Below, one piece after another: positions 1 to 64,000 of a DNA stretch of 64,000 bases (position 1 is its first letter; each line of letters opens with the position of its first letter). Source of the DNA: Leucobacter salsicius M1-8. GTDB taxonomy: Bacteria > Actinomycetota > Actinomycetes > Actinomycetales > Microbacteriaceae. The notes beneath the pieces are model-generated. The model worked only from the letters and a program-made list of their open reading frames with translations, was not told the origin of the DNA and ran no database searches. Both the position numbers and the translations under genes were made by a program. The DNA lies in the NCBI RefSeq assembly GCF_000350525.1, contig NZ_AOCN01000022.1:248001-312000 (forward strand), given 5' to 3'.

Positions 1-1724
1 AGGTCGGCGAGGCTGTGTTCGACCTGATGGTCGCCGGCCGCGTCATCACCAAGGCTGACGGCACCGAAGACGTCGCGATCATGATGGTCGAGGCTGAGGC
101 CACCGAGGGTTCGTGGAACCTCATCAAGGCTGGCGCAACGAAGCCCGACGAGGCAGTCGTCGCGCAGGGCCTCGAGGCTGCAAAGCCGTTCCTGACTCAG
201 CTCGTCAAGGCACAGGAGCAGCTCGCTGCTCAGTCGGCGAAGGCTGTCCAGGAGTACCCCGTATTCCTGCCCTACACGGACGAGGCATACGCCGCGGTCG
301 CTGAGCTCGCTCAGGCTGAGCTTGAGAACGTCTACCAGATCGCTGCAAAGGTTGAGCGTCAGGATGCTGACGACGCACTCAAGTCGCGCGTCAAGGAGGC
401 CATTTCGGCCAAGGTCGCCGCAGGCGAGCTGGCAGCAGAGGTTGAGGGTCAGGTTTCTGGCGCGTACAAGGCTGTCACCAAGAAGGTTGTGCGCGATCGC
501 ATCCTCGCCGGTGAGTCACGCATGGACGGCCGCGGCCTCCGCGACATCCGCGCGCTTGACGCAGAGGTGCAGGTTATCCCTCGCGTGCACGGCTCGGCGA
601 TCTTCCAGCGCGGTGAAACCCAGATCCTGGGCGTCTCCACGCTGAACATGCTCAAGCTTGAGCAGCAGATCGACTCGCTGTCGCCCACGACCAGCAAGCG
701 CTACATGCACCACTACAACTTCCCGCCCTACTCGACCGGTGAGACCGGCCGCGTTGGCAGCCCGAAGCGCCGCGAAATCGGCCACGGCTTCCTGGCAGAG
801 CGCGCCATTGCGCCCGTGCTGCCCAGCCGCGAGGAGTTCCCCTACGCAATCCGCCAGGTGTCCGAGGCGCTTAGCTCGAACGGCTCGACCTCGATGGGTG
901 CCGTTTGCGCGTCCACGCTGTCGCTGCTGAACGCTGGTGTGCCGCTGCGCGCACCGGTCGCTGGTATCGCAATGGGCCTCGTCTCCGACGAGGTTGACGG
1001 CGAGACCCGCTACGCAACCCTCACCGACATTCTCGGTGCAGAGGACGCGCTCGGCGACATGGACTTCAAGGTCGCAGGTACCTCGGAGTTCGTTACCGCG
1101 CTGCAGCTCGACACCAAGCTCGATGGCATCCCCTCTGACGTGCTCGCAGGCGCACTGTCGCAGGCAAAGGAGGCTCGCGCAACGATCCTCGGTGTGCTGA
1201 ACCAGGCCATCGACACGCCCGACGAGATGGCACCCACCGCGCCTCGCGTCATCGCGGTCAACATCCCCGTTGACAAGATCGGCGAGCTGATCGGCCCCAA
1301 GGGCAAGACGATCAACGGCATCCAGGACGCCACCGGCGCCGACATCTCGATCGACGACGACGGCACCGTGTACATCGGTGCGGTCGACGGCCCGTCGGCT
1401 GAGGCCGCACGCGCGCAGGTCAACGCTATTGCTAACCCGCAGAACCCCGAGGTTGGCGAGCAGTACCTCGGCACCGTCGTGAAGAACGCCGCCTTTGGTG
1501 CCTTCGTGTCGCTGCTTCCCGGCAAGGACGGCCTGCTGCACATCTCCGAGGTGCGCAAGCTCGTCGGCGGCAAGCGCATCGAGTCGGTTGACGAGGTGCT
1601 CTCGATCGGCCAGAAGGTGCTCGTCAAGATCACCAAGGTCGACGATCGCGGCAAGCTCTCGCTCGAGCCCGTCGTTGAGGAGCAGGCTGCTGCAGCAGCC
1701 GAGGAGGCTCCCGCGGCTGAATAA
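1..1724 (+). CDS. pnp: Polyribonucleotide nucleotidyltransferase (PNPase), 5' truncated
   Basis: The start lies before the window; the frame is open from base 3. PNPase is the phosphorolytic 3'-to-5' exoribonuclease of cytoplasmic RNA decay and works as a trimer. The visible part holds the helical linker, the second RNase PH core ([17 protein letters not shown], and the acidic catalytic stretch [14 protein letters not shown]), then a KH domain ([11 protein letters not shown]) and an S1 domain ([15 protein letters not shown]), ending in an Ala/Glu-rich tail. All catalytic and RNA-binding modules of the C-terminal two thirds look intact. A strong hairpin terminator follows, so pnp ends its transcription unit. 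Confidence 0.97.
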
Positions 1725-1754
1725 GCCGCGGCCGTGATGGGGCAGCTGCTGCTC

Positions 1755-1764
1755 GATCCGGATC
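1755..1764. repeat. Iterated palindrome GATCCGGATC, intergenic copy
   Basis: Exact 10-bp palindrome just after pnp. It is the only one of nine exact copies in the window that lies between genes; see the finding on the iterated palindrome. Confidence 0.7.
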
Positions 1765-1770
1765 GATAGT

Positions 1771-1809
1771 CAAACGCCCGTCGCACCCCCGAGGTGCGGC
1801 GGGCGTTTG
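1771..1809 (+). terminator. Terminator after pnp
   Basis: A 17-bp stem (1771-1787 with 1793-1809, one G-U type mismatch) and a 5-nt loop, beginning CAAACGCCCG and ending GGGCGTTTG. The tail is short and only moderately T-rich. It separates pnp from guaD. Confidence 0.8.
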
Positions 1810-1858
1810 CCATTTCGCGCGCGATAGGCTGCTGGCACACCCGTGAGGAGCACAGGAC

Positions 1859-3187
1859 ATGAAGCTATACCGCGCAAGCGTCTGTGATACACCCCTGAGC
1901 CCGTTCGCCGGGGGAGCGCTGCGCGCAGACGACGATGCCGGGCTGGCGGTGGTCGACGGCGTGATCGTCGACCGGGGCGCGTTCGCCAGCGTTCGCGCGC
2001 GCTGGCCGGTCGCCGAAGTCGAGGACCTGCGCGATGGGCTGCTCATTCCCGGGCTGATTGACACGCACGTGCACTACCCGCAGGTGCGTGTGATCGGCGA
2101 CCTCGGGCGGCCGCTACTGGAGTGGCTCGAACACTGCGCCCTGCCCGAGGAAGCCAAGCTCGTGGACCTCGCGTACGCGCAGCAGATCGCCCGCGAGTTC
2201 GTGGCAGGCCTGGTGAGCTCGGGCACGACGACCGCGCTGGCGTTCGGATCGCACTTCGCGAACGCGACCGACGCGCTGTTTGCCGAGGCGGCCCGAGCGG
2301 GCGTGCGCCTCACCACCGGGCTCGTCACGAGCGACCGGGAGCTGCCGACGGCACTGCTTACCACGCCCGAGCGCGCGCGTGCCGAGGCGGAGGAGCTGAT
2401 CGCGCGATGGCATGGCGTGGGGCGAAACCGCTATGCGGTGACGCCGCGCTTCGCGCTCTCGGCCTCGACCGAACTGCTCGCCAGCGAGGGGGAGCTCTTT
2501 TCCTCTCACCCCGACCTGTGGTTCACGTCACACCTCAACGAAAACCAGACCGAGGTTGAGATCGTGGCCAGGCAGTTCCCCGAGGCGCGCGACTATCTTG
2601 ACGCCTATGACCGTGCCGGACTCGTCGGTGAGCGCAGTGTGTTGGCGCACAACGTGCTGCCGAGCGATGCCGAGCTCGTGCGGCTCGGCGCGGCCGGCGC
2701 CGCCGTCGCGCACTGCCCGACCTCCAATTCCTCGCTCGGCAGCGGGGTATTCCCGCTCACGCGGCACGTGCAGCACGGGGTGCGGGTGGCGCTCGGCAGC
2801 GACGTGGGCGCTGGCACCGGGTTCTCGCTGCTCAAGGAGGGGGCGCAGGCCTATTTCATGCAGCGGCTCGCGCCCAGAGGCGGATACGCGCTGACCGGCG
2901 CCCACCTGCTCTACCTGGCGACGCGCGCGGGCGCTGAGGCGCTCGGGCTCGCCGGCGCGGCTGCAAGTTCGTCCGCGCGCGTGGGGGAGTTGTCGACCGG
3001 ATGCCAGTTTGACGCCGTGTGGGTGCGCCCGAGCCCAGCCTCGCCGCTGGGGATCGGGCTGCGGCACGCCCCAGACGCTGACGCCGCTATCGCAAAGCTG
3101 TTCGCGTGGGGGACTCCCGCTGACCTTGCGCGGGTGTGGATCGGGGGCGACCCCGTCTGGGAGCGCGACGCGGTGCCAACCGAGTAG
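1859..3187 (+). CDS. guaD: Guanine deaminase
   Basis: Amidohydrolase of 442 residues that would hydrolyse guanine to xanthine and ammonia in purine salvage. The metal and substrate motifs are present: PGLIDTHVHYPQ near residue 65, SHLNEN near 225, AHCPTSNSSLGSG near 285 and GSDVGAGTGFS near 318. This combination is typical of bacterial GuaD rather than of cytosine or atrazine deaminases. The start is ATG with a GAGGAG ribosome site at 1845-1850, and a TAGGCT -10-like hexamer lies at 1825-1830. In relatives pnp is normally followed directly by the M16 peptidase, so guaD looks like an insertion with its own promoter and hairpin. Confidence 0.92.
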   Translation: MKLYRASVCDTPLSPFAGGALRADDDAGLAVVDGVIVDRGAFASVRARWPVAEVEDLRDGLLIPGLIDTHVHYPQVRVIGDLGRPLLEWLEHCALPEEAKLVDLAYAQQIAREFVAGLVSSGTTTALAFGSHFANATDALFAEAARAGVRLTTGLVTSDRELPTALLTTPERARAEAEELIARWHGVGRNRYAVTPRFALSASTELLASEGELFSSHPDLWFTSHLNENQTEVEIVARQFPEARDYLDAYDRAGLVGERSVLAHNVLPSDAELVRLGAAGAAVAHCPTSNSSLGSGVFPLTRHVQHGVRVALGSDVGAGTGFSLLKEGAQAYFMQRLAPRGGYALTGAHLLYLATRAGAEALGLAGAAASSSARVGELSTGCQFDAVWVRPSPASPLGIGLRHAPDADAAIAKLFAWGTPADLARVWIGGDPVWERDAVPTE

Positions 3188-3196
3188 CTAATGGGG

Positions 3197-3221
3197 GCCG
3201 CCCGGGGAATCACCGGGCGGC
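3197..3221 (+). terminator. Hairpin after guaD
   Basis: Perfect 9-bp GC stem, GCCGCCCGG (3197-3205) with CCGGGCGGC (3213-3221), loop 7 nt, no T-tract. It lies immediately before the -10 element of the next gene. Confidence 0.5.
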
Positions 3222-3226
3222 GGCGA

Positions 3227-3232
3227 TAGGCT
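3227..3232 (+). promoter_or_regulatory. -10 element of leaderless promoter for M16 peptidase
   Basis: TAGGCT followed by exactly 6 nt and then ATG at 3239, so transcription should begin at or next to the start codon. No Shine-Dalgarno sequence is present. Confidence 0.6.
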
Positions 3233-3238
3233 GAAGTA

Positions 3239-4594
3239 ATGCGTGAACCCATTCTCTTGCCCCTCGACCAGCCCGAGCTCTCGGTCGACCTCAGCGGCGG
3301 CCTCGTGCGCCGCACCGTGCACCCGAGTGGACTGCGCGTGCTCACTGAATTCATGCCGGGTGCTCGCAGCGCCACCATTGGGTTCTGGGTGGGCGTGGGC
3401 TCGCGCGACGAGCAGGCTGAGAACAATGACGCCCCGGGCAGCCTTGGCTCGACCCACTTCCTCGAGCACCTGCTGTTTAAGGGCACGCCCACGCGTGACG
3501 CCTTCGAGATCGCGACGAGCTTTGACCGGATCGGCGCCGAGCACAACGCGCTGACCGCCAAGGAGTACACCTGCTACTACGCCAAGGTGCGCGACGCCGA
3601 CGTCACGCAGGCGGTCACGGTGCTCACCGACATGGTGGCAAACTCGGTGATCGACAAGGACGAGTTCGAGATGGAGCGGGGCGTGATTCTCGAAGAGATC
3701 GCCATGGCTTCAGACGATCTCGCGGACGTCGCGGGTGAGCGCCTATTTGAGGCAGTGTTCGGGGAACACACACTGGGGCGCCCGATCGGTGGACACCCCG
3801 AGACAATCAAGGCGGCCAAGCGCGACGACGTCATGCTGCACTACCGCGAGCAGTACGATCCGTCCACCCTCGTGGTGACGGCCGCTGGTGCGGTCGACCA
3901 CGACGCCTTCGTGGATCTTGTGCTGACGGCGCTGAACGCTTCGCCCGAGGAACGCTGGCACACTGATCGACCGGGTACCCCGGTGCGCCGTGCGCAGGTT
4001 CCCACTTCCATCACCCGCGGCGAGAAGCTGCACATTACCGAGCGCCCGAGCGAACAGATTAATCTGATGATCGGCATGGAGGGACTGCATTCGAACGACC
4101 CCCGCCGCTTCGCATACGGCATCATGAACTCGGTGCTCGGCGGGGGCATGTCGAGCCGACTGTTCCAGGAGATCCGCGAGAAGCGCGGCCTGGCCTACAC
4201 GGCCTACTCGTTCGGCGCGAGTTATTCTGACGCGGGCCTCTTCGGAATCTACGCAGGCTGCGCGCCCGAGCGTGCCCAGGAAGTGCTCGAGCTCAGCCGG
4301 ATCGAACTAAACAAGATGGCCGCCGAGGGGGTCACCGAGGAAGAGCTCGAGCGCTCGCTCGGGCAAATCGCCGGCTCATCGGCGCTCGCGCTCGAGGACT
4401 CAGACACACGCATGAGCCGCCTCGCCCGTGCCGAGATCGGCAGCGGCGAACTCTATGACCTCGACACCTCGCTTGAGCGCTTCCACGCGGTCACAGCTGA
4501 AGACATTCGGTCGATTGCGGCCGAGATCGCCGCGCGGCCGCAGACGGTTGTTGCCGTCGGTGAGGTTTCACGGGCGGGTAGCCTGGACGCATGA
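3239..4594 (+). CDS. M16 family zinc metallopeptidase
   Basis: 451-residue insulinase/pitrilysin-type peptidase of the processing-peptidase-like group. The inverted zinc motif HFLEH is at residues 73-77, and the downstream glutamate helix (MERGVILEEIAM) is present, so it should be an active peptidase. The C-terminal M16 half carries the GGGMSSRLFQEIREKRGLAY motif. This gene between pnp and dapB is a standard actinobacterial arrangement. Its last codons overlap dapB by 4 nt (ATGA), so the two are probably translated together even though dapB may also have its own promoter. The natural substrate is unknown in this family. Confidence 0.93.
   Translation: MREPILLPLDQPELSVDLSGGLVRRTVHPSGLRVLTEFMPGARSATIGFWVGVGSRDEQAENNDAPGSLGSTHFLEHLLFKGTPTRDAFEIATSFDRIGAEHNALTAKEYTCYYAKVRDADVTQAVTVLTDMVANSVIDKDEFEMERGVILEEIAMASDDLADVAGERLFEAVFGEHTLGRPIGGHPETIKAAKRDDVMLHYREQYDPSTLVVTAAGAVDHDAFVDLVLTALNASPEERWHTDRPGTPVRRAQVPTSITRGEKLHITERPSEQINLMIGMEGLHSNDPRRFAYGIMNSVLGGGMSSRLFQEIREKRGLAYTAYSFGASYSDAGLFGIYAGCAPERAQEVLELSRIELNKMAAEGVTEEELERSLGQIAGSSALALEDSDTRMSRLARAEIGSGELYDLDTSLERFHAVTAEDIRSIAAEIAARPQTVVAVGEVSRAGSLDA
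4579..4584 (+). promoter_or_regulatory. -10 element of leaderless promoter for dapB
   Basis: TAGCCT, 6 nt, then ATG at 4591. It sits inside the last codons of the M16 gene, so dapB may be transcribed both by read-through and from this internal start. Confidence 0.5.
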
Positions 4595-5331
4595 GTGTAC
4601 GTGTAGCAGTCGCGGGCGCCACCGGGCGACTCGGAACATTGGTTTGCCAGGTCGTCGAGGAGACACCAGGCTTCGAATTGGTCGCGCGTCTCCGCAGCAC
4701 CTCGGCCCCCGAGGAGGGCGCGAACGCCGACGTGGTCGTCGACGTGAGCCACCCGGACGCCTCGGCGGGCATCGTTGAGCGCGCGCTCGAGCGTGGCCAG
4801 CAGGTGATCATCGGCACGAGCGGGTGGTCTGCGGATCGGCTCGACTTGCTGCGGGAGCGGCTCGCGGGGCTGCCCAATGCGGGCGTCATCGTCGTGCCCA
4901 ACTTCTCGCTGGGGTCGGTGCTGGGAACCGCGCTTGCGCGGATCGCGGCCCCCCACTTCGACGCCGTTGAGATCATCGAGGCGCACCACCCGCACAAGGT
5001 CGATTCGCCTTCGGGCACGGCCGTGCGCACTGCCGAGCTGATGGCAGAGGCGCGCGCCGGCCATCCCACGGAAGCACCATTCGCCGAGCAGCCGGCGCGC
5101 GGCCAGCTCGTGGCGGGTATCCCCGTGCACAGCCTGCGCCTGGCAGGTGTAGTGGCTAAGCAGGAGGTACGCTTCGGCGGCCCCGGCGAAGTCCTCTCGA
5201 TTACGCACGACACCCACTCGAACGAGGCGTACCGTGCTGGCATCCACGCCGCTCTCGAGGCGGCACCGACTGCCACAGGGCTCACTGTGGGGCTGGACGC
5301 GCTGCTCGGCATCGGGGGAGCGGGCGCATGA
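4591..5331 (+). CDS. dapB: 4-hydroxy-tetrahydrodipicolinate reductase
   Basis: 246-residue NAD(P)H-dependent enzyme of the diaminopimelate/lysine pathway, acting after DapA. An N-terminal Rossmann motif (VAVAGATGRLG) and the signature EAHHPHKVDSPSGTA with the catalytic His-His and Lys are present. It is slightly shorter at its middle than enterobacterial DapB, as usual in actinobacteria. It overlaps the M16 gene before it and the TPR gene after it by 4 nt each (ATGA junctions), which argues for one translationally coupled unit. Confidence 0.95.
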   Translation: MSVRVAVAGATGRLGTLVCQVVEETPGFELVARLRSTSAPEEGANADVVVDVSHPDASAGIVERALERGQQVIIGTSGWSADRLDLLRERLAGLPNAGVIVVPNFSLGSVLGTALARIAAPHFDAVEIIEAHHPHKVDSPSGTAVRTAELMAEARAGHPTEAPFAEQPARGQLVAGIPVHSLRLAGVVAKQEVRFGGPGEVLSITHDTHSNEAYRAGIHAALEAAPTATGLTVGLDALLGIGGAGA

Positions 5332-5786
5332 GCCCGCGCCTACGTGCGATCCTCGGGGTCGCGCTCATGAGTGTGCTGCTCGTACTGTATTTCGTGTTCA
5401 CGGGCGTGCGCGCAGTGGCCCTCCTGGCTTCAGGTAGCGTCGTGCCCGTGCTCATGGGGCTCGGAATGCTCATTCTGCCGCTGATCGGCGCCTGGGCGCT
5501 GTGGAGAGAGCTCCGCTTCGGGCGCCAGGCCACGCAGCTCGTGGACCAGCTCGAAACCGAAGGGGTCCTACCCGAGGAGCTCGCGGCAGCCCGCGAGGCT
5601 AATGTTCGCCCAGATCGGGGCGAGCTAGATGCGGCGTTTGAGCGCTACCGGGCAGATGCTGAAGCTGCTCCTGATCGATGGCAAGCATGGGCTCGGTTGG
5701 GGCTCATGTATGACGCCTGTGGCGACCGAAAACGTGCCCGTGCAGCAATTCGACAAGCGATATCGACATATTTTGTTCGAATTTGA
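5328..5786 (+). CDS. Small membrane protein with TPR-like C-terminus, altered 3' end
   Basis: 152 residues. Two hydrophobic helices near residues 7-28 and 35-58 are followed by a cytoplasmic helical part with a TPR-like unit (DRWQAWARLGLMYDACGDRKRARAAI). Homologues commonly sit between dapB and thyA in Microbacteriaceae; function unknown. The last residues, ISTYFVRI, do not look like the usual charged C-terminus, and the DNA turns AT-rich exactly here, which suggests that the true 3' end was replaced when the following region was acquired. Confidence in the gene is high, in the native stop lower. Confidence 0.75.
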   Translation: MSPRLRAILGVALMSVLLVLYFVFTGVRAVALLASGSVVPVLMGLGMLILPLIGAWALWRELRFGRQATQLVDQLETEGVLPEELAAAREANVRPDRGELDAAFERYRADAEAAPDRWQAWARLGLMYDACGDRKRARAAIRQAISTYFVRI

Positions 5787-5940
5787 GGGAATTCGCACAC
5801 CGATTAGTGTTTTGACGCCGAGCTAAATAGACTCAATGCCCGAAGAGATGAGGTTTGGCGCCTTGGGTTATTCGGGGCGGCATACCTCTTCACACTTGAG
5901 CATACGTGCGCAGAGGCGCGCCAGAAAGCACTGAAGTAAC
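5787..5940. other. AT-richer spacer before the permease
   Basis: 154 bp of clearly lower GC than its surroundings, with runs such as ATATTTTGTTCGAATTTGAG at its left edge. No gene and no clear promoter were recognised. It may mark the left junction of the block that brought in the permease. Confidence 0.4.
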
Positions 5941-7533
5941 ATGGCGAAATATGACCTGAATGCACCGGCGACGCGAACTCTTGATTCGCACACCGGTATT
6001 AGCAAGAAGGGGCTTCCTTCGGGCACTGTTGGTGTGCTCGGGGCCCTTGTGATTGGGCTTTCAACCTGTGCCCCGGCATATACGCTCACCGCGGCCGTTG
6101 GCCCGGCGGCGAGCGAAGTGGGTTATCAGACCCCCGCGATCTTCCTCATGGGGTTCATTCCCATGCTGTTGGTTGCACTCGGGTACCGTGCACTGAACTC
6201 GGCCATGCCCGACTCCGGCACGTCGTTCACCTGGGTATCACGCGCCTTCGGCCCGTGGGTCGGCTGGATGGCAGGCTGGGGCCTCATTGCAGCAACCGTG
6301 CTGGTGCTGTCGAACCTCGCCGGTATTGCCGTGGAATTCTTGTTCCAGTCGATCAGCATCGTCGCAAACGATCCTTCGATTGCTGAGCTCTCGGGCAACC
6401 GAATCATCAACATCCTCGTTTGTCTCGTATTTATGGCAATCGCGACGTTTATCTCGTACCGCGGTATGACCTCGACGAAGATCTTCCAGTACGTCACCGT
6501 CGCATTCCAGATGGCGATTCTGATCTGGTTTATTGTCGCGATGTTTGTGGGTGCAGCTGACCCGGCAAACACCGAGGGTCGCATGCCCGAGCTGTCGTGG
6601 TTCAACCCGCTTGAGGTTGACAGTGTCAGCGCGTTCGCCGCGGGTATCGCCGTGTCGATCTTCGTGTACTGGGGCTGGGATACCGTGCTCACCATGGGTG
6701 AGGAGACGAAGCCCTCCAAGGGTCGCCTCTCGACCGAGAGCAAGGCTGCCATGATCCTCGTCGGCATTCTCGTTGTACTGTACGTGGGTACCGCGACCGC
6801 CACCGTGGCATACGCGGGTCTCGGCGAATCGGGCACCGGGCTCAACAACCCGGCCATTGCTGAAAACGTCTTCGCTGCCCTCGCGCACCCCGTCATGGGG
6901 CCCGCCGCGATCTTGCTGTCGCTCGCGATCCTGGTGAGTGCCCTCGCGTCGATTAACTCGACCGCGATCTCGCCGGCTCGTACGCTGCTCGCCATGTCGC
7001 ACTATGGTGCCGTGCCCAAGTCGATCAAGAAGATCCACCCCAAGTACAAGTCGCCCCATGTGGCACTCTTGCTCTCGGCGCTCGTCGCCTCGGCGTTCTA
7101 CGCGGTGATGCGCTTCATTAGCGAGGACGTGCTCTGGGACACGATCACGGCACTCGGCATGATGGTCTGCTTCTACTACGGAATCACGGCGCTGGCTAGC
7201 CCCTGGTACTTCCGCAAGACCGTTTTCAAGGAAGGCGTGGGGGCTATCTTCTCGAAGTTCATTCTTCCCGGCATTGGCGGCGTGCTGCTGCTCATCGTCT
7301 TCGTGCAGACCACGATCGACAGCATGAATCCCGAGTTTGGTTCGGGCAGCAATATCGCGGGGATCGGCCTCGTCGGTATCATCGGTGTCGTCGTGCTCGG
7401 CATTGGCGTCGTACTGATGTTCGTGCAGGCGAAGGTGTCGCCCGACTTCTTCCGCGGACGCGTGCTGTCGAAGGCTGACGCCTCGTCAGACACCTCGGCT
7501 ATGGTGCTGTTCGACGACGGCCTCGGCTCGTAG
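5941..7533 (+). CDS. APC superfamily amino acid/polyamine permease
   Basis: 530-residue integral membrane protein with about 12-14 hydrophobic segments. The N-terminus has the family signature near TM1 (GALVIGLSTCAPAYTLTAAVGP) in shortened form, and the region around residues 235-245 has YWGWDTVLTMGEE, typical of APC transporters. Substrate cannot be read from the sequence; amino acids or amines are likely. It stands alone between the TPR gene and thyA, where relatives have no transporter, and it has its own strong terminator, so it looks like an inserted single-gene unit. The ribosome site is weak. Confidence 0.85.
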   Translation: MAKYDLNAPATRTLDSHTGISKKGLPSGTVGVLGALVIGLSTCAPAYTLTAAVGPAASEVGYQTPAIFLMGFIPMLLVALGYRALNSAMPDSGTSFTWVSRAFGPWVGWMAGWGLIAATVLVLSNLAGIAVEFLFQSISIVANDPSIAELSGNRIINILVCLVFMAIATFISYRGMTSTKIFQYVTVAFQMAILIWFIVAMFVGAADPANTEGRMPELSWFNPLEVDSVSAFAAGIAVSIFVYWGWDTVLTMGEETKPSKGRLSTESKAAMILVGILVVLYVGTATATVAYAGLGESGTGLNNPAIAENVFAALAHPVMGPAAILLSLAILVSALASINSTAISPARTLLAMSHYGAVPKSIKKIHPKYKSPHVALLLSALVASAFYAVMRFISEDVLWDTITALGMMVCFYYGITALASPWYFRKTVFKEGVGAIFSKFILPGIGGVLLLIVFVQTTIDSMNPEFGSGSNIAGIGLVGIIGVVVLGIGVVLMFVQAKVSPDFFRGRVLSKADASSDTSAMVLFDDGLGS

Positions 7534-7550
7534 TCGCTTGTAACTAAAAG

Positions 7551-7585
7551 AGAAGCGCGGCATCGCATAGCGATGCCGCGCTTCT
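7551..7585 (+). terminator. Terminator after the APC permease
   Basis: Perfect 16-bp stem (7551-7566 with 7570-7585) with a 3-nt loop, beginning AGAAGCGCGG and ending CCGCGCTTCT, followed by TGTGT. Strong intrinsic terminator. Confidence 0.9.
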
Positions 7586-7691
7586 TGTGTAGTGGGTGAT
7601 CGGAGCCGCATGACGCGGGCTGGCCGCGCACGCACCATTGCGCCCTGGGCGATGGACACGGCAACTCAGCCACCCCCGCCTCAAGAGAGGT

Positions 7692-7697
7692 TAAACT
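7692..7697 (+). promoter_or_regulatory. -10 element upstream of thyA
   Basis: TAAACT, 7 nt, then GTG at 7705. This spacing fits a leaderless or nearly leaderless thyA transcript; a purine-rich AGAGAGG lies just before the hexamer and is too far away for a ribosome site. Confidence 0.5.
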
Positions 7698-7704
7698 TGC
7701 TCGT

Positions 7705-8514
7705 GTGACTACTAGCGAGATTCTCACCCCGTACGAAGACCTATTGCGCGAGGTGCTCGAGCACGGCACCCCCAAAGCTGATCGCACCGGCACCGGCACG
7801 CGCAGCCTCTTCGGGCGGCAGATCCGGTTCGATCTCGCCAAGGAATTTCCGCTCATCACCACGAAGCGGGTGCACTTCAAGTCGGTCGCGGTCGAGCTGC
7901 TGTGGTTTCTGCGCGGCGAGAGCAATGTCTCGTACCTGCGCGACAACGGCGTGACGATCTGGGACGAGTGGGCCAACGAAGAGGGCGACCTTGGCCCGGT
8001 CTACGGCGTGCAGTGGCGTTCGTGGCCCACACCCGACGGCGCGCACATCGATCAGATCTCGCAGGTCGTCGAGCAGATTCGCGACAACCCCGACTCGCGC
8101 CGCCTCATCGTGTCGGCGTGGAACGTGGCCGAGCTTGACCAGATGGCGCTCGCCCCCTGCCACGCCTTCTTCCAGTTTTATGTCGCCGACGGCAAGCTGT
8201 CGTGCCAGCTCTACCAGCGCTCGGCCGACATGTTCCTCGGAGTCCCGTTCAATATCGCCTCCTACGCGATGCTGACGCTCATGGTGGCGCAGCAGACCGG
8301 GCTCGAGCCCGGCGAGTTTGTGTGGACGGGCGGTGATTGCCACATCTACGACAATCACATTGAGCAGGTCGAGCGGCAGCTTTCGCGCGATCCGTTCCCG
8401 TACCCGAGCCTGAAGGTCAACAAGCGGGACTCGATCTTCGACTACGAGCTCGCTGACTTCGAGGTCGTCGGCTACGAGCACCACCCGGGCATTAAAGCTC
8501 CGGTGGCGATCTAA
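7705..8514 (+). CDS. thyA: Thymidylate synthase
   Basis: 269 residues, close to the usual 264. It makes dTMP from dUMP using methylenetetrahydrofolate. The catalytic cysteine is in [13 protein letters not shown] (about C152), and the dUMP-binding motif ([18 protein letters not shown]) and N-terminal [11 protein letters not shown] loop are intact. The start is GTG. It is followed 13 nt later by folA, the classic pairing, because ThyA oxidises the folate that dihydrofolate reductase must restore. Confidence 0.98.
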
Positions 8515-8527
8515 GACGCGCCCGGAC

Positions 8528-9058
8528 ATGGCACACACACGACTCGGCCTGATCTGGGCAGAGGCCAACGGCGGAGTGATCGGCAAAGATGGCACGATGC
8601 CGTGGCATCTGCCCGAGGATCTTGCGCACTTTAAGCGCACGACCGTGGGGGCGCCCGTCATTATGGGGCGACGCACCTGGGAATCGCTGCCGGATCGCGT
8701 GCGTCCCCTGCCCGGGCGCGACAACATTGTGGTCACCCGCAACCCCGAGTATGTGGCACCCGGTGCGACGGTAGTCGCCTCTGTAGAAGCGGGGCTCGCA
8801 GCGGCTGACGATGCGAACGACGGGGCGGCCGATCCCATTGTCTGGAACATTGGCGGAGCCGAACTGTTTCGGGCCTCAATGGCGACGGCCACCGAGATCG
8901 CGGTAACCCGCATTCAGGCAGACATCGAGGGCGGCGACACCTTTGCTCCCGAGATTGGCCCCGAGTGGCGGCTCGTATCGCGCGGCGAGATGCAGCAGTC
9001 GAAGACCGGGCTCGAGTTCTTCATTGAACGGTGGCAGCGAGGCCCGGAGCTACTCTGA
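8528..9058 (+). CDS. folA: Dihydrofolate reductase
   Basis: 176 residues, normal for actinobacterial DHFR. It reduces dihydrofolate to tetrahydrofolate with NADPH. The substrate loop (GVIGKDGTMPWHLPEDLAHF) with the Trp and the acidic residue of the active site, and the VIMGRRTWESLP cofactor motif are present. It follows thyA closely (13 nt) and very probably shares its mRNA. Confidence 0.96.
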   Translation: MAHTRLGLIWAEANGGVIGKDGTMPWHLPEDLAHFKRTTVGAPVIMGRRTWESLPDRVRPLPGRDNIVVTRNPEYVAPGATVVASVEAGLAAADDANDGAADPIVWNIGGAELFRASMATATEIAVTRIQADIEGGDTFAPEIGPEWRLVSRGEMQQSKTGLEFFIERWQRGPELL

Positions 9059-9060
9059 TC

Positions 9061-9082
9061 CGGAGCCTGGATCAGAGCTCCG
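9061..9082 (+). terminator. Small hairpin after folA
   Basis: CGGAGC (9061-9066) can pair with GCTCCG (9077-9082). The stem is only 6 bp and there is no T-tract, so it is a weak terminator candidate between folA and dapA. Confidence 0.3.
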
Positions 9083-9131
9083 AACGAGCGCCCGGATCCC
9101 GTGCCTGAGCGGGGAAGCCCCTCGCGTACGG

Positions 9132-9137
9132 TAGCCT
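9132..9137 (+). promoter_or_regulatory. -10 element of leaderless promoter for dapA
   Basis: TAGCCT, 6 nt, then GTG at 9144; no ribosome-binding site. Same geometry as at the other leaderless candidates in this window. Confidence 0.6.
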
Positions 9138-9143
9138 AGGTGA

Positions 9144-10121
9144 GTGGCAAATCATGAGAACCCTTTCGGGCAGGTACTGGTAGCGCTCGTCACGCCGTTT
9201 CAGGCTGACGGCGAGGTCGATTGGGCTGCCACCGAGAAGCACATAGAGGAGTGCATCACAAGCGGTGCTGATGGCATCGTCGTCACGGGCACCACGGGTG
9301 AGACCAGCACCCTGACAGACCCCGAGAAGATCAAGCTTGTCGAGGTCGCCAAGTCAGTGTCGGGCGGTCGTGCAAAGATCATCACGGGCGGTGGGTCCAA
9401 CGAGACCGCGCACGCGATCGAGCTGTACAAGGCCAGCGAGAAGGCTGGCGCAGACGGTGTCATGATCGTCACCCCGTATTACAACAAGCCGACCCAGGCG
9501 GGTCTGCTGACGCACTTCCGCATGGTGGCCGACGCCACCGATCTGCCGGTCATTCTGTATGACATTCCCGGCCGCACCGGAGTGCCCATTGCTTACGAGA
9601 CGCTCGTGCGTCTCGCCAAGCACCCCAACGTTCTTGCCGTTAAGGACGCGAAGGGTGATTTCAGCCAGGTGAGCCGTGTGCTCAACCAGACTGACCTGAT
9701 GTATTTCTCGGGCGACGACGCGAACGTGCTGCCGCACCTCGCGATTGGCGCCACCGGACTCATCGGCGTGACCGCGAACATTGCGGCTGCGCCCTACCGC
9801 GCGATCATCGACGCGGTCAACGCAGGCGATCTGCACACCGCGCGCGAGGCTCACCAGAATCTTGAGCCGCTCGTGCGCGCCGTCATGACGCACGTTCCGG
9901 GAACGGTTGCGGCGAAGTACATCCTCCACGGCCTCGGCCGTATTGGCAGCCCGCGCGTGCGGCTGCCCCTCGTCGGCCCGGAAGAGTGGGAGGCCGCCCT
10001 GATCGAGGACGAGCTCGCACTGGTGAAGAACGTTCCGGGCGTCGATCTTTCAAACTTCAGGCCGGACCGCAATGCGGCTGCCGGCGGTGCCCTGCCCCAG
10101 ATTGCAGGCACCACCCGCTAA
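9144..10121 (+). CDS. dapA: 4-hydroxy-tetrahydrodipicolinate synthase
   Basis: 325 residues. Condenses pyruvate with aspartate semialdehyde, the first committed step to diaminopimelate and lysine. The active-site features are intact: GTTGETSTL (hydroxyl/carboxylate loop), ILYDIPGRTG with the catalytic Tyr, and VLAVKDAKGDF with the Schiff-base Lys. The GTG start is supported by the leaderless promoter geometry. It is followed 15 nt later by rnj, a pairing conserved across actinobacteria. Confidence 0.97.
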   Translation: MANHENPFGQVLVALVTPFQADGEVDWAATEKHIEECITSGADGIVVTGTTGETSTLTDPEKIKLVEVAKSVSGGRAKIITGGGSNETAHAIELYKASEKAGADGVMIVTPYYNKPTQAGLLTHFRMVADATDLPVILYDIPGRTGVPIAYETLVRLAKHPNVLAVKDAKGDFSQVSRVLNQTDLMYFSGDDANVLPHLAIGATGLIGVTANIAAAPYRAIIDAVNAGDLHTAREAHQNLEPLVRAVMTHVPGTVAAKYILHGLGRIGSPRVRLPLVGPEEWEAALIEDELALVKNVPGVDLSNFRPDRNAAAGGALPQIAGTTR

Positions 10122-10136
10122 TAAACAGGAGGCCCC

Positions 10137-11813
10137 GTGCCCAACCCCCCTTACGCCCCTCCCGCTCTCGAGAAGGGTGCTCTCCGCATCACCCCGCTGG
10201 GTGGTCTCGGAGAGGTAGGCCGCAATATGACGGTCTACGAAATCAACGGGAAGCTGCTGATCGTCGATTGCGGCGTGCTGTTCCCCGAGGAGCACCAGCC
10301 CGGTGTTGACCTCATCCTGCCCGATATCACGAAGCTCGAGAACCGACTCAGTGACATCGTGGCGGTCGTGCTGACCCACGGCCACGAAGACCACATTGGT
10401 GGCGTGCCCTACCTGCTGAAGATGCGTGAAGACATTCCGCTCGTCGGCTCAAAGCTGACCCTTGCGTTCGTTGAGGCGAAGCTCAAGGAGCACCGGATCC
10501 GCCCGAAGACCCACGTGGTCCGCGAGGACGAGCACGCCAAGTACGGTCCGTTCGACCTCGAGTTCATCGCGGTGAACCACTCGATCCCTGATGCGCTTGC
10601 GGTCGCGATTCGCACCGACGCTGGCCTCGTGATCGGCACCGGCGACTTCAAGATGGATCAGCTGCCGCTCGACGGCCGCATCACGGACCTGCGCGCGTTT
10701 GCCCGCCTCGGTGAAGAGGGCGTTGACCTCTTTATGACCGACTCGACCAACGCCGACGTGCCGGGCTTCACCTCGCCCGAGAAGAACATTGGTCCCGTCA
10801 TTGAGCAGGTCATCTCGAAGACCCGCGGCAAGGTCATCGTCGCGAGCTTCTCGAGCCACGTGCACCGTGTTCAGCAGGTGCTCGACGCCGCATACGCCAA
10901 CGGCCGTCGCGTCGTGCTGCTCGGCCGCTCGATGGTGCGCAACATGAAGATTGCTGCTGACTTGGGTTACCTGACGGTGCCGGAGGGCGTGCTAGTCGAG
11001 CTCAAGAAGAGCGGCGACATCCCCGATCACCGCATCGTGTACATGTCGACCGGTTCGCAGGGCGAGCCCATGGCCGTACTGAGCCGCATGGTCAACCGCG
11101 AGCACCAGATCGAGGTCGGCGAAGACGACACCGTGATCCTGGCCTCGAGCCTGATCCCGGGCAATGAGACCAGCGTCTACCGCATCATCGACGGGCTCAT
11201 CAAGCTCGGTGCAAACGTGGTTCACAAGGGCAACGCCAAGGTGCACGTCTCTGGCCACGCCTCGGCCGGTGAGCTGCTGTACTGCTACAACATCGTGCGC
11301 CCCAAGAACGTCATGCCGATCCACGGCGAGCACCGCATGCTCGTCGCCAACGCGGCGCTCGCGATCGAGACCGGTGTGCCCCAAAACCGCACCGTGATTG
11401 CTGAGAACGGCACGGTCGTCGACCTGATCGACGGCGTTGCTCGCCCCGTGGGCCAGATCGAGATCGACTACATCTACGTCGACGGCAAGAGCGTCGGCCG
11501 CGTCACGGACGACGACCTGCGTGACCGCCGCACCATGGCTGAAGAGGGCTTCATCTCGGTCGTGACCGTCGTCGAGACGACGCTTGGTCAGATTGTTTCG
11601 GGCCCCGAGATTCACGCCCGTGGCGTGGCAGAAGACACGCGCACCTACGATAAGATCAAGCCGCAGATTGCTAAGGCGCTCGAGGATGCCATGAAGGACG
11701 GCATCACCGACCGCCGTGGCCTGCAGCAGGTCGTGCGTCGCACCGTTGGCCGGTGGGTCGGCACTAAGCTGCGCCGCAAGTCGATGATCGTTCCCGTCGT
11801 GGTGGTGGTGTAA
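10137..11813 (+). CDS. rnj: Ribonuclease J
   Basis: 558-residue metallo-beta-lactamase/beta-CASP ribonuclease with 5'-to-3' exo- and endonuclease activity in mRNA turnover and rRNA maturation. The zinc motif THGHEDHIGG lies near residue 80, GTGDFK near 165 and the beta-CASP motifs (FSSHVHR, YMSTGSQGEP, HVSGHAS) follow. The start is GTG with a strong AGGAGG ribosome site at 10127-10132. It is in one unit with dapA; the next gene begins 4 nt after its stop, so the cell-wall cassette may be read from the same mRNA. Confidence 0.97.
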   Translation: MPNPPYAPPALEKGALRITPLGGLGEVGRNMTVYEINGKLLIVDCGVLFPEEHQPGVDLILPDITKLENRLSDIVAVVLTHGHEDHIGGVPYLLKMREDIPLVGSKLTLAFVEAKLKEHRIRPKTHVVREDEHAKYGPFDLEFIAVNHSIPDALAVAIRTDAGLVIGTGDFKMDQLPLDGRITDLRAFARLGEEGVDLFMTDSTNADVPGFTSPEKNIGPVIEQVISKTRGKVIVASFSSHVHRVQQVLDAAYANGRRVVLLGRSMVRNMKIAADLGYLTVPEGVLVELKKSGDIPDHRIVYMSTGSQGEPMAVLSRMVNREHQIEVGEDDTVILASSLIPGNETSVYRIIDGLIKLGANVVHKGNAKVHVSGHASAGELLYCYNIVRPKNVMPIHGEHRMLVANAALAIETGVPQNRTVIAENGTVVDLIDGVARPVGQIEIDYIYVDGKSVGRVTDDDLRDRRTMAEEGFISVVTVVETTLGQIVSGPEIHARGVAEDTRTYDKIKPQIAKALEDAMKDGITDRRGLQQVVRRTVGRWVGTKLRRKSMIVPVVVVV

Positions 11814-11816
11814 CGA

Positions 11817-12950
11817 GTGACCCGGATTCCCGGCATGGCCGGGGGAGCGGGCTCGAGCAATGTTATTGCTCGACCTGCGACCCCGGCCGAGGTCGTCTCA
11901 TGGGACTCGCTTATTGCGAGTAACCCCGGTGGCGGCGAAGTGTGGATGGGGGAGAGCTATCTCACCCTTAAGCGCGACGAGGGGCGATACCTCGTCCGCC
12001 ATCTGATCGTCGATCGAACCGCAAAGCCGTCGATCGCGGTCGGCGTGCTGGCGAAGCGCGTGCCGCTACTCGGAGAGTGGTGGCACCTGCCCGCAGGGCC
12101 TGACGGCGAGGACATCGAGTCCGTGATCGAGGCCGCTGAAGCCGTCGGGCGTCTTGCCCGGAAGCACGATGCGTTCCTCGTGAAGATCGAGCCCCGGCTC
12201 GCGGTCGCCGCGTACCCGGATGCGGCGCGCGAGATCCGGAGCCGCGGTTTCGTGGATACCGTGCGCGTGATTCCGAACCCCTCGACTGTCCTGGTGAAGG
12301 TGTCGACCGACGCCGAGCCCGGCACCGAACAGGCCGACATGGAACTGCTCGCGAGCCTCGGTAAGAAGGCACGTAACGCGATCACTCGCGCCGCCCGCGA
12401 CGGCATCGTCGTGACCCGCGCGGCCGCGACCAACGAGGAGTGCGCCGCGCTCTACCGGCTACTCCAGGAGACCGCCGAGGGGCGGTTCGTGCTGCGCAGC
12501 GAACAGTACTACCGTGAATTTTGGCAGCGGTTTCAGCGCAGCGGCGATGGCCAGGTCTTCCTCGCCCATCGCGACGGTGAGCTCGTTGCCGGTGCTTTCG
12601 CGATGGGGCTCGGTCAGAAGACGACCTACAAGGACGGCGCCTCGGTGCGCGCAAAATCTGGCTATGGCGCGTCTCACGCGCTGCAGTGGGAAGTGCTGCG
12701 CTGGGCCAACGAGCGCGGGGCCACCGTGCACGACCTGTGCGGCGCGCCGCCCGCAGGCCGCGTCGATGACAAGACCCACCCGCTGCACGGAGTGGGTCAG
12801 TTCAAGCGCTCATTCTCGGCCGAGATCACCGACTATCCCGGCGCGTTCGACCTGCCGGTGAAGCCACGCGCCTTCGCGCTGTGGACGAAGCTCGGTGACC
12901 GTGTCATGCGCAGGCTTTCGCTCCTCCGCTGGAAGGATCCTTACTACTAA
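11817..12950 (+). CDS. FemABX-family peptidyltransferase-like protein (first copy)
   Basis: 377 residues with the double GNAT fold pattern of FemABX/lipid II interpeptide bridge enzymes: an acidic entry region, a central LASLGKKARNAITRAARDGIVV segment (shortened here) where Fem proteins have their basic tRNA-facing helix, then AGAFAMGLGQKTTYKDGASV and a C-terminal VGQFKRSF motif. Fem proteins add amino acids from aminoacyl-tRNA to the stem peptide of lipid II. The start is GTG only 4 nt after rnj. Its stop overlaps the murJ start (TAATG), so it is coupled to the flippase. Donor amino acid is unknown. Confidence 0.85.
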   Translation: MTRIPGMAGGAGSSNVIARPATPAEVVSWDSLIASNPGGGEVWMGESYLTLKRDEGRYLVRHLIVDRTAKPSIAVGVLAKRVPLLGEWWHLPAGPDGEDIESVIEAAEAVGRLARKHDAFLVKIEPRLAVAAYPDAAREIRSRGFVDTVRVIPNPSTVLVKVSTDAEPGTEQADMELLASLGKKARNAITRAARDGIVVTRAAATNEECAALYRLLQETAEGRFVLRSEQYYREFWQRFQRSGDGQVFLAHRDGELVAGAFAMGLGQKTTYKDGASVRAKSGYGASHALQWEVLRWANERGATVHDLCGAPPAGRVDDKTHPLHGVGQFKRSFSAEITDYPGAFDLPVKPRAFALWTKLGDRVMRRLSLLRWKDPYY

Positions 12951-14569
12951 TGGCCGCTGGAATCATGCGGGCGAGCGCGCTCATGGCGTCGGGCACGATG
13001 GTGTCACGCGTTCTTGGACTCGCGAAGGCCATGCTGCTCGCGTTTGCCATCGGCTCGGTGGGGTCAGACTCCGCTGACGCGTTCGCGAACGGCAACCTGC
13101 TACCCAATACGCTCTACATGATCCTGTTGGGCGGCATGCTCAACGCAGTGCTCGTGCCGCAGATCGTCAAGGCGGCTCACAGTCGTGACGGCGGAGCCGG
13201 ATACATCAATAAGATCCTCACGCTGATCTCGGTTGGGCTGTTCCTGCTGACCGTCATCGCGATGATCGCGGCGCCCTGGATCGTATGGCTCACGGCCGTC
13301 GAATGGCCGCCCGAGCAGCTCGCCCTGGCAACGGCATTCGCCTACTGGTGCCTGCCGCAGATCGTGTTCTACGGTCTATACACGGTGCTGGGTGAGGTGC
13401 TCAACGCCAAGAGCATCTTTGGGCCTTTCACCTGGGCGCCCGTGCTCAACAACGTGATCGGCATCGCTGGCATCATTGTTTTCATCATCATGTTTGGCTC
13501 CGACCCCACGGGCCACCGCACGGTGCTCGAGTGGGACGCTGTATCGATCGGGGTGCTCGCAGGCACCGCGACGCTCGGCGTCATTGCCCAGGCACTGATC
13601 CTGTTTGTCTTCTGGCGCAAGGCTGGCATTCGCTACCGCCCCGACTTCAAATGGAAGGGCATGGGACTCGGCCAGACCGCACGGATCGCCGGCTGGAGCC
13701 TTGCCACGATCACGGTGATGCAGCTCGGCGGCATTGTGACCAACAACGTTGTCGCGATCGGCTCGGGTGCAGGTCCCTCCACAAGCGCCATGCAGAATGT
13801 TTGGCTCATCTTCATGATGCCGCACTCGGTGATCGCGGTGTCGCTCGCGACGGCCTACTTCACGCGCCTCTCGGAGTGGGGTCAGACCGGCCGCATGGCC
13901 GAGTTCGTCGAGGACTTCTCTGCGTCGACCAGGCAGATCGCGCTCGTCATGCTGTTCGCGGCTGCGGCGATCTTTGCCGCGGCGCCCTTCGTATCGCGCA
14001 TTATCAACTTCGGTGCGACCCAGTTGCAGGTCGACCAGTTCGCGGCGGCGCTGCAAGCGTATGTCTTCAGCCTCGCGGCCTACAGCTTCCTCTTCGTTGT
14101 GCAGCGCGCGTTCTACGCGCTGTCAGATACGCGCACTCCATTTATCTTCACCTCGATCCAGATGGCGATTGTGATCGTGCTGTCGCTGATGCTGCCCTTG
14201 GTCGTGTCAGATGCTCAGATCGGCATAGGTTTCGCGCTCGTCTGGTCGATCGCCACGATTATCCAGGCGCTGCTCGCCACCCTGCTGCTGCGCCGCAAGA
14301 TCGGCTCGATCGACGGGCGCCGGATCATGCACAGCGTCGTCAGGTTCGTGCTCGCGGCAATTCCAGCCGTGCTCCTCGGCCTCGCCACGACCTGGGCGCT
14401 GAACTCAATGGTCGCTGATGTGGACGCGCTACTGTCCGTTCTCTTTGCCGCGATTGTCGCGGCCGTCGTTGGCATCGTCTACGCGCTCGCGCTGCGGTTG
14501 CTGCGCTCACCCGAACTTGCAGAACTCACGGGCTTTGTTGCCCGCAAACTTGGAAGGACCACCTCGTGA
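12950..14569 (+). CDS. murJ: MurJ/MviN-family lipid II flippase
   Basis: 539-residue MVF-type membrane protein with about 14 hydrophobic segments, starting with the family-typical MRASALMASGTMVSRVLG. MurJ moves lipid II across the cytoplasmic membrane. It lacks the long pseudokinase and extracellular C-terminal extensions of the mycobacterial protein. In actinobacteria the principal murJ is usually near trxB and parAB; here it lies between rnj and ftsK, flanked on both sides by FemABX genes with overlapping stop/start codons (TAATG at 12948-12952, GTGA at 14566-14569). This could be the main flippase moved, or a second copy. Confidence 0.88.
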   Translation: MAAGIMRASALMASGTMVSRVLGLAKAMLLAFAIGSVGSDSADAFANGNLLPNTLYMILLGGMLNAVLVPQIVKAAHSRDGGAGYINKILTLISVGLFLLTVIAMIAAPWIVWLTAVEWPPEQLALATAFAYWCLPQIVFYGLYTVLGEVLNAKSIFGPFTWAPVLNNVIGIAGIIVFIIMFGSDPTGHRTVLEWDAVSIGVLAGTATLGVIAQALILFVFWRKAGIRYRPDFKWKGMGLGQTARIAGWSLATITVMQLGGIVTNNVVAIGSGAGPSTSAMQNVWLIFMMPHSVIAVSLATAYFTRLSEWGQTGRMAEFVEDFSASTRQIALVMLFAAAAIFAAAPFVSRIINFGATQLQVDQFAAALQAYVFSLAAYSFLFVVQRAFYALSDTRTPFIFTSIQMAIVIVLSLMLPLVVSDAQIGIGFALVWSIATIIQALLATLLLRRKIGSIDGRRIMHSVVRFVLAAIPAVLLGLATTWALNSMVADVDALLSVLFAAIVAAVVGIVYALALRLLRSPELAELTGFVARKLGRTTS

Positions 14570-15588
14570 CTCTCACAGTAACCCCCTGCACGGATCGCGC
14601 CCACTGGGATGCCACCGTGAAGCGCCTCGGCGGGCACCCGCTGCAGCTGTGGGGTTGGGGCGAACTCAAGAGCGCGCACCGGTGGAGCGCTGAGCGCGTG
14701 CTCGTCACCGACGCCGCGGGTGAGATCGTGGGGGCATGCCAGTTCCTCACGCGCAAGCTGCCCGCGCCGCTGGGCGGCTTCGTGTACGCGCCCCGCGGCC
14801 CGGTCGTGGCTCGGGATGCTGGCGATCCGGATCGCCCCGCCCAGTCACCCGCGCCCGGAGCGGTCGCTGACGCAGTGGCCCAGTACGTGCGCGGCACGCG
14901 CCGCGCGGTCGCCGTATCGATCGAGCCAGACGAGGACGAGGGCATGTTTGCGCTCCCCGCAACTTGGCGCGAGGCCAAGACGCCGGTGCTACCGGCGCGC
15001 ACGCTGATTCTCGACCTACGTAAGGACGAGGACGAGCTGATCGCCAATATGACGAAGAAGCACCGCCAGTACGTGCGCAAGTCCGGCCGCGAGGTGTCGC
15101 TCGAGATTCGCAAGGTCGAGACGCTCGCGCAGCTCGACGAGTGCCTCGAGGTCTACCACGCGACGAGTGAGCGCGCCGATTTCGGGTTGCACGAGGACTC
15201 GTACTACCGCGACGCGTTCACGATGCTCGGCGAAGACAGCCCGGTGTGGGCCGCCTATGTCGAAGGCAAGGTCGTCGCTTTCCTGTTCATGGCAAAGAGT
15301 GACCGCACCGCGTTCGAACTCTACGGTGGCATGGACGAGGTCGGGCAGCGGCTGCGCGCCAACTACGCGCTCAAGTGGCACGTGATTCGCGAGATGAAGC
15401 AGCTGGGCATCACCCGCTACGACTTTGGCGGGCTCATCAACGACGGTGTCACGACCTTTAAGAAGGGCTGGGCGTCACACGAAAACCTGCTCGCGGGTTC
15501 GTGGGATCGCCCCGGCCCCGGCTACACGATTTGGACCGAGGGGCTGCCGCTCGCGAAGCGCGTCGTGCGCTCGCTGCGCCGCCGATAA
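14566..15588 (+). CDS. FemABX-family peptidyltransferase-like protein (second copy)
   Basis: 340 residues and clearly related to the Fem fold: LQLWGWGELK at the N-terminus, then MTKKHRQYVRKSGREVSLEIR (the basic central segment, given short here as KKHRQYVRKSGR), an AAYVEGKVVAFLFM GNAT core and DFGGLINDGVTTFKKGW at the end. It differs considerably from the first FemABX copy, so the two are unlikely to be a recent duplication and may add different residues. GTG start overlaps the murJ stop. An 8-15 residue variable loop (AGDPDRPAQ) carries a copy of the iterated palindrome. Confidence 0.87.
   Translation: MTLTVTPCTDRAHWDATVKRLGGHPLQLWGWGELKSAHRWSAERVLVTDAAGEIVGACQFLTRKLPAPLGGFVYAPRGPVVARDAGDPDRPAQSPAPGAVADAVAQYVRGTRRAVAVSIEPDEDEGMFALPATWREAKTPVLPARTLILDLRKDEDELIANMTKKHRQYVRKSGREVSLEIRKVETLAQLDECLEVYHATSERADFGLHEDSYYRDAFTMLGEDSPVWAAYVEGKVVAFLFMAKSDRTAFELYGGMDEVGQRLRANYALKWHVIREMKQLGITRYDFGGLINDGVTTFKKGWASHENLLAGSWDRPGPGYTIWTEGLPLAKRVVRSLRRR
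14824..14833. repeat. Iterated palindrome GATCCGGATC
   Basis: Exact copy inside the second FemABX gene, read as Asp-Pro-Asp in a loop between the N-terminal strands. Confidence 0.7.
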
Positions 15589-15598
15589 CTCGTTCGCA

Positions 15599-15621
15599 GC
15601 GCAGGGTTTTGCGCGGTTTTT
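15599..15621 (+). terminator. Probable terminator after the FemABX-MurJ cassette
   Basis: Short stem GCGCA (15599-15603) with TGCGC (15610-15614), followed directly by GGTTTTT. Weak stem but a real T-tract; separates the cassette from ftsK. Confidence 0.45.
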
Positions 15622-15689
15622 GCGGGGTGACGGGCTGGGCGGCGCTAGATTGCGTGGTTCCCGGAGCGTCACCTCGCGTATGTGATGAT

Positions 15690-15705
15690 TCGAACGTACC
15701 CTCGA
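15690..15705. promoter_or_regulatory. Candidate LexA (SOS) box at ftsK
   Basis: TCGAACGTACCCTCGA: left half TCGAAC is perfect for the actinobacterial LexA box, right half CCTCGA deviates at two positions from GTTCGA. It overlaps the -10 hexamer of ftsK, where a bound repressor would block transcription. Confidence 0.4.
15697..15702 (+). promoter_or_regulatory. -10 element of leaderless promoter for ftsK
   Basis: TACCCT, 6 nt, then ATG at 15709. The geometry supports 15709 rather than the upstream in-frame ATG codons at 15682 or 15685. Confidence 0.45.
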
Positions 15706-15708
15706 ATC

Positions 15709-18678
15709 ATGGCCAGTAAAACTCCGTCGCGCGCAAAAACGGGCAAGAGCACCACGCGAGCGACTCGCGAGCGCTCACCTCGTAGCACCGCGAAGACGAC
15801 GGTGCTCGCCAAGCCGAGCACCGAGAACGGCTTCGTTCGTGCCTGGCAAGGCCTGGCGCACGTTGTGGGCGGAGCCGCGCGAGTGTTTCGGGCCGAGCCC
15901 CTCGCGCCCGAGGACCGGCGCGACGGGATCCCGCTGTTTCTCGTGCTGCTCTCCATTACGGGTGCGATCATCGAATGGTTCCTCATCGGCAATTCGGTTG
16001 CCGTGCAGCTGGATGCATGGTCGTTCGGTGGCCTGGTTGGGCGGGTCGCATTTGGCTTCCCAATCATCATGGCCGGGTTCGCGCTGTGGCTGTTCAACCA
16101 TCCGTCGAGCGTCAACGACAATCGGCGCATTGCGATTGGTTTGTTCTTGGCCATCATGAGCGTTTCGGGGTTGACGCACATCTTCGGCGGTTTGCCCCAG
16201 CCCACGGAGGGTATGCCGGCGCTCGCGCAGGCGGGCGGCCTGTTGGGGTGGATGGTAGGCACCCCGCTCTACGCGCTCACGATTTGGGTGGCGGTACCGG
16301 TGCTGTCGATCCTGGTGCTGCTGTCGCTGCTCATCGTGACAAAGACGCCCCCGAGTCGAATCGGCGCTCGCCTGAAGGAGGCTTACAGCTTCCTCTTTGG
16401 GGTGGTCGAGCCTGACACGCAGGAGCCCACTCCCAGCAAGCGCGAAAAACGTGAACGCGAGCGTGAGAAGCAGACGCCGCTGTTTGATCTCGAGGATCAC
16501 GCCGACGACGAGGCGGAGAAGCCGCAGCCGGGCGCAATGCCCTGGTGGCGTCGCAACTCGACCGGTCGCGAGGAAGATCCGACGTACGCCGACGATCAGG
16601 ACGCCCTGGACAGTGTGCTCGGTGGCGATGCTGAGCCCGAGGGTGCCTTTGAAAGCGCGTTCGCGACGGCCGATGTCACACCGCCTGGTGCACCGGGCAC
16701 GCCTGGACTCCCGGTCACCGGCGCTGGCGCGGCCGCCACCGCTGCGACCGACGTGTTTCCCACCGATCTCTTTGACTCGCTGAACCATGCGGAGGCCGCC
16801 GTTGCTGCTGCAGAGGCCAGCGGTGCCGCTCGCGCATCGGGGCTCGGCGATGACTCGTGGGACGACTTTGCTGACGCGGTTGATCCGGAGCCCGAAGAAT
16901 CTGAGCCCGCAGCCGATACAACACCGTTCAGCGTGGCACCCGCGCACGATCCCAGCGCGGCGCGCGAGTACAACCTGCCTGACCAGATGACGCTCGCGGC
17001 GGGCGATGCGCCGCTCACACGCACTGACGCGAACGACCAGATCATGGCAGCGATCGCGCGCGTGTTCGAGGAGTTCAAGGTCGATGCGCGGGTATCGGGA
17101 TTCTCGCGCGGACCGACGGTCACGCAGTACGAGGTCGAGCTTGGTCCCGGCGTGAAGGTCGAGAAAGTCACCGCGCTGTCGAAGAACCTGTCGTACGCGG
17201 TCGCTTCAAACGAGGTGCGCATTCTGTCGCCGATTCCGGGCAAGAGTGCGATCGGCATCGAGATTCCGAACAAGGACCGCGAGAACGTGGCCCTCGGCGA
17301 CGTGCTGCGTTCGCACCGTGCTCAGCGCAGCGTGCACCCCATGACCATTGGCGTGGGCAAGGACGTGAAGGGCGGGTTCGTGGTCGCGAACCTCGCCAAG
17401 ATGCCGCACCTGCTGGTCGCTGGCGCGACCGGATCGGGTAAGTCGAGCTTTATTAACTCGATGATCACGAGCATCCTGATGCGGGCGACGCCCGCGCAGG
17501 TGCGCATGGTGCTCGTCGATCCGAAGCGTGTTGAGCTCACCGTGTACCAGGGCGTGCCGCACCTGATCACCCCCATCATCACGAACCCCAAGAAGGCAGC
17601 CGAGGCACTGCAGTGGGTCGTGAAAGAGATGGACATGCGCTACGACGACCTCGCAAGCTTCGGGTATCGGCACATCGACGACTTCAATGACGCCGTGCGA
17701 TCGGGCAGCATTGTGCTCCCCGAGGGCAGCGAGCGCAAGCTCAAGCCTTACCCGTATTTGCTCGTGGTCGTTGACGAGCTCGCCGACCTGATGCTGGTGG
17801 CCCCGCGCGACGTGGAGGATTCGATTCAGCGCATCACCCAGCTCGCGCGCGCCGCGGGTATTCACCTCGTCCTGGCGACGCAGCGTCCCTCGGTAAATGT
17901 CGTGACTGGTGTCATTAAATCGAACGTGCCGAGCCGCTACGCCTTCGCTGTGGCCTCGGGCACTGACTCCCGCGTCATCCTCGACGAGGTGGGCGCCGAG
18001 CGCCTCATCGGCCAGGGTGACGGGTTGCTACTGCTGAACGGGGAATCGAGCCCGGTGCGCGTGCAGGGTGCTTGGGTCGGTGAGGCCGAGATTGCTGCGG
18101 TTGTGTCGCATGTGAAGGCCCAGGCTCAACCCGAGTATCGTGCTGACGTGGCACAGGTCGCCGAGAAGAAGGAGATCGACGCCGATATCGGTGACGATCT
18201 CGAGGTGCTGATCGCCGCGGTCGACCTCGTCGTGAGCTCGCAGTTCGGGTCGACCTCGATGCTGCAGCGTAAGCTGCGCGTCGGCTTCGCGAAGGCCGGG
18301 CGTCTGATGGATCTGATGGAGTCGCGCGAGATTGTGGGGCCCTCTGAAGGGTCCAAGGCGCGCGACGTGCTCGTATCGCCCGAGCAGCTGCCCGAGGTGC
18401 TCGCCCGCATTAAGGGCATGCCGTCGGCTCCCGCTGCGGCTCCTGCAACGCCCCCGGCTGCTGGTTACCAGACAGCTGGAGCTGGGCAGGCGGGTGTGGG
18501 CGCAAATGCCGGTGTTGGTGCTGGCGCGGCTGACGCCGCACCGACCACTGAGTTCACGGCTGTCGAGCCGGATTCCCGATACGACGACCCCGTCGCCGCG
18601 TACCAGTCGAGCCTCCAAGAAGTCGAGGGCGACGAAGATGGCAGCGAAGACGCTTGGCAGCTCACCGGCCGGGACTAA
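15709..18678 (+). CDS. ftsK: DNA translocase FtsK
   Basis: 989 residues from the chosen ATG. FtsK anchors at the septum and pumps DNA to finish chromosome segregation. The N-terminal quarter has four membrane segments (about residues 65-215), followed by a long acidic/Ala-rich linker, then the RecA-like motor with Walker [10 protein letters not shown] near residue 575, Walker [11 protein letters not shown], and the C-terminal gamma winged helix ([20 protein letters not shown]) that reads KOPS sites. An extra low-complexity Ala/Gly tail of roughly 90 residues follows gamma. Two further in-frame ATGs lie 24 and 27 nt upstream; I reject them because no ribosome site precedes them. Confidence 0.95.
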
Positions 18679-18775
18679 CCACGCGGCGGGCCGTGCTGCA
18701 GGCCGTGCGCCTAGGCGTGCTGAGCATCATTAGCGCCAAGATTATCCATGACCGGCAAACTGAAACGAGATCCGA
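18679..18775. other. Spacer between ftsK and pgsA
   Basis: About 100 bp without a gene. It contains the partly repeated words GGGCCGTGCTG and AGGCCGTGCG, but no convincing hairpin terminator or promoter. Confidence 0.3.
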
Positions 18776-19366
18776 GTGAACGAGACCGCTGCGAGACCCA
18801 GCAACTGGAACGCGCCCAACATCATCACTGCCGCTCGCATCATCGCCACGCCCTTCTTTCTGTGGCTATTGCTGGCTGAGGGCGGCCAGGACATTGGGCT
18901 TCGGTGGGCTGCGGCGGCCTTCTTCGTGCTCGCGATTGCCACCGATGCTTGGGACGGTCATCTCGCCCGTTCGCGCGGTCTGATCACGGATCTGGGCAAG
19001 TTGCTCGATCCGATCGCGGACAAGTTTCTCACCGGCGCCGCGCTCGTCGGGCTGTCGATTATCGCTGAGCTGCCCTGGTGGGTGACCATCGTGGTGCTCG
19101 TGCGCGAGGTCGGCATCACCGTGCACCGCCTAATCGTCGCTCATAACGTTGTCCTGGCGGCCGCGTGGATGGGCAAGCTCAAGACGGTTGCACAGTCGGT
19201 CGCGATTACGTTGGCGCTCGCACCGTTCGCCTCGATCATGGGTGACGCAGCGCCGATCGCGTACTGGGCCAATGTGATCACCATGACCATCGCGGTCGCG
19301 CTCACCATTTTGAGCGGAATCGATTACATCGTCGCCTTTGTGCGGGCCAAGGGCCGCACGGCATGA
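18776..19366 (+). CDS. pgsA: CDP-diacylglycerol--glycerol-3-phosphate 3-phosphatidyltransferase
   Basis: 196-residue membrane enzyme of the CDP-alcohol phosphatidyltransferase family, making phosphatidylglycerol phosphate. The family signature is complete, with DAWDGHLARSRG and then DLGKLLDPIADK (the D-DG-AR-G-D-D pattern), plus about five hydrophobic segments. The position between ftsK and cinA is conserved in actinobacteria, which supports PgsA over a phosphatidylinositol phosphate synthase. GTG start; the stop overlaps cinA (ATGA). Confidence 0.93.
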   Translation: MNETAARPSNWNAPNIITAARIIATPFFLWLLLAEGGQDIGLRWAAAAFFVLAIATDAWDGHLARSRGLITDLGKLLDPIADKFLTGAALVGLSIIAELPWWVTIVVLVREVGITVHRLIVAHNVVLAAAWMGKLKTVAQSVAITLALAPFASIMGDAAPIAYWANVITMTIAVALTILSGIDYIVAFVRAKGRTA

Positions 19367-19857
19367 TCGAGCTCGCCCGAGTGGCCATTGAACGCGCGCG
19401 CGACCACGGGTTGCGCATTGCGGTGGCGGAGTCACTCACGGGCGGGCTGTTGGCTGACGCGCTCGTGAGCGTGCCGGGCGCCTCACGCGCCTTCTCGGGC
19501 GGGATCGTGAGCTATGACACCGCGCTTAAACAATCCTTACTCGGAGTCGACGAGGAGTTGCTTGCTTCAAAGGGCCCCGTCGATGAGCTGGTCGCGCAGC
19601 AGATGGCCGCGGGTGCGCGACGGGCGTGCGCCGTGGACGGGGTGCCGGCCGCGATCGGAATTGCGACCACGGGGGTCGCGGGCCCGGATCCGGATCCCCA
19701 GACCGGACAATCTCCCGGTACTGTCTGGGTGGGCGTGAGCTCGCCAGCGGGGGAGCGTTCGGTACTGGTGGCGTGTGCGGGAGATCGCGCCGCGATTCGG
19801 GCCGCCGCCGTGGAAGCTGCCCTCATCGAACTGAACACAGAACTCGCCCAGCTGTAA
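19363..19857 (+). CDS. cinA: CinA C-terminal domain protein (nicotinamide-nucleotide amidase)
   Basis: 164 residues, the stand-alone C-terminal CinA domain (PncC type), which deamidates nicotinamide mononucleotide in NAD recycling. Motifs AESLTGGLLADALVSVPGAS and GIATTGVAGPDP are present. The usual short loop after GPDP is lengthened here to DPQTGQSPGTV and contains one copy of the iterated palindrome. It overlaps pgsA by 4 nt and normally precedes clgR; here a decayed gene separates the two. Confidence 0.92.
   Translation: MIELARVAIERARDHGLRIAVAESLTGGLLADALVSVPGASRAFSGGIVSYDTALKQSLLGVDEELLASKGPVDELVAQQMAAGARRACAVDGVPAAIGIATTGVAGPDPDPQTGQSPGTVWVGVSSPAGERSVLVACAGDRAAIRAAAVEAALIELNTELAQL
19687..19696. 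repeat. Iterated palindrome GATCCGGATC
   Basis: Exact copy inside cinA, encoding part of the Pro-Asp-Pro-Asp-Pro loop after the conserved GVAGPDP motif. Confidence 0.7.
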
Positions 19858-21286
19858 ATCATGGAATGCTGCTCGGCTGACACTGAACTGATGTCGGGCA
19901 GGATCCCTCGTTGAGCCTCGTAAGCCAGCTCTGCCCAATATTCATGTGTCGCGGACTCTCGGGTTCGCGCCTCGGTGGACGAAGCTTCTGAAGGGGCTCC
20001 GGCGGCCGAATCCTGGCCGCGGGGCGGGCCGCGTCTCACGCCCGACTTCGCTCGGAATCTCCGTTCTGGATGATCGATGAAGACCTCGTTGAGGGGGCTC
20101 CTCTAGTACAACAGCCCATCGACATCTTGCTGCACCAGCCAACGAGATATTGGCCTGTACGTTCGGAGTGGCGCCTGTGCCGGGGGCATTCGCAGACGGA
20201 TCCCCGTTCAAGAGGAGTTCGGCGAATGCGTCAGCCCGATATGTGTCGAGACTCCAAACGGCTTCGGTATCGCGGATCACCTGTACAGTCGCCCGAGCCC
20301 GCTGCTGGGCCTCCGGCCTGAGGCTATCGAAATCAAGAGGAAGCCTTGTGCGGGGATGAAGTGTTGGGCTGGTAGGTGGTTGTGTATCCGCCGCAGCCTC
20401 CCTGCTTGCCTCGTGCTGATCCCGAGAGATTTGCACCGCACGACGCCTCACTGCTTTCGCGATCCGATCAACTCGATCTTTAATGCCGTAAGCCAAGACC
20501 GCTGGGAGTACCGCTCCGATCTCGGCCATGCCGTCTGGCAAAGGCGTCACCCAGACAGTGCGCTGCGCCGCCGCGGACTGGTGGCGCTCATTCGTGCTGC
20601 GTGGGTGTAGCCGTTGGGCGATTTCGCGGACTTTGCTGCGCAGCCGGCCAGGCGTGGTCTTCACCGCCTCGCGGAGACACAGCGCCTCGTAGCGCGGGCG
20701 CAGCTGGTCACTCACCGCGCCGCCTTCGCTAATAATCGTCTTCGCGTGCTGCAGCGAGATTCTTGCGTGGAAGACTGCGGTATGAGTGCGAGGAAACAGG
20801 ATCACCAGTTGATGGGCTTCTCCCATCATTCCGAGCACCGCGCGATCGCTGACTCCGATAGGCGCGGAGCACTCCGCGGCCCGCGACCGGAGGGCCACAT
20901 CGATTTCCGCTGGCGCTCGAGCTGTTTCGAACGCTAGCTTCTAGATCCGGCTCAGCGCGAGAAGCTGCCGGGCCTGTAGTCGCCTGATCCCTTCCGTGGC
21001 AGCGACAAATTGATCCCGGAGCGCTCAGCAAGAGAGACTGGCTCGGGGGTGAGGATTCCGTGGCTGAGATCGGGGTTGTACGCGTCAAAAACCTCGAGTA
21101 AGCCGACTATTCCCCGAAACTTGAGCCAGGTTCACTCAGGTTCAGGGAAGTTTCAGGAATAGGGCGGGTAGTCTCTCGGTTACCTCTAGTGATGCGGCAA
21201 GTGTGTCGTGGCGTTGGAGAACATCCAGCGTAAACAGGTAAGATCTAGGCACGGCTCTTAGGTTGTGCAAGTGAAGGAGGGTTCAC
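19858..21286. other. 1.4-kb region between cinA and clgR
   Basis: Holds only the decayed DUF222 gene. From 19858 to about 20120 I see nothing recognisable, and from 21060 to 21286 only probable upstream DNA of clgR. In relatives cinA and clgR are close neighbours, so this stretch is an old insertion. Confidence 0.5.
20120..21060 (-). pseudogene. Decayed DUF222 / 13E12-repeat (HNH nuclease family) gene
   Basis: Read on the minus strand, one frame keeps a recognisable DUF222 core: LRSRAAECSAPIGVSDRAV, HQLVILFPRTHTAVFHARIS, AEIGAVLPAVLAYGIKDRV and AFAELLLNGDPSANAPGTG. Upstream the same frame contains a TAG stop at 20941-20943, preceded by more DUF222-like sequence (EGIRRLQARQLLALSRI), and the expected N-terminus (TPEPVSLAER) is in a different frame near 21040. 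Homology stops near 20130 and the C-terminal HNH domain is missing. The 318-codon open stretch at 19942-20898 is therefore a remnant and not an intact gene. Ends are approximate. Confidence 0.7.
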
Positions 21287-21607
21287 ATGGTGCTGATGCG
21301 TCAGGAGATCGGCGACGTGCTACGTGACTTCCGGTTGCAAAAGGGGCGTACCCTGCGACAGGTTGCTGGCGAAGCGAGCGTTGCTCTCGGATACCTCAGT
21401 GAAGTTGAGCGCGGTCAGAAAGAAGCTTCGAGTGAAATTCTCGCAGCTGTGGCCGATGCGCTTCAGACTCCACTCTCAGTCATTATGGGCGAGGTGAGCG
21501 AGCGTCTCGCAGTGATCGAGGGGCTGTCGCTCCCGATTACCAGCGGCGTGCCCGATACGGTGCCTGCAGACTTTGTTTCGGGTTTCGCGCCCGAACTCGT
21601 TTCGTAA
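21287..21607 (+). CDS. clgR: XRE-family transcriptional regulator, ClgR type
   Basis: 106 residues with an N-terminal XRE helix-turn-helix (RQVAGEASVALGYLSEVERG, residues about 23-42) followed by KEASSEILAAVADALQTPLS, both diagnostic for ClgR. ClgR activates clp protease and stress genes in actinobacteria. The start ATG has a strong AAGGAGGG ribosome site. Location between cinA and the DUF3046 gene plus recA matches the conserved order. A short tail of about 35 residues after the HTH ends in VSGFAPELVS. Confidence 0.93.
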   Translation: MVLMRQEIGDVLRDFRLQKGRTLRQVAGEASVALGYLSEVERGQKEASSEILAAVADALQTPLSVIMGEVSERLAVIEGLSLPITSGVPDTVPADFVSGFAPELVS

Positions 21608-21625
21608 TTCGGCGCCTCTTCGCGC

Positions 21626-21847
21626 GTGAGAATTAGCGAGTTTCGCCGGGCTTGCGCGGCTGAGTTTGGTGATGACTATGCAGCGGTGCTGCTTCGTGAC
21701 CACTGGCTGCGCGAGTTCGACGGCACTGCTCAAGAGTCCCTCGATGCAGGGGAAGAGCCCCGTCTGGTTTGGGCCGCCCTCTGTGAAGACCTCAATGTGC
21801 CGCTTTCTCGGCGACACGGCAGAGGGCTGCGGGATCCGCGCACATAG
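21626..21847 (+). CDS. DUF3046 domain protein
   Basis: 73 residues, GTG start. The pattern MRISEFRRACAAEFGD, VLLRDHWL and ALCEDLNVPLSRRHG identifies the small actinobacterial DUF3046 family that nearly always lies between clgR and recA. Function unknown; no membrane segment or signal peptide is visible. Confidence 0.85.
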   Translation: MRISEFRRACAAEFGDDYAAVLLRDHWLREFDGTAQESLDAGEEPRLVWAALCEDLNVPLSRRHGRGLRDPRT

Positions 21848-21896
21848 GATCTGTTGATTGGTTTGCTGGCCAGTGCACGACACGCCGGATCTTTTT

Positions 21897-21912
21897 TCGA
21901 ATGTGTGTTCGA
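21897..21912. promoter_or_regulatory. LexA (SOS) box upstream of recA
   Basis: TCGAATGTGTGTTCGA, a near-perfect inverted repeat matching the actinobacterial LexA operator. It lies about 190 bp before the recA start, as in mycobacteria, where the LexA-controlled promoter is the distal one. Confidence 0.85.
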
Positions 21913-21982
21913 TGGGTGATAGCTTCGTCCACAGGGCGTCGAGCTAGCTCGTTTTCCACATCTTCGACCCGGGGGTTCCCGA

Positions 21983-22004
21983 TGTCGGTGGTTGGTTCTA
22001 ACGT
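21983..22004 (+). promoter_or_regulatory. RecA-NDp (PafBC-type) promoter of recA
   Basis: TGTCGGTG (21983-21990), exactly 8 nt, then TAACGT (21999-22004). This fits the known actinobacterial motif TTGTCRGTG-N8-TANNNT except that the first base is A. It would be the LexA-independent, PafBC-activated start, proximal to recA. Confidence 0.75.
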
Positions 22005-22105
22005 GTGAGTTATCGACACCCCATGCCTTGTCGGCCGCTCCGCGGCAACGACAGTCGGTAGGCAGCAACCCGCGCGGCATCGCCGCTCACGAGTGAGGAC
22101 ACATC

Positions 22106-23278
22106 ATGGCAGCTCCCAAAGATCGCGAAAAGGCACTCGAGGCCGCTCTTGCGCAGATCGACAGAAACTTCGGCAAGGGCGCAATCATGCGCATGGGAAG
22201 CGCCGAGCGCGCACCCGTCGAGGTCATCCCCACCGGTTCGGTCGCACTGGACGTAGCTCTGGGAATTGGTGGACTTCCCCGCGGTCGCATCATCGAGATC
22301 TACGGCCCCGAGTCGTCAGGCAAGACGACGCTGACGCTACACGCCATTGCAAATGCGCAGCGCGCGGGTGGCATTGCCGCGTTCATTGACGCCGAGCACG
22401 CGCTTGACCCCGAGTACGCGCAGAAGCTGGGTGTCGATATTGACGCGCTGCTCGTTGCTCAGCCAGACACGGGTGAGCAGGCTCTCGAGATCGCCGACAT
22501 GCTGATTCGCTCGGGTTCGGTCGACCTCGTCGTCATCGACTCGGTCGCCGCGCTCGTGCCCAAGGCTGAGATCGACGGCGAGATGGGCGACAGCCACGTG
22601 GGCTTGCAGGCACGACTGATGTCGCAGGCTCTGCGCAAGATCACGGGTAGCCTCAATAGCACCAAGACCACCTGTATCTTCATTAACCAGCTGCGAGAGA
22701 AGATCGGCGTATTCTTCGGAAGCCCCGAGACCACCTCGGGCGGCAAGGCGCTGAAGTTCTATGCTTCGGTTCGTCTCGATATTCGTCGCATCCAGACGCT
22801 CAAGGACGGCACCGAAGCCGTGGGTAACCGCACGCGCGTCAAGGTGGTCAAGAACAAGATGGCCCCGCCCTTTAAGCAGGCGGAGTTTGACATCCTGTAC
22901 GGCAAGGGCATCTCGCGTGAGGGCTCGCTCATCGACTACGGCGTAGAGCATGGCTTCGTGAAGAAGAGCGGCGCCTGGTTCACCTACGACGGTGACCAGT
23001 TGGGTCAGGGCATGGAGAACGCGCGACGCTTCCTGCTGAATAACCCCGATATGGCCGCCGAGATCGAAGAGAAGATCCTCACCAAGCTCGGCGTAAACGG
23101 TCGCTCCGAGGAGCCCGCCGCCGATGCCAAGGGTGCTGACGCGAAGGCAGTCGACGCGAAGGCTGCGGCTCCGAAGGGCGCGGCGGCCAAGGCTCCGGCG
23201 ACCAAGGAGGTTGCTGCTAAGGATGCTGCGGTGAAGGAGTCGGCCGAGAAGGCCCCGGCACAGCGCGCGAGCGCCTAG
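22106..23278 (+). CDS. recA: Recombinase RecA with long Ala/Lys-rich tail
   Basis: 390 residues, about 40 longer than typical. RecA forms filaments on single-stranded DNA for homologous recombination and triggers LexA self-cleavage. Walker [10 protein letters not shown] near residue 67, [10 protein letters not shown], and the DNA-binding loop region SPETTSGG are intact, and no intein is present. The last 55 or so residues are a low-complexity run of DAK, AAK and PAT units, rich in alternating Lys and Ala, unlike the short acidic tail of most RecA proteins. Two damage-responsive elements precede it. recX starts 4 nt after the stop. Confidence 0.98.
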
Positions 23279-23282
23279 TTCG

Positions 23283-24296
23283 ATGGCGGTACGTTTCCTG
23301 CCGCCGCCAGAAGAACGCATCCCGGCGAACCGCGACGAGGGCGAGAACCTCGCCGAGGTCGTCGAGATGCGTTCCTGGCTGCGGCCGGCTTCGACAGTCG
23401 GTGACGGCGACGGTGACGTCGAGGCCGAACTGCCGGAGCCAGCTGGCTGGGCCTCGGACGCCGAGCCAGCGGCTTCGGGCTGGGCTTCGGGCGCCGAGCC
23501 GACCGGCGCCCCTTGGGTCTCTGCCGATGAGTCCTGGACGGGCGATGCCGGCGACGGCAACGCTCCGACCGAGGGCCCCGGCGAGTCGGGGGGCGCCCGC
23601 GTGACGCGGGTGCAGTTCGGCAACGGCCCTGTCGAAACGGCTGCCGAGTCCGCGCGGTCCACGCCCAGCGAGACTGCCCCCGCGAACCCGCGGCGTAAGC
23701 GAGAACCCGCAAAGACTGCAAGACGCGCGGATCGGGGCGCCTCAGCGCAGGTGCCAGCGGAAGCGCCGGCGGGCGCCGAATCGGACGACGAGTCGAGCCG
23801 CAGCGAGGCCTACGAGGACGCAGTTCGACTGCTCGCACGCCGAGCTCGCTCGAGCGGTGAACTGCGTGACGATCTGCTTGCGCTTGACCACTCGGCTGAC
23901 GAAGTATTGACCGTGATCGATGAGTTCATCGAGAGCCGCTACCTCGACGACATCGGCCTGGCGCGAGTGCAGTCCGAGAAGCTGCGCGATTCAAAGGGGG
24001 CCAGTCGCGGGCAAATCGCACGCAAGCTGCGCGAGCGCAAACTACCCGACGCGGTGGTCGAAGAGATTCTCGGCGAGCTCGACGTCGACGAAGAGTTCTC
24101 ATTGCTGCGGGAGGCCGCCGCGAAACGCGCCGAGCGGCTGACTGGGCTTGACCGGCAGACCGCCCAGCGGCGCCTCCTGGGATTCCTGGCACGACGGGGC
24201 TGGTCGGGGGAGCCCGCCATGCGCGCCGCCAACGAGGCACTCGACGGCGGCCTCGGACGCGGCAAACGCGGACCCGGCGGCGTGCGTTTTGAATAG
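23283..24296 (+). CDS. recX: RecX regulatory protein with long disordered N-terminus
   Basis: 337 residues against about 150-220 for usual RecX. The RecX three-helix repeats occupy about residues 175-325 (YEDAVRLLARRARSSGELRD, DIGLARVQSEKLRDSKG, LLGFLARRGWSGEPAM). RecX binds RecA filaments and limits their activity. The first 170 residues are Glu/Ala/Gly-rich low-complexity sequence, containing an imperfect repeat of GWASDAEP and GWASGAEP. It is the second gene of the recA unit. The early ATG is supported by continuous coding potential and by the 4-nt spacing to recA; an internal start cannot be ruled out. Confidence 0.9.
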   Translation: MAVRFLPPPEERIPANRDEGENLAEVVEMRSWLRPASTVGDGDGDVEAELPEPAGWASDAEPAASGWASGAEPTGAPWVSADESWTGDAGDGNAPTEGPGESGGARVTRVQFGNGPVETAAESARSTPSETAPANPRRKREPAKTARRADRGASAQVPAEAPAGAESDDESSRSEAYEDAVRLLARRARSSGELRDDLLALDHSADEVLTVIDEFIESRYLDDIGLARVQSEKLRDSKGASRGQIARKLRERKLPDAVVEEILGELDVDEEFSLLREAAAKRAERLTGLDRQTAQRRLLGFLARRGWSGEPAMRAANEALDGGLGRGKRGPGGVRFE

Positions 24297-24320
24297 CCAG
24301 CCGCGCGCGCTTTGAGGAAC

Positions 24321-24353
24321 CGGGGTGTGCGGCGCACGGCGCCGCACACCCCG
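24321..24353 (+). terminator. Large hairpin between recX and miaB
   Basis: Perfect 15-bp stem CGGGGTGTGCGGCGC (24321-24335) with its complement (24339-24353), 3-nt loop, no T-tract. Probably ends the recA-recX message before the miaB promoter. Confidence 0.65.
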
Positions 24354-24377
24354 TCATCGGCCACCGCTGCCCGCCGG

Positions 24378-24383
24378 TACAAT
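24378..24383 (+). promoter_or_regulatory. -10 element of leaderless promoter for miaB
   Basis: TACAAT, 7 nt, then ATG at 24391. One of the best -10 matches in the window; it decides the miaB start. Confidence 0.65.
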
Positions 24384-24390
24384 GAACTAC

Positions 24391-25944
24391 ATGAGTTCTG
24401 CACCTGTCGAAGCTGTCTCCGATCAGACCGCAATCGCGCCCTCGCCGGCTGCCCTGCGCCCCGACGGAAGTCCGCGCAGCTATTCGGTGCGCACCCTTGG
24501 CTGCCAGATGAACGTGCACGACTCCGAGCGCCTCTCGGGTTCACTCGAAGCCGCTGGCTATGTCGCGGTGGCAGAGTCCGAGCAGGCCGACGTTGTTGTG
24601 ATCAACACGTGCGCAGTGCGTGAGAATGCTGGCCAAAAACTGTACGGCAACCTCGGCTACCTCGCGAGCGTGAAGCGTAAGCACGAGGGCATGCAGATCG
24701 CCGTGGGCGGTTGTCTCGCACAGAAGGATCAGGGCACCATCGTCGAAAAGGCCCCCTGGGTCGACGTCGTGTTCGGCACCCACAACATGGGATCCCTGCC
24801 GGCGCTCCTCGAACGTGCCCGCCACAACGAAGAGGCCCAGGTTGAGATCCTCGAGTCGCTCGAAATCTTCCCGTCCACTCTGCCCACGAAGCGCGACTCT
24901 GCGTCGAGCGGCTGGGTTTCCATCTCGGTCGGCTGCAACAACACCTGCACGTTCTGCATCGTGCCCTCACTGCGCGGCAAAGAGAAGGACCGTCGCCCGG
25001 GTGACGTGCTCGCCGAGGTGCAAGCGCTCGTCGACGACGGTGCGATCGAAGTCACCCTGCTGGGTCAGAACGTCAACACCTACGGAGTCGAGTTTGGCGA
25101 CAAGCTCGCGTTCGGCAAGCTGCTGCGTGCCATGGGTGAGATCGAAGGGCTTGAGCGGGTGCGCTTCACCAGCCCGCACCCCGCGGCATTTACCGACGAC
25201 GTAATTGATGCCATGGCCGAGACCCACAACGTGATGCCGTCGCTGCACATGCCCCTGCAGTCCGGCTCCGATGTCGTACTCAAGGCTATGCGTCGCTCCT
25301 ACCGCTCCAAGAAGTTCCTCGGTATCCTCGACCGCGTGCGTGAGAAGATGCCCGACGCGGCCATCACAACCGACATCATTGTCGGCTTCCCCGGCGAGAC
25401 GGAAGAAGACTTCGAAGACACGATGCGCGTCGTTGAGGCGTCGCGCTTCCAGAGCGCCTTCACCTTCCAGTACTCGATCCGCCCCGGCACTCCCGCGGCC
25501 GAGATGGAGGACCAGCTTCCCAAGGAGATCGTGCAGCGTCGCTACGAGCGCCTGCACGAACTGCAGGAGCAGGTCTCGCTGCGTGAGAACCACGCCCAGA
25601 TCGGCCGCACCGTCGAGGTTTTGGTGTCGGCCTGGGGTGGCAAGAAGGACTCTGCCCAGAGCCGACTCTCGGGACGCGCCGAAGACAACCGTCTCGTGCA
25701 CTTCTCGGTTCCGGAGGGCGCAGAGGAGCCGCGCCCCGGCGATGTCGTCACTGTAAAGGTCACGAGTGCCGCACCGCACTTCCTCATCGCCGACGAGCCC
25801 ACCGCCTACCGTGTGCGCCGCACGCGCGCCGGAGACGCCTGGGATCGCCGACAGGCCGACAGCTGCGGCGTACCGGCTCCGGCGGCCGCAGACGGAGCGC
25901 CCAAGGCTGTGAGCCTGGGCCTTCCCACCATTCGCACGCGATGA
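24391..25944 (+). CDS. miaB: tRNA-2-methylthio-N6-dimethylallyladenosine synthase
   Basis: 517 residues. Radical SAM methylthiotransferase that modifies A37 of tRNAs, using the product of MiaA. The N-terminal UPF0004 cysteines ([23 protein letters not shown]) and the radical SAM cluster motif CNNTCTFC near residue 181 are intact, and a TRAM domain lies at the end. An in-frame upstream start at 24325 would add 22 residues, but it lies inside the hairpin and upstream of the -10 element, so I chose 24391. miaA follows 7 nt after the stop. Confidence 0.95.
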
Positions 25945-25951
25945 GCGCGCA

Positions 25952-26905
25952 GTGACCCCAGGCATCGCGAGCACCGCGACTGCCGCGACCACAGACGCGC
26001 CAGCGACCCCCACGCTGTGGGCGGTCGTCGGCGCGACCGGCACGGGTAAGTCTGCGCTGTCCCTCGACCTCGCCGAGCGCCTCGCCGGGCAGGGCCGCAC
26101 GGCCGAGATCGTCAATGCCGATGCGATGCAGTTTTATCGCGGCATGGATATCGGCACTGCGAAGCTGCCCGAGGGGGAGCGGCGCGGCATCGCGCACCAC
26201 CTGTTCGACGCCCTCGACCCCACGGAGGAGGCGACTGTCGCGTGGTACCAGCCACGCGCCCGCGGCGTGATCGACGAGATCCACGCGCGCGGCGCCGACG
26301 CGATTCTAGTGGGCGGATCCGGACTCTACGTCTCGAGCGTGATCTACGACTTTCAGTTCCCTCCCCGGGACGAGGTGCTGCGCGCGCGCCTCGAAGCCGA
26401 CGACGCCGAGCACGGCACTGCGTCGCTGCTGGCGCGCCTCGCTGAGCTGTCGCCCGAGACTGCGGCGGCAGTGGACGCAAAAAACCCGCGCCGCGTCGTG
26501 CGCGCGCTCGAGGTCGCACTACTGGGCGGCGACGCGCGTGTCACGCTTCCCAGCGAGCCCGAGCTGTGGCGCACCAACTCCCGTCTCGTCAGCGTCGAGT
26601 GCGAGCGCGGGACCCTTGTCGAACGGCTCGACCGCCGCGTCGATCATATGTGGGCTGATGGCCTGGTCGACGAGGTGCGCGACCTGATTCCGCGTGGCAT
26701 TGAACGGGGAGTCACCGCAAGCCGTGCCATCGGGTATGCCCAGGCACTCGGTCAGCTCGAGGGGCGGCTCACCGAATTCGAGGCGATTGCCGAGACGCAG
26801 GCGCTCACGCGACGGTACGCGCGGCGACAGGTGGCCTGGTTCAAGCGGTATCCGGGGATTCAGCACGTCGCAGGCCCCGATATCGACGCCGTTTTACCCG
26901 CATAG
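25952..26905 (+). CDS. miaA: tRNA dimethylallyltransferase
   Basis: 317 residues, GTG start. Transfers the dimethylallyl group to N6 of A37 in tRNAs reading codons beginning with U. P-loop GATGTGKSA near residue 27, the [15 protein letters not shown] motif, and the RRVVRALE tRNA-binding motif are intact. It forms a unit with miaB and is followed by dapF, the usual actinobacterial order. Confidence 0.95.
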
Positions 26906-26928
26906 CTGTTCCCCATAATCGTGCCCAA

Positions 26929-26934
26929 TACACT
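26929..26934 (+). promoter_or_regulatory. -10 element of leaderless promoter for the dapF-like gene
   Basis: TACACT, 6 nt, then ATG at 26941. No ribosome-binding site. Confidence 0.55.
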
Positions 26935-26940
26935 GGGACG

Positions 26941-27816
26941 ATGACGACGCTGCAATTCGCCAAGGGCCAGGGCACAGGCAACGACTTTGTGCTGTTCACC
27001 GACCCTGACGGCACGATCGAACTCACTCGCGATCGCGTGCGCGCGCTCTGCGACCGCCACACGGGGATCGGTGCGGACGGCGTGATCCGTGCCGTGCGCA
27101 GCCGGGCGATCCCTGAGGGGGCCGCGGTGCTCGAGGAAGAACCCGAGGCTGAGTGGTTCTTCGACTTCTGGCACGCCGACGGCACCCGCGGCGACATCTG
27201 CGGCAACGGCATTCGGGTCTTCGCGCACTACCTCATCGCTGAGGGGCTTGTGGCCCCGGAGCGACGCGATACGCTCCCGATCGCCACCCGGCTCGGGGTG
27301 CGTGACGTGCTCGCGGGCGCCTCGGGGTACACCGTCGACATGGGCCGCTGGCGGCTCGGCGGTGAGAAGCTTGTCAGCGCGCGCGGTCTGTACGTGCCTC
27401 GCCCAGGCCTCGCGATCGATCTCGGCGGCATGCACGTCGTCACGGCCCTCGCGCACGCGGGCGAACTCGAAGCGCTTGACCTGAACCATGAACCCACGCT
27501 TAACACCGATGACACCGCGAGCTTCGAATTCGTCGTGCCCGATGACACGCTCGTTAAGAACGGCGTCGCGCGCATCTCCATGCGCGTCCACGAGGAGGGA
27601 CGGGGGGAGAACCGCTCCAGCGCGGCCGGAGCCGCGGCGGCGGCCCTTGCCTTTCGGCACTGGGGTGGCGACGACATGCCCCATCACTGGAGCGTCGAGG
27701 TTCCCGGCGGTCGGCTGGCGGTGCGCATGTTCCCCACGCAGGAGGGCGAGCATGTCTCGCTGAGCGGGCCCGCCGAGCTCGTCTACACGGGCGAGATCGA
27801 ACTGCCCGAGGCCTAG
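26941..27816 (+). CDS. dapF: Diaminopimelate epimerase-like protein with degenerate active site
   Basis: 291 residues and DapF along its whole length, in the place where dapF always lies (after miaA, before the methyltransferase and hflX). Normal DapF interconverts LL- and meso-diaminopimelate with two cysteines. Here the first cysteine is kept (ICGNGIR, C87), but the second is serine (S227, in NRSSAAG instead of the usual RSCGTG). Other family residues have also changed: the substrate-binding Asn of the NSDGS/NADGS motif is H78, GNPH is GGMH (residues 162-165), and the Arg of ERGVGE is E219 (EEGRGE). The overall fold residues, including GTGNDFVLF and SVEVPGGRL, are preserved. Epimerase activity is therefore doubtful; the protein may have another role or substrate. 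Confidence 0.85.
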   Translation: MTTLQFAKGQGTGNDFVLFTDPDGTIELTRDRVRALCDRHTGIGADGVIRAVRSRAIPEGAAVLEEEPEAEWFFDFWHADGTRGDICGNGIRVFAHYLIAEGLVAPERRDTLPIATRLGVRDVLAGASGYTVDMGRWRLGGEKLVSARGLYVPRPGLAIDLGGMHVVTALAHAGELEALDLNHEPTLNTDDTASFEFVVPDDTLVKNGVARISMRVHEEGRGENRSSAAGAAAAALAFRHWGGDDMPHHWSVEVPGGRLAVRMFPTQEGEHVSLSGPAELVYTGEIELPEA

Positions 27817-27828
27817 CCAAAACGGGCA

Positions 27829-27852
27829 CTGGCCCGGTTTTCACCGGGCCAG
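27829..27852. terminator. Bidirectional hairpin between dapF and the lipoprotein gene
   Basis: Perfect 10-bp stem CTGGCCCGGT (27829-27838) with ACCGGGCCAG (27843-27852), 4-nt loop. It sits between convergent genes; a short TTTT-containing stretch follows only on the minus-strand side. Confidence 0.6.
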
Positions 27853-27888
27853 ACACGGGCGCCGGATCCGGCACCAATCATTCAACTG

Positions 27889-28929
27889 CTACTCGCAGCC
27901 CACGCCGTCACCGTCACGGTCGAGGTGCCTGCCGTATCCCGGCTGCCCCGCATACACCGGAGCACCGCCCGCCTCGCGGGCCGCCGTGCAGCTCTTGTAG
28001 TAAGCCTCGGGCGTGGGGGTGGGCACCGCCGGCCGCGGCTGTGCCGGGGCCGGTTCTGAATCGGGAGTGGTCGCGGTGAGCTGATCCGGATCCGGCGCAT
28101 TCTCAGCTACGAGCCCGCCCGCGAGCGTGCTCGCGACCGCGGGCTCCTCGGGACAGGTCGTGAGGACGCGCTGCATCGCATCGCGCTCGGCTGCCGTCAC
28201 CCACAGCTGGTACGCGGCCTTGGTCGAGACCTGCCGGGCGACGTACTCGCACCGGAATGCACGATTCTTGGGCAGCCAGCTCGCGGCATCGCTGTCGCTC
28301 TTCGCGCTGTTGGCGGGGCCGTCCGACGCGAACAGGTTGATAGGGTCGTTTGCGAGGGCGACGCGGGCGTCCTGCGAGAGCTGTTGCGCCCCCTTCTGCC
28401 AGGCGTCCGAGAGCGCCACGACGTGATCGATTTGCACGAGCGTTGACGTCTTATCGCCGCGCACGAAGTCGATGGTCTTGCCCGTGTACTTGTCGGCGAG
28501 GGTCCCCGAGAGCACCTTGCAGGGGCCCGAGAGCGTGAGATTCGTGAGGTCGCGCTGCAGCATGTCGTTGCGGGTGTCGCAGCCGTTGCGGTCGACGTCC
28601 TTCCACGGGGACCCAAACTGGGCTTTGCGGTCGTAGCCGGTCTTGGGGGCGCGACCCTTTATCGGCAGTGTCGCGAGCAGCTCGAGGGCCGACCCTGCGG
28701 CGGGGTCGGCAACGTCGGCGGCGTCAGTGAGGTCTTCGAATTCGAGGGGGTCCGCTACGTCGGTATCGGCGTCTGAGTCGTCCGGTTCAGCGGGCACGTG
28801 CTCCTCGACGACGCTCGCGGCGGGGTCATCGACGGCGAGCCCGGCGGGATCCGCGCACCCGGCGAGTGTGAGGGCGAGCGCAGCGAAGAGAGCGGCGGAG
28901 GCGCGACCGCGCCGCCCCGCCGTGAACAC
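27889..28929 (-). CDS. Secreted HNH-type nuclease lipoprotein with Excalibur domain
   Basis: 346 residues from GTG at 28929. A lipoprotein signal (hydrophobic run ending LAGCAD) is followed by an acidic linker, an HNH/DUF1524 domain (DVDRNGCDTRND and VQIDHVVALSDAW near residue 168, then NLFASDGPANSAKSDS) and a C-terminal Excalibur calcium-binding motif (DRDGDGVGCE). Such proteins are thought to be extracellular nucleases tethered to the cell surface. The frame stays open far upstream, but that part is antisense to the methyltransferase frame; the chosen start lies 5 nt after the methyltransferase stop, so both form one minus-strand unit. It carries one iterated palindrome in a Pro-rich linker. 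Confidence 0.82.
   Translation of the reverse strand: MFTAGRRGRASAALFAALALTLAGCADPAGLAVDDPAASVVEEHVPAEPDDSDADTDVADPLEFEDLTDAADVADPAAGSALELLATLPIKGRAPKTGYDRKAQFGSPWKDVDRNGCDTRNDMLQRDLTNLTLSGPCKVLSGTLADKYTGKTIDFVRGDKTSTLVQIDHVVALSDAWQKGAQQLSQDARVALANDPINLFASDGPANSAKSDSDAASWLPKNRAFRCEYVARQVSTKAAYQLWVTAAERDAMQRVLTTCPEEPAVASTLAGGLVAENAPDPDQLTATTPDSEPAPAQPRPAVPTPTPEAYYKSCTAAREAGGAPVYAGQPGYGRHLDRDGDGVGCE
28083..28092. repeat. Iterated palindrome GATCCGGATC
   Basis: Exact copy in the linker before the Excalibur domain of the lipoprotein, encoding Asp-Pro-Asp on the minus strand. Confidence 0.7.
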
Positions 28930-28934
28930 GCGGC

Positions 28935-29615
28935 TCAAGCCTCGGAGTCCTCGGAACCCGCGGCCGCCTCCGCACGCAGCACGTGGAAGCCCTTGGAACG
29001 GGTCGGACGCGAGACCTCGAGCGAGGGGAACTCGGCCGCGATCCAGCGCTGCAGCGAGTCGGCACCCAGGTGCTTCGCCACAACGAGGCTTGCGACGCCA
29101 CCCGGGGCGAGCCGGGGCAGCCACTGCTGCAGGATCTCGTGCAGTGCCTCCTTGCCGACGCGAATCGGGGGGTTGGAACGAATCTCGGCGAACTGCAGGT
29201 CGGCCGGCACTTCCTCGGGCGCGCACACGCGCACGTTTGTGAGTCCCAGGCGATCCGCGTTCGCGCGGGTCAGCTCTCGCGAGCGCTCGTTGACGTCGAT
29301 GGCCCACACCTCGCGCTCGGGGTGGTTGAGGGCCGCGGCGAGCGCGATGGGGCCCCAGCCGCATCCGATGTCGAGCATCGGAGCGGCAGTTGGGCCCTGA
29401 TCCGGATCAGAATCAGTATCGAGCTCGGTGTCGTGAGCAGCTTCGAGACCTGAATCGAGGTGCGCGAGCAGGATCTCGGTGCCACGGTCGAGGTGCTCGG
29501 GGCTGAAGACGCCACCGGCGGTCTGCACCGTGCGGGGGGCCCCGGCCAACACAACCTCGATCTCGCGGGGTCGGTAGTCGCCGGAGGGGGAAGCTGAGAA
29601 GTAATGCTCGGTCAC
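28935..29615 (-). CDS. Class I SAM-dependent methyltransferase (RsmC-like)
   Basis: 226 residues from GTG at 29615. Motif I DIGCGWGP lies near residue 84, the acidic AIDVNERS follows, and SNPPIRVGK near residue 146 is the catalytic NPP motif of N-methyltransferases acting on exocyclic amino groups, as in RsmC/RlmG (16S/23S rRNA guanine N2). Homologues are found next to hflX in actinobacteria. A longer start at 29648 is possible; I prefer 29615 because homologues begin with TEHYF. An acidic insert (TDSDPDQGP) carries an iterated palindrome. It is divergent from hflX. Confidence 0.82.
   Translation of the reverse strand: MTEHYFSASPSGDYRPREIEVVLAGAPRTVQTAGGVFSPEHLDRGTEILLAHLDSGLEAAHDTELDTDSDPDQGPTAAPMLDIGCGWGPIALAAALNHPEREVWAIDVNERSRELTRANADRLGLTNVRVCAPEEVPADLQFAEIRSNPPIRVGKEALHEILQQWLPRLAPGGVASLVVAKHLGADSLQRWIAAEFPSLEVSRPTRSKGFHVLRAEAAAGSEDSEA
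29399..29408. repeat. Iterated palindrome GATCCGGATC
   Basis: Exact copy (extended to TGATCCGGATCA) in the acidic insert just before motif I of the methyltransferase. Confidence 0.7.
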
Positions 29616-29695
29616 ACCCTCCAGTATCTCAGCGATTGCCTGCGCCATAGCACGGTGGCCGTAGATTTCGGTCGCCTTTTGCGTGAATCCCGACA

Positions 29696-29701
29696 TAGAC
29701 T
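29696..29701 (+). promoter_or_regulatory. -10 element upstream of hflX
   Basis: TAGACT, 8 nt, then ATG at 29710. Spacing is slightly longer than at the other leaderless candidates; the 5' leader would be 0-2 nt. Confidence 0.45.
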
Positions 29702-29709
29702 GGTAGTAG

Positions 29710-31296
29710 ATGACTAACGACACTGCAGTAGGCCACGAGCCGAACGAGTCCGCACCAGACGAGTCCGCACGCGACATCGACGCGCGTGACGGCGGAGCGC
29801 TGGGCGGGGATGCCCTCTCACGTATTCTGCGCCAGGAAGCTGGCTCGGCAAATGTGATTCGCGACCTTTCGAGCGCCCAGGCGCTCGGCGACGACGCACA
29901 CGATGACGTGCATGAAGCGGTCGACACGATCCGCATGGAGCGCGAAGACCGCGCATCGCTCAAGCGCGTTGCCGGGCTCTCAACCGAGCTCGAAGACGTT
30001 ACCGAGGTCGAGTACCGACAGCTGCGCATTGAGAATGTCGTGCTGATTGGCGTGTACTCGGGCAATGGACGCGCAGGCCAGGAGGACGCCGAGAACTCGC
30101 TGCGCGAGCTCGCCGCACTCGCCGAGACCGCGGGTGCCGTCGTGCTCGACGGGCTGTTGCAGCGCCGCGCGTTCCCCGACCCCGCCACCTACTTTGGCAA
30201 AGGCAAGGCGCAGGAGCTCAAGGAGCTCGTGGCCGCGCTCGGCGCCGACACGGTGATCGTGGACACCGAGCTGCGGCCGGGCCAGCGCCGCGCGCTTGAG
30301 GATGTCGTGCAGGTCAAGGTGATCGACCGCACCGCCGTGATTCTCGATATCTTCAGCCAGCATGCGAAGAGCCGTGAGGGCAAGGCCCAGGTCGAGCTCG
30401 CGCAGCTGCAGTACCTGCTGCCGCGCTTGCGCGGTTGGGGCGAGTCGATGTCGCGCCAGGCCGGTGGCCAGGTGGGCTCCGACGGCGCCGGCATGGGCTC
30501 ACGCGGCCCCGGCGAGACGAAGATGGAGCTCGACCGACGCAAGATTCACAATCGCATGGCGAAGCTGCGCAAGGAAATCGCGGGCATGGCCCCGGCCCGA
30601 GAGGCCAAGCGTGCCAACCGCAAGCGTGGCGAGGTGCCTTCGGTCGCAATCGCCGGATACACGAACGCCGGCAAGTCGAGTCTCGTGAACAAGCTGATCG
30701 ACGCGCAGGAGCTCGTGCAGAACGAGCTGTTCGCGACCCTCGACACGGCGATCCGTCACGCAGAGACTGCTGACGGCCGCACGTTTACCTACGCCGACAC
30801 GGTCGGGTTTGTGCGCAACCTGCCGCACCAGCTCGTCGAAGCGTTCCGTTCGACGTTTGAGGAGGTCGGCGAGGCCGACGTCATTCTGCATGTCGTCGAC
30901 GGGGCTCACCCTGACCCTGCCGCCCAGCTGCGCACCGTGCGCGAGGTCATCGCAGAGGTGAACGCTCAGTCGATCCCCGAGGTCGTCGTGTTCAACAAGT
31001 CTGATCTGCTCGACGACTCGCAGCGACTCGTGCTGCACGGGCTCGCCCCCGATGCCGTGTTCGTTTCGGCGGTCACGGGTGACGGGCTCGACGAGCTTAA
31101 GAAGCGCGTGGACGCGGCGCTGCCGACGCCGGATCAGGAAGTCACAGTTGTGGTGCCCTACGACCGCGGCGGGCTGGTCGCCGAGATGCACGAGCGTAAC
31201 CGCGTGGTGTCGACCGAATACGTCGAGGAGGGCACCAAGGTGCACGCCTTCGTGTCGGCCGAGATGCTCGCGAAGCTCGAGGGCTTCCGCGTATAA
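29710..31296 (+). CDS. hflX: Ribosome-associated GTPase HflX
   Basis: 528 residues. HflX splits and rescues stalled or stress-inactivated 70S ribosomes. The N-terminal HflX domain contains YFGKGKAQELKE and the Gly-rich GQVGSDGAGMGSRGPGETK segment (cited in part), then the GTPase domain with G1 GYTNAGKSS near residue 316, DTVGFVRNLP and NKSD. An acidic, likely disordered N-terminal extension of about 100 residues precedes the family core, as common in actinobacteria. Followed by a strong hairpin. Confidence 0.95.
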   Translation: MTNDTAVGHEPNESAPDESARDIDARDGGALGGDALSRILRQEAGSANVIRDLSSAQALGDDAHDDVHEAVDTIRMEREDRASLKRVAGLSTELEDVTEVEYRQLRIENVVLIGVYSGNGRAGQEDAENSLRELAALAETAGAVVLDGLLQRRAFPDPATYFGKGKAQELKELVAALGADTVIVDTELRPGQRRALEDVVQVKVIDRTAVILDIFSQHAKSREGKAQVELAQLQYLLPRLRGWGESMSRQAGGQVGSDGAGMGSRGPGETKMELDRRKIHNRMAKLRKEIAGMAPAREAKRANRKRGEVPSVAIAGYTNAGKSSLVNKLIDAQELVQNELFATLDTAIRHAETADGRTFTYADTVGFVRNLPHQLVEAFRSTFEEVGEADVILHVVDGAHPDPAAQLRTVREVIAEVNAQSIPEVVVFNKSDLLDDSQRLVLHGLAPDAVFVSAVTGDGLDELKKRVDAALPTPDQEVTVVVPYDRGGLVAEMHERNRVVSTEYVEEGTKVHAFVSAEMLAKLEGFRV

Positions 31297-31313
31297 CTCA
31301 GGCCGGTGACTTC

Positions 31314-31361
31314 GAAAGCCCGGGGTGTGCGTCAGTTCACTGACACGCACCCCGGGCTTTC
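31314..31361. terminator. Bidirectional terminator after hflX
   Basis: Stem of 22 bp with two mismatches (31314-31335 with 31340-31361), loop TTCA. The ends are GAAAGCCCGGGG and CCCCGGGCTTTC, so T-rich or A-rich edges serve both strands of these convergent genes. Confidence 0.8.
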
Positions 31362-31372
31362 GCTGTTCGCCG

Positions 31373-32107
31373 CTACAGCAATCCGTGCGGGGCGCGTGCA
31401 AACGCCGCCACAGACCCCGGCGCTTCGATGCCGGGGCGCAGATCCGGAGCCGGCAGCACCCCGGTCACACTCTGGCCCAGCTGGATGACCCCGGCCCACG
31501 CGTCGCCCGCCACATCGCTCGGTTCGTCGTCTGGCATGTCCTCGGACACCCGCAGCGACCACCGCTCGGTCGGCATCGCAAGCAGCATCGTGGCCGCGAT
31601 TTCCTTGCGCGTGGAAGGGCGAGTCTCCGCCGAGCGGCCGGGCAGCAGCCGCTCGGTAAATCGCGTGAGGAGGCTGTCGTGCTCCTCGGTGGGCACGGGG
31701 GAGAACCGCCCGAAGACGACCGCGCTGCGGTACCACATGGACGATTCAAACATGGAGCGAGCGACCACAAGCCCCGTGGCGCGGGTGATGGATACCGAGG
31801 CCTCGTGTTCTTGCAGGGCCCGCATCCACCTCGATCCGGTCGAGCCGTGAATGACGATGCGGTCGTCGAACACGCCAAATGCGGTCGGCATCGCGATTGC
31901 TTGGCCTTCGACGAACGCGGCGACGTGAGCGAGTACGGTCTCGCTGCAGAGCGCATCGAGCGCGGCACGATCACGCTCCATCTTCTCGGGCATGCGTCGC
32001 GGCCGCAGCGGATGTGGGGAATCGGGCCGTGGGGGAGTTTCGGCCTGGTGGGATGAACGGGTGGCCGGGAGGGAGGAGCTCATGCGTGAGCCTTTCGATG
32101 GTGGCAT
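31373..32107 (-). CDS. Pyridoxamine 5'-phosphate oxidase-family (FMN-binding) protein
   Basis: 244 residues. The split-barrel flavin-binding pattern is visible: AHVAAFVEGQAIAMPTAFG, IVIHGSTGSRWMRAL, ASVSITRATGLVVARSMFESSMWYRSAVVFG (the last cited in parts), as in small PPOX or F420/FMN-dependent proteins. The ATG at 32107 has a GGGAGGTG ribosome site. It starts 30 nt downstream of the MocR gene on the same strand, so both are one unit; such PPOX genes are often regulated by a neighbouring MocR protein. The exact reaction cannot be told. Confidence 0.78.
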   Translation of the reverse strand: MPPSKGSRMSSSLPATRSSHQAETPPRPDSPHPLRPRRMPEKMERDRAALDALCSETVLAHVAAFVEGQAIAMPTAFGVFDDRIVIHGSTGSRWMRALQEHEASVSITRATGLVVARSMFESSMWYRSAVVFGRFSPVPTEEHDSLLTRFTERLLPGRSAETRPSTRKEIAATMLLAMPTERWSLRVSEDMPDDEPSDVAGDAWAGVIQLGQSVTGVLPAPDLRPGIEAPGSVAAFARAPHGLL

Positions 32108-32137
32108 GACTAGACACCTCCCAGCCTGCTCGAACGG

Positions 32138-33634
32138 TTACCTGATTGGTATGCCAGAACCTTCAAATTGCGGCAGACCAATTATTGTTTCCGCGATGAG
32201 ACGCACGGCGTGTAGCAGCTGGTGCATTGACCCGGCACCGTACCCAAACACGATGCCACCCTCGGGCCGCAGCAGGGAGAAGTCGGCGATGGTTTCGACG
32301 AGTATTCCCTGTTCGCGCAGCAGGGCGGCGACCTGAGCGGCACCGGCAGCAGTTGGGGTTTTGGCGACGAGGTGAAGCCCGCCCTCGCTGGCAAACACTT
32401 CAACGCCGAGCCCTGCGAACTCCGCCAGTACTGCGGCACGACGGTGCGCGTACTCCCGCTTGTTGCGCGCGACCGCCCGGGCGAATGCGCCGCTCCCAAT
32501 GAACTCGGCGAGTGCCGTTTGCGTGTACGCCGACACTGTGGCTCCTAGCGACTCACGCACCCACAACAGGGCATCGCGCAGCGGGCCCGGCGAAGGGAGC
32601 ACCAGCATGCCGCACCGCAGCGACGGCGACAGAATCTTGTTGAGGCTCGCCACATATGCGACGACGCCGTGTTTGTCGCTCGCCGCGAGCGCTGGCAGCG
32701 CGGGACCGGCGTGACGAAACTCGCTGTCGTAGTCGTCCTCTATAATGAGCACGCGGTGCTCGAGCGCCCACTGCAGAATGCGGTCACGCTCGCCCTCGGC
32801 GAGGCTCCCGCCCAGCGGAAACTGGTGGCTCGGGGTGAGCATGACGGCGTCGACGGGTGAACCGGCGTGCAGCGCGGCCAATGAGTCGGCCGAGGCGCCC
32901 CGGCGGCCCACCGCGAGCGGCACAATCTCGGCCCCGGCGGCCTCGAGTGCGTCCGATCCGGAACGATAGCCCGGATCCTCGACCGCCACCAGAGGCGCCC
33001 GCCGTAGGGTGCGCCTCAGCGCAAGGGTGATCAACACCAGGGCCTCGGAGGTGCCTGAGGTGACGACCACATCGTCGCCGGAGCAGGACAGGCCGCGATG
33101 CAACCGGGTGTGCGCGGCCAATCGCGTGCGCAACGCCGGTGTGCCCCGCGGATCCGGCGACTGGGACGACCAGGGCGAACGAGCCGCGCTGGCGAGCGCG
33201 CGCGACCACGCTCGCGGAGGCTCCGGCGCTACGAACGGAAGCCCGGACCGCAGGTCGATGATGGGCGCTCCGCTGACGGACGCTCCGCTGGCGGGCCGTT
33301 GATCCGGATCATGGGCGCGCGGACCAGCTGGCGCCCGGGACGCCTCATAGGCCGTGACCCGAGTACCGGATCCCGGAGTGGCTTCGAGCAGGTTCTCGCC
33401 CACGAGTTGCTCGTAGGCGCTCACCACTACCGAGCGGGAGACCCCGAGTGACGCCGCAAGTTTTCGCGTGGGCGGCAACACGTCACCGGGAGTGAGTGCA
33501 CCGGAGGCGATTGCAGCGTGCACGCCGTCGACGAGTTGCTCGGTGAGCGTGCGCGAGGACCTGCGGTCTGGCACGAACTGGGGCAGAACATCCACGGTGG
33601 CTGATTCACTTTCTCGGGCAACGGACGTAACCAC
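32138..33634 (-). CDS. MocR/PdxR-family PLP-dependent transcriptional regulator
   Basis: 498 residues from GTG at 33634. An N-terminal GntR winged helix (SGALTPGDVLPPTRKLAASLG and SRSVVVSAYEQL, residues about 35-75) is joined by an Ala/Pro-rich linker to an aminotransferase class I domain with the PLP lysine in ASLNKILSPSLR near residue 332. Such proteins sense PLP or amino-acid derivatives and often control vitamin B6 genes. It is divergent from metE and upstream of the PPOX gene on its own strand. The open frame continues to 33847 but the extra part lies over the metE leader and lacks family similarity. Confidence 0.87.
   Translation of the reverse strand: MVTSVARESESATVDVLPQFVPDRRSSRTLTEQLVDGVHAAIASGALTPGDVLPPTRKLAASLGVSRSVVVSAYEQLVGENLLEATPGSGTRVTAYEASRAPAGPRAHDPDQRPASGASVSGAPIIDLRSGLPFVAPEPPRAWSRALASAARSPWSSQSPDPRGTPALRTRLAAHTRLHRGLSCSGDDVVVTSGTSEALVLITLALRRTLRRAPLVAVEDPGYRSGSDALEAAGAEIVPLAVGRRGASADSLAALHAGSPVDAVMLTPSHQFPLGGSLAEGERDRILQWALEHRVLIIEDDYDSEFRHAGPALPALAASDKHGVVAYVASLNKILSPSLRCGMLVLPSPGPLRDALLWVRESLGATVSAYTQTALAEFIGSGAFARAVARNKREYAHRRAAVLAEFAGLGVEVFASEGGLHLVAKTPTAAGAAQVAALLREQGILVETIADFSLLRPEGGIVFGYGAGSMHQLLHAVRLIAETIIGLPQFEGSGIPIR
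33301..33310. repeat. Iterated palindrome GATCCGGATC
   Basis: Exact copy (TGATCCGGATCA) in the linker between the winged helix and the aminotransferase domain of the MocR gene, encoding His-Asp-Pro-Asp-Gln on the minus strand. Confidence 0.7.
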
Positions 33635-33720
33635 AATTGTTGCGTAAAACGGCTTAAAACTGCGACAGTCGGCCCAAATGGGGTGAGGTCGTAACGTTGC
33701 GTGATGCGGCGTAACACTTC
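33625..33720. promoter_or_regulatory. Repeated CGTAAC/GTTGCG motifs in the MocR-metE intergenic region
   Basis: CGTAAC occurs at 33626, 33690 and 33710; its complement-like partner GTTGCG occurs at 33639 and 33696. Thus two inverted pairs and one single copy lie between the divergent genes. Candidate binding sites for the MocR protein or a methionine regulator; not confirmed by any known consensus. Confidence 0.35.
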
Positions 33721-33828
33721 GTAGTTCACACGGCGACACATTTCTCCACGGGCCGGGCCCCGAGATTACTTTTGAGTACACCAGCTGCGCCCGCAAAGGT
33801 GCGCCCTCCTCACAGCCGAAGGAATCGC

Positions 33829-36165
33829 ATGTCTGAAAACTCACCACTGCCCAACGCCACCATTCTTGGATACCCCCGGATCGGCCGGCGCCGCGAGCTG
33901 AAGCGCGCCGTCGAGTCGTTCTGGAAGGGCAACACGAACGAGACGGAGCTGCAGGCGACCGCGCGCGATCTGCGCTCGGAGACTCGTGAGCGCCTGGCGG
34001 AACTCGGCCTGTCGAAGACGGGCGGAGCGATCCCCGAGAGCTTCAGCTTTTACGACCAGGTGCTCGACGCGACGCTCGCGCTCGGCGCGATCCCCGGCCG
34101 CTTCGCTGGCGTCACCGGCACGGACCTCGAGATCTACTTCGCCCTCGCCCGTGGCGATGAGCAGCACCAGCCCCTCGAGATGACCAAGTGGTTCGACACG
34201 AACTATCACTACAGCGTGCCCGAGATCGACGAGAACACGCAGTTCACGGCAAACCCCGCGCAGCTCGTCGCGCACGCCGCCGAGGCGATTGACGCTGGCA
34301 TTGAGTCGCGCCCCGTCATCGTCGGCCCCGTCACCTACCTGCTGCTCGCTAAGGCATCGGATGAGGCCGGCACCGACTTCGCCCCGATCGACCGCCTCGA
34401 CGAGGTCGTCGCAGTCTACGCCGAGCTGCTCGCCGCGCTCGCCGCAGCGGGCGCCACGTGGGTGCAGCTTGATGAGCCCGCGCTCGTGTCTGATTCGCTC
34501 TCGGTGCCCCGCGAGTTCACGCTCGCCCTCGTCGAGCGCGCCTACGCTGCTCTGGGTGTCGCTACGAACCGCCCGCAGGTCTTGCTGACCACGCCCTACG
34601 GTGACGCTTCGGCGGCCCTCGTGCGCCTTGGCAAGCTCCCCGTCGAGGCCGTGCATACCGACCTCGTGCGCGGCAGGATCCCCGCGGACGCCCTCGCCAC
34701 GGGTGAACTGGCGCTGGCATTCGAGAACACCCAGCTCGTCGCCGGCGTCGTCGACGGCCGCAACATCTGGCGCACCGACCTGCGCCGCGCGCTCGCACAG
34801 GCCGAGCAGCTCAAGGCGGCCGACATTAACACCGTGATCGGCACCTCGAACAGTCTGCAGCACGTACCGCACGACGTGGCAGACGAACAGAAGCTCGACA
34901 CGCAGCTGAAGTCGTGGCTCGCGTTCGCTGATCAGAAGGTCGCACAGGTGGCTACCCTCGCCCGTGGCCTCGAGGGCGGCGGCGCCAGCATCGAGACCGA
35001 GCTCGCTGACACCGATGCCGCGCTCGCAGACCGCGCGCAGGCACAGGGTGTGCGCGTGGATACGATCCGGAGCCGCGCCGCAGCAACCGGCCGCGAAGAT
35101 CGCGACCGTGTCACCGAGGAGGAGCGTCGTGAGGCACAAAAGGGCCTCGGAATCCCGCAGCTCGCGACCACCACGATCGGGTCGTTTCCGCAGACCACCG
35201 AGATTCGCAAGGCCCGCGCCGCGTTCGGTCGCGGCGAGATCGATCAGGCCGCATACGACGGATTCCTGCGCGAGGAGATCGAGCGCGTGATCCGGCTCCA
35301 GGAGGAGATCGGGCTCGATGTGCTCGTACACGGTGAGGCCGAGCGTAACGACATGGTGCAGTACTTCGCCGAGCTGCTTGACGGCTTCGCGGTGACTGAG
35401 AACGGGTGGGTGCAGTCGTACGGCACGCGCGCCACGCGCCCTTCGATCCTGTGGGGCGACGTGTCGCGGCCCGCACCCATGACGGTCGCTTGGACGGAAT
35501 ACGCCCAATCGCTCACTCCGCGCCCCGTGAAGGGTATGCTCACGGGCCCCGTCACGATCCTTGCGTGGTCGTTCGTGCGCGACGACCAGCCGCTCGCCGA
35601 CACCGCCAACCAGGTGGCGCTCGCGCTGCGCGACGAGATCGACGATCTCGTCACTGCGGGCATTCACATCGTGCAGGTCGACGAGCCGGCGCTGCGCGAG
35701 CTGCTGCCGCTCGACGCGAGCCGCCAGGCCGACTACCTCGACTGGTCGGTGGGTGCGTTCCGCCTCGCGACCGGTGGGGCTGCTCCAGAGGTGCAGATCC
35801 ACACGCACCTCTGTTACTCGGAGTTTGGCGAGATCATCGACGCGGTCGACGGCCTCGACGCCGACGTGACCTCGATCGAAGCCGCACGCAGCCGCATGGA
35901 CGTCGTTGAGCCGCTGGGCGACCACGGCTACTCGCGCGGCATCGGCCCGGGCGTCTACGACATCCACTCGCCCCGCGTGCCCAGTACCGAGGAGCAGGCG
36001 GAGTTGATTCGCATCGCGGCATCGCGCATTCCGGGCGAGCAGCTGTGGGTCAACCCCGACTGCGGCCTCAAGACGCGCGGCTACGTCGAGACGATCGAAA
36101 GCCTCACGAACCTGGTGCGCGCCGCGCGCGAGGTGCGGGAGGCCGTGCCCAGCGGCGTAGCGTGA
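33829..36165 (+). CDS. metE: Cobalamin-independent methionine synthase
   Basis: 778 residues, the normal two-barrel length. Transfers the methyl group of 5-methyltetrahydropteroyltri-glutamate to homocysteine. The N-terminal barrel starts with ILGYPRIGRRRELK; the catalytic C-terminal barrel has the zinc ligands in HTHLCYSEF near residue 657 and NPDCGLKTRG near 742, plus TTIGSFPQT. The start is ATG with GAAGGA. No cobalamin or SAM riboswitch is visible before it. The stop overlaps the next gene (GTGA), beginning a coupled metE, metE-like, metF operon. Confidence 0.97.
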   Translation: MSENSPLPNATILGYPRIGRRRELKRAVESFWKGNTNETELQATARDLRSETRERLAELGLSKTGGAIPESFSFYDQVLDATLALGAIPGRFAGVTGTDLEIYFALARGDEQHQPLEMTKWFDTNYHYSVPEIDENTQFTANPAQLVAHAAEAIDAGIESRPVIVGPVTYLLLAKASDEAGTDFAPIDRLDEVVAVYAELLAALAAAGATWVQLDEPALVSDSLSVPREFTLALVERAYAALGVATNRPQVLLTTPYGDASAALVRLGKLPVEAVHTDLVRGRIPADALATGELALAFENTQLVAGVVDGRNIWRTDLRRALAQAEQLKAADINTVIGTSNSLQHVPHDVADEQKLDTQLKSWLAFADQKVAQVATLARGLEGGGASIETELADTDAALADRAQAQGVRVDTIRSRAAATGREDRDRVTEEERREAQKGLGIPQLATTTIGSFPQTTEIRKARAAFGRGEIDQAAYDGFLREEIERVIRLQEEIGLDVLVHGEAERNDMVQYFAELLDGFAVTENGWVQSYGTRATRPSILWGDVSRPAPMTVAWTEYAQSLTPRPVKGMLTGPVTILAWSFVRDDQPLADTANQVALALRDEIDDLVTAGIHIVQVDEPALRELLPLDASRQADYLDWSVGAFRLATGGAAPEVQIHTHLCYSEFGEIIDAVDGLDADVTSIEAARSRMDVVEPLGDHGYSRGIGPGVYDIHSPRVPSTEEQAELIRIAASRIPGEQLWVNPDCGLKTRGYVETIESLTNLVRAAREVREAVPSGVA

Positions 36166-37400
36166 ACGCCGAGACAGTGAGGGGTGTGGGCCCCGCGGCC
36201 ACGGAGCTTGCTGCTCCGTGGCCCGCGGGGGAGCTGCCGACCGAACCGGTCGGCAGTCTCCCGCGGCCCGCGCGGCTGCAGCGCGCGGTGCTCGACGCCG
36301 AGCTCGGGCTCGCCTCCGCCGCCGAGCTGGCGAATGAACAGCAGCGCGCGGTGCGCGAGACCCTCGCGGGCCTCGAAGCCACCGGCTCACCCATCGTGAC
36401 CGACGGGGAGCAGCGGCGTCAGAGCTTCTCGAGCTACCCGCTCGGTGCGAATCCGGATCGCGGTGCGCCGGGCACCGATCCGGTGTTTGCCGTGTTTGCT
36501 GACGGTCATCACCGTGTGATTCCCCGGCTCGCTCAGGCACCGTTCGCGTTTCGCGGCTGGGCGGCCGATGACGTTGCGGCCGCGCGTCGGCTTACGTCGC
36601 TACCGATCAAGCAGGCCGTCGTGTCGCCGTCGATGCTGTCGCTCATGTGGCCGGAGGGTGAAGGGACGCTCACAGGCGGTGGGCTTGCAGAGTACTCGCG
36701 CACCGATTTTCTTGACGACGTCGTGGCGGGCTGCGCCGAGGACATTCGGCGCTCGTTTGCGGCGGGCGCTGCCCGCGTCACGATCGACTTCACCGAGGGG
36801 CGCCTCGCCCTGCGCCGCGACCTGCGCGCGCCGTGGGCTGGGCCGGCCGCACTCACGGGGTTCATCGATCTGATGAACCGCGTGCTCGCGCTGCTGCCCG
36901 AGGGGCTGCGCTCCGCCGTGGGCGTGCACACTTGCCCGGGCAACGACCAGGACAGCGCGCACAGTGCCGACATCGACTATGCCGAGCTGATCCCCGAACT
37001 GTTTCAGATCGAGGCGGGCTACTTTCTCGTGCAGGCCGCGGGCGAGCCAGAGCCGGATCGTGTGGCCCGGCTCGTGGGTCGCCAGCTGCGACAGATCTCG
37101 GCGGCCGGGGGACGCGCGCCGCGCGTTCTCTTTGGGGTTACGAACCCGACGAGCCCGAAGCTCGAGACCGAGCGAGAGATTGCCGAACAGCTGGTGCGGG
37201 CTGCCCGGTTCGTGCCGCCGGAGCTCATCGGGTCAACCGACGACTGCGGCTTCTCGCCGTACTTGGTCGACGAGAAGCCCCGGCACGGGTCACCCGACTT
37301 TGCCCGAGATGTCGCGTTCGCGAAGGTGGCCGCGCGCGTACGTGGGACCCTGCGTGCGAGTGCCGAGCTTGCTGGCCGACCCGAGGAGGTGCTCGTATGA
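36162..37400 (+). CDS. Single-barrel MetE-like methyltransferase
   Basis: 412 residues related to the C-terminal (catalytic) barrel of MetE only. The zinc site appears complete: H256 and C258 in VHTCPGND, probably E284 in QIEAGYFLV, and C362 in STDDCGFSPY; the entry motif EPVGSLPRP parallels TTIGSFPQT of MetE. Without the N-terminal barrel it should not bind polyglutamyl folate in the MetE manner, so the methyl donor may differ. It lacks MesX-type neighbours known for one class of folate-independent synthases. GTGA overlap with metE and ATGA overlap with metF tie it to methionine synthesis. Confidence 0.8.
   Translation: MNAETVRGVGPAATELAAPWPAGELPTEPVGSLPRPARLQRAVLDAELGLASAAELANEQQRAVRETLAGLEATGSPIVTDGEQRRQSFSSYPLGANPDRGAPGTDPVFAVFADGHHRVIPRLAQAPFAFRGWAADDVAAARRLTSLPIKQAVVSPSMLSLMWPEGEGTLTGGGLAEYSRTDFLDDVVAGCAEDIRRSFAAGAARVTIDFTEGRLALRRDLRAPWAGPAALTGFIDLMNRVLALLPEGLRSAVGVHTCPGNDQDSAHSADIDYAELIPELFQIEAGYFLVQAAGEPEPDRVARLVGRQLRQISAAGGRAPRVLFGVTNPTSPKLETEREIAEQLVRAARFVPPELIGSTDDCGFSPYLVDEKPRHGSPDFARDVAFAKVAARVRGTLRASAELAGRPEEVLV
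36450..36459. repeat. Near-copy of the iterated palindrome (AATCCGGATC)
   Basis: 9 of 10 bases match GATCCGGATC; it encodes Asn-Pro-Asp in a loop of the MetE-like protein. Confidence 0.5.
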
Positions 37401-38335
37401 GCGAGGTGCGCGACGGTGGGCTGAATGGAGCCCTCAGCGACGTTCTGCTGACGGGGAGCGCGCCGACCCGGCCGCGGTTCTCCTTTGAAGTGTTCCCCGC
37501 ACGCAGCGGTGCCGCAGCGTTGGCGCTCGGCAATGCCGTGCAGCACCTCGCGGCCGCGGGCCCCGACTTCATCTCGGTGACCTACGGGGCGAACGGCTCG
37601 AACCGGGGCGCGTCGCGCGACCTGGTGAAGTACCTGCGCGATCACACCGACGCGTTGCCGCTCGCACACCTCACAACCGTGGGGGAGTCTCGGGACGCGA
37701 TCCTCGAAGCGATTCACGGGATCATGGACACGGGGGTGCACGATTTCCTTGCCCTCCGCGGTGACCCGCCCCGAGGCAGTGACGAGTCCGACCCGGCGGT
37801 TGCGGGCTCGTTGAGCTCGCTTGAGCTGGTCAAGCTGGTGGCGCAGGCGCGGGCGGAACGCCCCGCGTTTACGAGCGTGGGGCGCACCTCGGTCGCCGCC
37901 TACCCCAACGGGCACCCGCTGTCGCGGTCGCGCTCGGAGGATCTCGACTGGTTAGTGGCCAAGCAAGAGGCTGGGGCGCAGTTCGCGATCACGCAGCTGT
38001 TTTTCCGTGCCGAAGAGTACCTGGAGTTCGTGGCAGATGGCCGGGGTGCAGGGCTGACGATTCCAGTGCTACCGGGGTTGATGCCCGTGGCCACCGCCGC
38101 GCAGCTGCGCAAAGTGGCTGAGCTGGCGGGGCGCCCTGCGCCCTCTGAACTCGTGCGTGAGATTGAGGACGCAGGTGGGTATGCCCCCGAGCTGGGGGTT
38201 GAACACACGACCGCGCTCGCGCGCGAACTGCTGGCCGGCGGCGCCCCATCGCTGCACTTGTACACCTTCAACCGGCACGAGCGGGTGCTGGCCGTGCTGC
38301 GTGAACTGGAGTTGCTCGCACCCGTCGGGGTCTAG
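37397..38335 (+). CDS. metF: Methylenetetrahydrofolate reductase
   Basis: 312 residues. FAD enzyme that makes 5-methyltetrahydrofolate, the donor for MetE. Motifs: RFSFEVFPARSG at the start of the barrel, DFISVTYGANGSNR, DFLALRGDPPRG and ITQLFFRAEEY. The ATG overlaps the preceding stop by 4 nt and has a GAGGAGGTG ribosome site, which excludes the longer upstream open frame. Convergent with lexA, only 21 bp apart. Confidence 0.95.
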   Translation: MSEVRDGGLNGALSDVLLTGSAPTRPRFSFEVFPARSGAAALALGNAVQHLAAAGPDFISVTYGANGSNRGASRDLVKYLRDHTDALPLAHLTTVGESRDAILEAIHGIMDTGVHDFLALRGDPPRGSDESDPAVAGSLSSLELVKLVAQARAERPAFTSVGRTSVAAYPNGHPLSRSRSEDLDWLVAKQEAGAQFAITQLFFRAEEYLEFVADGRGAGLTIPVLPGLMPVATAAQLRKVAELAGRPAPSELVREIEDAGGYAPELGVEHTTALARELLAGGAPSLHLYTFNRHERVLAVLRELELLAPVGV

Positions 38336-38356
38336 CGCGAAGTGGGGCGTGGCAGC

Positions 38357-39010
38357 CTAGATGGAGCGGAGAACGGCGACGACCTTGCCAAGTACCTCGG
38401 CGTAATCACCCAGGATCGGCTCGAATGCGCTGTTGCGGGGGAGCAGCCACGTATGGCCATCACGCCTGCGAAACACCTTGACCGTCGCTTCGCCGTCGAG
38501 CATGGCCGCGACGATGTCGCCATTGTTGGCCTCGCGCTGCTGACGCACGACAACGAAGTCGCCGTCACAGATCGCAGCGTCGATCATGGAGTCGCCCACC
38601 ACCTTCAGCATGAACACGGTGCCGTCGCCGACGAGCTGACGAGGGAGGGGCATGACTTCCTCGACCTGCTGCTCAGCCGTGATCGGCACACCCGCAGCGA
38701 TCTGGCCGACGAGGGGGACGTAGGCGGTCTCTTCTGCGGGGATCGGTGAATCAGCTGGCGGCTCGGGGGCGGTGGGGTCCACGAGTACCTCGAGCGCGCG
38801 TGGGCGATGCGGGTCACGGCGAATGCAGCCCGCAAGCTCGAGCCTGCTGAGCTGGTGGGTGACGCTCGAGAGCGAGGACAACCCCACTGCATCACCGATC
38901 TCACGCATGCTCGGCGGATATCCCCGCGAGGCGACCGACTGAGCGATGTACTCAAGGATGGAACGTTGCTTGTCGCTTAGGCGATCCAACGGACTTGCGA
39001 TCTCAGCCAT
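38357..39010 (-). CDS. lexA: LexA repressor
   Basis: 217 residues. Represses SOS genes until RecA filaments stimulate self-cleavage. N-terminal winged helix ([21 protein letters not shown]), then the S24 protease domain: cleavage site Ala106-Gly107 in QIAAGVP, nucleophile S141 in GDSMID and general base K178 in ATVKVF. All are intact. The start has GAGGAG. It is divergent from the LysM gene, with a LexA box and a second dyad in between. Confidence 0.97.
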
Positions 39011-39170
39011 GATGGCGGTCTCCTCTATCGGTTGGTATCCCCAGGAAGGTGGCCCGTGACGACGATGTCGGAGGTACCTGCTTGAGTGCTCTCGTTAGTT
39101 CGAAACTCTACCGACTGCACGACACTTGGCCAAACAAGTATTCGAGTGTCGCTGGAATTTTGAGCGAGAG

Positions 39171-39201
39171 GATTCGAAAGCGAAGCTTGCTCTTTCGAAT
39201 C
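39171..39201. promoter_or_regulatory. Dyad next to the lexA LexA box
   Basis: Perfect inverted repeat GATTCGAAAG (39171-39180) and CTTTCGAATC (39192-39201), 11 nt apart. The half-sites contain TTCGAA, as in LexA boxes, but spacing differs. Possible second operator toward lexA, or an RNA hairpin at its 5' end. Confidence 0.4.
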
Positions 39202-39202
39202 T

Positions 39203-39218
39203 TCGAATGTATATTCGA
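39203..39218. promoter_or_regulatory. LexA (SOS) box between lexA and the LysM gene
   Basis: TCGAATGTATATTCGA, an almost perfect palindrome of the actinobacterial LexA type (extended TTCGAATGTATATTCGAA). It is 50 bp before the LysM start and about 190 bp before lexA. Confidence 0.88.
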
Positions 39219-39267
39219 AACAGTTGTTCGCATCACGTGCGGCAATTCACTTGAAGGGACTCGACAC

Positions 39268-39687
39268 ATGAGTGCAGCACTGGCGCAGGCGCCCGCAGTA
39301 CAGCAGATGAACGAGTGGTGTGAAGTAGCTCAGCCCACACCGCGCATGCGGCTGACGCGGCGAGGCCGAATCGTGTTCGGTGGGCTTGCGACGTTTGCGG
39401 CAGCGGCGACTCTGGCGCTGATAGCTTCGCTCTCGGCGCCGCAGGCAATCGCTTCGAACGAAACGGGTAACGCTGAGTTTGGCTACGTCGTGGCGGCGCC
39501 CGGGGCCTCTCTCTGGCAGCTCGCAACAGAGCTTGATCCGTCGATGGACCCTCGCGACCTCATCGCCGAGATTGTGCAGCTCAACCAGCTTCAGGGCTCC
39601 GAAGTAGTCGTGGGGCAGCCCATCGCTGTGCCGCTGCGGTACACCGACAGTGATTCGGTGATGTCTGCCACCGAGCTGGGGCTGTAG
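39268..39687 (+). CDS. LysM-domain protein, probable SOS cell-division inhibitor (YneA-like)
   Basis: 139 residues from ATG at 39268, which has a GAAGGGA ribosome site; the longer frame from 39049 runs through the LexA box and is rejected. After a basic N-terminus and one membrane segment (IVFGGLATFAAAATLALIA) comes an extracellular LysM-like part (YVVAAPGASLWQLATELDP to GQPIAVPLRY). Divergence from lexA, a shared LexA box and this architecture match YneA/DivS-type inhibitors that stop division during DNA repair. Confidence 0.75.
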   Translation: MSAALAQAPAVQQMNEWCEVAQPTPRMRLTRRGRIVFGGLATFAAAATLALIASLSAPQAIASNETGNAEFGYVVAAPGASLWQLATELDPSMDPRDLIAEIVQLNQLQGSEVVVGQPIAVPLRYTDSDSVMSATELGL

Positions 39688-39768
39688 TTGCGTTCACGCT
39701 TGGCGTAGTCACGCGTAGCCCCGGAGACGATGCGAGGGATCGTTGATGTAGGTGATTCGGTCGCTCGA

Positions 39769-39774
39769 TAGACT
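39769..39774 (+). promoter_or_regulatory. -10 element of leaderless promoter for hisC
   Basis: TAGACT, 6 nt, then GTG at 39781. This favours 39781 over the in-frame GTG at 39778. Confidence 0.55.
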
Positions 39775-39780
39775 GTCGTG

Positions 39781-40851
39781 GTGACCAGCTTGAGTGATCT
39801 TCCTCTCCGTGCAAACCTTGTGGGCAAAAGTCCCTACGGCGCTCCTCAGGATCCCGTAGCCGTCAGCTTGAATGTCAACGAGAACACCCATCCGATTCCC
39901 GACGAAGTCGCCGCAGATATCACGGCGGCTCTCGAGCGTGCGGTACGCACCGCAAACAGGTATCCCGACCGTGACTTCGTTGAGCTTCGCTCCGCGCTGG
40001 CTGGCTACCTGGGGCATGGCCTCTCCTCCGATCAGTTGTGGGCAGCAAACGGCTCAAACGAGGTGCTCCAGCAGGTGCTGCAGGCGTTTGGTGGCCCTGG
40101 CCGCACCCTGCTCAGCTTCACGCCCACCTACTCGATGTACCCGCTTCTGGCGGATGGCACGGACACCGGGTGGATTGACGTGCCCCGCCCCGAGGGGTAC
40201 CGGCTCACGCCCGAAGCTGTAGTTGCGGCGCTCGCCGAGCACAGGCCCAGCCTGGTCGTCCTTTGCGGGCCCAATAATCCGACCGGCACACCGCTTGACC
40301 GCGAGGTGATTCTTGCCGCATACGACGCGTTCGATGGCATGCTCATCGTTGACGAGGCCTACTTCGAGTTTGATGATGAACGCGAGAGCGCAGTGACCCT
40401 GCTGGAGGGACGCCCCCGCCTCATGGTGTCACGCACAATGAGCAAGGCGTTCGCCTTCGCCGGCGTGCGCCTCGGATATCTGGCCGCTGACCCAGCTGTG
40501 ATCGACGCACTGCGTCTCGTGCGCCTGCCCTATCACCTGTCCGCCTTGACTCAGGCTGCCGCCACTACGGCCATCAAGCACTCCGCGACCATGCTCGCGA
40601 CGGTTGCAGATATCCGCAACGAACGGGACCGGCTCGGCGCAGCCCTTACGGCGCTGGGCTATCGGGTGCACGACTCAGGCGCGAACTTTGTGTTGGTGGG
40701 CGGCTTCGCGGACCCCGACGGCATGTTTGAAGCGTTGCGTGCGAGGGGCATTCTGATTCGCAACCTGGGAATCGACGGCCACCTGCGCATCACAGCAGGC
40801 ACCGAAGCCGAAACGAGCGCAGTGATCCAGGCCATCACCGAGTTGGGCTAG
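39781..40851 (+). CDS. hisC: Histidinol-phosphate aminotransferase
   Basis: 356 residues. PLP enzyme converting imidazole acetol phosphate to histidinol phosphate. Motifs NENTHPIP, AANGSNEVLQQVLQAFGG, CGPNNPTGT, VDEAYFEF and the PLP lysine in SRTMSKAFAFAG near residue 220. It is separated from hisB by the thioredoxin-fold/CcdA pair, whereas it usually abuts hisB. Confidence 0.95.
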   Translation: MTSLSDLPLRANLVGKSPYGAPQDPVAVSLNVNENTHPIPDEVAADITAALERAVRTANRYPDRDFVELRSALAGYLGHGLSSDQLWAANGSNEVLQQVLQAFGGPGRTLLSFTPTYSMYPLLADGTDTGWIDVPRPEGYRLTPEAVVAALAEHRPSLVVLCGPNNPTGTPLDREVILAAYDAFDGMLIVDEAYFEFDDERESAVTLLEGRPRLMVSRTMSKAFAFAGVRLGYLAADPAVIDALRLVRLPYHLSALTQAAATTAIKHSATMLATVADIRNERDRLGAALTALGYRVHDSGANFVLVGGFADPDGMFEALRARGILIRNLGIDGHLRITAGTEAETSAVIQAITELG

Positions 40852-40888
40852 CACCGGCGCTCTCAGGGTTGCATCTGTCGTCCATCGG

Positions 40889-40894
40889 TAGGCT
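40889..40894 (+). promoter_or_regulatory. -10 element of leaderless promoter for the DsbA-like gene
   Basis: TAGGCT, 6 nt, then ATG at 40901. It rules out the in-frame TTG at 40895. Confidence 0.55.
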
Positions 40895-40900
40895 TTGACC

Positions 40901-41659
40901 ATGACTAGTGCGCCTGAAGCTATGCCCCGTCACGTGCTCGAACGTCAGCTTCGCCGGTCACGGTTGCTGAACGTGATCCTCGCGGTGGTGGCCGCGCTCG
41001 GCCTGGTGTTCGGCGGTGTGCAGTGGGCGCAAAGCGGTTCTTTAGGCGAGGCGGCTGCGGCCGGGCAAACGGCAGAGGGCGCTGGCGATGCCGGTGCACC
41101 GCAGCAAGCTTCGCTCGAGAGGCGTGTCGAGGGCGACCCGATGGCGATCGGCGACATTGACGCACCCATCGTGATGACGGAGTGGGTTGATCTTCGCTGC
41201 CCATACTGTGCAGTGTTCACCCGAGACACGCTGCCCGATGTCGTCAAGGAGTACGTTGACTCGGGCAAGGTGCGCATCGAAATGCAAGACGTCGCCTTCT
41301 TCGGTGAAGAATCACTCCGGGCGTCCGCGGCTGCGCGCGCCGCGGCAGAGCAGGGCCGCTACTTCGAGTTCATTGAAGCTGTCTACGAGGCTGCCCCCGA
41401 GTCAGGTCACGCCGAGCTTACGACCGAAGAACTGCTGGGTCACGCACGCACCGCTGGAGTGCCCGATATGGAGCTTTTCGAGAAAGACATGGCGCGTGAC
41501 GACCTGCGGGCCGCGGCTAGCCAAGCGACAGAACAGGCCAGCAAGCTTGGCGTGAGCGGAGTTCCATTCTTCGTGGTGAATGGACAGGGCATCAGCGGCG
41601 CTCAGCCCATCGATACCTTCCGCGAATTCCTGGATCAGGCTGTCACGGAAGCCTCGTGA
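40901..41659 (+). CDS. Membrane-anchored DsbA-family thiol-disulfide oxidoreductase
   Basis: 252 residues. A short cytoplasmic basic stretch, one membrane helix (LLNVILAVVAALGLVFGGVQW) cited in part, an Ala/Gly linker and a thioredoxin-fold domain with the CPYC redox centre near residue 100 and the cis-Pro motif GVSGVPFFVV. This is a DsbA/BdbD-type extracytoplasmic enzyme. The stop overlaps the ccdA-like gene (GTGA), so the two probably form an electron relay: CcdA brings reducing power, or the pair controls disulfide state of exported proteins. Confidence 0.86.
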   Translation: MTSAPEAMPRHVLERQLRRSRLLNVILAVVAALGLVFGGVQWAQSGSLGEAAAAGQTAEGAGDAGAPQQASLERRVEGDPMAIGDIDAPIVMTEWVDLRCPYCAVFTRDTLPDVVKEYVDSGKVRIEMQDVAFFGEESLRASAAARAAAEQGRYFEFIEAVYEAAPESGHAELTTEELLGHARTAGVPDMELFEKDMARDDLRAAASQATEQASKLGVSGVPFFVVNGQGISGAQPIDTFREFLDQAVTEAS

Positions 41660-42492
41660 ACCTCACGCTTGCCGGAGCGTTCCTTGGGGGCGTGCTGACA
41701 TTGCTGAGCCCCTGCTCGGTGATGCTGCTGCCCGCGTTCTTTGCCTATGCGTTCACCAGCACTGGCGCGCTTTTGGCCCGTACCGGAGTCTTCTTCTTGG
41801 GCCTTGCGACGGCGCTCGTGCCGTTAGGGTTACTGGCGGGCACCGTCGGCGCCTGGGTGAGTCAGAACCGCTTTGAGCTCGTCACCGTGGCGTCAATCGT
41901 CGTGATTGTGCTGGGCCTGCTGCTGCTGAGCGGCGTTCCGCTGCCGGGGTTGATGCGTCAGCGTGGCCCTGAGAACGCCTCGGGTATCGCGGTGTTTGCG
42001 CTCGGCGCCGTCTACGGACTCGCCGGCGTGTGCGCAGGGCCCTTGCTGGGGGCAGCGTTGTCGTTCGCCGCATTCGGCGCGAACGCGGTCTTTGGCGGTA
42101 TCGTGCTGCTCGTTTTTGCGGCCGGGATGACGCTGCCGCTCCTGTTGCTGGGGTTCCTCTGGAACCGGATCCCCGCGGTGCGCGCACTGGTGCGACCGCG
42201 TGAACTGAGGATCGGGAAGTGGCGCAACGCATGGACCAACGTGATTGGTGGTCTGCTCACGGTCGCGATCGGTGTCGTGCTGCTCGTGACCCGGGGCACC
42301 ACGACGCTCGGTGGGCTGGTTGGCGCCACCACACAAGCAAAGCTTGAGGCCGACGTGCTCCGGCTGACCGGGGCTGTGCCCAACTGGCTTGTGGCCGTCG
42401 TGTTCATCGTGCTGGCGGGGGTGTGGGCCGCGGTCGTCGTGACGCGGCGAGACAACCGGGCTCTGCGCAGTCAGGCAGCTGAAGCTGAGTAG
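41656..42492 (+). CDS. ccdA: CcdA/DsbD-family membrane electron transporter
   Basis: 278 residues with about six to seven membrane helices. Both family cysteines are present: one in [11 protein letters not shown] (about residue 20, TM1) and one in [11 protein letters not shown] (about residue 125, TM4). CcdA passes electrons from cytoplasmic thioredoxin to outside thiol enzymes, for example for cytochrome c maturation. It overlaps the DsbA-like gene; no cytochrome biogenesis genes are in view. Confidence 0.88.
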
Positions 42493-42495
42493 ACT
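42490..42495 (+). promoter_or_regulatory. -10 element upstream of hisB
   Basis: TAGACT, 7 nt, then ATG at 42503; it overlaps the ccdA stop codon. Leaderless candidate that would give the hisB-hisH-hisA genes their own start. Confidence 0.5.
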
Positions 42496-42502
42496 GGTAC
42501 CC

Positions 42503-43111
42503 ATGTCCGCAGCATCACGAACAGCGTCGCTCGAGCGTGTCACGAGCGAATCGCAGATTAGTCTCTCAGTCAACCTCGATGGCACCGGTGAAGCCGATGT
42601 CGAAACCGGCGTACCATTCTTTGATCACATGCTCACCGCCTTCGCGCGACACTCGCTTACGGACCTGACGGTTCGCGCGACGGGCGACGTGCACATCGAT
42701 ATTCACCACACCGTCGAGGACACCGGCATTCTGCTGGGTCAGGCGCTTCTGAAGGCGCTCGGAGACAAGAGCGGTATCTCACGCTACGGCGACGCGCTGG
42801 TGCCGCTCGACGAGGCCCTCGCGCAGGCAGTGATCGATATTTCGGGTCGCCCGTACCTGGTGCACTCGGGTGAGCCTCAGGGGTTCGAATTTCACCTCAT
42901 CGGTGGTCACTTCACCGGCTCAATGGTGCGTCACTTCTTCGAGGCAATCGTGCTGAACGCCCGCCTCACCGCGCACATTAAGCTCGTCGAGGGCCGTGAT
43001 CCCCACCACATCGCCGAGGCAGAGTTCAAGGCGTTCGCGCGCGCATTCCGCGTTGCAAAGGCCAAGGATCCGCTGGTGTTGGGTATCCCGTCCACGAAGG
43101 GCGCTCTGTGA
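42503..43111 (+). CDS. hisB: Imidazoleglycerol-phosphate dehydratase
   Basis: 202 residues, the monofunctional form. Metal-binding motifs [24 protein letters not shown] and [15 protein letters not shown] are intact. Catalyses the sixth step of histidine synthesis. ATGA-type overlap with hisH (GTGA at 43108). Confidence 0.97.
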
Positions 43112-43740
43112 GCCGCAAGCACGTCGTCGTTCTCGACTACGGCTCGGGCAATGTGCACTCGGCGGTGAAGGCCCTCGCGAAGGCCGGAGCCGAGGTTACG
43201 CTTACCCGCGACGCCACGGCCGTGGCCAATGCTGATGGCCTGCTCGTGCCCGGCGTGGGTGCCTTTGACGCCGTCATGGAGCAGCTCCGCGCGGTGCGGG
43301 GCGACGAGATGATCGACCGGCGGCTCGCCGGCGGGCGGCCCGTGCTCGGAATCTGCGTCGGTCAACAGGTCATGTTTGCCCGGGGCATCGAGCGCGGACA
43401 CGACACTGAAGGCCTCGGCCAGTGGCCCGAGACCGTTCACGAGCTGCGCGCCGACGTGCTGCCCCACATGGGGTGGAATACGGTTGACGCCCCCGAGGAT
43501 TCGGTGCTCTTTCGCGGGATCCGCCACGAGCGGTTTTATTTCGTGCACAGCTGCGGCGCGACCGAATGGTCGATCGAAGGGCGCGGCGAGACTACACGTC
43601 CGCGCGTGACCTGGGCCGAGCATGGCGAACGGTTTGTAGCGGCCGTCGAGAACGGCCCGCTGACCACCACTCAGTTTCACCCCGAGAAGTCGGGCGAAGC
43701 GGGCATTCAGTTGCTGCGCAACTGGATCGCGACGCTCTAA
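43108..43740 (+). CDS. hisH: Imidazole glycerol phosphate synthase, glutamine amidotransferase subunit
   Basis: 210 residues. Class I glutaminase that feeds ammonia to HisF. Catalytic triad visible: Cys in [11 protein letters not shown], His and Glu in TQFHPEKSG. hisF is not in the window and must lie elsewhere. Confidence 0.96.
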
Positions 43741-43798
43741 CTAGTCGCGCCCGCCATGATGCGCGGGCACCACACCACTCACGAGGAGAGTTTTCGAA

Positions 43799-44545
43799 AT
43801 GATCGAGTTGGCCGAGAGCCCGAAGCTGCAGTTGCTACCCGCGATCGACATGGTCGACGGCAAGGCCGTGCGCCTGACCCAGGGCGAGGCTGGCACCGAG
43901 ACCAACTATGGCAGCCCCGTTGACGCCGCCATGGATTGGATCGAACAGGGCGCCGAATGGATCCACCTCGTCGACCTCGATGCGGCCTTTGGGCGCGGAT
44001 CAAACGTTGCTGTAGCGAAGAAGATCATTCGTCGCGCGGGCAACGTGAACATCGAGTTCTCGGGCGGCATCCGAGACGATGCAAGTCTCGAAGCCGCGCT
44101 CGAGATGGGTGCGCGCCGCGTAAACCTGGGCACCGCCGCCCTCGAGAACCCCGAGTGGACCCGTGCGGTCATTGCCCGCTACGGCGAGCAGATCGCGGTG
44201 GGCCTCGACGTGCGCGGCGAGATCCTCGCTACGCGCGGCTGGACTGAGGATGCGGGTAACATCTGGGACGTGCTCGCACGCCTCGAGGAGGCCGGTTGCT
44301 CCCGCTACGTCGTCACCGACGTCACCAAGGATGGGACGATGCGCGGCCCGAACGTTGACCTGCTGCGCGAGGTCTGCCGTCACACCGATCGTCCCGTCGT
44401 GGCCTCGGGCGGTATCTCGAGCCTCGATGATCTCGCGGCGCTGCGCGAGCTCGTGTCGCACGGTGTCGAGGGTGCGATCATCGGCAAGGCGTTGTACGAC
44501 GGCGCATTCACGCTGCCCGCGGCCCTCGACGTCGCTTCGAACTAG
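43799..44545 (+). CDS. hisA: Phosphoribosyl isomerase HisA/PriA
   Basis: 248 residues. Beta/alpha barrel with catalytic aspartates in [13 protein letters not shown] and [10 protein letters not shown]. The segment [13 protein letters not shown] is the actinobacterial PriA type, which in relatives without trpF also does the phosphoribosylanthranilate isomerase step of tryptophan synthesis. Dual function here is an inference. A 58-bp gap to hisH includes a weak GCCCGC/GCGGGC hairpin. Confidence 0.95.
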
Positions 44546-44554
44546 GCGTTAGAC

Positions 44555-45463
44555 GTGGCGATCAAGCGACTTCCATCGACCGGCGACTCTCCGCGCTCTA
44601 CGGGCGTCCCTGAGAGCCTGGTACCGGGGGGAGCGGCCGACTCGGCGGGTTTCCCCTGGGCTGGCCGCACGTTTGATCATCACGAGACCGCGTTTGAGGG
44701 AGACTCGGGCGAAGCCTCCGCAGAGCTGACCGCCGCGGTAGCCGCACTGCGCGCTATTGCGGCGGAGGCTTCGGCGGCCCCCACCGCCGAAGCACACTGG
44801 GATGCTGTCGCTCGGCTCGCCAACGCGCACACAGCGGTGATCGCTGCGCTCGCCACTTCGCGCGTGCTCGTTCCCATGCTCGCCGAAGCCGGTGATCTGG
44901 GGATGACACCCGACGGCAAGATCGTCGAGAAGTCACAGGAACTCTCGATCGTTGCGGTCGCCGCACCCGATGGACGCAGCGTGCTGCCCGTGTTTAGCTC
45001 GGTCGCCGCGATGTCAGGCTGGAATGACACGGCACGCCCCATTCCGGTGCCCGCCCCGCAGGCGGCGGTGGCGGCTGCGCAGGAGGAACACGACATGATC
45101 GTGCTCGACGCCGGCAGCCCCGATCTCGTTTACGGCGTACGTCGACCGGCCCTCGCTGCCCTCGCACTGGGGGAGTCTTACGTGCCTGCCTGGGCCGACC
45201 CTGAGGTAGCCACGGCCTTTGAATCCTCGGCAGAGGCAGAAGTCGATGTCGTGCGCATCTGGATCGCCCCCGCCGATCTGGCAGGCACGCTCGCCGCCCC
45301 CGAGGTCGATGTCAGGATCCGGATCGCGCGTGACCTCTCTCGACCCGAGCTCGACGCGCTCCTGGGGCGCCTCCAACAGGTGTGGGCGAGTGAACGGGTG
45401 ATCGCCGAGCGCGTCGATTCGCTTCGGGTGCACCCCCTCCTCCCCGGCGCTGCGCGCGCCTGA
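44555..45463 (+). CDS. SseB family protein
   Basis: 302 residues, GTG start 9 nt after hisA. The C-terminal two thirds show the SseB-like pattern (ATSRVLVPMLAEAG, LPVFSSVAAMSGWN, ALGESYVPAW, LRVHPLLPG); the first 60 residues are low-complexity. SseB-domain genes after hisA are usual in Microbacteriaceae and are of unknown role. One iterated palindrome lies in VRIRIARD. Confidence 0.82.
   Translation: MAIKRLPSTGDSPRSTGVPESLVPGGAADSAGFPWAGRTFDHHETAFEGDSGEASAELTAAVAALRAIAAEASAAPTAEAHWDAVARLANAHTAVIAALATSRVLVPMLAEAGDLGMTPDGKIVEKSQELSIVAVAAPDGRSVLPVFSSVAAMSGWNDTARPIPVPAPQAAVAAAQEEHDMIVLDAGSPDLVYGVRRPALAALALGESYVPAWADPEVATAFESSAEAEVDVVRIWIAPADLAGTLAAPEVDVRIRIARDLSRPELDALLGRLQQVWASERVIAERVDSLRVHPLLPGAARA
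45316..45325. repeat. Iterated palindrome GATCCGGATC
   Basis: Exact copy in the sseB-like gene, here read in another frame as Arg-Ile-Arg-Ile. Confidence 0.7.
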
Positions 45464-45529
45464 GGACCTCTTGCGGCTGCTACCATCTTGTGATATCAAA
45501 ACCCGGATCATCCGGTAAGGAGCAGATAC

Positions 45530-47116
45530 GTGGCGCAAACCTCAACGACTCCGCAGGCGCCGCAGCGCGCCGAATGGACGGGCCAGATCGGCTTCATCGT
45601 CTCAGCCATTGGCTCGGCGGTGGGCCTCGGCAATATTTGGCGATTCCCCGGGGTGGCGTATGAGAACGGCGGAGGCGCATTTCTCATCCCTTACATCGTG
45701 GCGCTGCTCACCGCAGGTATCCCCATCCTGTTCCTCGACTACGCGATCGGACACCGATTCAGAGGCTCCGCACCACTCGCGCTGAGGCGTCTCGCAGGCA
45801 AGCTTGGCGAGGGCATCGGCTGGTTCCAGGTGATGATCTGCGTTTTTATCGCGATCTACTACGCCGCAGTGCTCGCGTGGGCATCGAGCTACTTCGTGTT
45901 CTCCTTCGATCTGAAGTGGGGCGACGACGCCGCAGGCTACTTCACCGGTGAATACCTGCAAACCTCGGCCTCACCGTTCACGCTCGAGTTTGTGCCGGCC
46001 GTGCTCATTCCGCTCGTGCTCATGTGGATCATCGCACTCATCGTGCTGGGAGCCGGCGTGGTGAAGGGCGTGCAGCGTCTGAACATGATCGCGATCCCGC
46101 TGCTCATCGTGGGCTTTGTTGCTCTCGTCGTGCGCGCGCTGTTCCTGCCCGGCGCAGCGGACGGCTTGAACGCCCTGTTCACCCCCGACTTTGCTGCCCT
46201 CGCGGACCCTGGAGTGTGGGTGGCCGCTTACAGCCAGATCTTCTTCTCGCTGTCGGTCGCATTCGGCATCATGATGACATACTCCTCCTACCGCAAGCGT
46301 CGCTCAAACTTGACGGCACCCGGCCTCGTCGTGGCCTTCGCGAACTCATCGTTCGAGATTCTCGCTGGCATTGGTGTGTTCGCGACGCTCGGCTTCTTCG
46401 CGTATCAGCAGGGAGTTGCGGTCGACCAGCTCGAGGGGCTCACGGGGGTGGGGCTCGCCTTCATGACCTTCCCGGCGATCGCGAGCGAGATGCCGGGGGG
46501 ACAAGCCTTCGGTGCGCTGTTCTTCGGCGCGCTAGTGCTCGCGGGCCTCACCTCGATGATCTCGATCATGGAGGTCATCCTCGCCGGCGTGATCGACAAG
46601 TTCGGGCTCACCCGCAAGCAGGCCGTGTACGGCCTCGGCGGTGTGCTCGCAGTCATCTCGATTGTGATGTTTGGCACCAGCTCGGGGCTCACCGCGCTCG
46701 ACACCATCGATAACTGGGCCAACAACATTGGTATTGTCGCTTCCGCCGTCGTCGTGACGATTACGGTGATGTGGATCAGGCGTGCGGGAACCGAACTGTC
46801 GGGCCACCTGAGCGCGCTGTCGACGTTTAAGGTCGGCCGCGGCTGGATTTTCTTCGTGTCGGTGCTCGGGCCCCTCGTGCTGGGCTACATGCTCATCGCC
46901 ACGATCGTAGGCCTCGTCAACGAGCCCTACGGCGGCTACGACCAGCTCTACCTGCTGATCGTCGGCTGGGGCTCCGTCGCGGTGATGATCATCGCATCGG
47001 TGCTGCTCACAATGAGTCCCTGGCGCTACAACCCCGACCGCTTTACGCCCTGGCCCCCAGTGCCGGGCGAGCGCGCGGTCGGCACGAAGACTGAGACCGA
47101 AGGTGGTGCACGATGA
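45530..47116 (+). CDS. Neurotransmitter:sodium symporter family transporter, MetP-like
   Basis: 528 residues with about 12 membrane helices. The sodium site region in TM1 (SAVGLGNIWRFPGVAYENGG), shortened here to GLGNIWRFP, and TM6/TM8 segments are typical of bacterial NSS transporters such as LeuT. It is directly coupled (ATGA) to a 50-residue single-helix gene, the organisation of the corynebacterial methionine/alanine importer MetPS. Substrate methionine/alanine is inferred from that pairing. GTG start, ribosome site AAGGAG. Confidence 0.88.
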   Translation: MAQTSTTPQAPQRAEWTGQIGFIVSAIGSAVGLGNIWRFPGVAYENGGGAFLIPYIVALLTAGIPILFLDYAIGHRFRGSAPLALRRLAGKLGEGIGWFQVMICVFIAIYYAAVLAWASSYFVFSFDLKWGDDAAGYFTGEYLQTSASPFTLEFVPAVLIPLVLMWIIALIVLGAGVVKGVQRLNMIAIPLLIVGFVALVVRALFLPGAADGLNALFTPDFAALADPGVWVAAYSQIFFSLSVAFGIMMTYSSYRKRRSNLTAPGLVVAFANSSFEILAGIGVFATLGFFAYQQGVAVDQLEGLTGVGLAFMTFPAIASEMPGGQAFGALFFGALVLAGLTSMISIMEVILAGVIDKFGLTRKQAVYGLGGVLAVISIVMFGTSSGLTALDTIDNWANNIGIVASAVVVTITVMWIRRAGTELSGHLSALSTFKVGRGWIFFVSVLGPLVLGYMLIATIVGLVNEPYGGYDQLYLLIVGWGSVAVMIIASVLLTMSPWRYNPDRFTPWPPVPGERAVGTKTETEGGAR

Positions 47117-47265
47117 CTCCGATCGCGATTACGTTCTTGGTCATTGCGCTCACGGTGATCTGGGGTGGGCTGATCGCGAGCGCGATTTTCCTGTCCAAGC
47201 AAACCGAGGTGGCGCATTACCCGGAGGGCGGCGAGGATGCTCCGGGGGAACCCGCCGAAGCCTAA
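47113..47265 (+). CDS. MetS-like small subunit of the NSS transporter
   Basis: 50 residues: MTPIAITFLVIALTVIWGG begins one membrane helix, followed by a short acidic, Pro/Glu-rich tail. The ATG overlaps the stop of the transporter. In Corynebacterium the equivalent protein MetS is required for transport by MetP. Too short for most gene finders; support comes from coupling, the helix and the partner. Confidence 0.8.
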   Translation: MTPIAITFLVIALTVIWGGLIASAIFLSKQTEVAHYPEGGEDAPGEPAEA

Positions 47266-47335
47266 CGGCACGCGGGCGGCAAGCTGGGGCGGAGCGGTGC
47301 ATGGCATGGCATGGCAGTGCCCCACACCGCTCGGC

Positions 47336-47341
47336 TAAGCT
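47336..47341 (+). promoter_or_regulatory. -10 element of leaderless promoter for the aldo/keto reductase
   Basis: TAAGCT, 6 nt, then ATG at 47348. No ribosome-binding site. Confidence 0.55.
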
Positions 47342-47347
47342 CAACCC

Positions 47348-48406
47348 ATGAGCCAGATTGATGACCCCCGCCCCTACCCCCAGCGGACTGATGTACGTCG
47401 TGTTGGCCAGAGCGGACTGCACCTACCCCTGTTGTCGCTCGGCCTGTGGCAGAACTTCGGCGATGACCGGCCGCGCGAAACGCAGCGCGAGATCATCACG
47501 GGAGCGTTCGACCGCGGAATCTTCCACTTCGACCTCGCCAACAATTACGGCCCGCCCTACGGCTCGGCCGAGCGCAACTTCGGCGAGATCCTCGCGAGCG
47601 ATCTCGCGGCGCACCGCGATGAGATTCTCATCTCGACCAAGGCTGGCTGGGACATGTGGCCCGGTCATCACGGCGCCGGTGCCAGCCGCAAGCACCTGAT
47701 CACGAGCCTCGATCGCTCGCTCGAGCGGCTCGGGGTCGACAACGTCGATGTGTTCTACACGCACCGTCCGGATCCCCGGGTGCCGCTCGAGGAAACGGCC
47801 CGGGCTCTGGACCACATTGTGCGCACGGGGCGCGCACACTACATCGGCATGTCCTCCTACGGCGCCGATGCGAGCCGCGAGCTGGCGCAGCTGATGCGAG
47901 ACCTGGGTACGCCCATCACGATCCACCAGCCCTCGTACAACATGCTGAACCGTTGGATTGAGACCGAGGGGCTGCTCGACGTCGCCGCGGATCAGGGCTT
48001 CGGCATCATCGGGTTCACCGCGCTCGCTCAGGGCATGCTCACGAACAAGTACCTCGACGGCGTGCCCGAGGGCGCGCGCGGCGCCGGCCCGAGCTCGTTT
48101 AGCAACGAGGTATTGACCGACGAACTGCGGGACCGCCTGCGTGCGCTCGCGGCGGTGGCCGAGAACCGTGGCCAGTCACTCGCGCAGCTCGCGCTCGTGT
48201 GGGCGCTGCGTGACGCACGCGTATCGAGCCTCGTGATCGGGTCGAGCCGGGTGTCGCAGCTGGACGAGAACTGGCGGGCACTCGAGAAGCTCGAGCTCAG
48301 CGCAGACGAGATCGCCGAGATCGAGCGCATCCTCGACGGGCTGGACGTCAACGTCGACCTGTGGCGCGGCGCGCGACAGGGTGGAGATGTGCCCCTGATG
48401 CTGTAA
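47348..48406 (+). CDS. Aldo/keto reductase (YghZ-like)
   Basis: 352 residues. NADPH-dependent (beta/alpha)8 reductase of the L-glyceraldehyde 3-phosphate reductase subgroup. Catalytic residues visible: Asp and Tyr in FDLANNYGPPYGSAERNFG, Lys in ISTKAGWDMWPG, His in YTHRPDPRVPLEE. The natural substrate is not clear; this subgroup also reduces methylglyoxal. Single-gene unit. Confidence 0.9.
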   Translation: MSQIDDPRPYPQRTDVRRVGQSGLHLPLLSLGLWQNFGDDRPRETQREIITGAFDRGIFHFDLANNYGPPYGSAERNFGEILASDLAAHRDEILISTKAGWDMWPGHHGAGASRKHLITSLDRSLERLGVDNVDVFYTHRPDPRVPLEETARALDHIVRTGRAHYIGMSSYGADASRELAQLMRDLGTPITIHQPSYNMLNRWIETEGLLDVAADQGFGIIGFTALAQGMLTNKYLDGVPEGARGAGPSSFSNEVLTDELRDRLRALAAVAENRGQSLAQLALVWALRDARVSSLVIGSSRVSQLDENWRALEKLELSADEIAEIERILDGLDVNVDLWRGARQGGDVPLML

Positions 48407-48458
48407 GCACATCTCGGGGGAGCCGACGGCGGCTCATGAGATCTTGGTTTAAAAGTGC

Positions 48459-48470
48459 GTACTAACGTAC
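48459..48470. promoter_or_regulatory. Palindrome at the ArsR-type gene promoter
   Basis: GTACTAACGTAC: GTAC repeated as an inverted pair around TAAC, overlapping the first bases of the -10 hexamer. Likely autoregulatory operator. Confidence 0.35.
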
Positions 48471-48473
48471 AAT
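48468..48473 (+). promoter_or_regulatory. -10 element of leaderless promoter for the ArsR-type regulator
   Basis: TACAAT, 6 nt, then ATG at 48480. Confidence 0.6.
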
Positions 48474-48479
48474 CAGAGT

Positions 48480-49031
48480 ATGGCTGATGAACTGTCGCAG
48501 TTGCGACGCGAATTGCAAGCGCTCGCCGGGAGGGTGGCGATGCTCGAGGGGTGGGCCGCAGGGGAAGTGTTGGATCGCCCCCGTGCGGCGCCCGAGCGCG
48601 GCGCGCTGCCCGAGGAGGCGTTCTGGGCGCTTGAGGGGCTCCAAACCAGGCTTGCGGATGTCGCTTCTGAGAGTGGCGGCGCGGTAATGCTCATAGGGTC
48701 GCTGACGTTGCCCGGCGGTGCCCCTGTCGCGTGGCAGCAGGGCGCGGACGCTGCCGGGCTGCTCGATGCCGACTGGAGTGACCGCGCGGCGGTGTTTGGT
48801 GCGCTTGCCCACCCTGTGCGCATCGAGCTGCTGCGCCATATGCTGAACGGCGTCCAAGCGACGGCTGACTTGGCTGCGATCGACGGCCTCGGTACTACAG
48901 GTCAACTGCACCACCATCTGCGCCAACTCGTCGCGGCCGGCTGGGTGCGCCAGAGTGGGCGCGGCAGCTACGAGATCCCGGCTGCCCGCATCGTGCCGTT
49001 GCTCGCCTGCGTAGTGGGGGTTGAACGGTGA
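48480..49031 (+). CDS. ArsR-type winged-helix regulator
   Basis: 183 residues. The C-terminal half has an ArsR winged helix (FGALAHPVRIELLRHMLNG, GTTGQLHHHLRQLVAAGWV). The N-terminal half starts with a short coiled coil (ELSQLRRELQALAGRVAMLEG) and has no recognised domain; no metal-binding cysteines are visible. It overlaps the M23 peptidase gene by 4 nt (GTGA), so it likely controls its own operon. Confidence 0.82.
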   Translation: MADELSQLRRELQALAGRVAMLEGWAAGEVLDRPRAAPERGALPEEAFWALEGLQTRLADVASESGGAVMLIGSLTLPGGAPVAWQQGADAAGLLDADWSDRAAVFGALAHPVRIELLRHMLNGVQATADLAAIDGLGTTGQLHHHLRQLVAAGWVRQSGRGSYEIPAARIVPLLACVVGVER

Positions 49032-49915
49032 ATCGAGCAATGAAGGCTGCGCTGCTGGTTGCCTACCGACTGCGGGGTCTGCTCTATTTCGCCGCGGCAG
49101 CGATGCTGGTGACGGTGGCGCTCACCGCTCGTCTTCCTGCCGGCGAGTTGCTGAGTGGCGCGCGCGGCGCACTCGCGTTCACGGGGCTGACTGTCGGGGC
49201 CATCGCGCTCGCGCTGATCTTCTTCGGCGCGAGGTTAGTGCCTATCTGTGATTCCGTCACACTCACCGCTCCGGTCACAGGCCGCTGGCTCGCGGTGAAT
49301 AGCCCCGCCACCAAGGTGCCGAGTCACGGTGTCAGAATGTATGGCCAGGCCTACGCGGTTGACCTCGTTTACGAACCTGAGAGCGGGGGTGACGGCACTG
49401 AATCCATCGGCATCGTGCGGCCCCCATTTGGCGGTAGGCCCGCGATGCGCGAGCCGAGTACCTTCCCTGCATTCGGGCAGCCCGTGCGCGCCATGGTGTC
49501 GGGGGAAGTCGTGCGTGCGAGCGACTGGCGACGCGACCACAGGTCGCGGTCGAACATCCTTGCGCTCCTGTATCTGATGTGTGAGGGGGTCATTCGTGAG
49601 ATCGGTGGCCCGGGGTTCATTGTCGGCAACCATGTCACGATCCGGAGCGATGGCGGGGAATTCGCAGTCGTTGGGCACCTGCAGCGCGGATCGCTCGCGG
49701 TGCGCGTCGGCGACCGGGTGCGAGCCGGTCAGCTGATCGCGCGCTGTGGCAACTCAGGCAATAGCACCGAACCGCACGTGCACGCGCAACTCATGGACCG
49801 CGCGTCGCCGTGGACCGGGCAGGGGCTGCCGATGGCGTTCGAAGGCGTCGACATGCCCGCAACCGGCGAGCATATGTATGCTGCGGTTGGGGTCGATCCG
49901 GCTAGAAAAAGTTGA
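49028..49915 (+). CDS. Membrane-bound M23 family metallopeptidase
   Basis: 295 residues. Two membrane helices at about residues 17-36 and 49-68, then an extracytoplasmic LytM/M23 domain: zinc ligands HGVRMYGQAYAVD (His and Asp) and HVHAQL, with GHLQRGSLAVRVGDRVRAGQ between. M23 enzymes cut peptidoglycan peptide bridges. All ligands are present. The 3' end overlaps the convergent azlD by 14 bp. Confidence 0.87.
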   Translation: MNRAMKAALLVAYRLRGLLYFAAAAMLVTVALTARLPAGELLSGARGALAFTGLTVGAIALALIFFGARLVPICDSVTLTAPVTGRWLAVNSPATKVPSHGVRMYGQAYAVDLVYEPESGGDGTESIGIVRPPFGGRPAMREPSTFPAFGQPVRAMVSGEVVRASDWRRDHRSRSNILALLYLMCEGVIREIGGPGFIVGNHVTIRSDGGEFAVVGHLQRGSLAVRVGDRVRAGQLIARCGNSGNSTEPHVHAQLMDRASPWTGQGLPMAFEGVDMPATGEHMYAAVGVDPARKS

Positions 49916-50228
49916 GCAGCAGCACGTAGCAGGCGGTGCCAGCCGCGATGCTCACGAGCGCGCGTCGCTTTGAGAGCAAGTGAGCGAGGGCCGTGATCGC
50001 GGTCGCGACGAGCACCGGCCACACCCGGCCCTGCTGCGATATGAGCTGATCGCGCAGTACGACGACGGCGAGGATAACGAGGATGCCAGCGGGCATCCAG
50101 CGCCCGAGCGCCTGCACGAGCTTAGATTTGCGCAGCGGTTTGAGCGCCGCAAACGGGAGTGCGCGCAGCGCCAGGGTGATGAGGCCCGCGACGACGACGC
50201 CCGCGATTAGATATTCGGTGCTAGGCAC
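49902..50228 (-). CDS. azlD: AzlD-type branched-chain amino acid export subunit
   Basis: 108 residues with about four hydrophobic helices and the family motif ITLALRALPFAAL at the N-terminus. Works with AzlC to export branched-chain or related amino acids. GTG at 50228 overlaps the azlC stop by 8 nt; the longer open frame upstream is only the antisense-like extension over azlC. Confidence 0.88.
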   Translation of the reverse strand: MPSTEYLIAGVVVAGLITLALRALPFAALKPLRKSKLVQALGRWMPAGILVILAVVVLRDQLISQQGRVWPVLVATAITALAHLLSKRRALVSIAAGTACYVLLLNFF

Positions 50229-50949
50229 GCTCGCCCTCCTCCGCAGTGTCCGTGGTTCGCTTGGTGAGGAAATAGCGCAGCCCCAGTAGCCCGGAGTACA
50301 GCGCAAGCGCGACCAGCAGCGCATTGTCGCCAGCGACCAGTATTGCAACCGTGACAGCGAGGCAAGCCAGCAAGGCCGATGGGAGCTCGCGCTTGCCGCG
50401 AATCGCATCCATCGACATCACCACGAAGAGCGCCACGAGTGCAAACTCAAAGCCCTCAATGGGGGCAGGGAGCACGTTCGCAATCATGATGCCGACGAAG
50501 CCGCCGAGCACCCAATAGAGCTGCATCGCGAGCTGGCCGGTTACCATGCGGGCTGAGCTCAGGCGATCCGGATCCATCAGCACATAGGTGGCGTAGGCCT
50601 CGTCGATCATTGCGTAGATGGAGTACGCCCGGGGTAGACCCGGTCGCACCCGCGAAAGCGGAAACGAGAACGCGTAGAATACGTGCCGAAAGTTCACGGC
50701 GAACACGGTCGCGGCGATCGTCACGAGCGGAGTCGCGGCGGCGAGCATGCTGACCAGGAGCAGCTCGACAGATCCCGCGAAGATACCAATCGAGAGGGCC
50801 GGGGCGAGCCACCAGGGAAGTCCCGCCTGAATGACAAGAATTCCGAGGGCAATGCCCAAGGGGAAAATGCCGAGGCCGACCCCGAGAGAATCTCGAAGGC
50901 CGGCCGCGGCGCCCGCGCGGCGCGGTAAAGGATCGTGTGACGGAGACAT
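50221..50949 (-). CDS. azlC: AzlC-type branched-chain amino acid permease
   Basis: 242 residues, about seven hydrophobic segments. Motifs FPLGIALGILVIQAGLPWW, NFRHVFYAFSFP and DEAYATYVLMDP are those of AzlC, the large subunit of the export pair. One iterated palindrome encodes the MDPDR turn. Transcribed with azlD. Confidence 0.9.
   Translation of the reverse strand: MSPSHDPLPRRAGAAAGLRDSLGVGLGIFPLGIALGILVIQAGLPWWLAPALSIGIFAGSVELLLVSMLAAATPLVTIAATVFAVNFRHVFYAFSFPLSRVRPGLPRAYSIYAMIDEAYATYVLMDPDRLSSARMVTGQLAMQLYWVLGGFVGIMIANVLPAPIEGFEFALVALFVVMSMDAIRGKRELPSALLACLAVTVAILVAGDNALLVALALYSGLLGLRYFLTKRTTDTAEEGERA
50565..50574. repeat. Iterated palindrome GATCCGGATC
   Basis: Exact copy in azlC, minus-strand reading Met-Asp-Pro-Asp-Arg. 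Confidence 0.7.
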
Positions 50950-50991
50950 GTGCCGATCTCGCGAGTGCGCGGGGGGATAGAGCTGGAGGGG

Positions 50992-51357
50992 TTAGTTGAC
51001 GGGGCCCGTGTACTTCTCGCCCGGGCCCTTGCCGATCGGGTCGGGGATTGCCGAAGCCTCACGGAACGCCAGCTGTACCGAGCGCAGGCCGTCGCGCAGG
51101 CTGCGCGCGTGCATGTCGCTGACCTCGGGGGCTGCTGCGGTGATCAGGCCAGCAAGGGCGTTGATCAGCTTGCGTGCCTCATCAAGGTCGATCTGCGACT
51201 CGGGGTCATCGGCGAGGCCCACCTTGACGGCAGCGGCACTCAGCAGGTGCACGCATGCGGTGGTGATGACCTCAACGGCTGCGACGTCGGCGATGTCACG
51301 GGTGGCCTGTGCCACATTCTCGTCGCCCTGGGGAAGGTCTGCGGTCTGCTCGCTCAT
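50992..51357 (-). CDS. DUF1844 domain protein
   Basis: 121 residues, no membrane segment. DIADVAAVEVITTACVHLLSAAAVKVGL and DLDEARKLINALAGLI (cited in part) identify DUF1844, which in actinobacteria lies divergent from infC. Function unknown. Confidence 0.87.
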   Translation of the reverse strand: MSEQTADLPQGDENVAQATRDIADVAAVEVITTACVHLLSAAAVKVGLADDPESQIDLDEARKLINALAGLITAAAPEVSDMHARSLRDGLRSVQLAFREASAIPDPIGKGPGEKYTGPVN

Positions 51358-51402
51358 GTTGTCCTGACTGTCAAAGCTGGTTCTGTGTAGCTAATTCTGT
51401 GC

Positions 51403-51408
51403 TACGAT
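51403..51408 (+). promoter_or_regulatory. Probable promoter -10 of the infC operon
   Basis: TACGAT about 10 nt before the start of a structured leader. It would put the transcription start near 51415. The -35 region is not clear. Confidence 0.45.
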
Positions 51409-51414
51409 TGGTTC

Positions 51415-51603
51415 GGTTCTCGGCTTGCGCCGAGATATCGGAAGAGGAGATACTCCCACCCGGCACCATTACTAGGTTACCGGGTAGTTGGCACCCCGCC
51501 GTTCACGGCAGCTATCAGGGTGTGGGAATGCGCTTGCGCTGCCCCGAACCCTCCTCCGATGCTTCAGACGAAGTCCCCATCATCGAGAGTAGAGGAGCCG
51601 GCG
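51415..51603 (+). promoter_or_regulatory. Structured 5' leader of infC-rpmI-rplT
   Basis: About 190 nt of untranslated leader. It begins with a perfect 7-bp hairpin TCTCGGC-TTGC-GCCGAGA (51418-51435); further pairings are possible between ACCCGG near 51468 and CCGGGT near 51480-51490. Leaders of IF-3/L35/L20 operons often mediate feedback by L20 or IF-3; such control here is an inference. Confidence 0.45.
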
Positions 51604-52194
51604 ATCAGCGATCCCCGTACGAATGACAGAATCCGCGTCCCCGAGGTGCGACTGGTTGGTCCCAGTGGCGAGCAGGTCGGTGTCGTGCCGATTGATACTG
51701 CGCTACGCCTAGCGGCCGACGCCGATCTCGATCTCGTCGAGGTTGCCCCGAACTCTAAGCCCCCCGTGGCAAAGATCATGGACTTCGGCAAGTACAAGTA
51801 CGAGGCAGCCCAGAAGCAGAAGGAAGCTCGCCGCAACCAGGCGAACACCGTCCTCAAGGAAGTTCGCTTCCGCTTGAAGATCGATAAGCACGACTACGAA
51901 ACCAAGACGAAGCGCGCTATCGGCTTCCTCGAGCAGGGTGACAAGGTTAAGGCCATGATCCTGTTCCGCGGTCGTGAGCAGTCACGCCCCGAGATGGGTG
52001 TTCGTCTGCTGCAGCAGTTCGCTGAGGCAGTAGCCGAGTTCGGTGTCGTCGAATCGACGCCCCGCATCGACGGCCGCAACATGGTGATGGTGATTGCGCC
52101 TCACAAGAACAAGTCCGAAGCAAAGGCAGAGCAGAACGCCCGCCGTGCAGAGGAAAAGGCCACTCGTAAGGCCGAAAAGTCTTCGGACGAATAA
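51604..52194 (+). CDS. infC: Translation initiation factor IF-3 with AUC start codon
   Basis: 196 residues. IF-3 binds the 30S subunit and checks start codon pairing. The family N-terminus [16 protein letters not shown] begins right after an ATC codon at 51604 that has AGAGGAG (51591-51597) at good spacing, while no ATG, GTG or TTG in frame has a ribosome site (nearest ATG 51559). Non-canonical AUU/AUC starts are a known hallmark of infC and allow IF-3 to repress itself. An extra Lys/Glu-rich tail of about 20 residues follows the C-domain. Confidence 0.93.
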
Positions 52195-52261
52195 GCTTCG
52201 GCGTTTCTGACGCCGTACAAAGACGCGGCCCCCGGGCGCGCACACAATCAAGGAGAAATTG

Positions 52262-52456
52262 ATGCCTAAGCAGAAGACCCACTCGGGTGCCAAGAAGCGC
52301 TTCAAGCTGACCGGATCGGGCAAGCTGAAGAAGCAGCGCGCCGGCCTGCGCCACAACCTCGAGGTAAAGTCCTCGCGTCGGAAGCGTGCGCTGGGAGCCG
52401 ATCAGATGCTCTCCAAGGGTGACGCCAAGCAGGCAATGAAGCTCCTCGGCCACTAA
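52262..52456 (+). CDS. rpmI: 50S ribosomal protein L35
   Basis: 64 residues, MPKQKTHSGAKKRFKLTGSG start, strongly basic. Complete. ATG at 52262 is preceded by AAGGAGAA; a TTG one codon earlier is not used. Second gene of the infC unit. Confidence 0.97.
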   Translation: MPKQKTHSGAKKRFKLTGSGKLKKQRAGLRHNLEVKSSRRKRALGADQMLSKGDAKQAMKLLGH

Positions 52457-52505
52457 GCCACACGAGCACACCTTTTACCGAGAATTTTTGTAAGGAAGAA
52501 CTGAA

Positions 52506-52889
52506 ATGGCAAGAGTAAAGCGGGCCGTCAACGCCCACAAGAAGCGTCGCGTAATCCTTGAGCGCGCCGAGGGCTACCGCGGACAGCGTTCACGCCTGTA
52601 CCGCAAGGCCAAGGAACAGCTCGTTCACTCATACGAGTACGCGTTCAACGATCGCCGCAAGAAGAAGGGCGATTTCCGTCGCCTGTGGATCCAGCGCATC
52701 AACGCTGGTGCACGTGCAAACGGCCTGACCTACAACCGCTTCATCCAGGGCCTCGCGCTGGCTGGCGTTGGCGTTGACCGCCGCATGCTCTCGGAGCTGG
52801 CTACCAACGAGCCCAAGACGTTCGCAACCCTCGTTGAGGTTGCCAAGAAGGCTCTTCCCGCTGACACGTCGGCGCCGAAGGCTGCGTAA
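52506..52889 (+). CDS. rplT: 50S ribosomal protein L20
   Basis: 127 residues. [19 protein letters not shown] start and the [16 protein letters not shown] motif are diagnostic. L20 is an early assembly protein and in several bacteria represses its own operon. A strong terminator follows directly. Confidence 0.97.
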
Positions 52890-52903
52890 CTCGCACTTCT
52901 GAA

Positions 52904-52938
52904 AGAACCCCCGCACCTTTGGGTGCGGGGGTTCTTTT
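52904..52938. terminator. Terminator after rplT
   Basis: Perfect 14-bp stem AGAACCCCCGCACC (52904-52917) with GGTGCGGGGGTTCT (52922-52935), 4-nt loop and then TTT. Lies between convergent rplT and the TetR-type gene and may serve both. Confidence 0.9.
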
Positions 52939-52960
52939 GTGTTTCGCGGGCGCGGTCCTG

Positions 52961-53533
52961 TTACTGCGCGGGGTCGGATCCGGATGCCTGCGGGGCGAGA
53001 ATCTGCCACATCCATGCAGCGGCGGTCTCGTGGGATGCACGAGGATCCTGCGCGAGCCACGCCTCGATTACTCCGAGGAGCGCGCCGGCAGTTCCGGCGG
53101 CCTCGATGTCGAGCGGTACTCGGTTGTCGGTCTGCAGGCCCGAGAGCTCGATGCCCTCCCGCACGAGTGCGATGGTGCGGGCCCGCACGCGGCCAGCCAC
53201 GCGGGACGAGCCGTGCGGGCTGAGCGCCTGGCGGTAGAGATCAGCATGATCCGCGAAGTGCTTCGCGAAGCGAGTGAGCTCTGCGGGAGGCCCCGCCGTG
53301 GGGTTCTCGGTGCGAATCGGGTCCTGAATGCGGGCCGCGTTCGTCTCGAGGTTCTCGAGGGCGCTCGCGAGTAGCTCCTCGCGATCAGGGAAGTGCTGGT
53401 AGAAGCTGCTCCGGTTCACGCCAGCCGCGGCCACGATCTGGGTAACCGGAATTTCGTTGATCGGGCGCCGGGCGGCGAGGCTTAGGACGGCATCAAAGAG
53501 AGCAGCCCGAGTGTGTTCTGCGCGTGGATCCAT
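52961..53533 (-). CDS. TetR-family transcriptional regulator
   Basis: 190 residues from ATG at 53533. N-terminal TetR helix-turn-helix (IVAAAGVNRSSFYQHFPDRE, residues about 33-52) and an all-helical ligand domain ending with WMWQILAPQASG. Divergent from the SDR gene with a perfect palindrome between the two, so it most likely represses that gene and itself. The upstream frame extension crosses the operator and is rejected. A near-copy of the iterated palindrome (GATCCGGATG, 52977-52986) lies at its 3' end. Confidence 0.87.
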   Translation of the reverse strand: MDPRAEHTRAALFDAVLSLAARRPINEIPVTQIVAAAGVNRSSFYQHFPDREELLASALENLETNAARIQDPIRTENPTAGPPAELTRFAKHFADHADLYRQALSPHGSSRVAGRVRARTIALVREGIELSGLQTDNRVPLDIEAAGTAGALLGVIEAWLAQDPRASHETAAAWMWQILAPQASGSDPAQ

Positions 53534-53580
53534 GCTTTGATTCTGCCAGTTCGCCCCGGGCGCACTCGGACGCCTAGCTT

Positions 53581-53598
53581 CTCCGACACCTGTCGGAG
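53581..53598. promoter_or_regulatory. 18-bp palindromic operator between TetR and SDR genes
   Basis: CTCCGACA-CC-TGTCGGAG, a perfect inverted repeat 48 bp before the TetR start and 61 bp before the SDR start. Size and position are those of a TetR-family operator. Confidence 0.8.
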
Positions 53599-53658
53599 TA
53601 GTCTGCGGGTGTATTGGCCTCGAGAACAGGCTCGATGCCACCGAGTTAGGGAGACACC

Positions 53659-54663
53659 ATGGCTTCACTCACTGCAAACAGCACCATTGGCGACTGGCTG
53701 GATGACCCCCGCGGGGCCGAAGCCCTGGGTGGGCTGCTCGCGGCGTCGGGTTCCGACCCGAGTTCGCTGACTCCCGTTCGGGCGCTGCCACTCCAGCAGA
53801 TGGTTGCGCTGAGCCAGGGTGAAATGCCGCAGTCGGTCATCGACGGGTTGGTGCGATCGGTCAATGGCGGGGAAATTCCCGAGGACGATGCGGCCACCGG
53901 CTGGCAAGAGACGATTGTTGTTGGGCGCTTCGACGGAAAGACCATTGTGGTCACCGGTGCCGCGAGCGGAATCGGCCAGGCGACGGCCTCGCGCATCGCT
54001 CGCGAGGGCGGCAAGGTGGTCGCGGTCGACATCTCGGCCGAAAAGCTTGAGGCTTTCGCCCAGCAGGCTCCCGCAGGGTCGGTTGTGCCTGTGGCGGCGG
54101 ACGTCACGAACGAGGGCGACATTGACCGGGTGATTGCGGCAGTGGGTGGCCCGATCGACGGCCTCGCGAACGTCGCCGGCGTCAACGACGACTTTTCTCC
54201 GATCCACGAAACAAGCGACGCGATCTGGGATCGGGTCATCGGTATCAACCTCACTGGGGTATTCAAGCTCACCCGCGCGGTCGTTCCGGGCATGCTTGAG
54301 GCTGGGAAGGGGGCTATCGTCAACGTCGCCTCGGAGGCGGGCATTCGTGGTAACGCCTCGGGTAAGGCCTACACCGTCTCGAAGCACGGCGTCGTGGGCC
54401 TCACGCGAAGCGCCGCATTCATGTACGCCAAGCAGGGAATTCGGGTCAACGCGGTGGCGCCGGGTGGCGTCGCGACCGGTATTCCGTTCCCGGCGCACGT
54501 TTCCGAGGAGGGCAGCGCGCGGCTGCACCCTTTCCAGTCCGCGATCCCCACGGTCGCAACCGCCGCGCAGCTGGCAGCCTCAATCACGTTCTTGCTGAGC
54601 GATGATGGGGTGAACATCAACGGGGCGATTCTGCCGTCTGACGGTGGCTGGTCCGTCCAGTAG
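53659..54663 (+). CDS. Short-chain dehydrogenase/reductase with N-terminal extension
   Basis: 334 residues against about 250 for simple SDRs. Residues 1-90 form an extra helical region (TIGDWLDDPRGAEALGGLL), followed by a classical SDR: TGAASGIG near residue 99, ANVAGVND, and catalytic Tyr/Lys in GKAYTVSKHG near residue 238. The extension resembles short domains found at the C-terminus of some glycosyl hydrolases and hydrolases in actinobacteria, but I cannot name it. Likely controlled by the divergent TetR protein. Substrate unknown. Confidence 0.84.
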   Translation: MASLTANSTIGDWLDDPRGAEALGGLLAASGSDPSSLTPVRALPLQQMVALSQGEMPQSVIDGLVRSVNGGEIPEDDAATGWQETIVVGRFDGKTIVVTGAASGIGQATASRIAREGGKVVAVDISAEKLEAFAQQAPAGSVVPVAADVTNEGDIDRVIAAVGGPIDGLANVAGVNDDFSPIHETSDAIWDRVIGINLTGVFKLTRAVVPGMLEAGKGAIVNVASEAGIRGNASGKAYTVSKHGVVGLTRSAAFMYAKQGIRVNAVAPGGVATGIPFPAHVSEEGSARLHPFQSAIPTVATAAQLAASITFLLSDDGVNINGAILPSDGGWSVQ

Positions 54664-54704
54664 CGAGGGATGGCGTTCGCACGAAAAGTCGGGCGACGGT
54701 GGCA

Positions 54705-54710
54705 TAGGCT
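54705..54710 (+). promoter_or_regulatory. -10 element of leaderless promoter for the rRNA methylase
   Basis: TAGGCT, 6 nt, then GTG at 54717. No ribosome-binding site. Confidence 0.55.
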
Positions 54711-54716
54711 TGACGG

Positions 54717-55526
54717 GTGAACGAAGAGATCCTGTCTAACGTCAAAGCCACCCGCGTGAAGCGTGCGGCGGCTCTCTCGCGCAAGAAGGAGCGGGTTGCC
54801 CAGGGGCGCTTTGTTGTAGAGGGGCCTCAGGCGGTGCGCGAGCTCCTCGCGCACCGGCCTGAGCTCGCCGATGTCGTGTATGCGACGACTGGATACGAAT
54901 CCTGGCAGGACGAGATTGATGAGCTCTCGTATGACGGAGGCGTTCCGCTCGAGCGCGTCACTGACGCGGTGCTGGCTGCCATGTGTGAGACCGTGCACCC
55001 GCAGGGGGTCGTCGCCGTTGCGCGCACCTGGGAGACCCCGCTCGAAACGGCGTTCTCGGGCGCGAAGCTTGTCGCGGTGATGCACGAGGTGCGTGACCCC
55101 GGCAACGCGGGCGCGGTGCTGCGGGCGGCCGATGCCGCGGGCGCCGACGCGGTTGTGTTCGCGGGGGAGTCGATCGATCCGTTCCACCCCAAGGTCGTGC
55201 GCTCGACTACGGGGTCGCTGTTTCATCTTCCCGTCGCAGTGGCTGCCTCGCTCGATGAGGTCATCGAGGCGGCCCAGGCGGCCGGTGTTACCCCGCTCGC
55301 CGCTGACGTGCGCGGCGGCGACCTGCTTGAGGCCCGGGCTGAGGGCGTGCTGGCGGCCCCGGTGGCCTGGGTGTTTGGCAATGAGGCGCGTGGGTTGACG
55401 GAGCAGGATCGCGAGCTCATCGGGCGCGCGGTCAAGCTGCCCATCTATGGCGCGGCAGAGTCGCTAAATCTCGCGACCGCCGCGAGCGTGCTGCTCTACG
55501 AGACCGCGTTCGCGCAGCGCGCCTAA
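54717..55526 (+). CDS. SpoU/TrmH-family RNA 2'-O-methyltransferase
   Basis: 269 residues. N-terminal L30e-like substrate domain (GRFVVEGPQAVRELL) and a SPOUT domain with the knot motifs VMHEVRDPGNAGAVLRAA, VFGNEARGL and LPIYGAAESLNLATAASVLLYE (cited in parts). Probably methylates 23S rRNA ribose. It normally stands between rplT and pheS; pheS and pheT do not follow here. Confidence 0.92.
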   Translation: MNEEILSNVKATRVKRAAALSRKKERVAQGRFVVEGPQAVRELLAHRPELADVVYATTGYESWQDEIDELSYDGGVPLERVTDAVLAAMCETVHPQGVVAVARTWETPLETAFSGAKLVAVMHEVRDPGNAGAVLRAADAAGADAVVFAGESIDPFHPKVVRSTTGSLFHLPVAVAASLDEVIEAAQAAGVTPLAADVRGGDLLEARAEGVLAAPVAWVFGNEARGLTEQDRELIGRAVKLPIYGAAESLNLATAASVLLYETAFAQRA

Positions 55527-55556
55527 CGCTCGCCCGTGTTCAGCGCACAGTGAGTC

Positions 55557-55925
55557 TCACGCCTCCGCGCGGGCGCCGGATCGCTTGGCCCACTGCACGA
55601 GCGGGTGCAGGATGCGAATGAGGTCTGAACCCGTCGGGGTGAGCGTATAGCGAATCTGCACCGGTGTGGTCGGGATGACGATTCGCCCGACGAGGCCCTG
55701 CGTCTCAAGCTCTCGGAGTCTGGCGGAAAGCAGCCGGTCCGAGATGCCGTCGATGCTTGTGGCGATCTCGGAGAACCGCTCGGCACCGCGTGCGAGGGCG
55801 AGCAGGATGGCGGCGGTCCACTTCTTGCCCGCGAGCTCGGCGGCCTCGCGAAACAGGCGGCACTCCGCATCGTCAATCGAGTGGGCTTGGACCTCGGTAG
55901 CGGTGGTGGAATACGATGCGCTCAT
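55557..55925 (-). CDS. HxlR-family transcriptional regulator
   Basis: 122 residues from ATG at 55925. Winged helix of the HxlR type: AAELAGKKWTAAILLALA, FSEIATSIDGISDRLLSARLRELE, YTLTPTGSDL. One cysteine, in ECRLF near residue 24, lies where redox-sensing family members have theirs. Divergent from the LLM flavoprotein operon and probably its regulator. Confidence 0.86.
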   Translation of the reverse strand: MSASYSTTATEVQAHSIDDAECRLFREAAELAGKKWTAAILLALARGAERFSEIATSIDGISDRLLSARLRELETQGLVGRIVIPTTPVQIRYTLTPTGSDLIRILHPLVQWAKRSGARAEA

Positions 55926-55935
55926 GCTAACCAAT

Positions 55936-55950
55936 GGTAAGTGAGTTACC
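55936..55950. promoter_or_regulatory. Operator-like inverted repeat between HxlR and LLM genes
   Basis: GGTAA-GTGAG-TTACC, a perfect 5-bp inverted repeat with 5-nt spacer, 10 bp before the HxlR start. Size fits HxlR-family sites. Confidence 0.55.
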
Positions 55951-56020
55951 TGCGTGTTGCCCGACGGTGTGGCACCCGAGAGAGTAGAACCATCACCCAA
56001 ACTCTCGAAGGAATTAGCAC

Positions 56021-57109
56021 ATGCAACTTGGTGTCTACAGCTTTGGAAACCTGGCCATCGATCCGGCCACGAACGATTTCGTCACCACCGCCCAGGCGCA
56101 GCGTGATCTGCTTGAGGCGATCGAGCTCGCCGATCAGGTAGGGCTCGAGTTTTTTGGCATCGGTGAGCACCACACTCAAGAAATGCCCGCCTCCGCGGGG
56201 TCCGTCCTGCTCGCTGCCGCTGCCGCACGCACGAAGCGCATTCGCCTCGGCAGTGCGGTGACCGTGTTGAGTACCGACGACCCGGTTCGGGTGTTCCAGC
56301 AGTACGCCACACTTGACGCAATCTCAGGGGGACGGGCCGAGATTATCGCGGGGCGTGGCTCTGCGATCGAGTCATACCCGCTGTTTGGCTACCAGTTGGA
56401 AGACTACGACCAGCTGTACGCCGAAAAGCTGGAGCTGCTGCTCGCGGTCAATAGCTCGGCCACGGTGACCTGGAATGGCACCATGCGTGCGCCGCTTGAT
56501 GAACAGCTCGTGGTGCCCCGCCCTGACCGGGGCTCGCTGCCCATCTGGCTCGGCACTGGCGGCAGCCCGGCCTCGACCGTGCGCGCCGGGCAGCTACAGC
56601 TCCCCGTGTCCTATGGCATCATCGGCGGGGACCCGGTGCGTTTCAAAGCTCTCGCTGACCTGTACCGGCGGGCCTGGGACGCTGGGCCGGCAACAGATCG
56701 CACGCCCATGATTTCGGTTGCCAACCCGGGTTTCATCAACGAAACCAGTGAGGCCGCGCGCGACACATTCTGGCCCACCTGGCACCGCAGCATGTCCGAT
56801 ATTGGTAAGCGTCGAGGATTCGCACCGCCGCAGCGCGAGCACTACGAGGTCGAGGCACAGCATGGGGCGCTGTTTGTGGGAGGCCCCGAGGAGATTGCGA
56901 ACCGCATCATCCGGCTGCACAGCGCGATGGGCCACACGCGCCAGTTCCTGCAGATGGACTTCCTGGGCCTCGCGCAGAAGGACCTGCTGAAGTCGATCGA
57001 GCTACTGGGTACTCGGGTGAAGCCGCTCGTCGACGCCGCGCTCGGGGCCGAACCCGAGGCCGTGCCGAACCCGCTGGATTCGGGGCGTGCGACCGGAGCG
57101 CAGTCGTGA
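56021..57109 (+). CDS. LLM-class flavin-dependent oxidoreductase
   Basis: 362 residues. Luciferase-like barrel: ELADQVGLEFFGIGEHHTQE, RIRLGSAVTVLSTDDPVRVFQQYATLD (in parts), GGRAEIIAGRGS and PIWLGTGGSP. Such enzymes are two-component flavin monooxygenases. The stop overlaps the next gene (GTGA), which encodes a flavin/F420-type reductase, the expected partner. Substrate unknown. Confidence 0.88.
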   Translation: MQLGVYSFGNLAIDPATNDFVTTAQAQRDLLEAIELADQVGLEFFGIGEHHTQEMPASAGSVLLAAAAARTKRIRLGSAVTVLSTDDPVRVFQQYATLDAISGGRAEIIAGRGSAIESYPLFGYQLEDYDQLYAEKLELLLAVNSSATVTWNGTMRAPLDEQLVVPRPDRGSLPIWLGTGGSPASTVRAGQLQLPVSYGIIGGDPVRFKALADLYRRAWDAGPATDRTPMISVANPGFINETSEAARDTFWPTWHRSMSDIGKRRGFAPPQREHYEVEAQHGALFVGGPEEIANRIIRLHSAMGHTRQFLQMDFLGLAQKDLLKSIELLGTRVKPLVDAALGAEPEAVPNPLDSGRATGAQS

Positions 57110-57759
57110 GCCGGATCGCGATCCTGGGGGTCGGTAAGGTCGGCACCGCGATTGCGCGGGCCGCACTGGCGGGCGGTCATGAAGTCACGCTCGCGGGTTC
57201 CGGATCACCCGAACCCGTACAGTTCATCGTCGAAGTGATGGCACCCGGGGCGCACGTCGACACCGCGGCAAACGCCGTAGCCGAAAGCGACCTGGTGATC
57301 CTAGCGATCCCACTGCCGAAGCTCGAATCGCTTGACCCGGTGATGTTTGAAGGGCGCATCGTTGTCGACGCGATGAACCACTGGGAACCCACCGACGGAG
57401 GGCTACCCGAGGTGTTCGGTGGGAGTTCCTCGACGAGCGCCGTGGTCGCGGGCCAACTTACGGGAGCACGCGTGGTGAAGGCGCTCAATCACATCGGGTA
57501 CCACGAGATGGAGGCGGATGCGCGGCTGATCGGGGCGCCCGATCGCCGCGGCCTCGCGGCGGTGTCAGACGACCCGGCCGCCGCCGAGGTCGTTGCCGAC
57601 ATCGTGACGAGCTTCGGCTTCGATGTAACCGCGGCATCGCCGCTCGCGCTCGGGGTTGAGCTGGAGCCCGGGAGCGAGATCTTCGGTGGCAGATTCGAAG
57701 ACGCAGAAATCAGGGCACGGATCGCGGCGGCGCACGAAGACGCCCGCATCGCGGCCTAG
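57106..57759 (+). CDS. NADPH-dependent F420 reductase-like protein
   Basis: 217 residues. N-terminal dinucleotide-binding motif ILGVGKVGTAIARAAL, then VILAIPLPKL, VVDAMNHW and KALNHIGYHEMEADAR, the pattern of NADP oxidoreductase/F420-dependent proteins. Coupled to the LLM gene; probably supplies reduced cofactor or acts on the same pathway. Whether the cell has F420 cannot be told from the window. Confidence 0.8.
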   Translation: MSRIAILGVGKVGTAIARAALAGGHEVTLAGSGSPEPVQFIVEVMAPGAHVDTAANAVAESDLVILAIPLPKLESLDPVMFEGRIVVDAMNHWEPTDGGLPEVFGGSSSTSAVVAGQLTGARVVKALNHIGYHEMEADARLIGAPDRRGLAAVSDDPAAAEVVADIVTSFGFDVTAASPLALGVELEPGSEIFGGRFEDAEIRARIAAAHEDARIAA

Positions 57760-57772
57760 ATAGGTCGAAAGA

Positions 57773-57809
57773 AGGGCGGGGCCGGATCAACACGATCCGG
57801 ACCCGCCCT
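57773..57809. terminator. Bidirectional terminator between the reductase and DyP genes
   Basis: 16-bp stem with one mismatch (57773-57788 with 57794-57809), 5-nt loop, between convergent genes. The arms contain CCGGATC and GATCCGG, the two halves of the iterated palindrome. Confidence 0.8.
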
Positions 57810-57812
57810 CGC

Positions 57813-59117
57813 CTAGGTGAACAGTGTCTCGCCCAGCATGCCGCCGGGGGAGAACCCGGGCAACATCGCAAATACCGCCGAGCCGGTGTGGGTGACCCAC
57901 TCGTTGAGCAGGTCGGCCTCATCGAGGCGCTGCTGGATGGGGACGAACTGCTTGCGCGGGTCAGTCTGGTAGCAGCCGAAGAGCAGACCCGCTTCGGTGC
58001 CGTCATCGTAGTTTGACGCGCGACGGTAGATGCGCTCCCCAGGATCGGTGGAGTGCGCGCGCCGAATGTGTGCCGCCATGCCGATGCTCGAGAGTCCGAG
58101 CGTATTCTTCGCCTCAAAATCGGCGGGAGTGTGCTCGGAGGCACCCTCGGCGGGAGCGCTCAGTGGCGAACCATCGGCGAGCCTGCGTCCCATCGAAGCC
58201 TCGCGACCCGGTCGGTCGACCATGTCCCAGGTATCGAGCTCCATCCTGATGCGACGCAACACAAATGCGCTGCCGCCCGCGAGCCACGTCGCATCCTCAC
58301 CGAGCCACACGAGGCCGTCGAAATCGTCGGCGCCGGGAGCCGGGTTGACCGTGCCATCGATCTGCCCCATGAGGTTGCGCATGGTCGTGCCGTCGGCCTC
58401 TGCTCCGCGCGCGCGAGTGAACCCGCGCTGCACCCAGAGAGGCTCGACGAAGCTCGCGAGATCGCGCCCGAGCATGCGCGCGGCGTGCGAGATCGGCGTG
58501 GGGTCGTCGGCTTGCAGCACGATCAGCAGGTCACCGCCGTCGTAGCCACCGCCGAGCTCATCGAGGGTGAACTTGGGCAGCGGGGCCAGCCACTCGGGCG
58601 CCTCGCGCCCGGCGAGCTTCGCCACCTTGCTGCCCACACCGACGGTCACGGACAGCCGCGCCGGGCGAGCCGCGAGCTCGGGCTCGGGATCAGCGAGGGG
58701 GCTGAACCCCGAGGTGAGGCCCTCAATGTCGCCCGTGAGCACGCGGAACATGCGTTTGAGTGCGGCAGCATCGGTCTCGGGGCGCAGCCGGAATGCGGAG
58801 TACTGCACGCTTGCCGACGGGACCGATGTGATTCCTGCCTGGTGGTTACCGTGGCAGGGAAGTGATTCGCCACCGAACCCGGGCAGGTGCCCGTCGATGC
58901 CCTGGGACGGGACAGCTTCAAGCGCAGCATCGGAGCCAGGAGCGTCAGCTGCGGCCTGGGTGGCACGAAGTGAAGTCGCGCCCCAGGCCCCGCCGGCCCC
59001 GAGCAGCGCGCCAAGGCCCAGGCCGAGCCCGCCGCCCGCAAGAAGCGAGCGGCGGGCCAGGCGGCGAGGTGGGGCCTCTGAGCCCTGCGGAGGTTCGGGA
59101 AGGTTAGTGCCCGCCAT
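57813..59117 (-). CDS. efeB: Tat-exported DyP-type peroxidase (EfeB-like)
   Basis: 434 residues from ATG at 59117. A twin-arginine signal (RRLARRSLL followed by a Gly/Leu-rich run) and a dye-decolourising peroxidase domain with GQIDGTVN (GXXDG motif, near residue 255) and the proximal heme histidine in HIRRAHS near residue 354. In EfeUOB systems it strips iron from heme or oxidises ferrous iron, but no efeU or efeO is here; instead it ends a copper-handling operon. Start overlaps the PCuAC stop by 14 bp. Confidence 0.9.
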   Translation of the reverse strand: MAGTNLPEPPQGSEAPPRRLARRSLLAGGGLGLGLGALLGAGGAWGATSLRATQAAADAPGSDAALEAVPSQGIDGHLPGFGGESLPCHGNHQAGITSVPSASVQYSAFRLRPETDAAALKRMFRVLTGDIEGLTSGFSPLADPEPELAARPARLSVTVGVGSKVAKLAGREAPEWLAPLPKFTLDELGGGYDGGDLLIVLQADDPTPISHAARMLGRDLASFVEPLWVQRGFTRARGAEADGTTMRNLMGQIDGTVNPAPGADDFDGLVWLGEDATWLAGGSAFVLRRIRMELDTWDMVDRPGREASMGRRLADGSPLSAPAEGASEHTPADFEAKNTLGLSSIGMAAHIRRAHSTDPGERIYRRASNYDDGTEAGLLFGCYQTDPRKQFVPIQQRLDEADLLNEWVTHTGSAVFAMLPGFSPGGMLGETLFT

Positions 59118-59718
59118 CGTGAGATTCCGTGCCGCCGGTATCGGCCTCTGCATCGTGACCCTCGTGCGAAATGTCGCCGTAGTCCTCGTTTGCGCCCGAG
59201 TAGTCCTTTACGAGGGCGGTCAGGTCGACGCTTGAACCGTCGTTAAACGAGACAGTGACCGTCACCTCGTCGCCCGCGAGCAGGTTCTGATTGAGCTCCA
59301 TGAGCATGATGTGGTTTGCTCCCGGTGCGAGTTCAAACGAACCACCCGCGGGAACGACCACGTCGCCCTCAATCTGCTGCATCACGCCTGCCGACGTGAC
59401 CTCGTGTAGTTCCGCAACGCCAGCGGCGTCAGAGGAAAGCCCCGTAATGGTGAGGTCAGTATCGCCCGGGTTGCTGATGGTGCCAAAGAAGCCCGTCATG
59501 CCGTCGATCTCGCCGGCCTTGGCCCAGCCATCCATAAGATGTACGCCAGCCTCGCCGTGGTGTTGCTGCGAGGACTGCTCTGCGGCGGCGGGTGCTGAGG
59601 GCGCCGACGAGCACGCAGTGAGCAGCAGGGGAGCCGCGAGCAGAATGCCTGCCGTGGCGGCCACATTGCGAGCCGAACGCGAGAAACGGGCAGAGTTGTT
59701 GTGGGTAAAGATGTTCAT
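59104..59718 (-). CDS. PCu(A)C-family copper chaperone lipoprotein
   Basis: 204 residues. Lipoprotein signal with LTACSS, then the PCuAC beta domain. The copper ligands are visible: His in AELHEV, Met in GVMQQIEG, and His/Met in ANHIMLM. The tail is rich in His and Asp (ISHEGHDAEAD, ESHDGGH), which may add metal sites. PCuAC passes Cu(I) to cytochrome oxidase. Middle gene of the operon with CopC and DyP. Confidence 0.9.
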   Translation of the reverse strand: MNIFTHNNSARFSRSARNVAATAGILLAAPLLLTACSSAPSAPAAAEQSSQQHHGEAGVHLMDGWAKAGEIDGMTGFFGTISNPGDTDLTITGLSSDAAGVAELHEVTSAGVMQQIEGDVVVPAGGSFELAPGANHIMLMELNQNLLAGDEVTVTVSFNDGSSVDLTALVKDYSGANEDYGDISHEGHDAEADTGGTESHDGGH

Positions 59719-59735
59719 TGCTGTCCTTTTCGGAG

Positions 59736-60338
59736 TTACTGCATACCCTGCGCGCGACGGCGCTGCCCGACAATGATCGTGACGATCGCGCCGACCAGCA
59801 CCAGAACGCCGCCCACACTGATCGCGATGATCGCGCCAGTACTGAGGCCCTCGGCCGGGGCCTTGCCCTCGGTCACGCTCTCGTCTTCTGCGTGCTGCGG
59901 ATCGGGCTCATTGGTGGCCGCGTCGATGGCCATGCCCGAGCCGTCGGCTGCAATCTCGAGGCCAAACGCGCCCTCGATCGGGTGGCCGTCGCTCGACACC
60001 ACGTGCCACGCGACGTTGTACACGCCGGGGGCGAGTCCGGCCTGGACCGCCTGCCGCACGTCCATGCCCGAGATCTCGGGGGTGCCGTCCGTAACGCTGG
60101 TGCCAGCCGCATCGACGATCACAAACTCGGCGCCCAGCTCGATCAGCTTGTTGTTGAACGAGAGTTGTACGGCCTGTGCTTTGCCGTCGGTACCCGAGAT
60201 GACCTCGGTGCCAACGAGCTGATCATGGGCGAACGCGGGGGTGGCCGCGCCCAACATGACTGCGCAGAAGGCGACGACCGCGACGGTGATCGCGACTACG
60301 CGGGAGCGAAAAGGGTTTGCCTGCGCATGGGTATGCAT
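59736..60338 (-). CDS. CopC-domain copper-binding membrane protein
   Basis: 200 residues. Signal peptide with cleavage ATPAFA before HDQLVG, so the mature protein begins with a His, as required for the CopC copper site; the second part of the site is WHVVSSDGHPIEG. A linker leads to one C-terminal membrane helix (GAIIAISVGGVLVLVGAIV) and a basic end. It holds Cu(II) at the outer face of the membrane. Confidence 0.9.
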   Translation of the reverse strand: MHTHAQANPFRSRVVAITVAVVAFCAVMLGAATPAFAHDQLVGTEVISGTDGKAQAVQLSFNNKLIELGAEFVIVDAAGTSVTDGTPEISGMDVRQAVQAGLAPGVYNVAWHVVSSDGHPIEGAFGLEIAADGSGMAIDAATNEPDPQHAEDESVTEGKAPAEGLSTGAIIAISVGGVLVLVGAIVTIIVGQRRRAQGMQ

Positions 60339-60385
60339 GAGTGTCTTTCTGCAGTGGCGACGCTGGGGTCGCCGAAATTACTTAC

Positions 60386-61027
60386 TTAGATGGAGTAGGT
60401 GAAAGACACTGCAGGCGGGCCGCGATGGGAGATCGGAGTGAGCTGTGCAAGCTGCGGTGAGGCGAGAACCCTGATGACCGGGAGGATCGAGATCGGTCGG
60501 GGTACGGCAACAACCGCGAAGCGCAGACGGGGGAGTACCCGGCGTATGATCTGCGCAAGCAGGCGGTATGCGACCTCGCCGCGATAAAGCAGGGCAATCG
60601 TCAGCACCGCTGCTGCGGCGTGACTGAGCCACATTGCTGCGCTCGCGGTGGCGGCCGTGGCGAGATCCGGCACAAACGATTCGAGCTGAGCCAAATGCAT
60701 TGCATGCAGCGGGGCGGGCGCCGAAAGATTTCCGCGCTCCGAGAAGAGTCCGAGGCCTGCGAAGCACCAGTGGTAGACGAGCTGGGCGACGCTCACAGCG
60801 ATGGTCAAACGCCACAGTGCGGGTTTGCGCCCGACCAGAGCCATGGTCAGGGGCAGGGCAAAGACGGCGGTCGCGAACACCGAGAATACGGTGACCTGAC
60901 CCCCGGCGAGCGCGTGCGACGTAGCGGCAAGCAGCGTGGCGGCGATGGAGATCGCCGCGCCACGAGCCGTGCGCACGCCGCGGCCCATTGCGGGCGCGGC
61001 CGTTCGCCGCGCCACCTTGCTCTCCAT
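60386..61027 (-). CDS. Uncharacterised polytopic membrane protein of the copper operon
   Basis: 213 residues from ATG at 61027, chosen because TAGGAT (61035-61040, minus strand) lies 7 nt before it. About four to five hydrophobic helices. Histidines are placed in or next to helices (ATSHALAGG, VYHWCFAGL, PLHAMHLAQ, MWLSHAAAA), which suggests metal or heme contact. It ends HRGPPAVSFTYSI. It is the first gene of the minus-strand unit with CopC, PCuAC and DyP. I do not recognise the family. Confidence 0.7.
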   Translation of the reverse strand: MESKVARRTAAPAMGRGVRTARGAAISIAATLLAATSHALAGGQVTVFSVFATAVFALPLTMALVGRKPALWRLTIAVSVAQLVYHWCFAGLGLFSERGNLSAPAPLHAMHLAQLESFVPDLATAATASAAMWLSHAAAAVLTIALLYRGEVAYRLLAQIIRRVLPRLRFAVVAVPRPISILPVIRVLASPQLAQLTPISHRGPPAVSFTYSI

Positions 61028-61073
61028 GTGATCCATCCTACTGACGAGAAACCTGAGAGCGATACAGGTTGGG

Positions 61074-61079
61074 GTAGCC
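61074..61079 (+). promoter_or_regulatory. Probable -10 element of pxpA
   Basis: TAGCCT about 30 nt before the pxpA start; here the gene also has a clear GAAGGAGG ribosome site, so the mRNA should have a short leader. Confidence 0.4.
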
Positions 61080-61107
61080 TCGAGAAAACCGATGAAGGAG
61101 GCGCGTG

Positions 61108-61857
61108 ATGCCCGCGATCGATCTGAACGCCGATCTGGGCGAGTCATTTGGTGCCTGGAAGATGGGCGACGATGAGGCGATCCTCGAGCACGTCACGAGC
61201 GCCAATGTAGCCTGCGGCTTTCACGCCGGTGACCCCGCTGGGATCTTGCGGACTTGCCGCATCGCTGCCAAGCACAACGTCACGATCGGCGCACACCCTG
61301 GGTACCGTGACCTCGCGGGCTTCGGCCGCCGCTTCATCGACTACGACATTGCCGAGCTCGAGGCTGAAACGATCTACCAGGTGGGGGCACTGCGTGCGCT
61401 CGCCGCAGCCGCCGGAACCGAGGTACGCTACATCAAACCGCACGGTGCGCTGTACAACGCGCTTGCGCACCACGCGGGGCAGGCGGGCGCGGTCGTACGG
61501 GCGGCCGTCGCCACCGAGCTGCCCCTCATGGTGCAGGCCGGATCGCTCGCCGCGAGGCTTGCGAGCGAGGCCGGCGTCATCACCATCGCCGAGGGCTTTG
61601 CCGACCGCGAGTATCGCGCCGACGGCACCTTGGTGCCGCGGTCCCAAGCCGGGGCGGTGCTGGGCCGGGACGACGCGATCGTGCAGGCGATCCGGATCGC
61701 CACGACGGGCACGGTCGTCGCCGAGGGCGGAGCCGAGATTGCGGTGGCCGCAGAGAGTATCTGCCTGCACGGTGACACACGGGGTGCGGTCGAACTCGCG
61801 GGTGAGATCCGCGCGGCCCTCGCCGCGTCGGGCGTTGCCGTGCGTGCCCGGGGCTAG
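61108..61857 (+). CDS. pxpA: 5-oxoprolinase subunit A
   Basis: 249 residues of the LamB/YcsF family. ATP-dependent cleavage of 5-oxoproline to glutamate, together with PxpB and PxpC. IDLNADLGESFGAWKMGDD at the start, NVACGFHAGDP, GAHPGYRDLAGFGRR and YIKPHGALYN are typical. ATG chosen with a strong GGAGG site; a GTG directly before it is less likely. An iterated palindrome lies in AIRIATT. Confidence 0.95.
   Translation: MPAIDLNADLGESFGAWKMGDDEAILEHVTSANVACGFHAGDPAGILRTCRIAAKHNVTIGAHPGYRDLAGFGRRFIDYDIAELEAETIYQVGALRALAAAAGTEVRYIKPHGALYNALAHHAGQAGAVVRAAVATELPLMVQAGSLAARLASEAGVITIAEGFADREYRADGTLVPRSQAGAVLGRDDAIVQAIRIATTGTVVAEGGAEIAVAAESICLHGDTRGAVELAGEIRAALAASGVAVRARG
61689..61698. repeat. Iterated palindrome GATCCGGATC
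   Basis: Exact copy in pxpA, read as Ile-Arg-Ile. Confidence 0.7.
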
Positions 61858-61859
61858 AG

Positions 61860-63932
61860 ATGCGCGGGTTTGAGATGCTCGGCACGATGCATGCCCGACT
61901 GATGGGCGACCGCGCCGTGTTAATCGAGTGTGTCGGTGTGAGCCCCGGTGAGATCAACGCGGTGGCCCGGGCGGTTCAGGGCGCGCTCGCCGCGGGGCGG
62001 CTCACCGGCGTCACCGAGACGGTGCCCGCCGCCCGCACCGTGCTCGTGTGTAGTGACGACTGGCTGGGCGTGCAGAGCGTGCTCACCTGGGTGCGGGAGC
62101 GCGGCGTAGGCGAGGTGGAACAAATCACCAAACCCGGTGCCATCCCCGCACACCGCCCCGGCGCGGTGACTCAGCCACGCACGGTCGACATTGATGTGGC
62201 CTACGACGGCGAAGACCTGTCACGGGTTGCCGGGCTCCTCGGGATGAGTCGTGAAGCCGTGGTTGCGGCCCACGGGGCGGCCGCCTGGCGGGCAGCGTTC
62301 GGCGGGTTCGCGCCCGGGTTCATGTACCTGTCGGCCGAGGACTGGCCGTACCGGCTGCCCAGGTTGGACGCCCCGCGTGAGCGGGTTACCGCGGGATCTG
62401 TTGCCCTCGCGGGCGAGTTTGCGGCGGTGTATCCGGCGGCCTCGCCCGGCGGGTGGCAGCTGATCGGCCGCACCAATGCTGAGCTGTGGAACCTCGACCG
62501 AGAAGAGCCTGCCCTGGTGCGTCCCGGCGACGCCGTGCGGTTTCGCGCCATGCGCGAGCAGGTGCGTGCCATCGGGAGCGCGAGCGTGATCGCGTCGGGA
62601 GGGGATACCGGCGGCGCAGACACAGCCGACGCAGGGTCAACACCAGCAGAACCGGCGCTCACGGTCACACGACCCGGATTGCAGACGCTGATCCAGGACG
62701 ACGGCCGCGCCGGGTATCGTTCGGTCGGTGTCACCGCATCAGGACCGATGGATCGGGCTGCCTATGCCCGCGCCAACGCGGCGGTGGGTAACCCTCCGTC
62801 GCAGGACACAGCGGTCGGCGGGGAATCAGCCGGTCCGTCCGTGAACGCTGCCGGGGGATCTGCCTCGGGCTTTGCCGCGCTTGAGGTCGTGGCGGGCGGG
62901 CTCGAGCTCCGCGTGGAGCGCACCGTCACCGTCGCCGTTGCTGGCAGTGCGGTGACCCTCGAAATCCACGACGCGGAGGCGCACAGGAGCGTTCCTGCAG
63001 CCACGGCCATCGACCTATTGCCCGGGCAGTGCATCGTCCTGACGCACACGGGCCCGGGGATGCGCGACTACCTCGCCGTGCGCGGCGGGGTGCTCGGCGT
63101 TGGTGCTCAAGCAAACCTCAGCGCGCAACGAAGCTGGCTGGGCAGCCGTTCATCCGACACGCTCTCGGGCATCGGCCCGCGCCGTCTTACCACGGGCGAT
63201 GCGCTGTACGTGGGCAACATCGACGGGCCAACGGCTCCGGCGAACGAGGCAGCCACGGGCGCCCATGACGAAGTGAACGACACCTCAGAACTGCAGAATC
63301 CCGGAGCAACCACCACGGTGCTGCGCGTGCTCCCGGGGCCGCGCGACGACTGGTTCGCGCCCGACGCGCTGCACACCCTCAGCCAAGCTGCCTGGACGGT
63401 GACTGCGCAGTCCGATCGGGTGGGAGCGCGGCTGACGGGGCCCGCGATTGAGCGCGACACCGAACATTCGGAGTCCGAACTCCCGAGCGAGGGGATGGTG
63501 CGCGGTGCACTGCAGGTGCCGCCCGACGGCCAACCCGTTCTCTTCCTCGCCGACCACCCCGTCACCGGCGGATACCCGGTCATCGGGGTCGTCGTCGACG
63601 CCGACCTCGACCTCGCCGGCCAGCTTGCCCCGGGCGATCCCGTCAGATTTGAATGGGTACACGAGGCCGCCGGTGGTCGCGATGGCGCGTGGCCTGCAGC
63701 GCAGTCGCAAGCCGCGCGCGAAACCACCGAGCGCCCCGCATGGGTGCCGTGCACCCTGGAGATCGACGGGCGGCGGCACGCGATCCGGGTCCCCGGTGCG
63801 CTCGCCGCAGCACTCGACCGCGCGTGGGGCGAGGACGAGACGGAGCAACCGCAGCGCCCGCAGCCCAGCCTGGCCGAGGCCGCAGACGAACTGATAGTGA
63901 ATCTGGTGCGGGCGATCCGGCCCCCGGTCTGA
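61860..63932 (+). CDS. pxpBC: 5-oxoprolinase subunits B and C fused
   Basis: 690 residues. Residues about 1-240 are PxpB (KipI-like; GDRAVLIECVG, AFGGFAPGFMYL, VPGGWQLIG-type end in SPGGWQLIGRTN). After a low-complexity linker of about 35 residues PxpC (KipA-like) begins with LTVTRPGLQTLIQDDGRAGYRSVGV (cited in part) and runs to the end, with an additional variable region near residues 455-480. One continuous frame, starting 2 nt after pxpA; natural fusion in many actinobacteria. Confidence 0.92.
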   Translation: MRGFEMLGTMHARLMGDRAVLIECVGVSPGEINAVARAVQGALAAGRLTGVTETVPAARTVLVCSDDWLGVQSVLTWVRERGVGEVEQITKPGAIPAHRPGAVTQPRTVDIDVAYDGEDLSRVAGLLGMSREAVVAAHGAAAWRAAFGGFAPGFMYLSAEDWPYRLPRLDAPRERVTAGSVALAGEFAAVYPAASPGGWQLIGRTNAELWNLDREEPALVRPGDAVRFRAMREQVRAIGSASVIASGGDTGGADTADAGSTPAEPALTVTRPGLQTLIQDDGRAGYRSVGVTASGPMDRAAYARANAAVGNPPSQDTAVGGESAGPSVNAAGGSASGFAALEVVAGGLELRVERTVTVAVAGSAVTLEIHDAEAHRSVPAATAIDLLPGQCIVLTHTGPGMRDYLAVRGGVLGVGAQANLSAQRSWLGSRSSDTLSGIGPRRLTTGDALYVGNIDGPTAPANEAATGAHDEVNDTSELQNPGATTTVLRVLPGPRDDWFAPDALHTLSQAAWTVTAQSDRVGARLTGPAIERDTEHSESELPSEGMVRGALQVPPDGQPVLFLADHPVTGGYPVIGVVVDADLDLAGQLAPGDPVRFEWVHEAAGGRDGAWPAAQSQAARETTERPAWVPCTLEIDGRRHAIRVPGALAAALDRAWGEDETEQPQRPQPSLAEAADELIVNLVRAIRPPV

Positions 63933-63986
63933 GCGCAGGCACCGCCCGGGCTCGCGTTGCCGACCGCGGGGCCCAGCCGCACCGAC

Positions 63987-63992
63987 TAAGAT
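63987..63992 (+). promoter_or_regulatory. -10-like element at the window end
   Basis: TAAGAT with 8 nt left before the window ends. By analogy with the other promoters, a gene may start at about 64001. Confidence 0.25.
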
Positions 63993-64000
63993 GAGATCTC

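Follow-up and report, generated by a model that had tools for sequence, protein, structure and literature searches.

A DapF orthologue of Leucobacter salsicius with a degenerate active site and a scaffold that appears to be retained

The window analysed here is a 64,000-nucleotide stretch of the Leucobacter salsicius M1-8 genome (G000). It contains a dapF homologue flanked upstream by a gene which we take to be miaA and downstream by one that is presumably hflX-like (Table 1). The product matches Pfam PF01678 with 84.3 bits (cut-off 34.7) and narrowly passes the NCBIfam DapF model TIGR00652 with 123.7 bits (cut-off 114.65). It shares an orthologous scaffold with the DapF proteins of C. glutamicum (CgDapF; 5H2G, 5H2Y and 5M47) and M. 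tuberculosis (MtDapF; 3FVE), to which it aligns over nearly the full length at 133–135 bits. In the genome of 3.19 Mb no other gene matched PF01678: both partial matches fall inside the window gene, and a second dapF elsewhere in the genome was rejected on the basis of this search. Between dapF and the hflX-like gene lies a 491-residue reading frame (27889–29364, minus strand), whose residues 227–491 have a 63% identical counterpart at the locus of a relative, G096; its second half presumably encodes a secreted nuclease with a C-terminal Ca-binding motif. A 297-residue frame antisense to dapF (26860–27753, minus strand) is probably a shadow ORF of the high-GC coding sequence.

Table 1. Features of the dapF locus in window coordinates
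Feature	Position	Strand	Basis or remark
miaA (presumed), upstream neighbour of dapF	25952..26905	+	name assigned from sequence
dapF orthologue, active site predicted dead	26941..27816	+	intact 291-aa ORF, ATG start; TIGR00652
Codon 78, His replacing substrate-ligand Asn (CgDapF N74)	27172..27174	+	alignment; available text of PMC5296763
Codon 87, first catalytic Cys, kept	27199..27201	+	alignment
Residues 119–138, distal stretch retained in dead orthologues	27295..27354	+	picked after viewing the alignment
Codon 163, Gly replacing substrate-ligand Asn (CgDapF N159)	27427..27429	+	alignment; available text of PMC5296763
Codon 194, Ser replacing substrate-ligand Asn (CgDapF N194)	27520..27522	+	alignment; available text of PMC5296763
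Residues 217–230, degenerate second active-site block (R219E, T224N, C227S, G228A, T229A)	27589..27630	+	alignment
Residues 256–276, distal stretch (VRMFPTxEGEHVS) retained in dead orthologues	27706..27768	+	picked after viewing the alignment
hflX-like gene (presumed), downstream flank of dapF	29710..31296	+	name assigned from sequence

According to the available text of PMC5296763, alanine substitution of N15, N74, C83, N85, N159, N194, E212, R213, C221 or T223 almost wholly abolishes CgDapF activity. At these ten essential positions the window protein has N, H, C, N, G, S, E, E, S and A. Four residues are kept (N14, C87, N89 and E218) and, unlike in CgDapF, six are lost (N78H, N163G, N194S, R219E, C227S and T229A), the second catalytic cysteine among them. 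C87 is embedded in an intact ICGNGIR motif, and the degenerate block at residues 217–230 reads HEEGRGENRSSAAG. The protein therefore falls short of the two catalytic cysteines of a functional DapF, as C227 is replaced by Ser. An earlier note on this DNA had placed the reading frame and the residues C87, H78, G163-M164, E219, S227, A228 and A229 correctly, and its claim that the second cysteine and several substrate ligands are gone was borne out by alignment to the CgDapF residues; the change of Asn-194 to Ser is an additional loss that it overlooked. A sequencing error or chimaera was rejected, given that six separate essential codons differ, the reading frame is open and the neighbouring genes are syntenic with those of G096.

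The losses fall unevenly on the two halves of the site. In CgDapF the side chains of N74, N159, N194 and R213 bind the distal carboxylate of DAP (PMC5296763, available text). With T223 they make up a DAP-binding set that reads H, G, S, E and A in the window protein. With all four distal-carboxylate ligands changed, the half-site for substrate recognition appears destroyed. In the catalytic half C87, N89 and E218 are still present, and C227 and T229 are missing. Taken together, the loss of the cysteine, the ligands and T229 predicts that DAP epimerase activity should be absent. The only named sequence relatives found were three Brevibacterium records at 42–43%, and a structure prediction using an alignment of these three alone gave a mean pLDDT of 46.5, too poor for use.

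The lysine-pathway genes elsewhere in the genome were searched with profiles. A full-length meso-DAP dehydrogenase gene, ddh, is present (G000:C19:188878-189846; 450.2 bits, cut-off 180.6); hmmscan assigns its product to the same family, and the best solved relative by sequence is a meso-diaminopimelate D-dehydrogenase chain (464 bits). Four separate matches exceed the cut-off of the LysA (DAP decarboxylase) model, all outside the window (L065, L066, L067 and L068). The search of the succinylase branch covered dapD and dapE; dapD gave no match and dapE none above the cut-off, the best dapE score being 70.3 bits where 304.2 are required. With ddh present and dapD and dapE not found, meso-DAP synthesis need not pass through LL-DAP, and gene content places the genome in the dehydrogenase (Ddh) variant of the lysine pathway. 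The gene set supports one option raised in the earlier note, bypass by a meso-DAP dehydrogenase. As judged from the dapD and dapE search, the window epimerase seems to have neither substrate supply nor need. C. glutamicum, which runs the dehydrogenase and succinylase routes side by side (PMC8396482, available text), shares ddh and lysA with G000 but differs in that dapD and dapE are gone in G000 and DapF looks dead. Within the family sample described below, ddh was found in 21/299 genomes, and the Ddh proteins of G000 and G096 are sisters (Ddh locus L061:1462-2475). Its rarity, together with the high similarity to solved meso-DAP dehydrogenases, suggests a horizontal gain of ddh.

It is hard to reconcile these data with a DAP epimerase that still works with an altered site, and we regard this as very improbable. 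The curated TIGR00652 cut-off is passed, if barely, but each of the six changed residues nearly abolishes CgDapF when replaced by Ala (PMC5296763, available text), dapD was not found and dapE not above the cut-off (dapL would be another LL-DAP source), and Ddh makes the epimerase dispensable.

Across the 54 genomes of the genus, dapF was matched in 50, ddh above its cut-off in 17, dapE above its cut-off in 42 and dapD in 42 (41 above the cut-off). Residues were compared in 54 dapF rows, 49 from the genus (the window included) and five from other genera, after the frame-split gene of G310 was dropped. All ten essential residues are present in 52 of the 53 other rows. The exception, G096 (R219M), encodes a DapF 76% identical to that of the window, with GNQH where GNPH is expected, in a genome that has ddh, dapD and dapE. 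G096 is the sister of G000 in a MurE tree with support of 100/100; the tree holds 51/54 genomes (G336, G337 and G339 were left out), with G329 as a long-branch outlier. Seven genomes that carry ddh but lack dapD (G301, G302, G311, G314, G315, G325 and G334; L104–L110) have no dapE above the cut-off and keep all ten residues, indicating that bypass does not force catalytic loss. Tested jointly, dapF of G301, G302, G314, G315 and G325 is under strong constraint (omega 0.025). The intact DapF of these seven genomes may receive its substrate by some other route or act on an alternative one such as 2,4-diaminobutyrate. No dapF match was obtained in G331 and G332 (99–100% complete) or in G333 (74%). 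The near-complete G331 and G332 show that outright loss of the gene does occur; low-completeness genomes cannot prove absence (G333, 74%; G340, 80%; G308, 93% in 190 contigs). G308 (L053, L192) shows a canonical dapF, no dapD and neither dapE nor ddh above the cut-off, and may reflect an assembly gap or lysine auxotrophy.

A wider sample of 299 genomes of the family, G000 included, gave dapF matches in 291, ddh in 21 and dapD in 284. Inspection of weak dapF matches revealed nine further dead orthologues in four other genera: G051 and G121 (g51), G161, G211 and G293 (g20), G005, G202 and G247 (g6), and G131 (g67). They have lost 7–9 of the ten residues defined from the available CgDapF text and keep long reading frames, preceded in all nine cases by miaB and miaA. 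No dapD was found in any of these nine genomes. ddh is present in G051, G121, G161, G211 and G293 and was not found in G005, G202, G247 and G131, whose genomes are small (1.3–1.7 Mb) and which may depend on outside lysine. In G051 and G121 the first catalytic cysteine is Ser in both alignments made; the second block reads TSSGSRLESL in one and TSSGSRLECV in the other, so that a Cys may occupy position 227.

The residues of 116 genomes were inspected, 49 of the 54 in the genus and 67 others of the family sample, chosen non-randomly to take in dapF matches at both the strong and the weak end, the ddh carriers with listed places and 12 others; no claim that dead dapF is absent elsewhere follows from this set. 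The site is canonical in 83/83 genomes with dapD and without ddh. Where both genes are present it is canonical in 12/15, and one essential residue is changed in the other three. Besides G096 these are G152 (T at the N159 position) and G064 (A at the R213 position), which came to light when eight ddh carriers with dapD were added to the comparison. Of the 13 genomes carrying ddh but not dapD, seven are canonical and six dead, and with neither gene, one of five is canonical and four are dead. The first two classes differ with Fisher p = 0.003, uncorrected for shared ancestry or non-random genome choice. Gaps were ignored in this tally, which concerns the partial dapF of G251 and the one position among the ten that is a gap in G131, and G310, with dapF in two frames, was excluded from every residue count. 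Among other genomes lacking dapD, G038, G213 and G272 match dapF but fall outside the inspected set, and G015 and G231 gave no dapF match. None of the 116 genomes inspected showed a relative with the Ser/Ala block of the window protein. The survey outlines a graded series from presence of ddh through loss of a single ligand and loss of dapD and dapE to a dead site.

Whether the gene is simply decaying was judged from the distribution of changes within it. Eighty-three alignment columns hold one residue in at least 97% of 85 intact rows, among them G096 and three from Brevibacterium; 35 columns lie within three residues of an essential position and are termed near, and the remaining 48 far, gaps being scored as lost. 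In the window protein 11/35 near columns are changed against 1/48 far columns (p = 2.1e-4). Near columns are also changed more than far ones in all nine other dead proteins, with p < 0.05 in G161, G211, G293, G005, G202 and G247 and non-significantly in G051, G121 and G131. Mere decay after the bypass would hit both classes alike, and the contrast in the window protein therefore argues against it; the earlier note's statement that the changes are not random decay holds in this within-gene comparison.

Codon models, run with a purpose-written script on 2–7 sequences each, gave a more mixed picture. On the terminal branch of the window dapF, omega is 0.159 against 0.020 in the rest of the tree (LRT 12.1), indicating relaxation, and omega = 1 is not rejected (LRT 2.86). 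For miaA on the same branch omega is 0.011, not relaxed, with the tip length at the bound. The changed site is common to G051 and G121, which dates the loss to before their split; since then their dapF has evolved with omega 0.19, omega = 1 being rejected (LRT 38.1), and their miaA with 0.081. The dapF genes of G161, G211 and G293 give omega 0.095 (LRT against 1 of 200), a value that assumes a common ancestor already dead and that comes with saturated synonymous change. As several tip lengths are at the bound, the G051/G121 pair alone is free of saturation. A plain relic of the Ddh bypass, decaying and not yet interrupted by a stop or frameshift, would account for the eightfold raised omega on the G000 branch, not significantly below 1, and for the relatives G331 and G332 without a dapF match. 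We nevertheless consider a relic unlikely in view of the nearly untouched far columns, the long reading frames of the nine dead orthologues in four other genera and the purifying selection in G051/G121 after the loss. The window gene has lost catalytic residues, has an intact reading frame and is orthologous by locus, as expected of a pseudoenzyme; selection on the scaffold is seen in the near/far contrast of the window gene and in the omega of G051/G121, the omega of the window gene itself giving an LRT of 2.86. The pseudo-enzyme option of the earlier note is supported by this combination of a destroyed site and an otherwise conserved scaffold.

The dead proteins retain particular stretches. 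Block 217–228 is the best conserved 12-residue block in intact proteins (0.94) and the least conserved in dead ones (0.26), in which block 265–276 is kept best, with 0.77 agreement over five lineages. With the window gene omitted, agreement over 259–276 is 0.80, compared with 0.49 in the other distal conserved columns and 0.30 in near-site columns. The best 18-residue windows in the dead proteins start at 121 and 256, a post hoc result, and the permutation p of 5e-5 for retention of 259–276 is likewise post hoc because stretches 119–138 and 256–276 were picked after viewing the alignment. Residues 265–275 of the window protein (PTQEGEHVSLS) have no close counterpart in CgDapF or MtDapF. The domain crossovers of CgDapF are printed, in the available text, as Asp131/Met132 and Thr267/Gly268. 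The former aligns to 133/134 of the window protein, the latter to 278/279 by number and to 275/276 by residue type (a Thr-Gly pair). Judged by this alignment, the two retained stretches would lie at or beside the two crossovers, and they could serve in folding, in domain closure or as a partner surface.

We think it likely that the Ddh bypass freed the active site and that the DapF scaffold was retained for a catalysis-independent role. The window protein would be the vertically inherited DapF of its lineage turned into a pseudoenzyme, its catalytic centre lost after a different enzyme had made the step dispensable. Ddh, whose gene is present and whose flux is presumed, would make meso-DAP from tetrahydrodipicolinate in one step, so that lysine synthesis could do without the succinylase branch and its closing epimerisation. 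The loss of dapD and dapE, seen in the genome, would have come next; the sister G096, with ddh, dapD and dapE, already lacks the recognition Arg of DapF. The second catalytic cysteine, the four distal-carboxylate ligands and T229, all missing from the sequence, would have followed, and the scaffold, chiefly 119–138 and 256–276, would have been kept, as the selection patterns suggest, for a role free of catalysis.

That role is probably one as a binding partner. The best precedent is E. coli DapF, which stimulates the RNA pyrophosphohydrolase RppH in a role that needs neither catalytic cysteine. In the available texts, the C73A/C217A protein still binds and stimulates RppH (PMC4227774), and a variant defective in dimerisation and activity still stimulates it (PMC7144940). 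The likeness of the window protein is an analogy only: those texts describe the stimulation for E. coli, and the window DapF is known here from its sequence.

The fold may instead have been turned to other chemistry, with C87, N14, N89 and E218 acting on a different substrate, for example in a one-base isomerisation or elimination. The window protein has an intact N-terminal half-site (N14, C87, N89 and CGNG), G131 also keeps N14, C87 and N89, and two DapF-like enzymes act on other substrates: PddB, a 2,4-diaminobutyrate racemase in which changing either Cys almost abolishes activity (PMC8225329, available text), and HisR, a histidine racemase from an organism without the DAP pathway, in which Cys to Ser greatly lowers activity (PMC11602996, available text). 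Both thus depend on two cysteines, of which the window protein keeps one. Moreover, C87 is kept only in G131 among the nine other dead orthologues, which have not converged on any shared new pattern at their ten site positions. The new substrate proposed in the earlier note is less likely, because the protein has lost the four distal-carboxylate side chains together with one cysteine of the acid/base pair, and we judge a new enzyme improbable.

For the family as a whole, we see an even chance that DapF has a conserved catalysis-free function on the crossover surface (119–138 and 256–276), which becomes visible once bypass or loss of the lysine pathway frees the activity, with pseudoenzymes having arisen about five times and been kept by selection. 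In most descriptions a pseudoenzyme is a paralogue that accompanies an active copy. In the present case the only orthologue of an enzyme of core biosynthesis has, in several lineages, been stripped of catalytic residues, yet the gene is kept. It amounts to a natural separation-of-function experiment that predicts a second role of DapF in actinobacteria and names residues for it. Annotation as diaminopimelate epimerase, for which the curated model is passed, would mistakenly ascribe that enzyme to the genome. No relevant account of DapF pseudoenzymes, or of dapF loss within the family, turned up in the literature searched, which covers few subscription papers.

The earlier note remarked that many Microbacteriaceae have peptidoglycan with diaminobutyrate, lysine or ornithine in place of meso-DAP, and a hint on this point comes from MurE. 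MurE enzymes that add meso-DAP read DNPR at the motif compared here. G331 and G332 (L157, L158), without a dapF match, are the only two with DYNPR instead of DYHPR, and no such match occurs in G329. The motif reads DYHPR in 48/51 rows of the genus, which hints, at the level of sequence, at another diamino acid in its cell wall.
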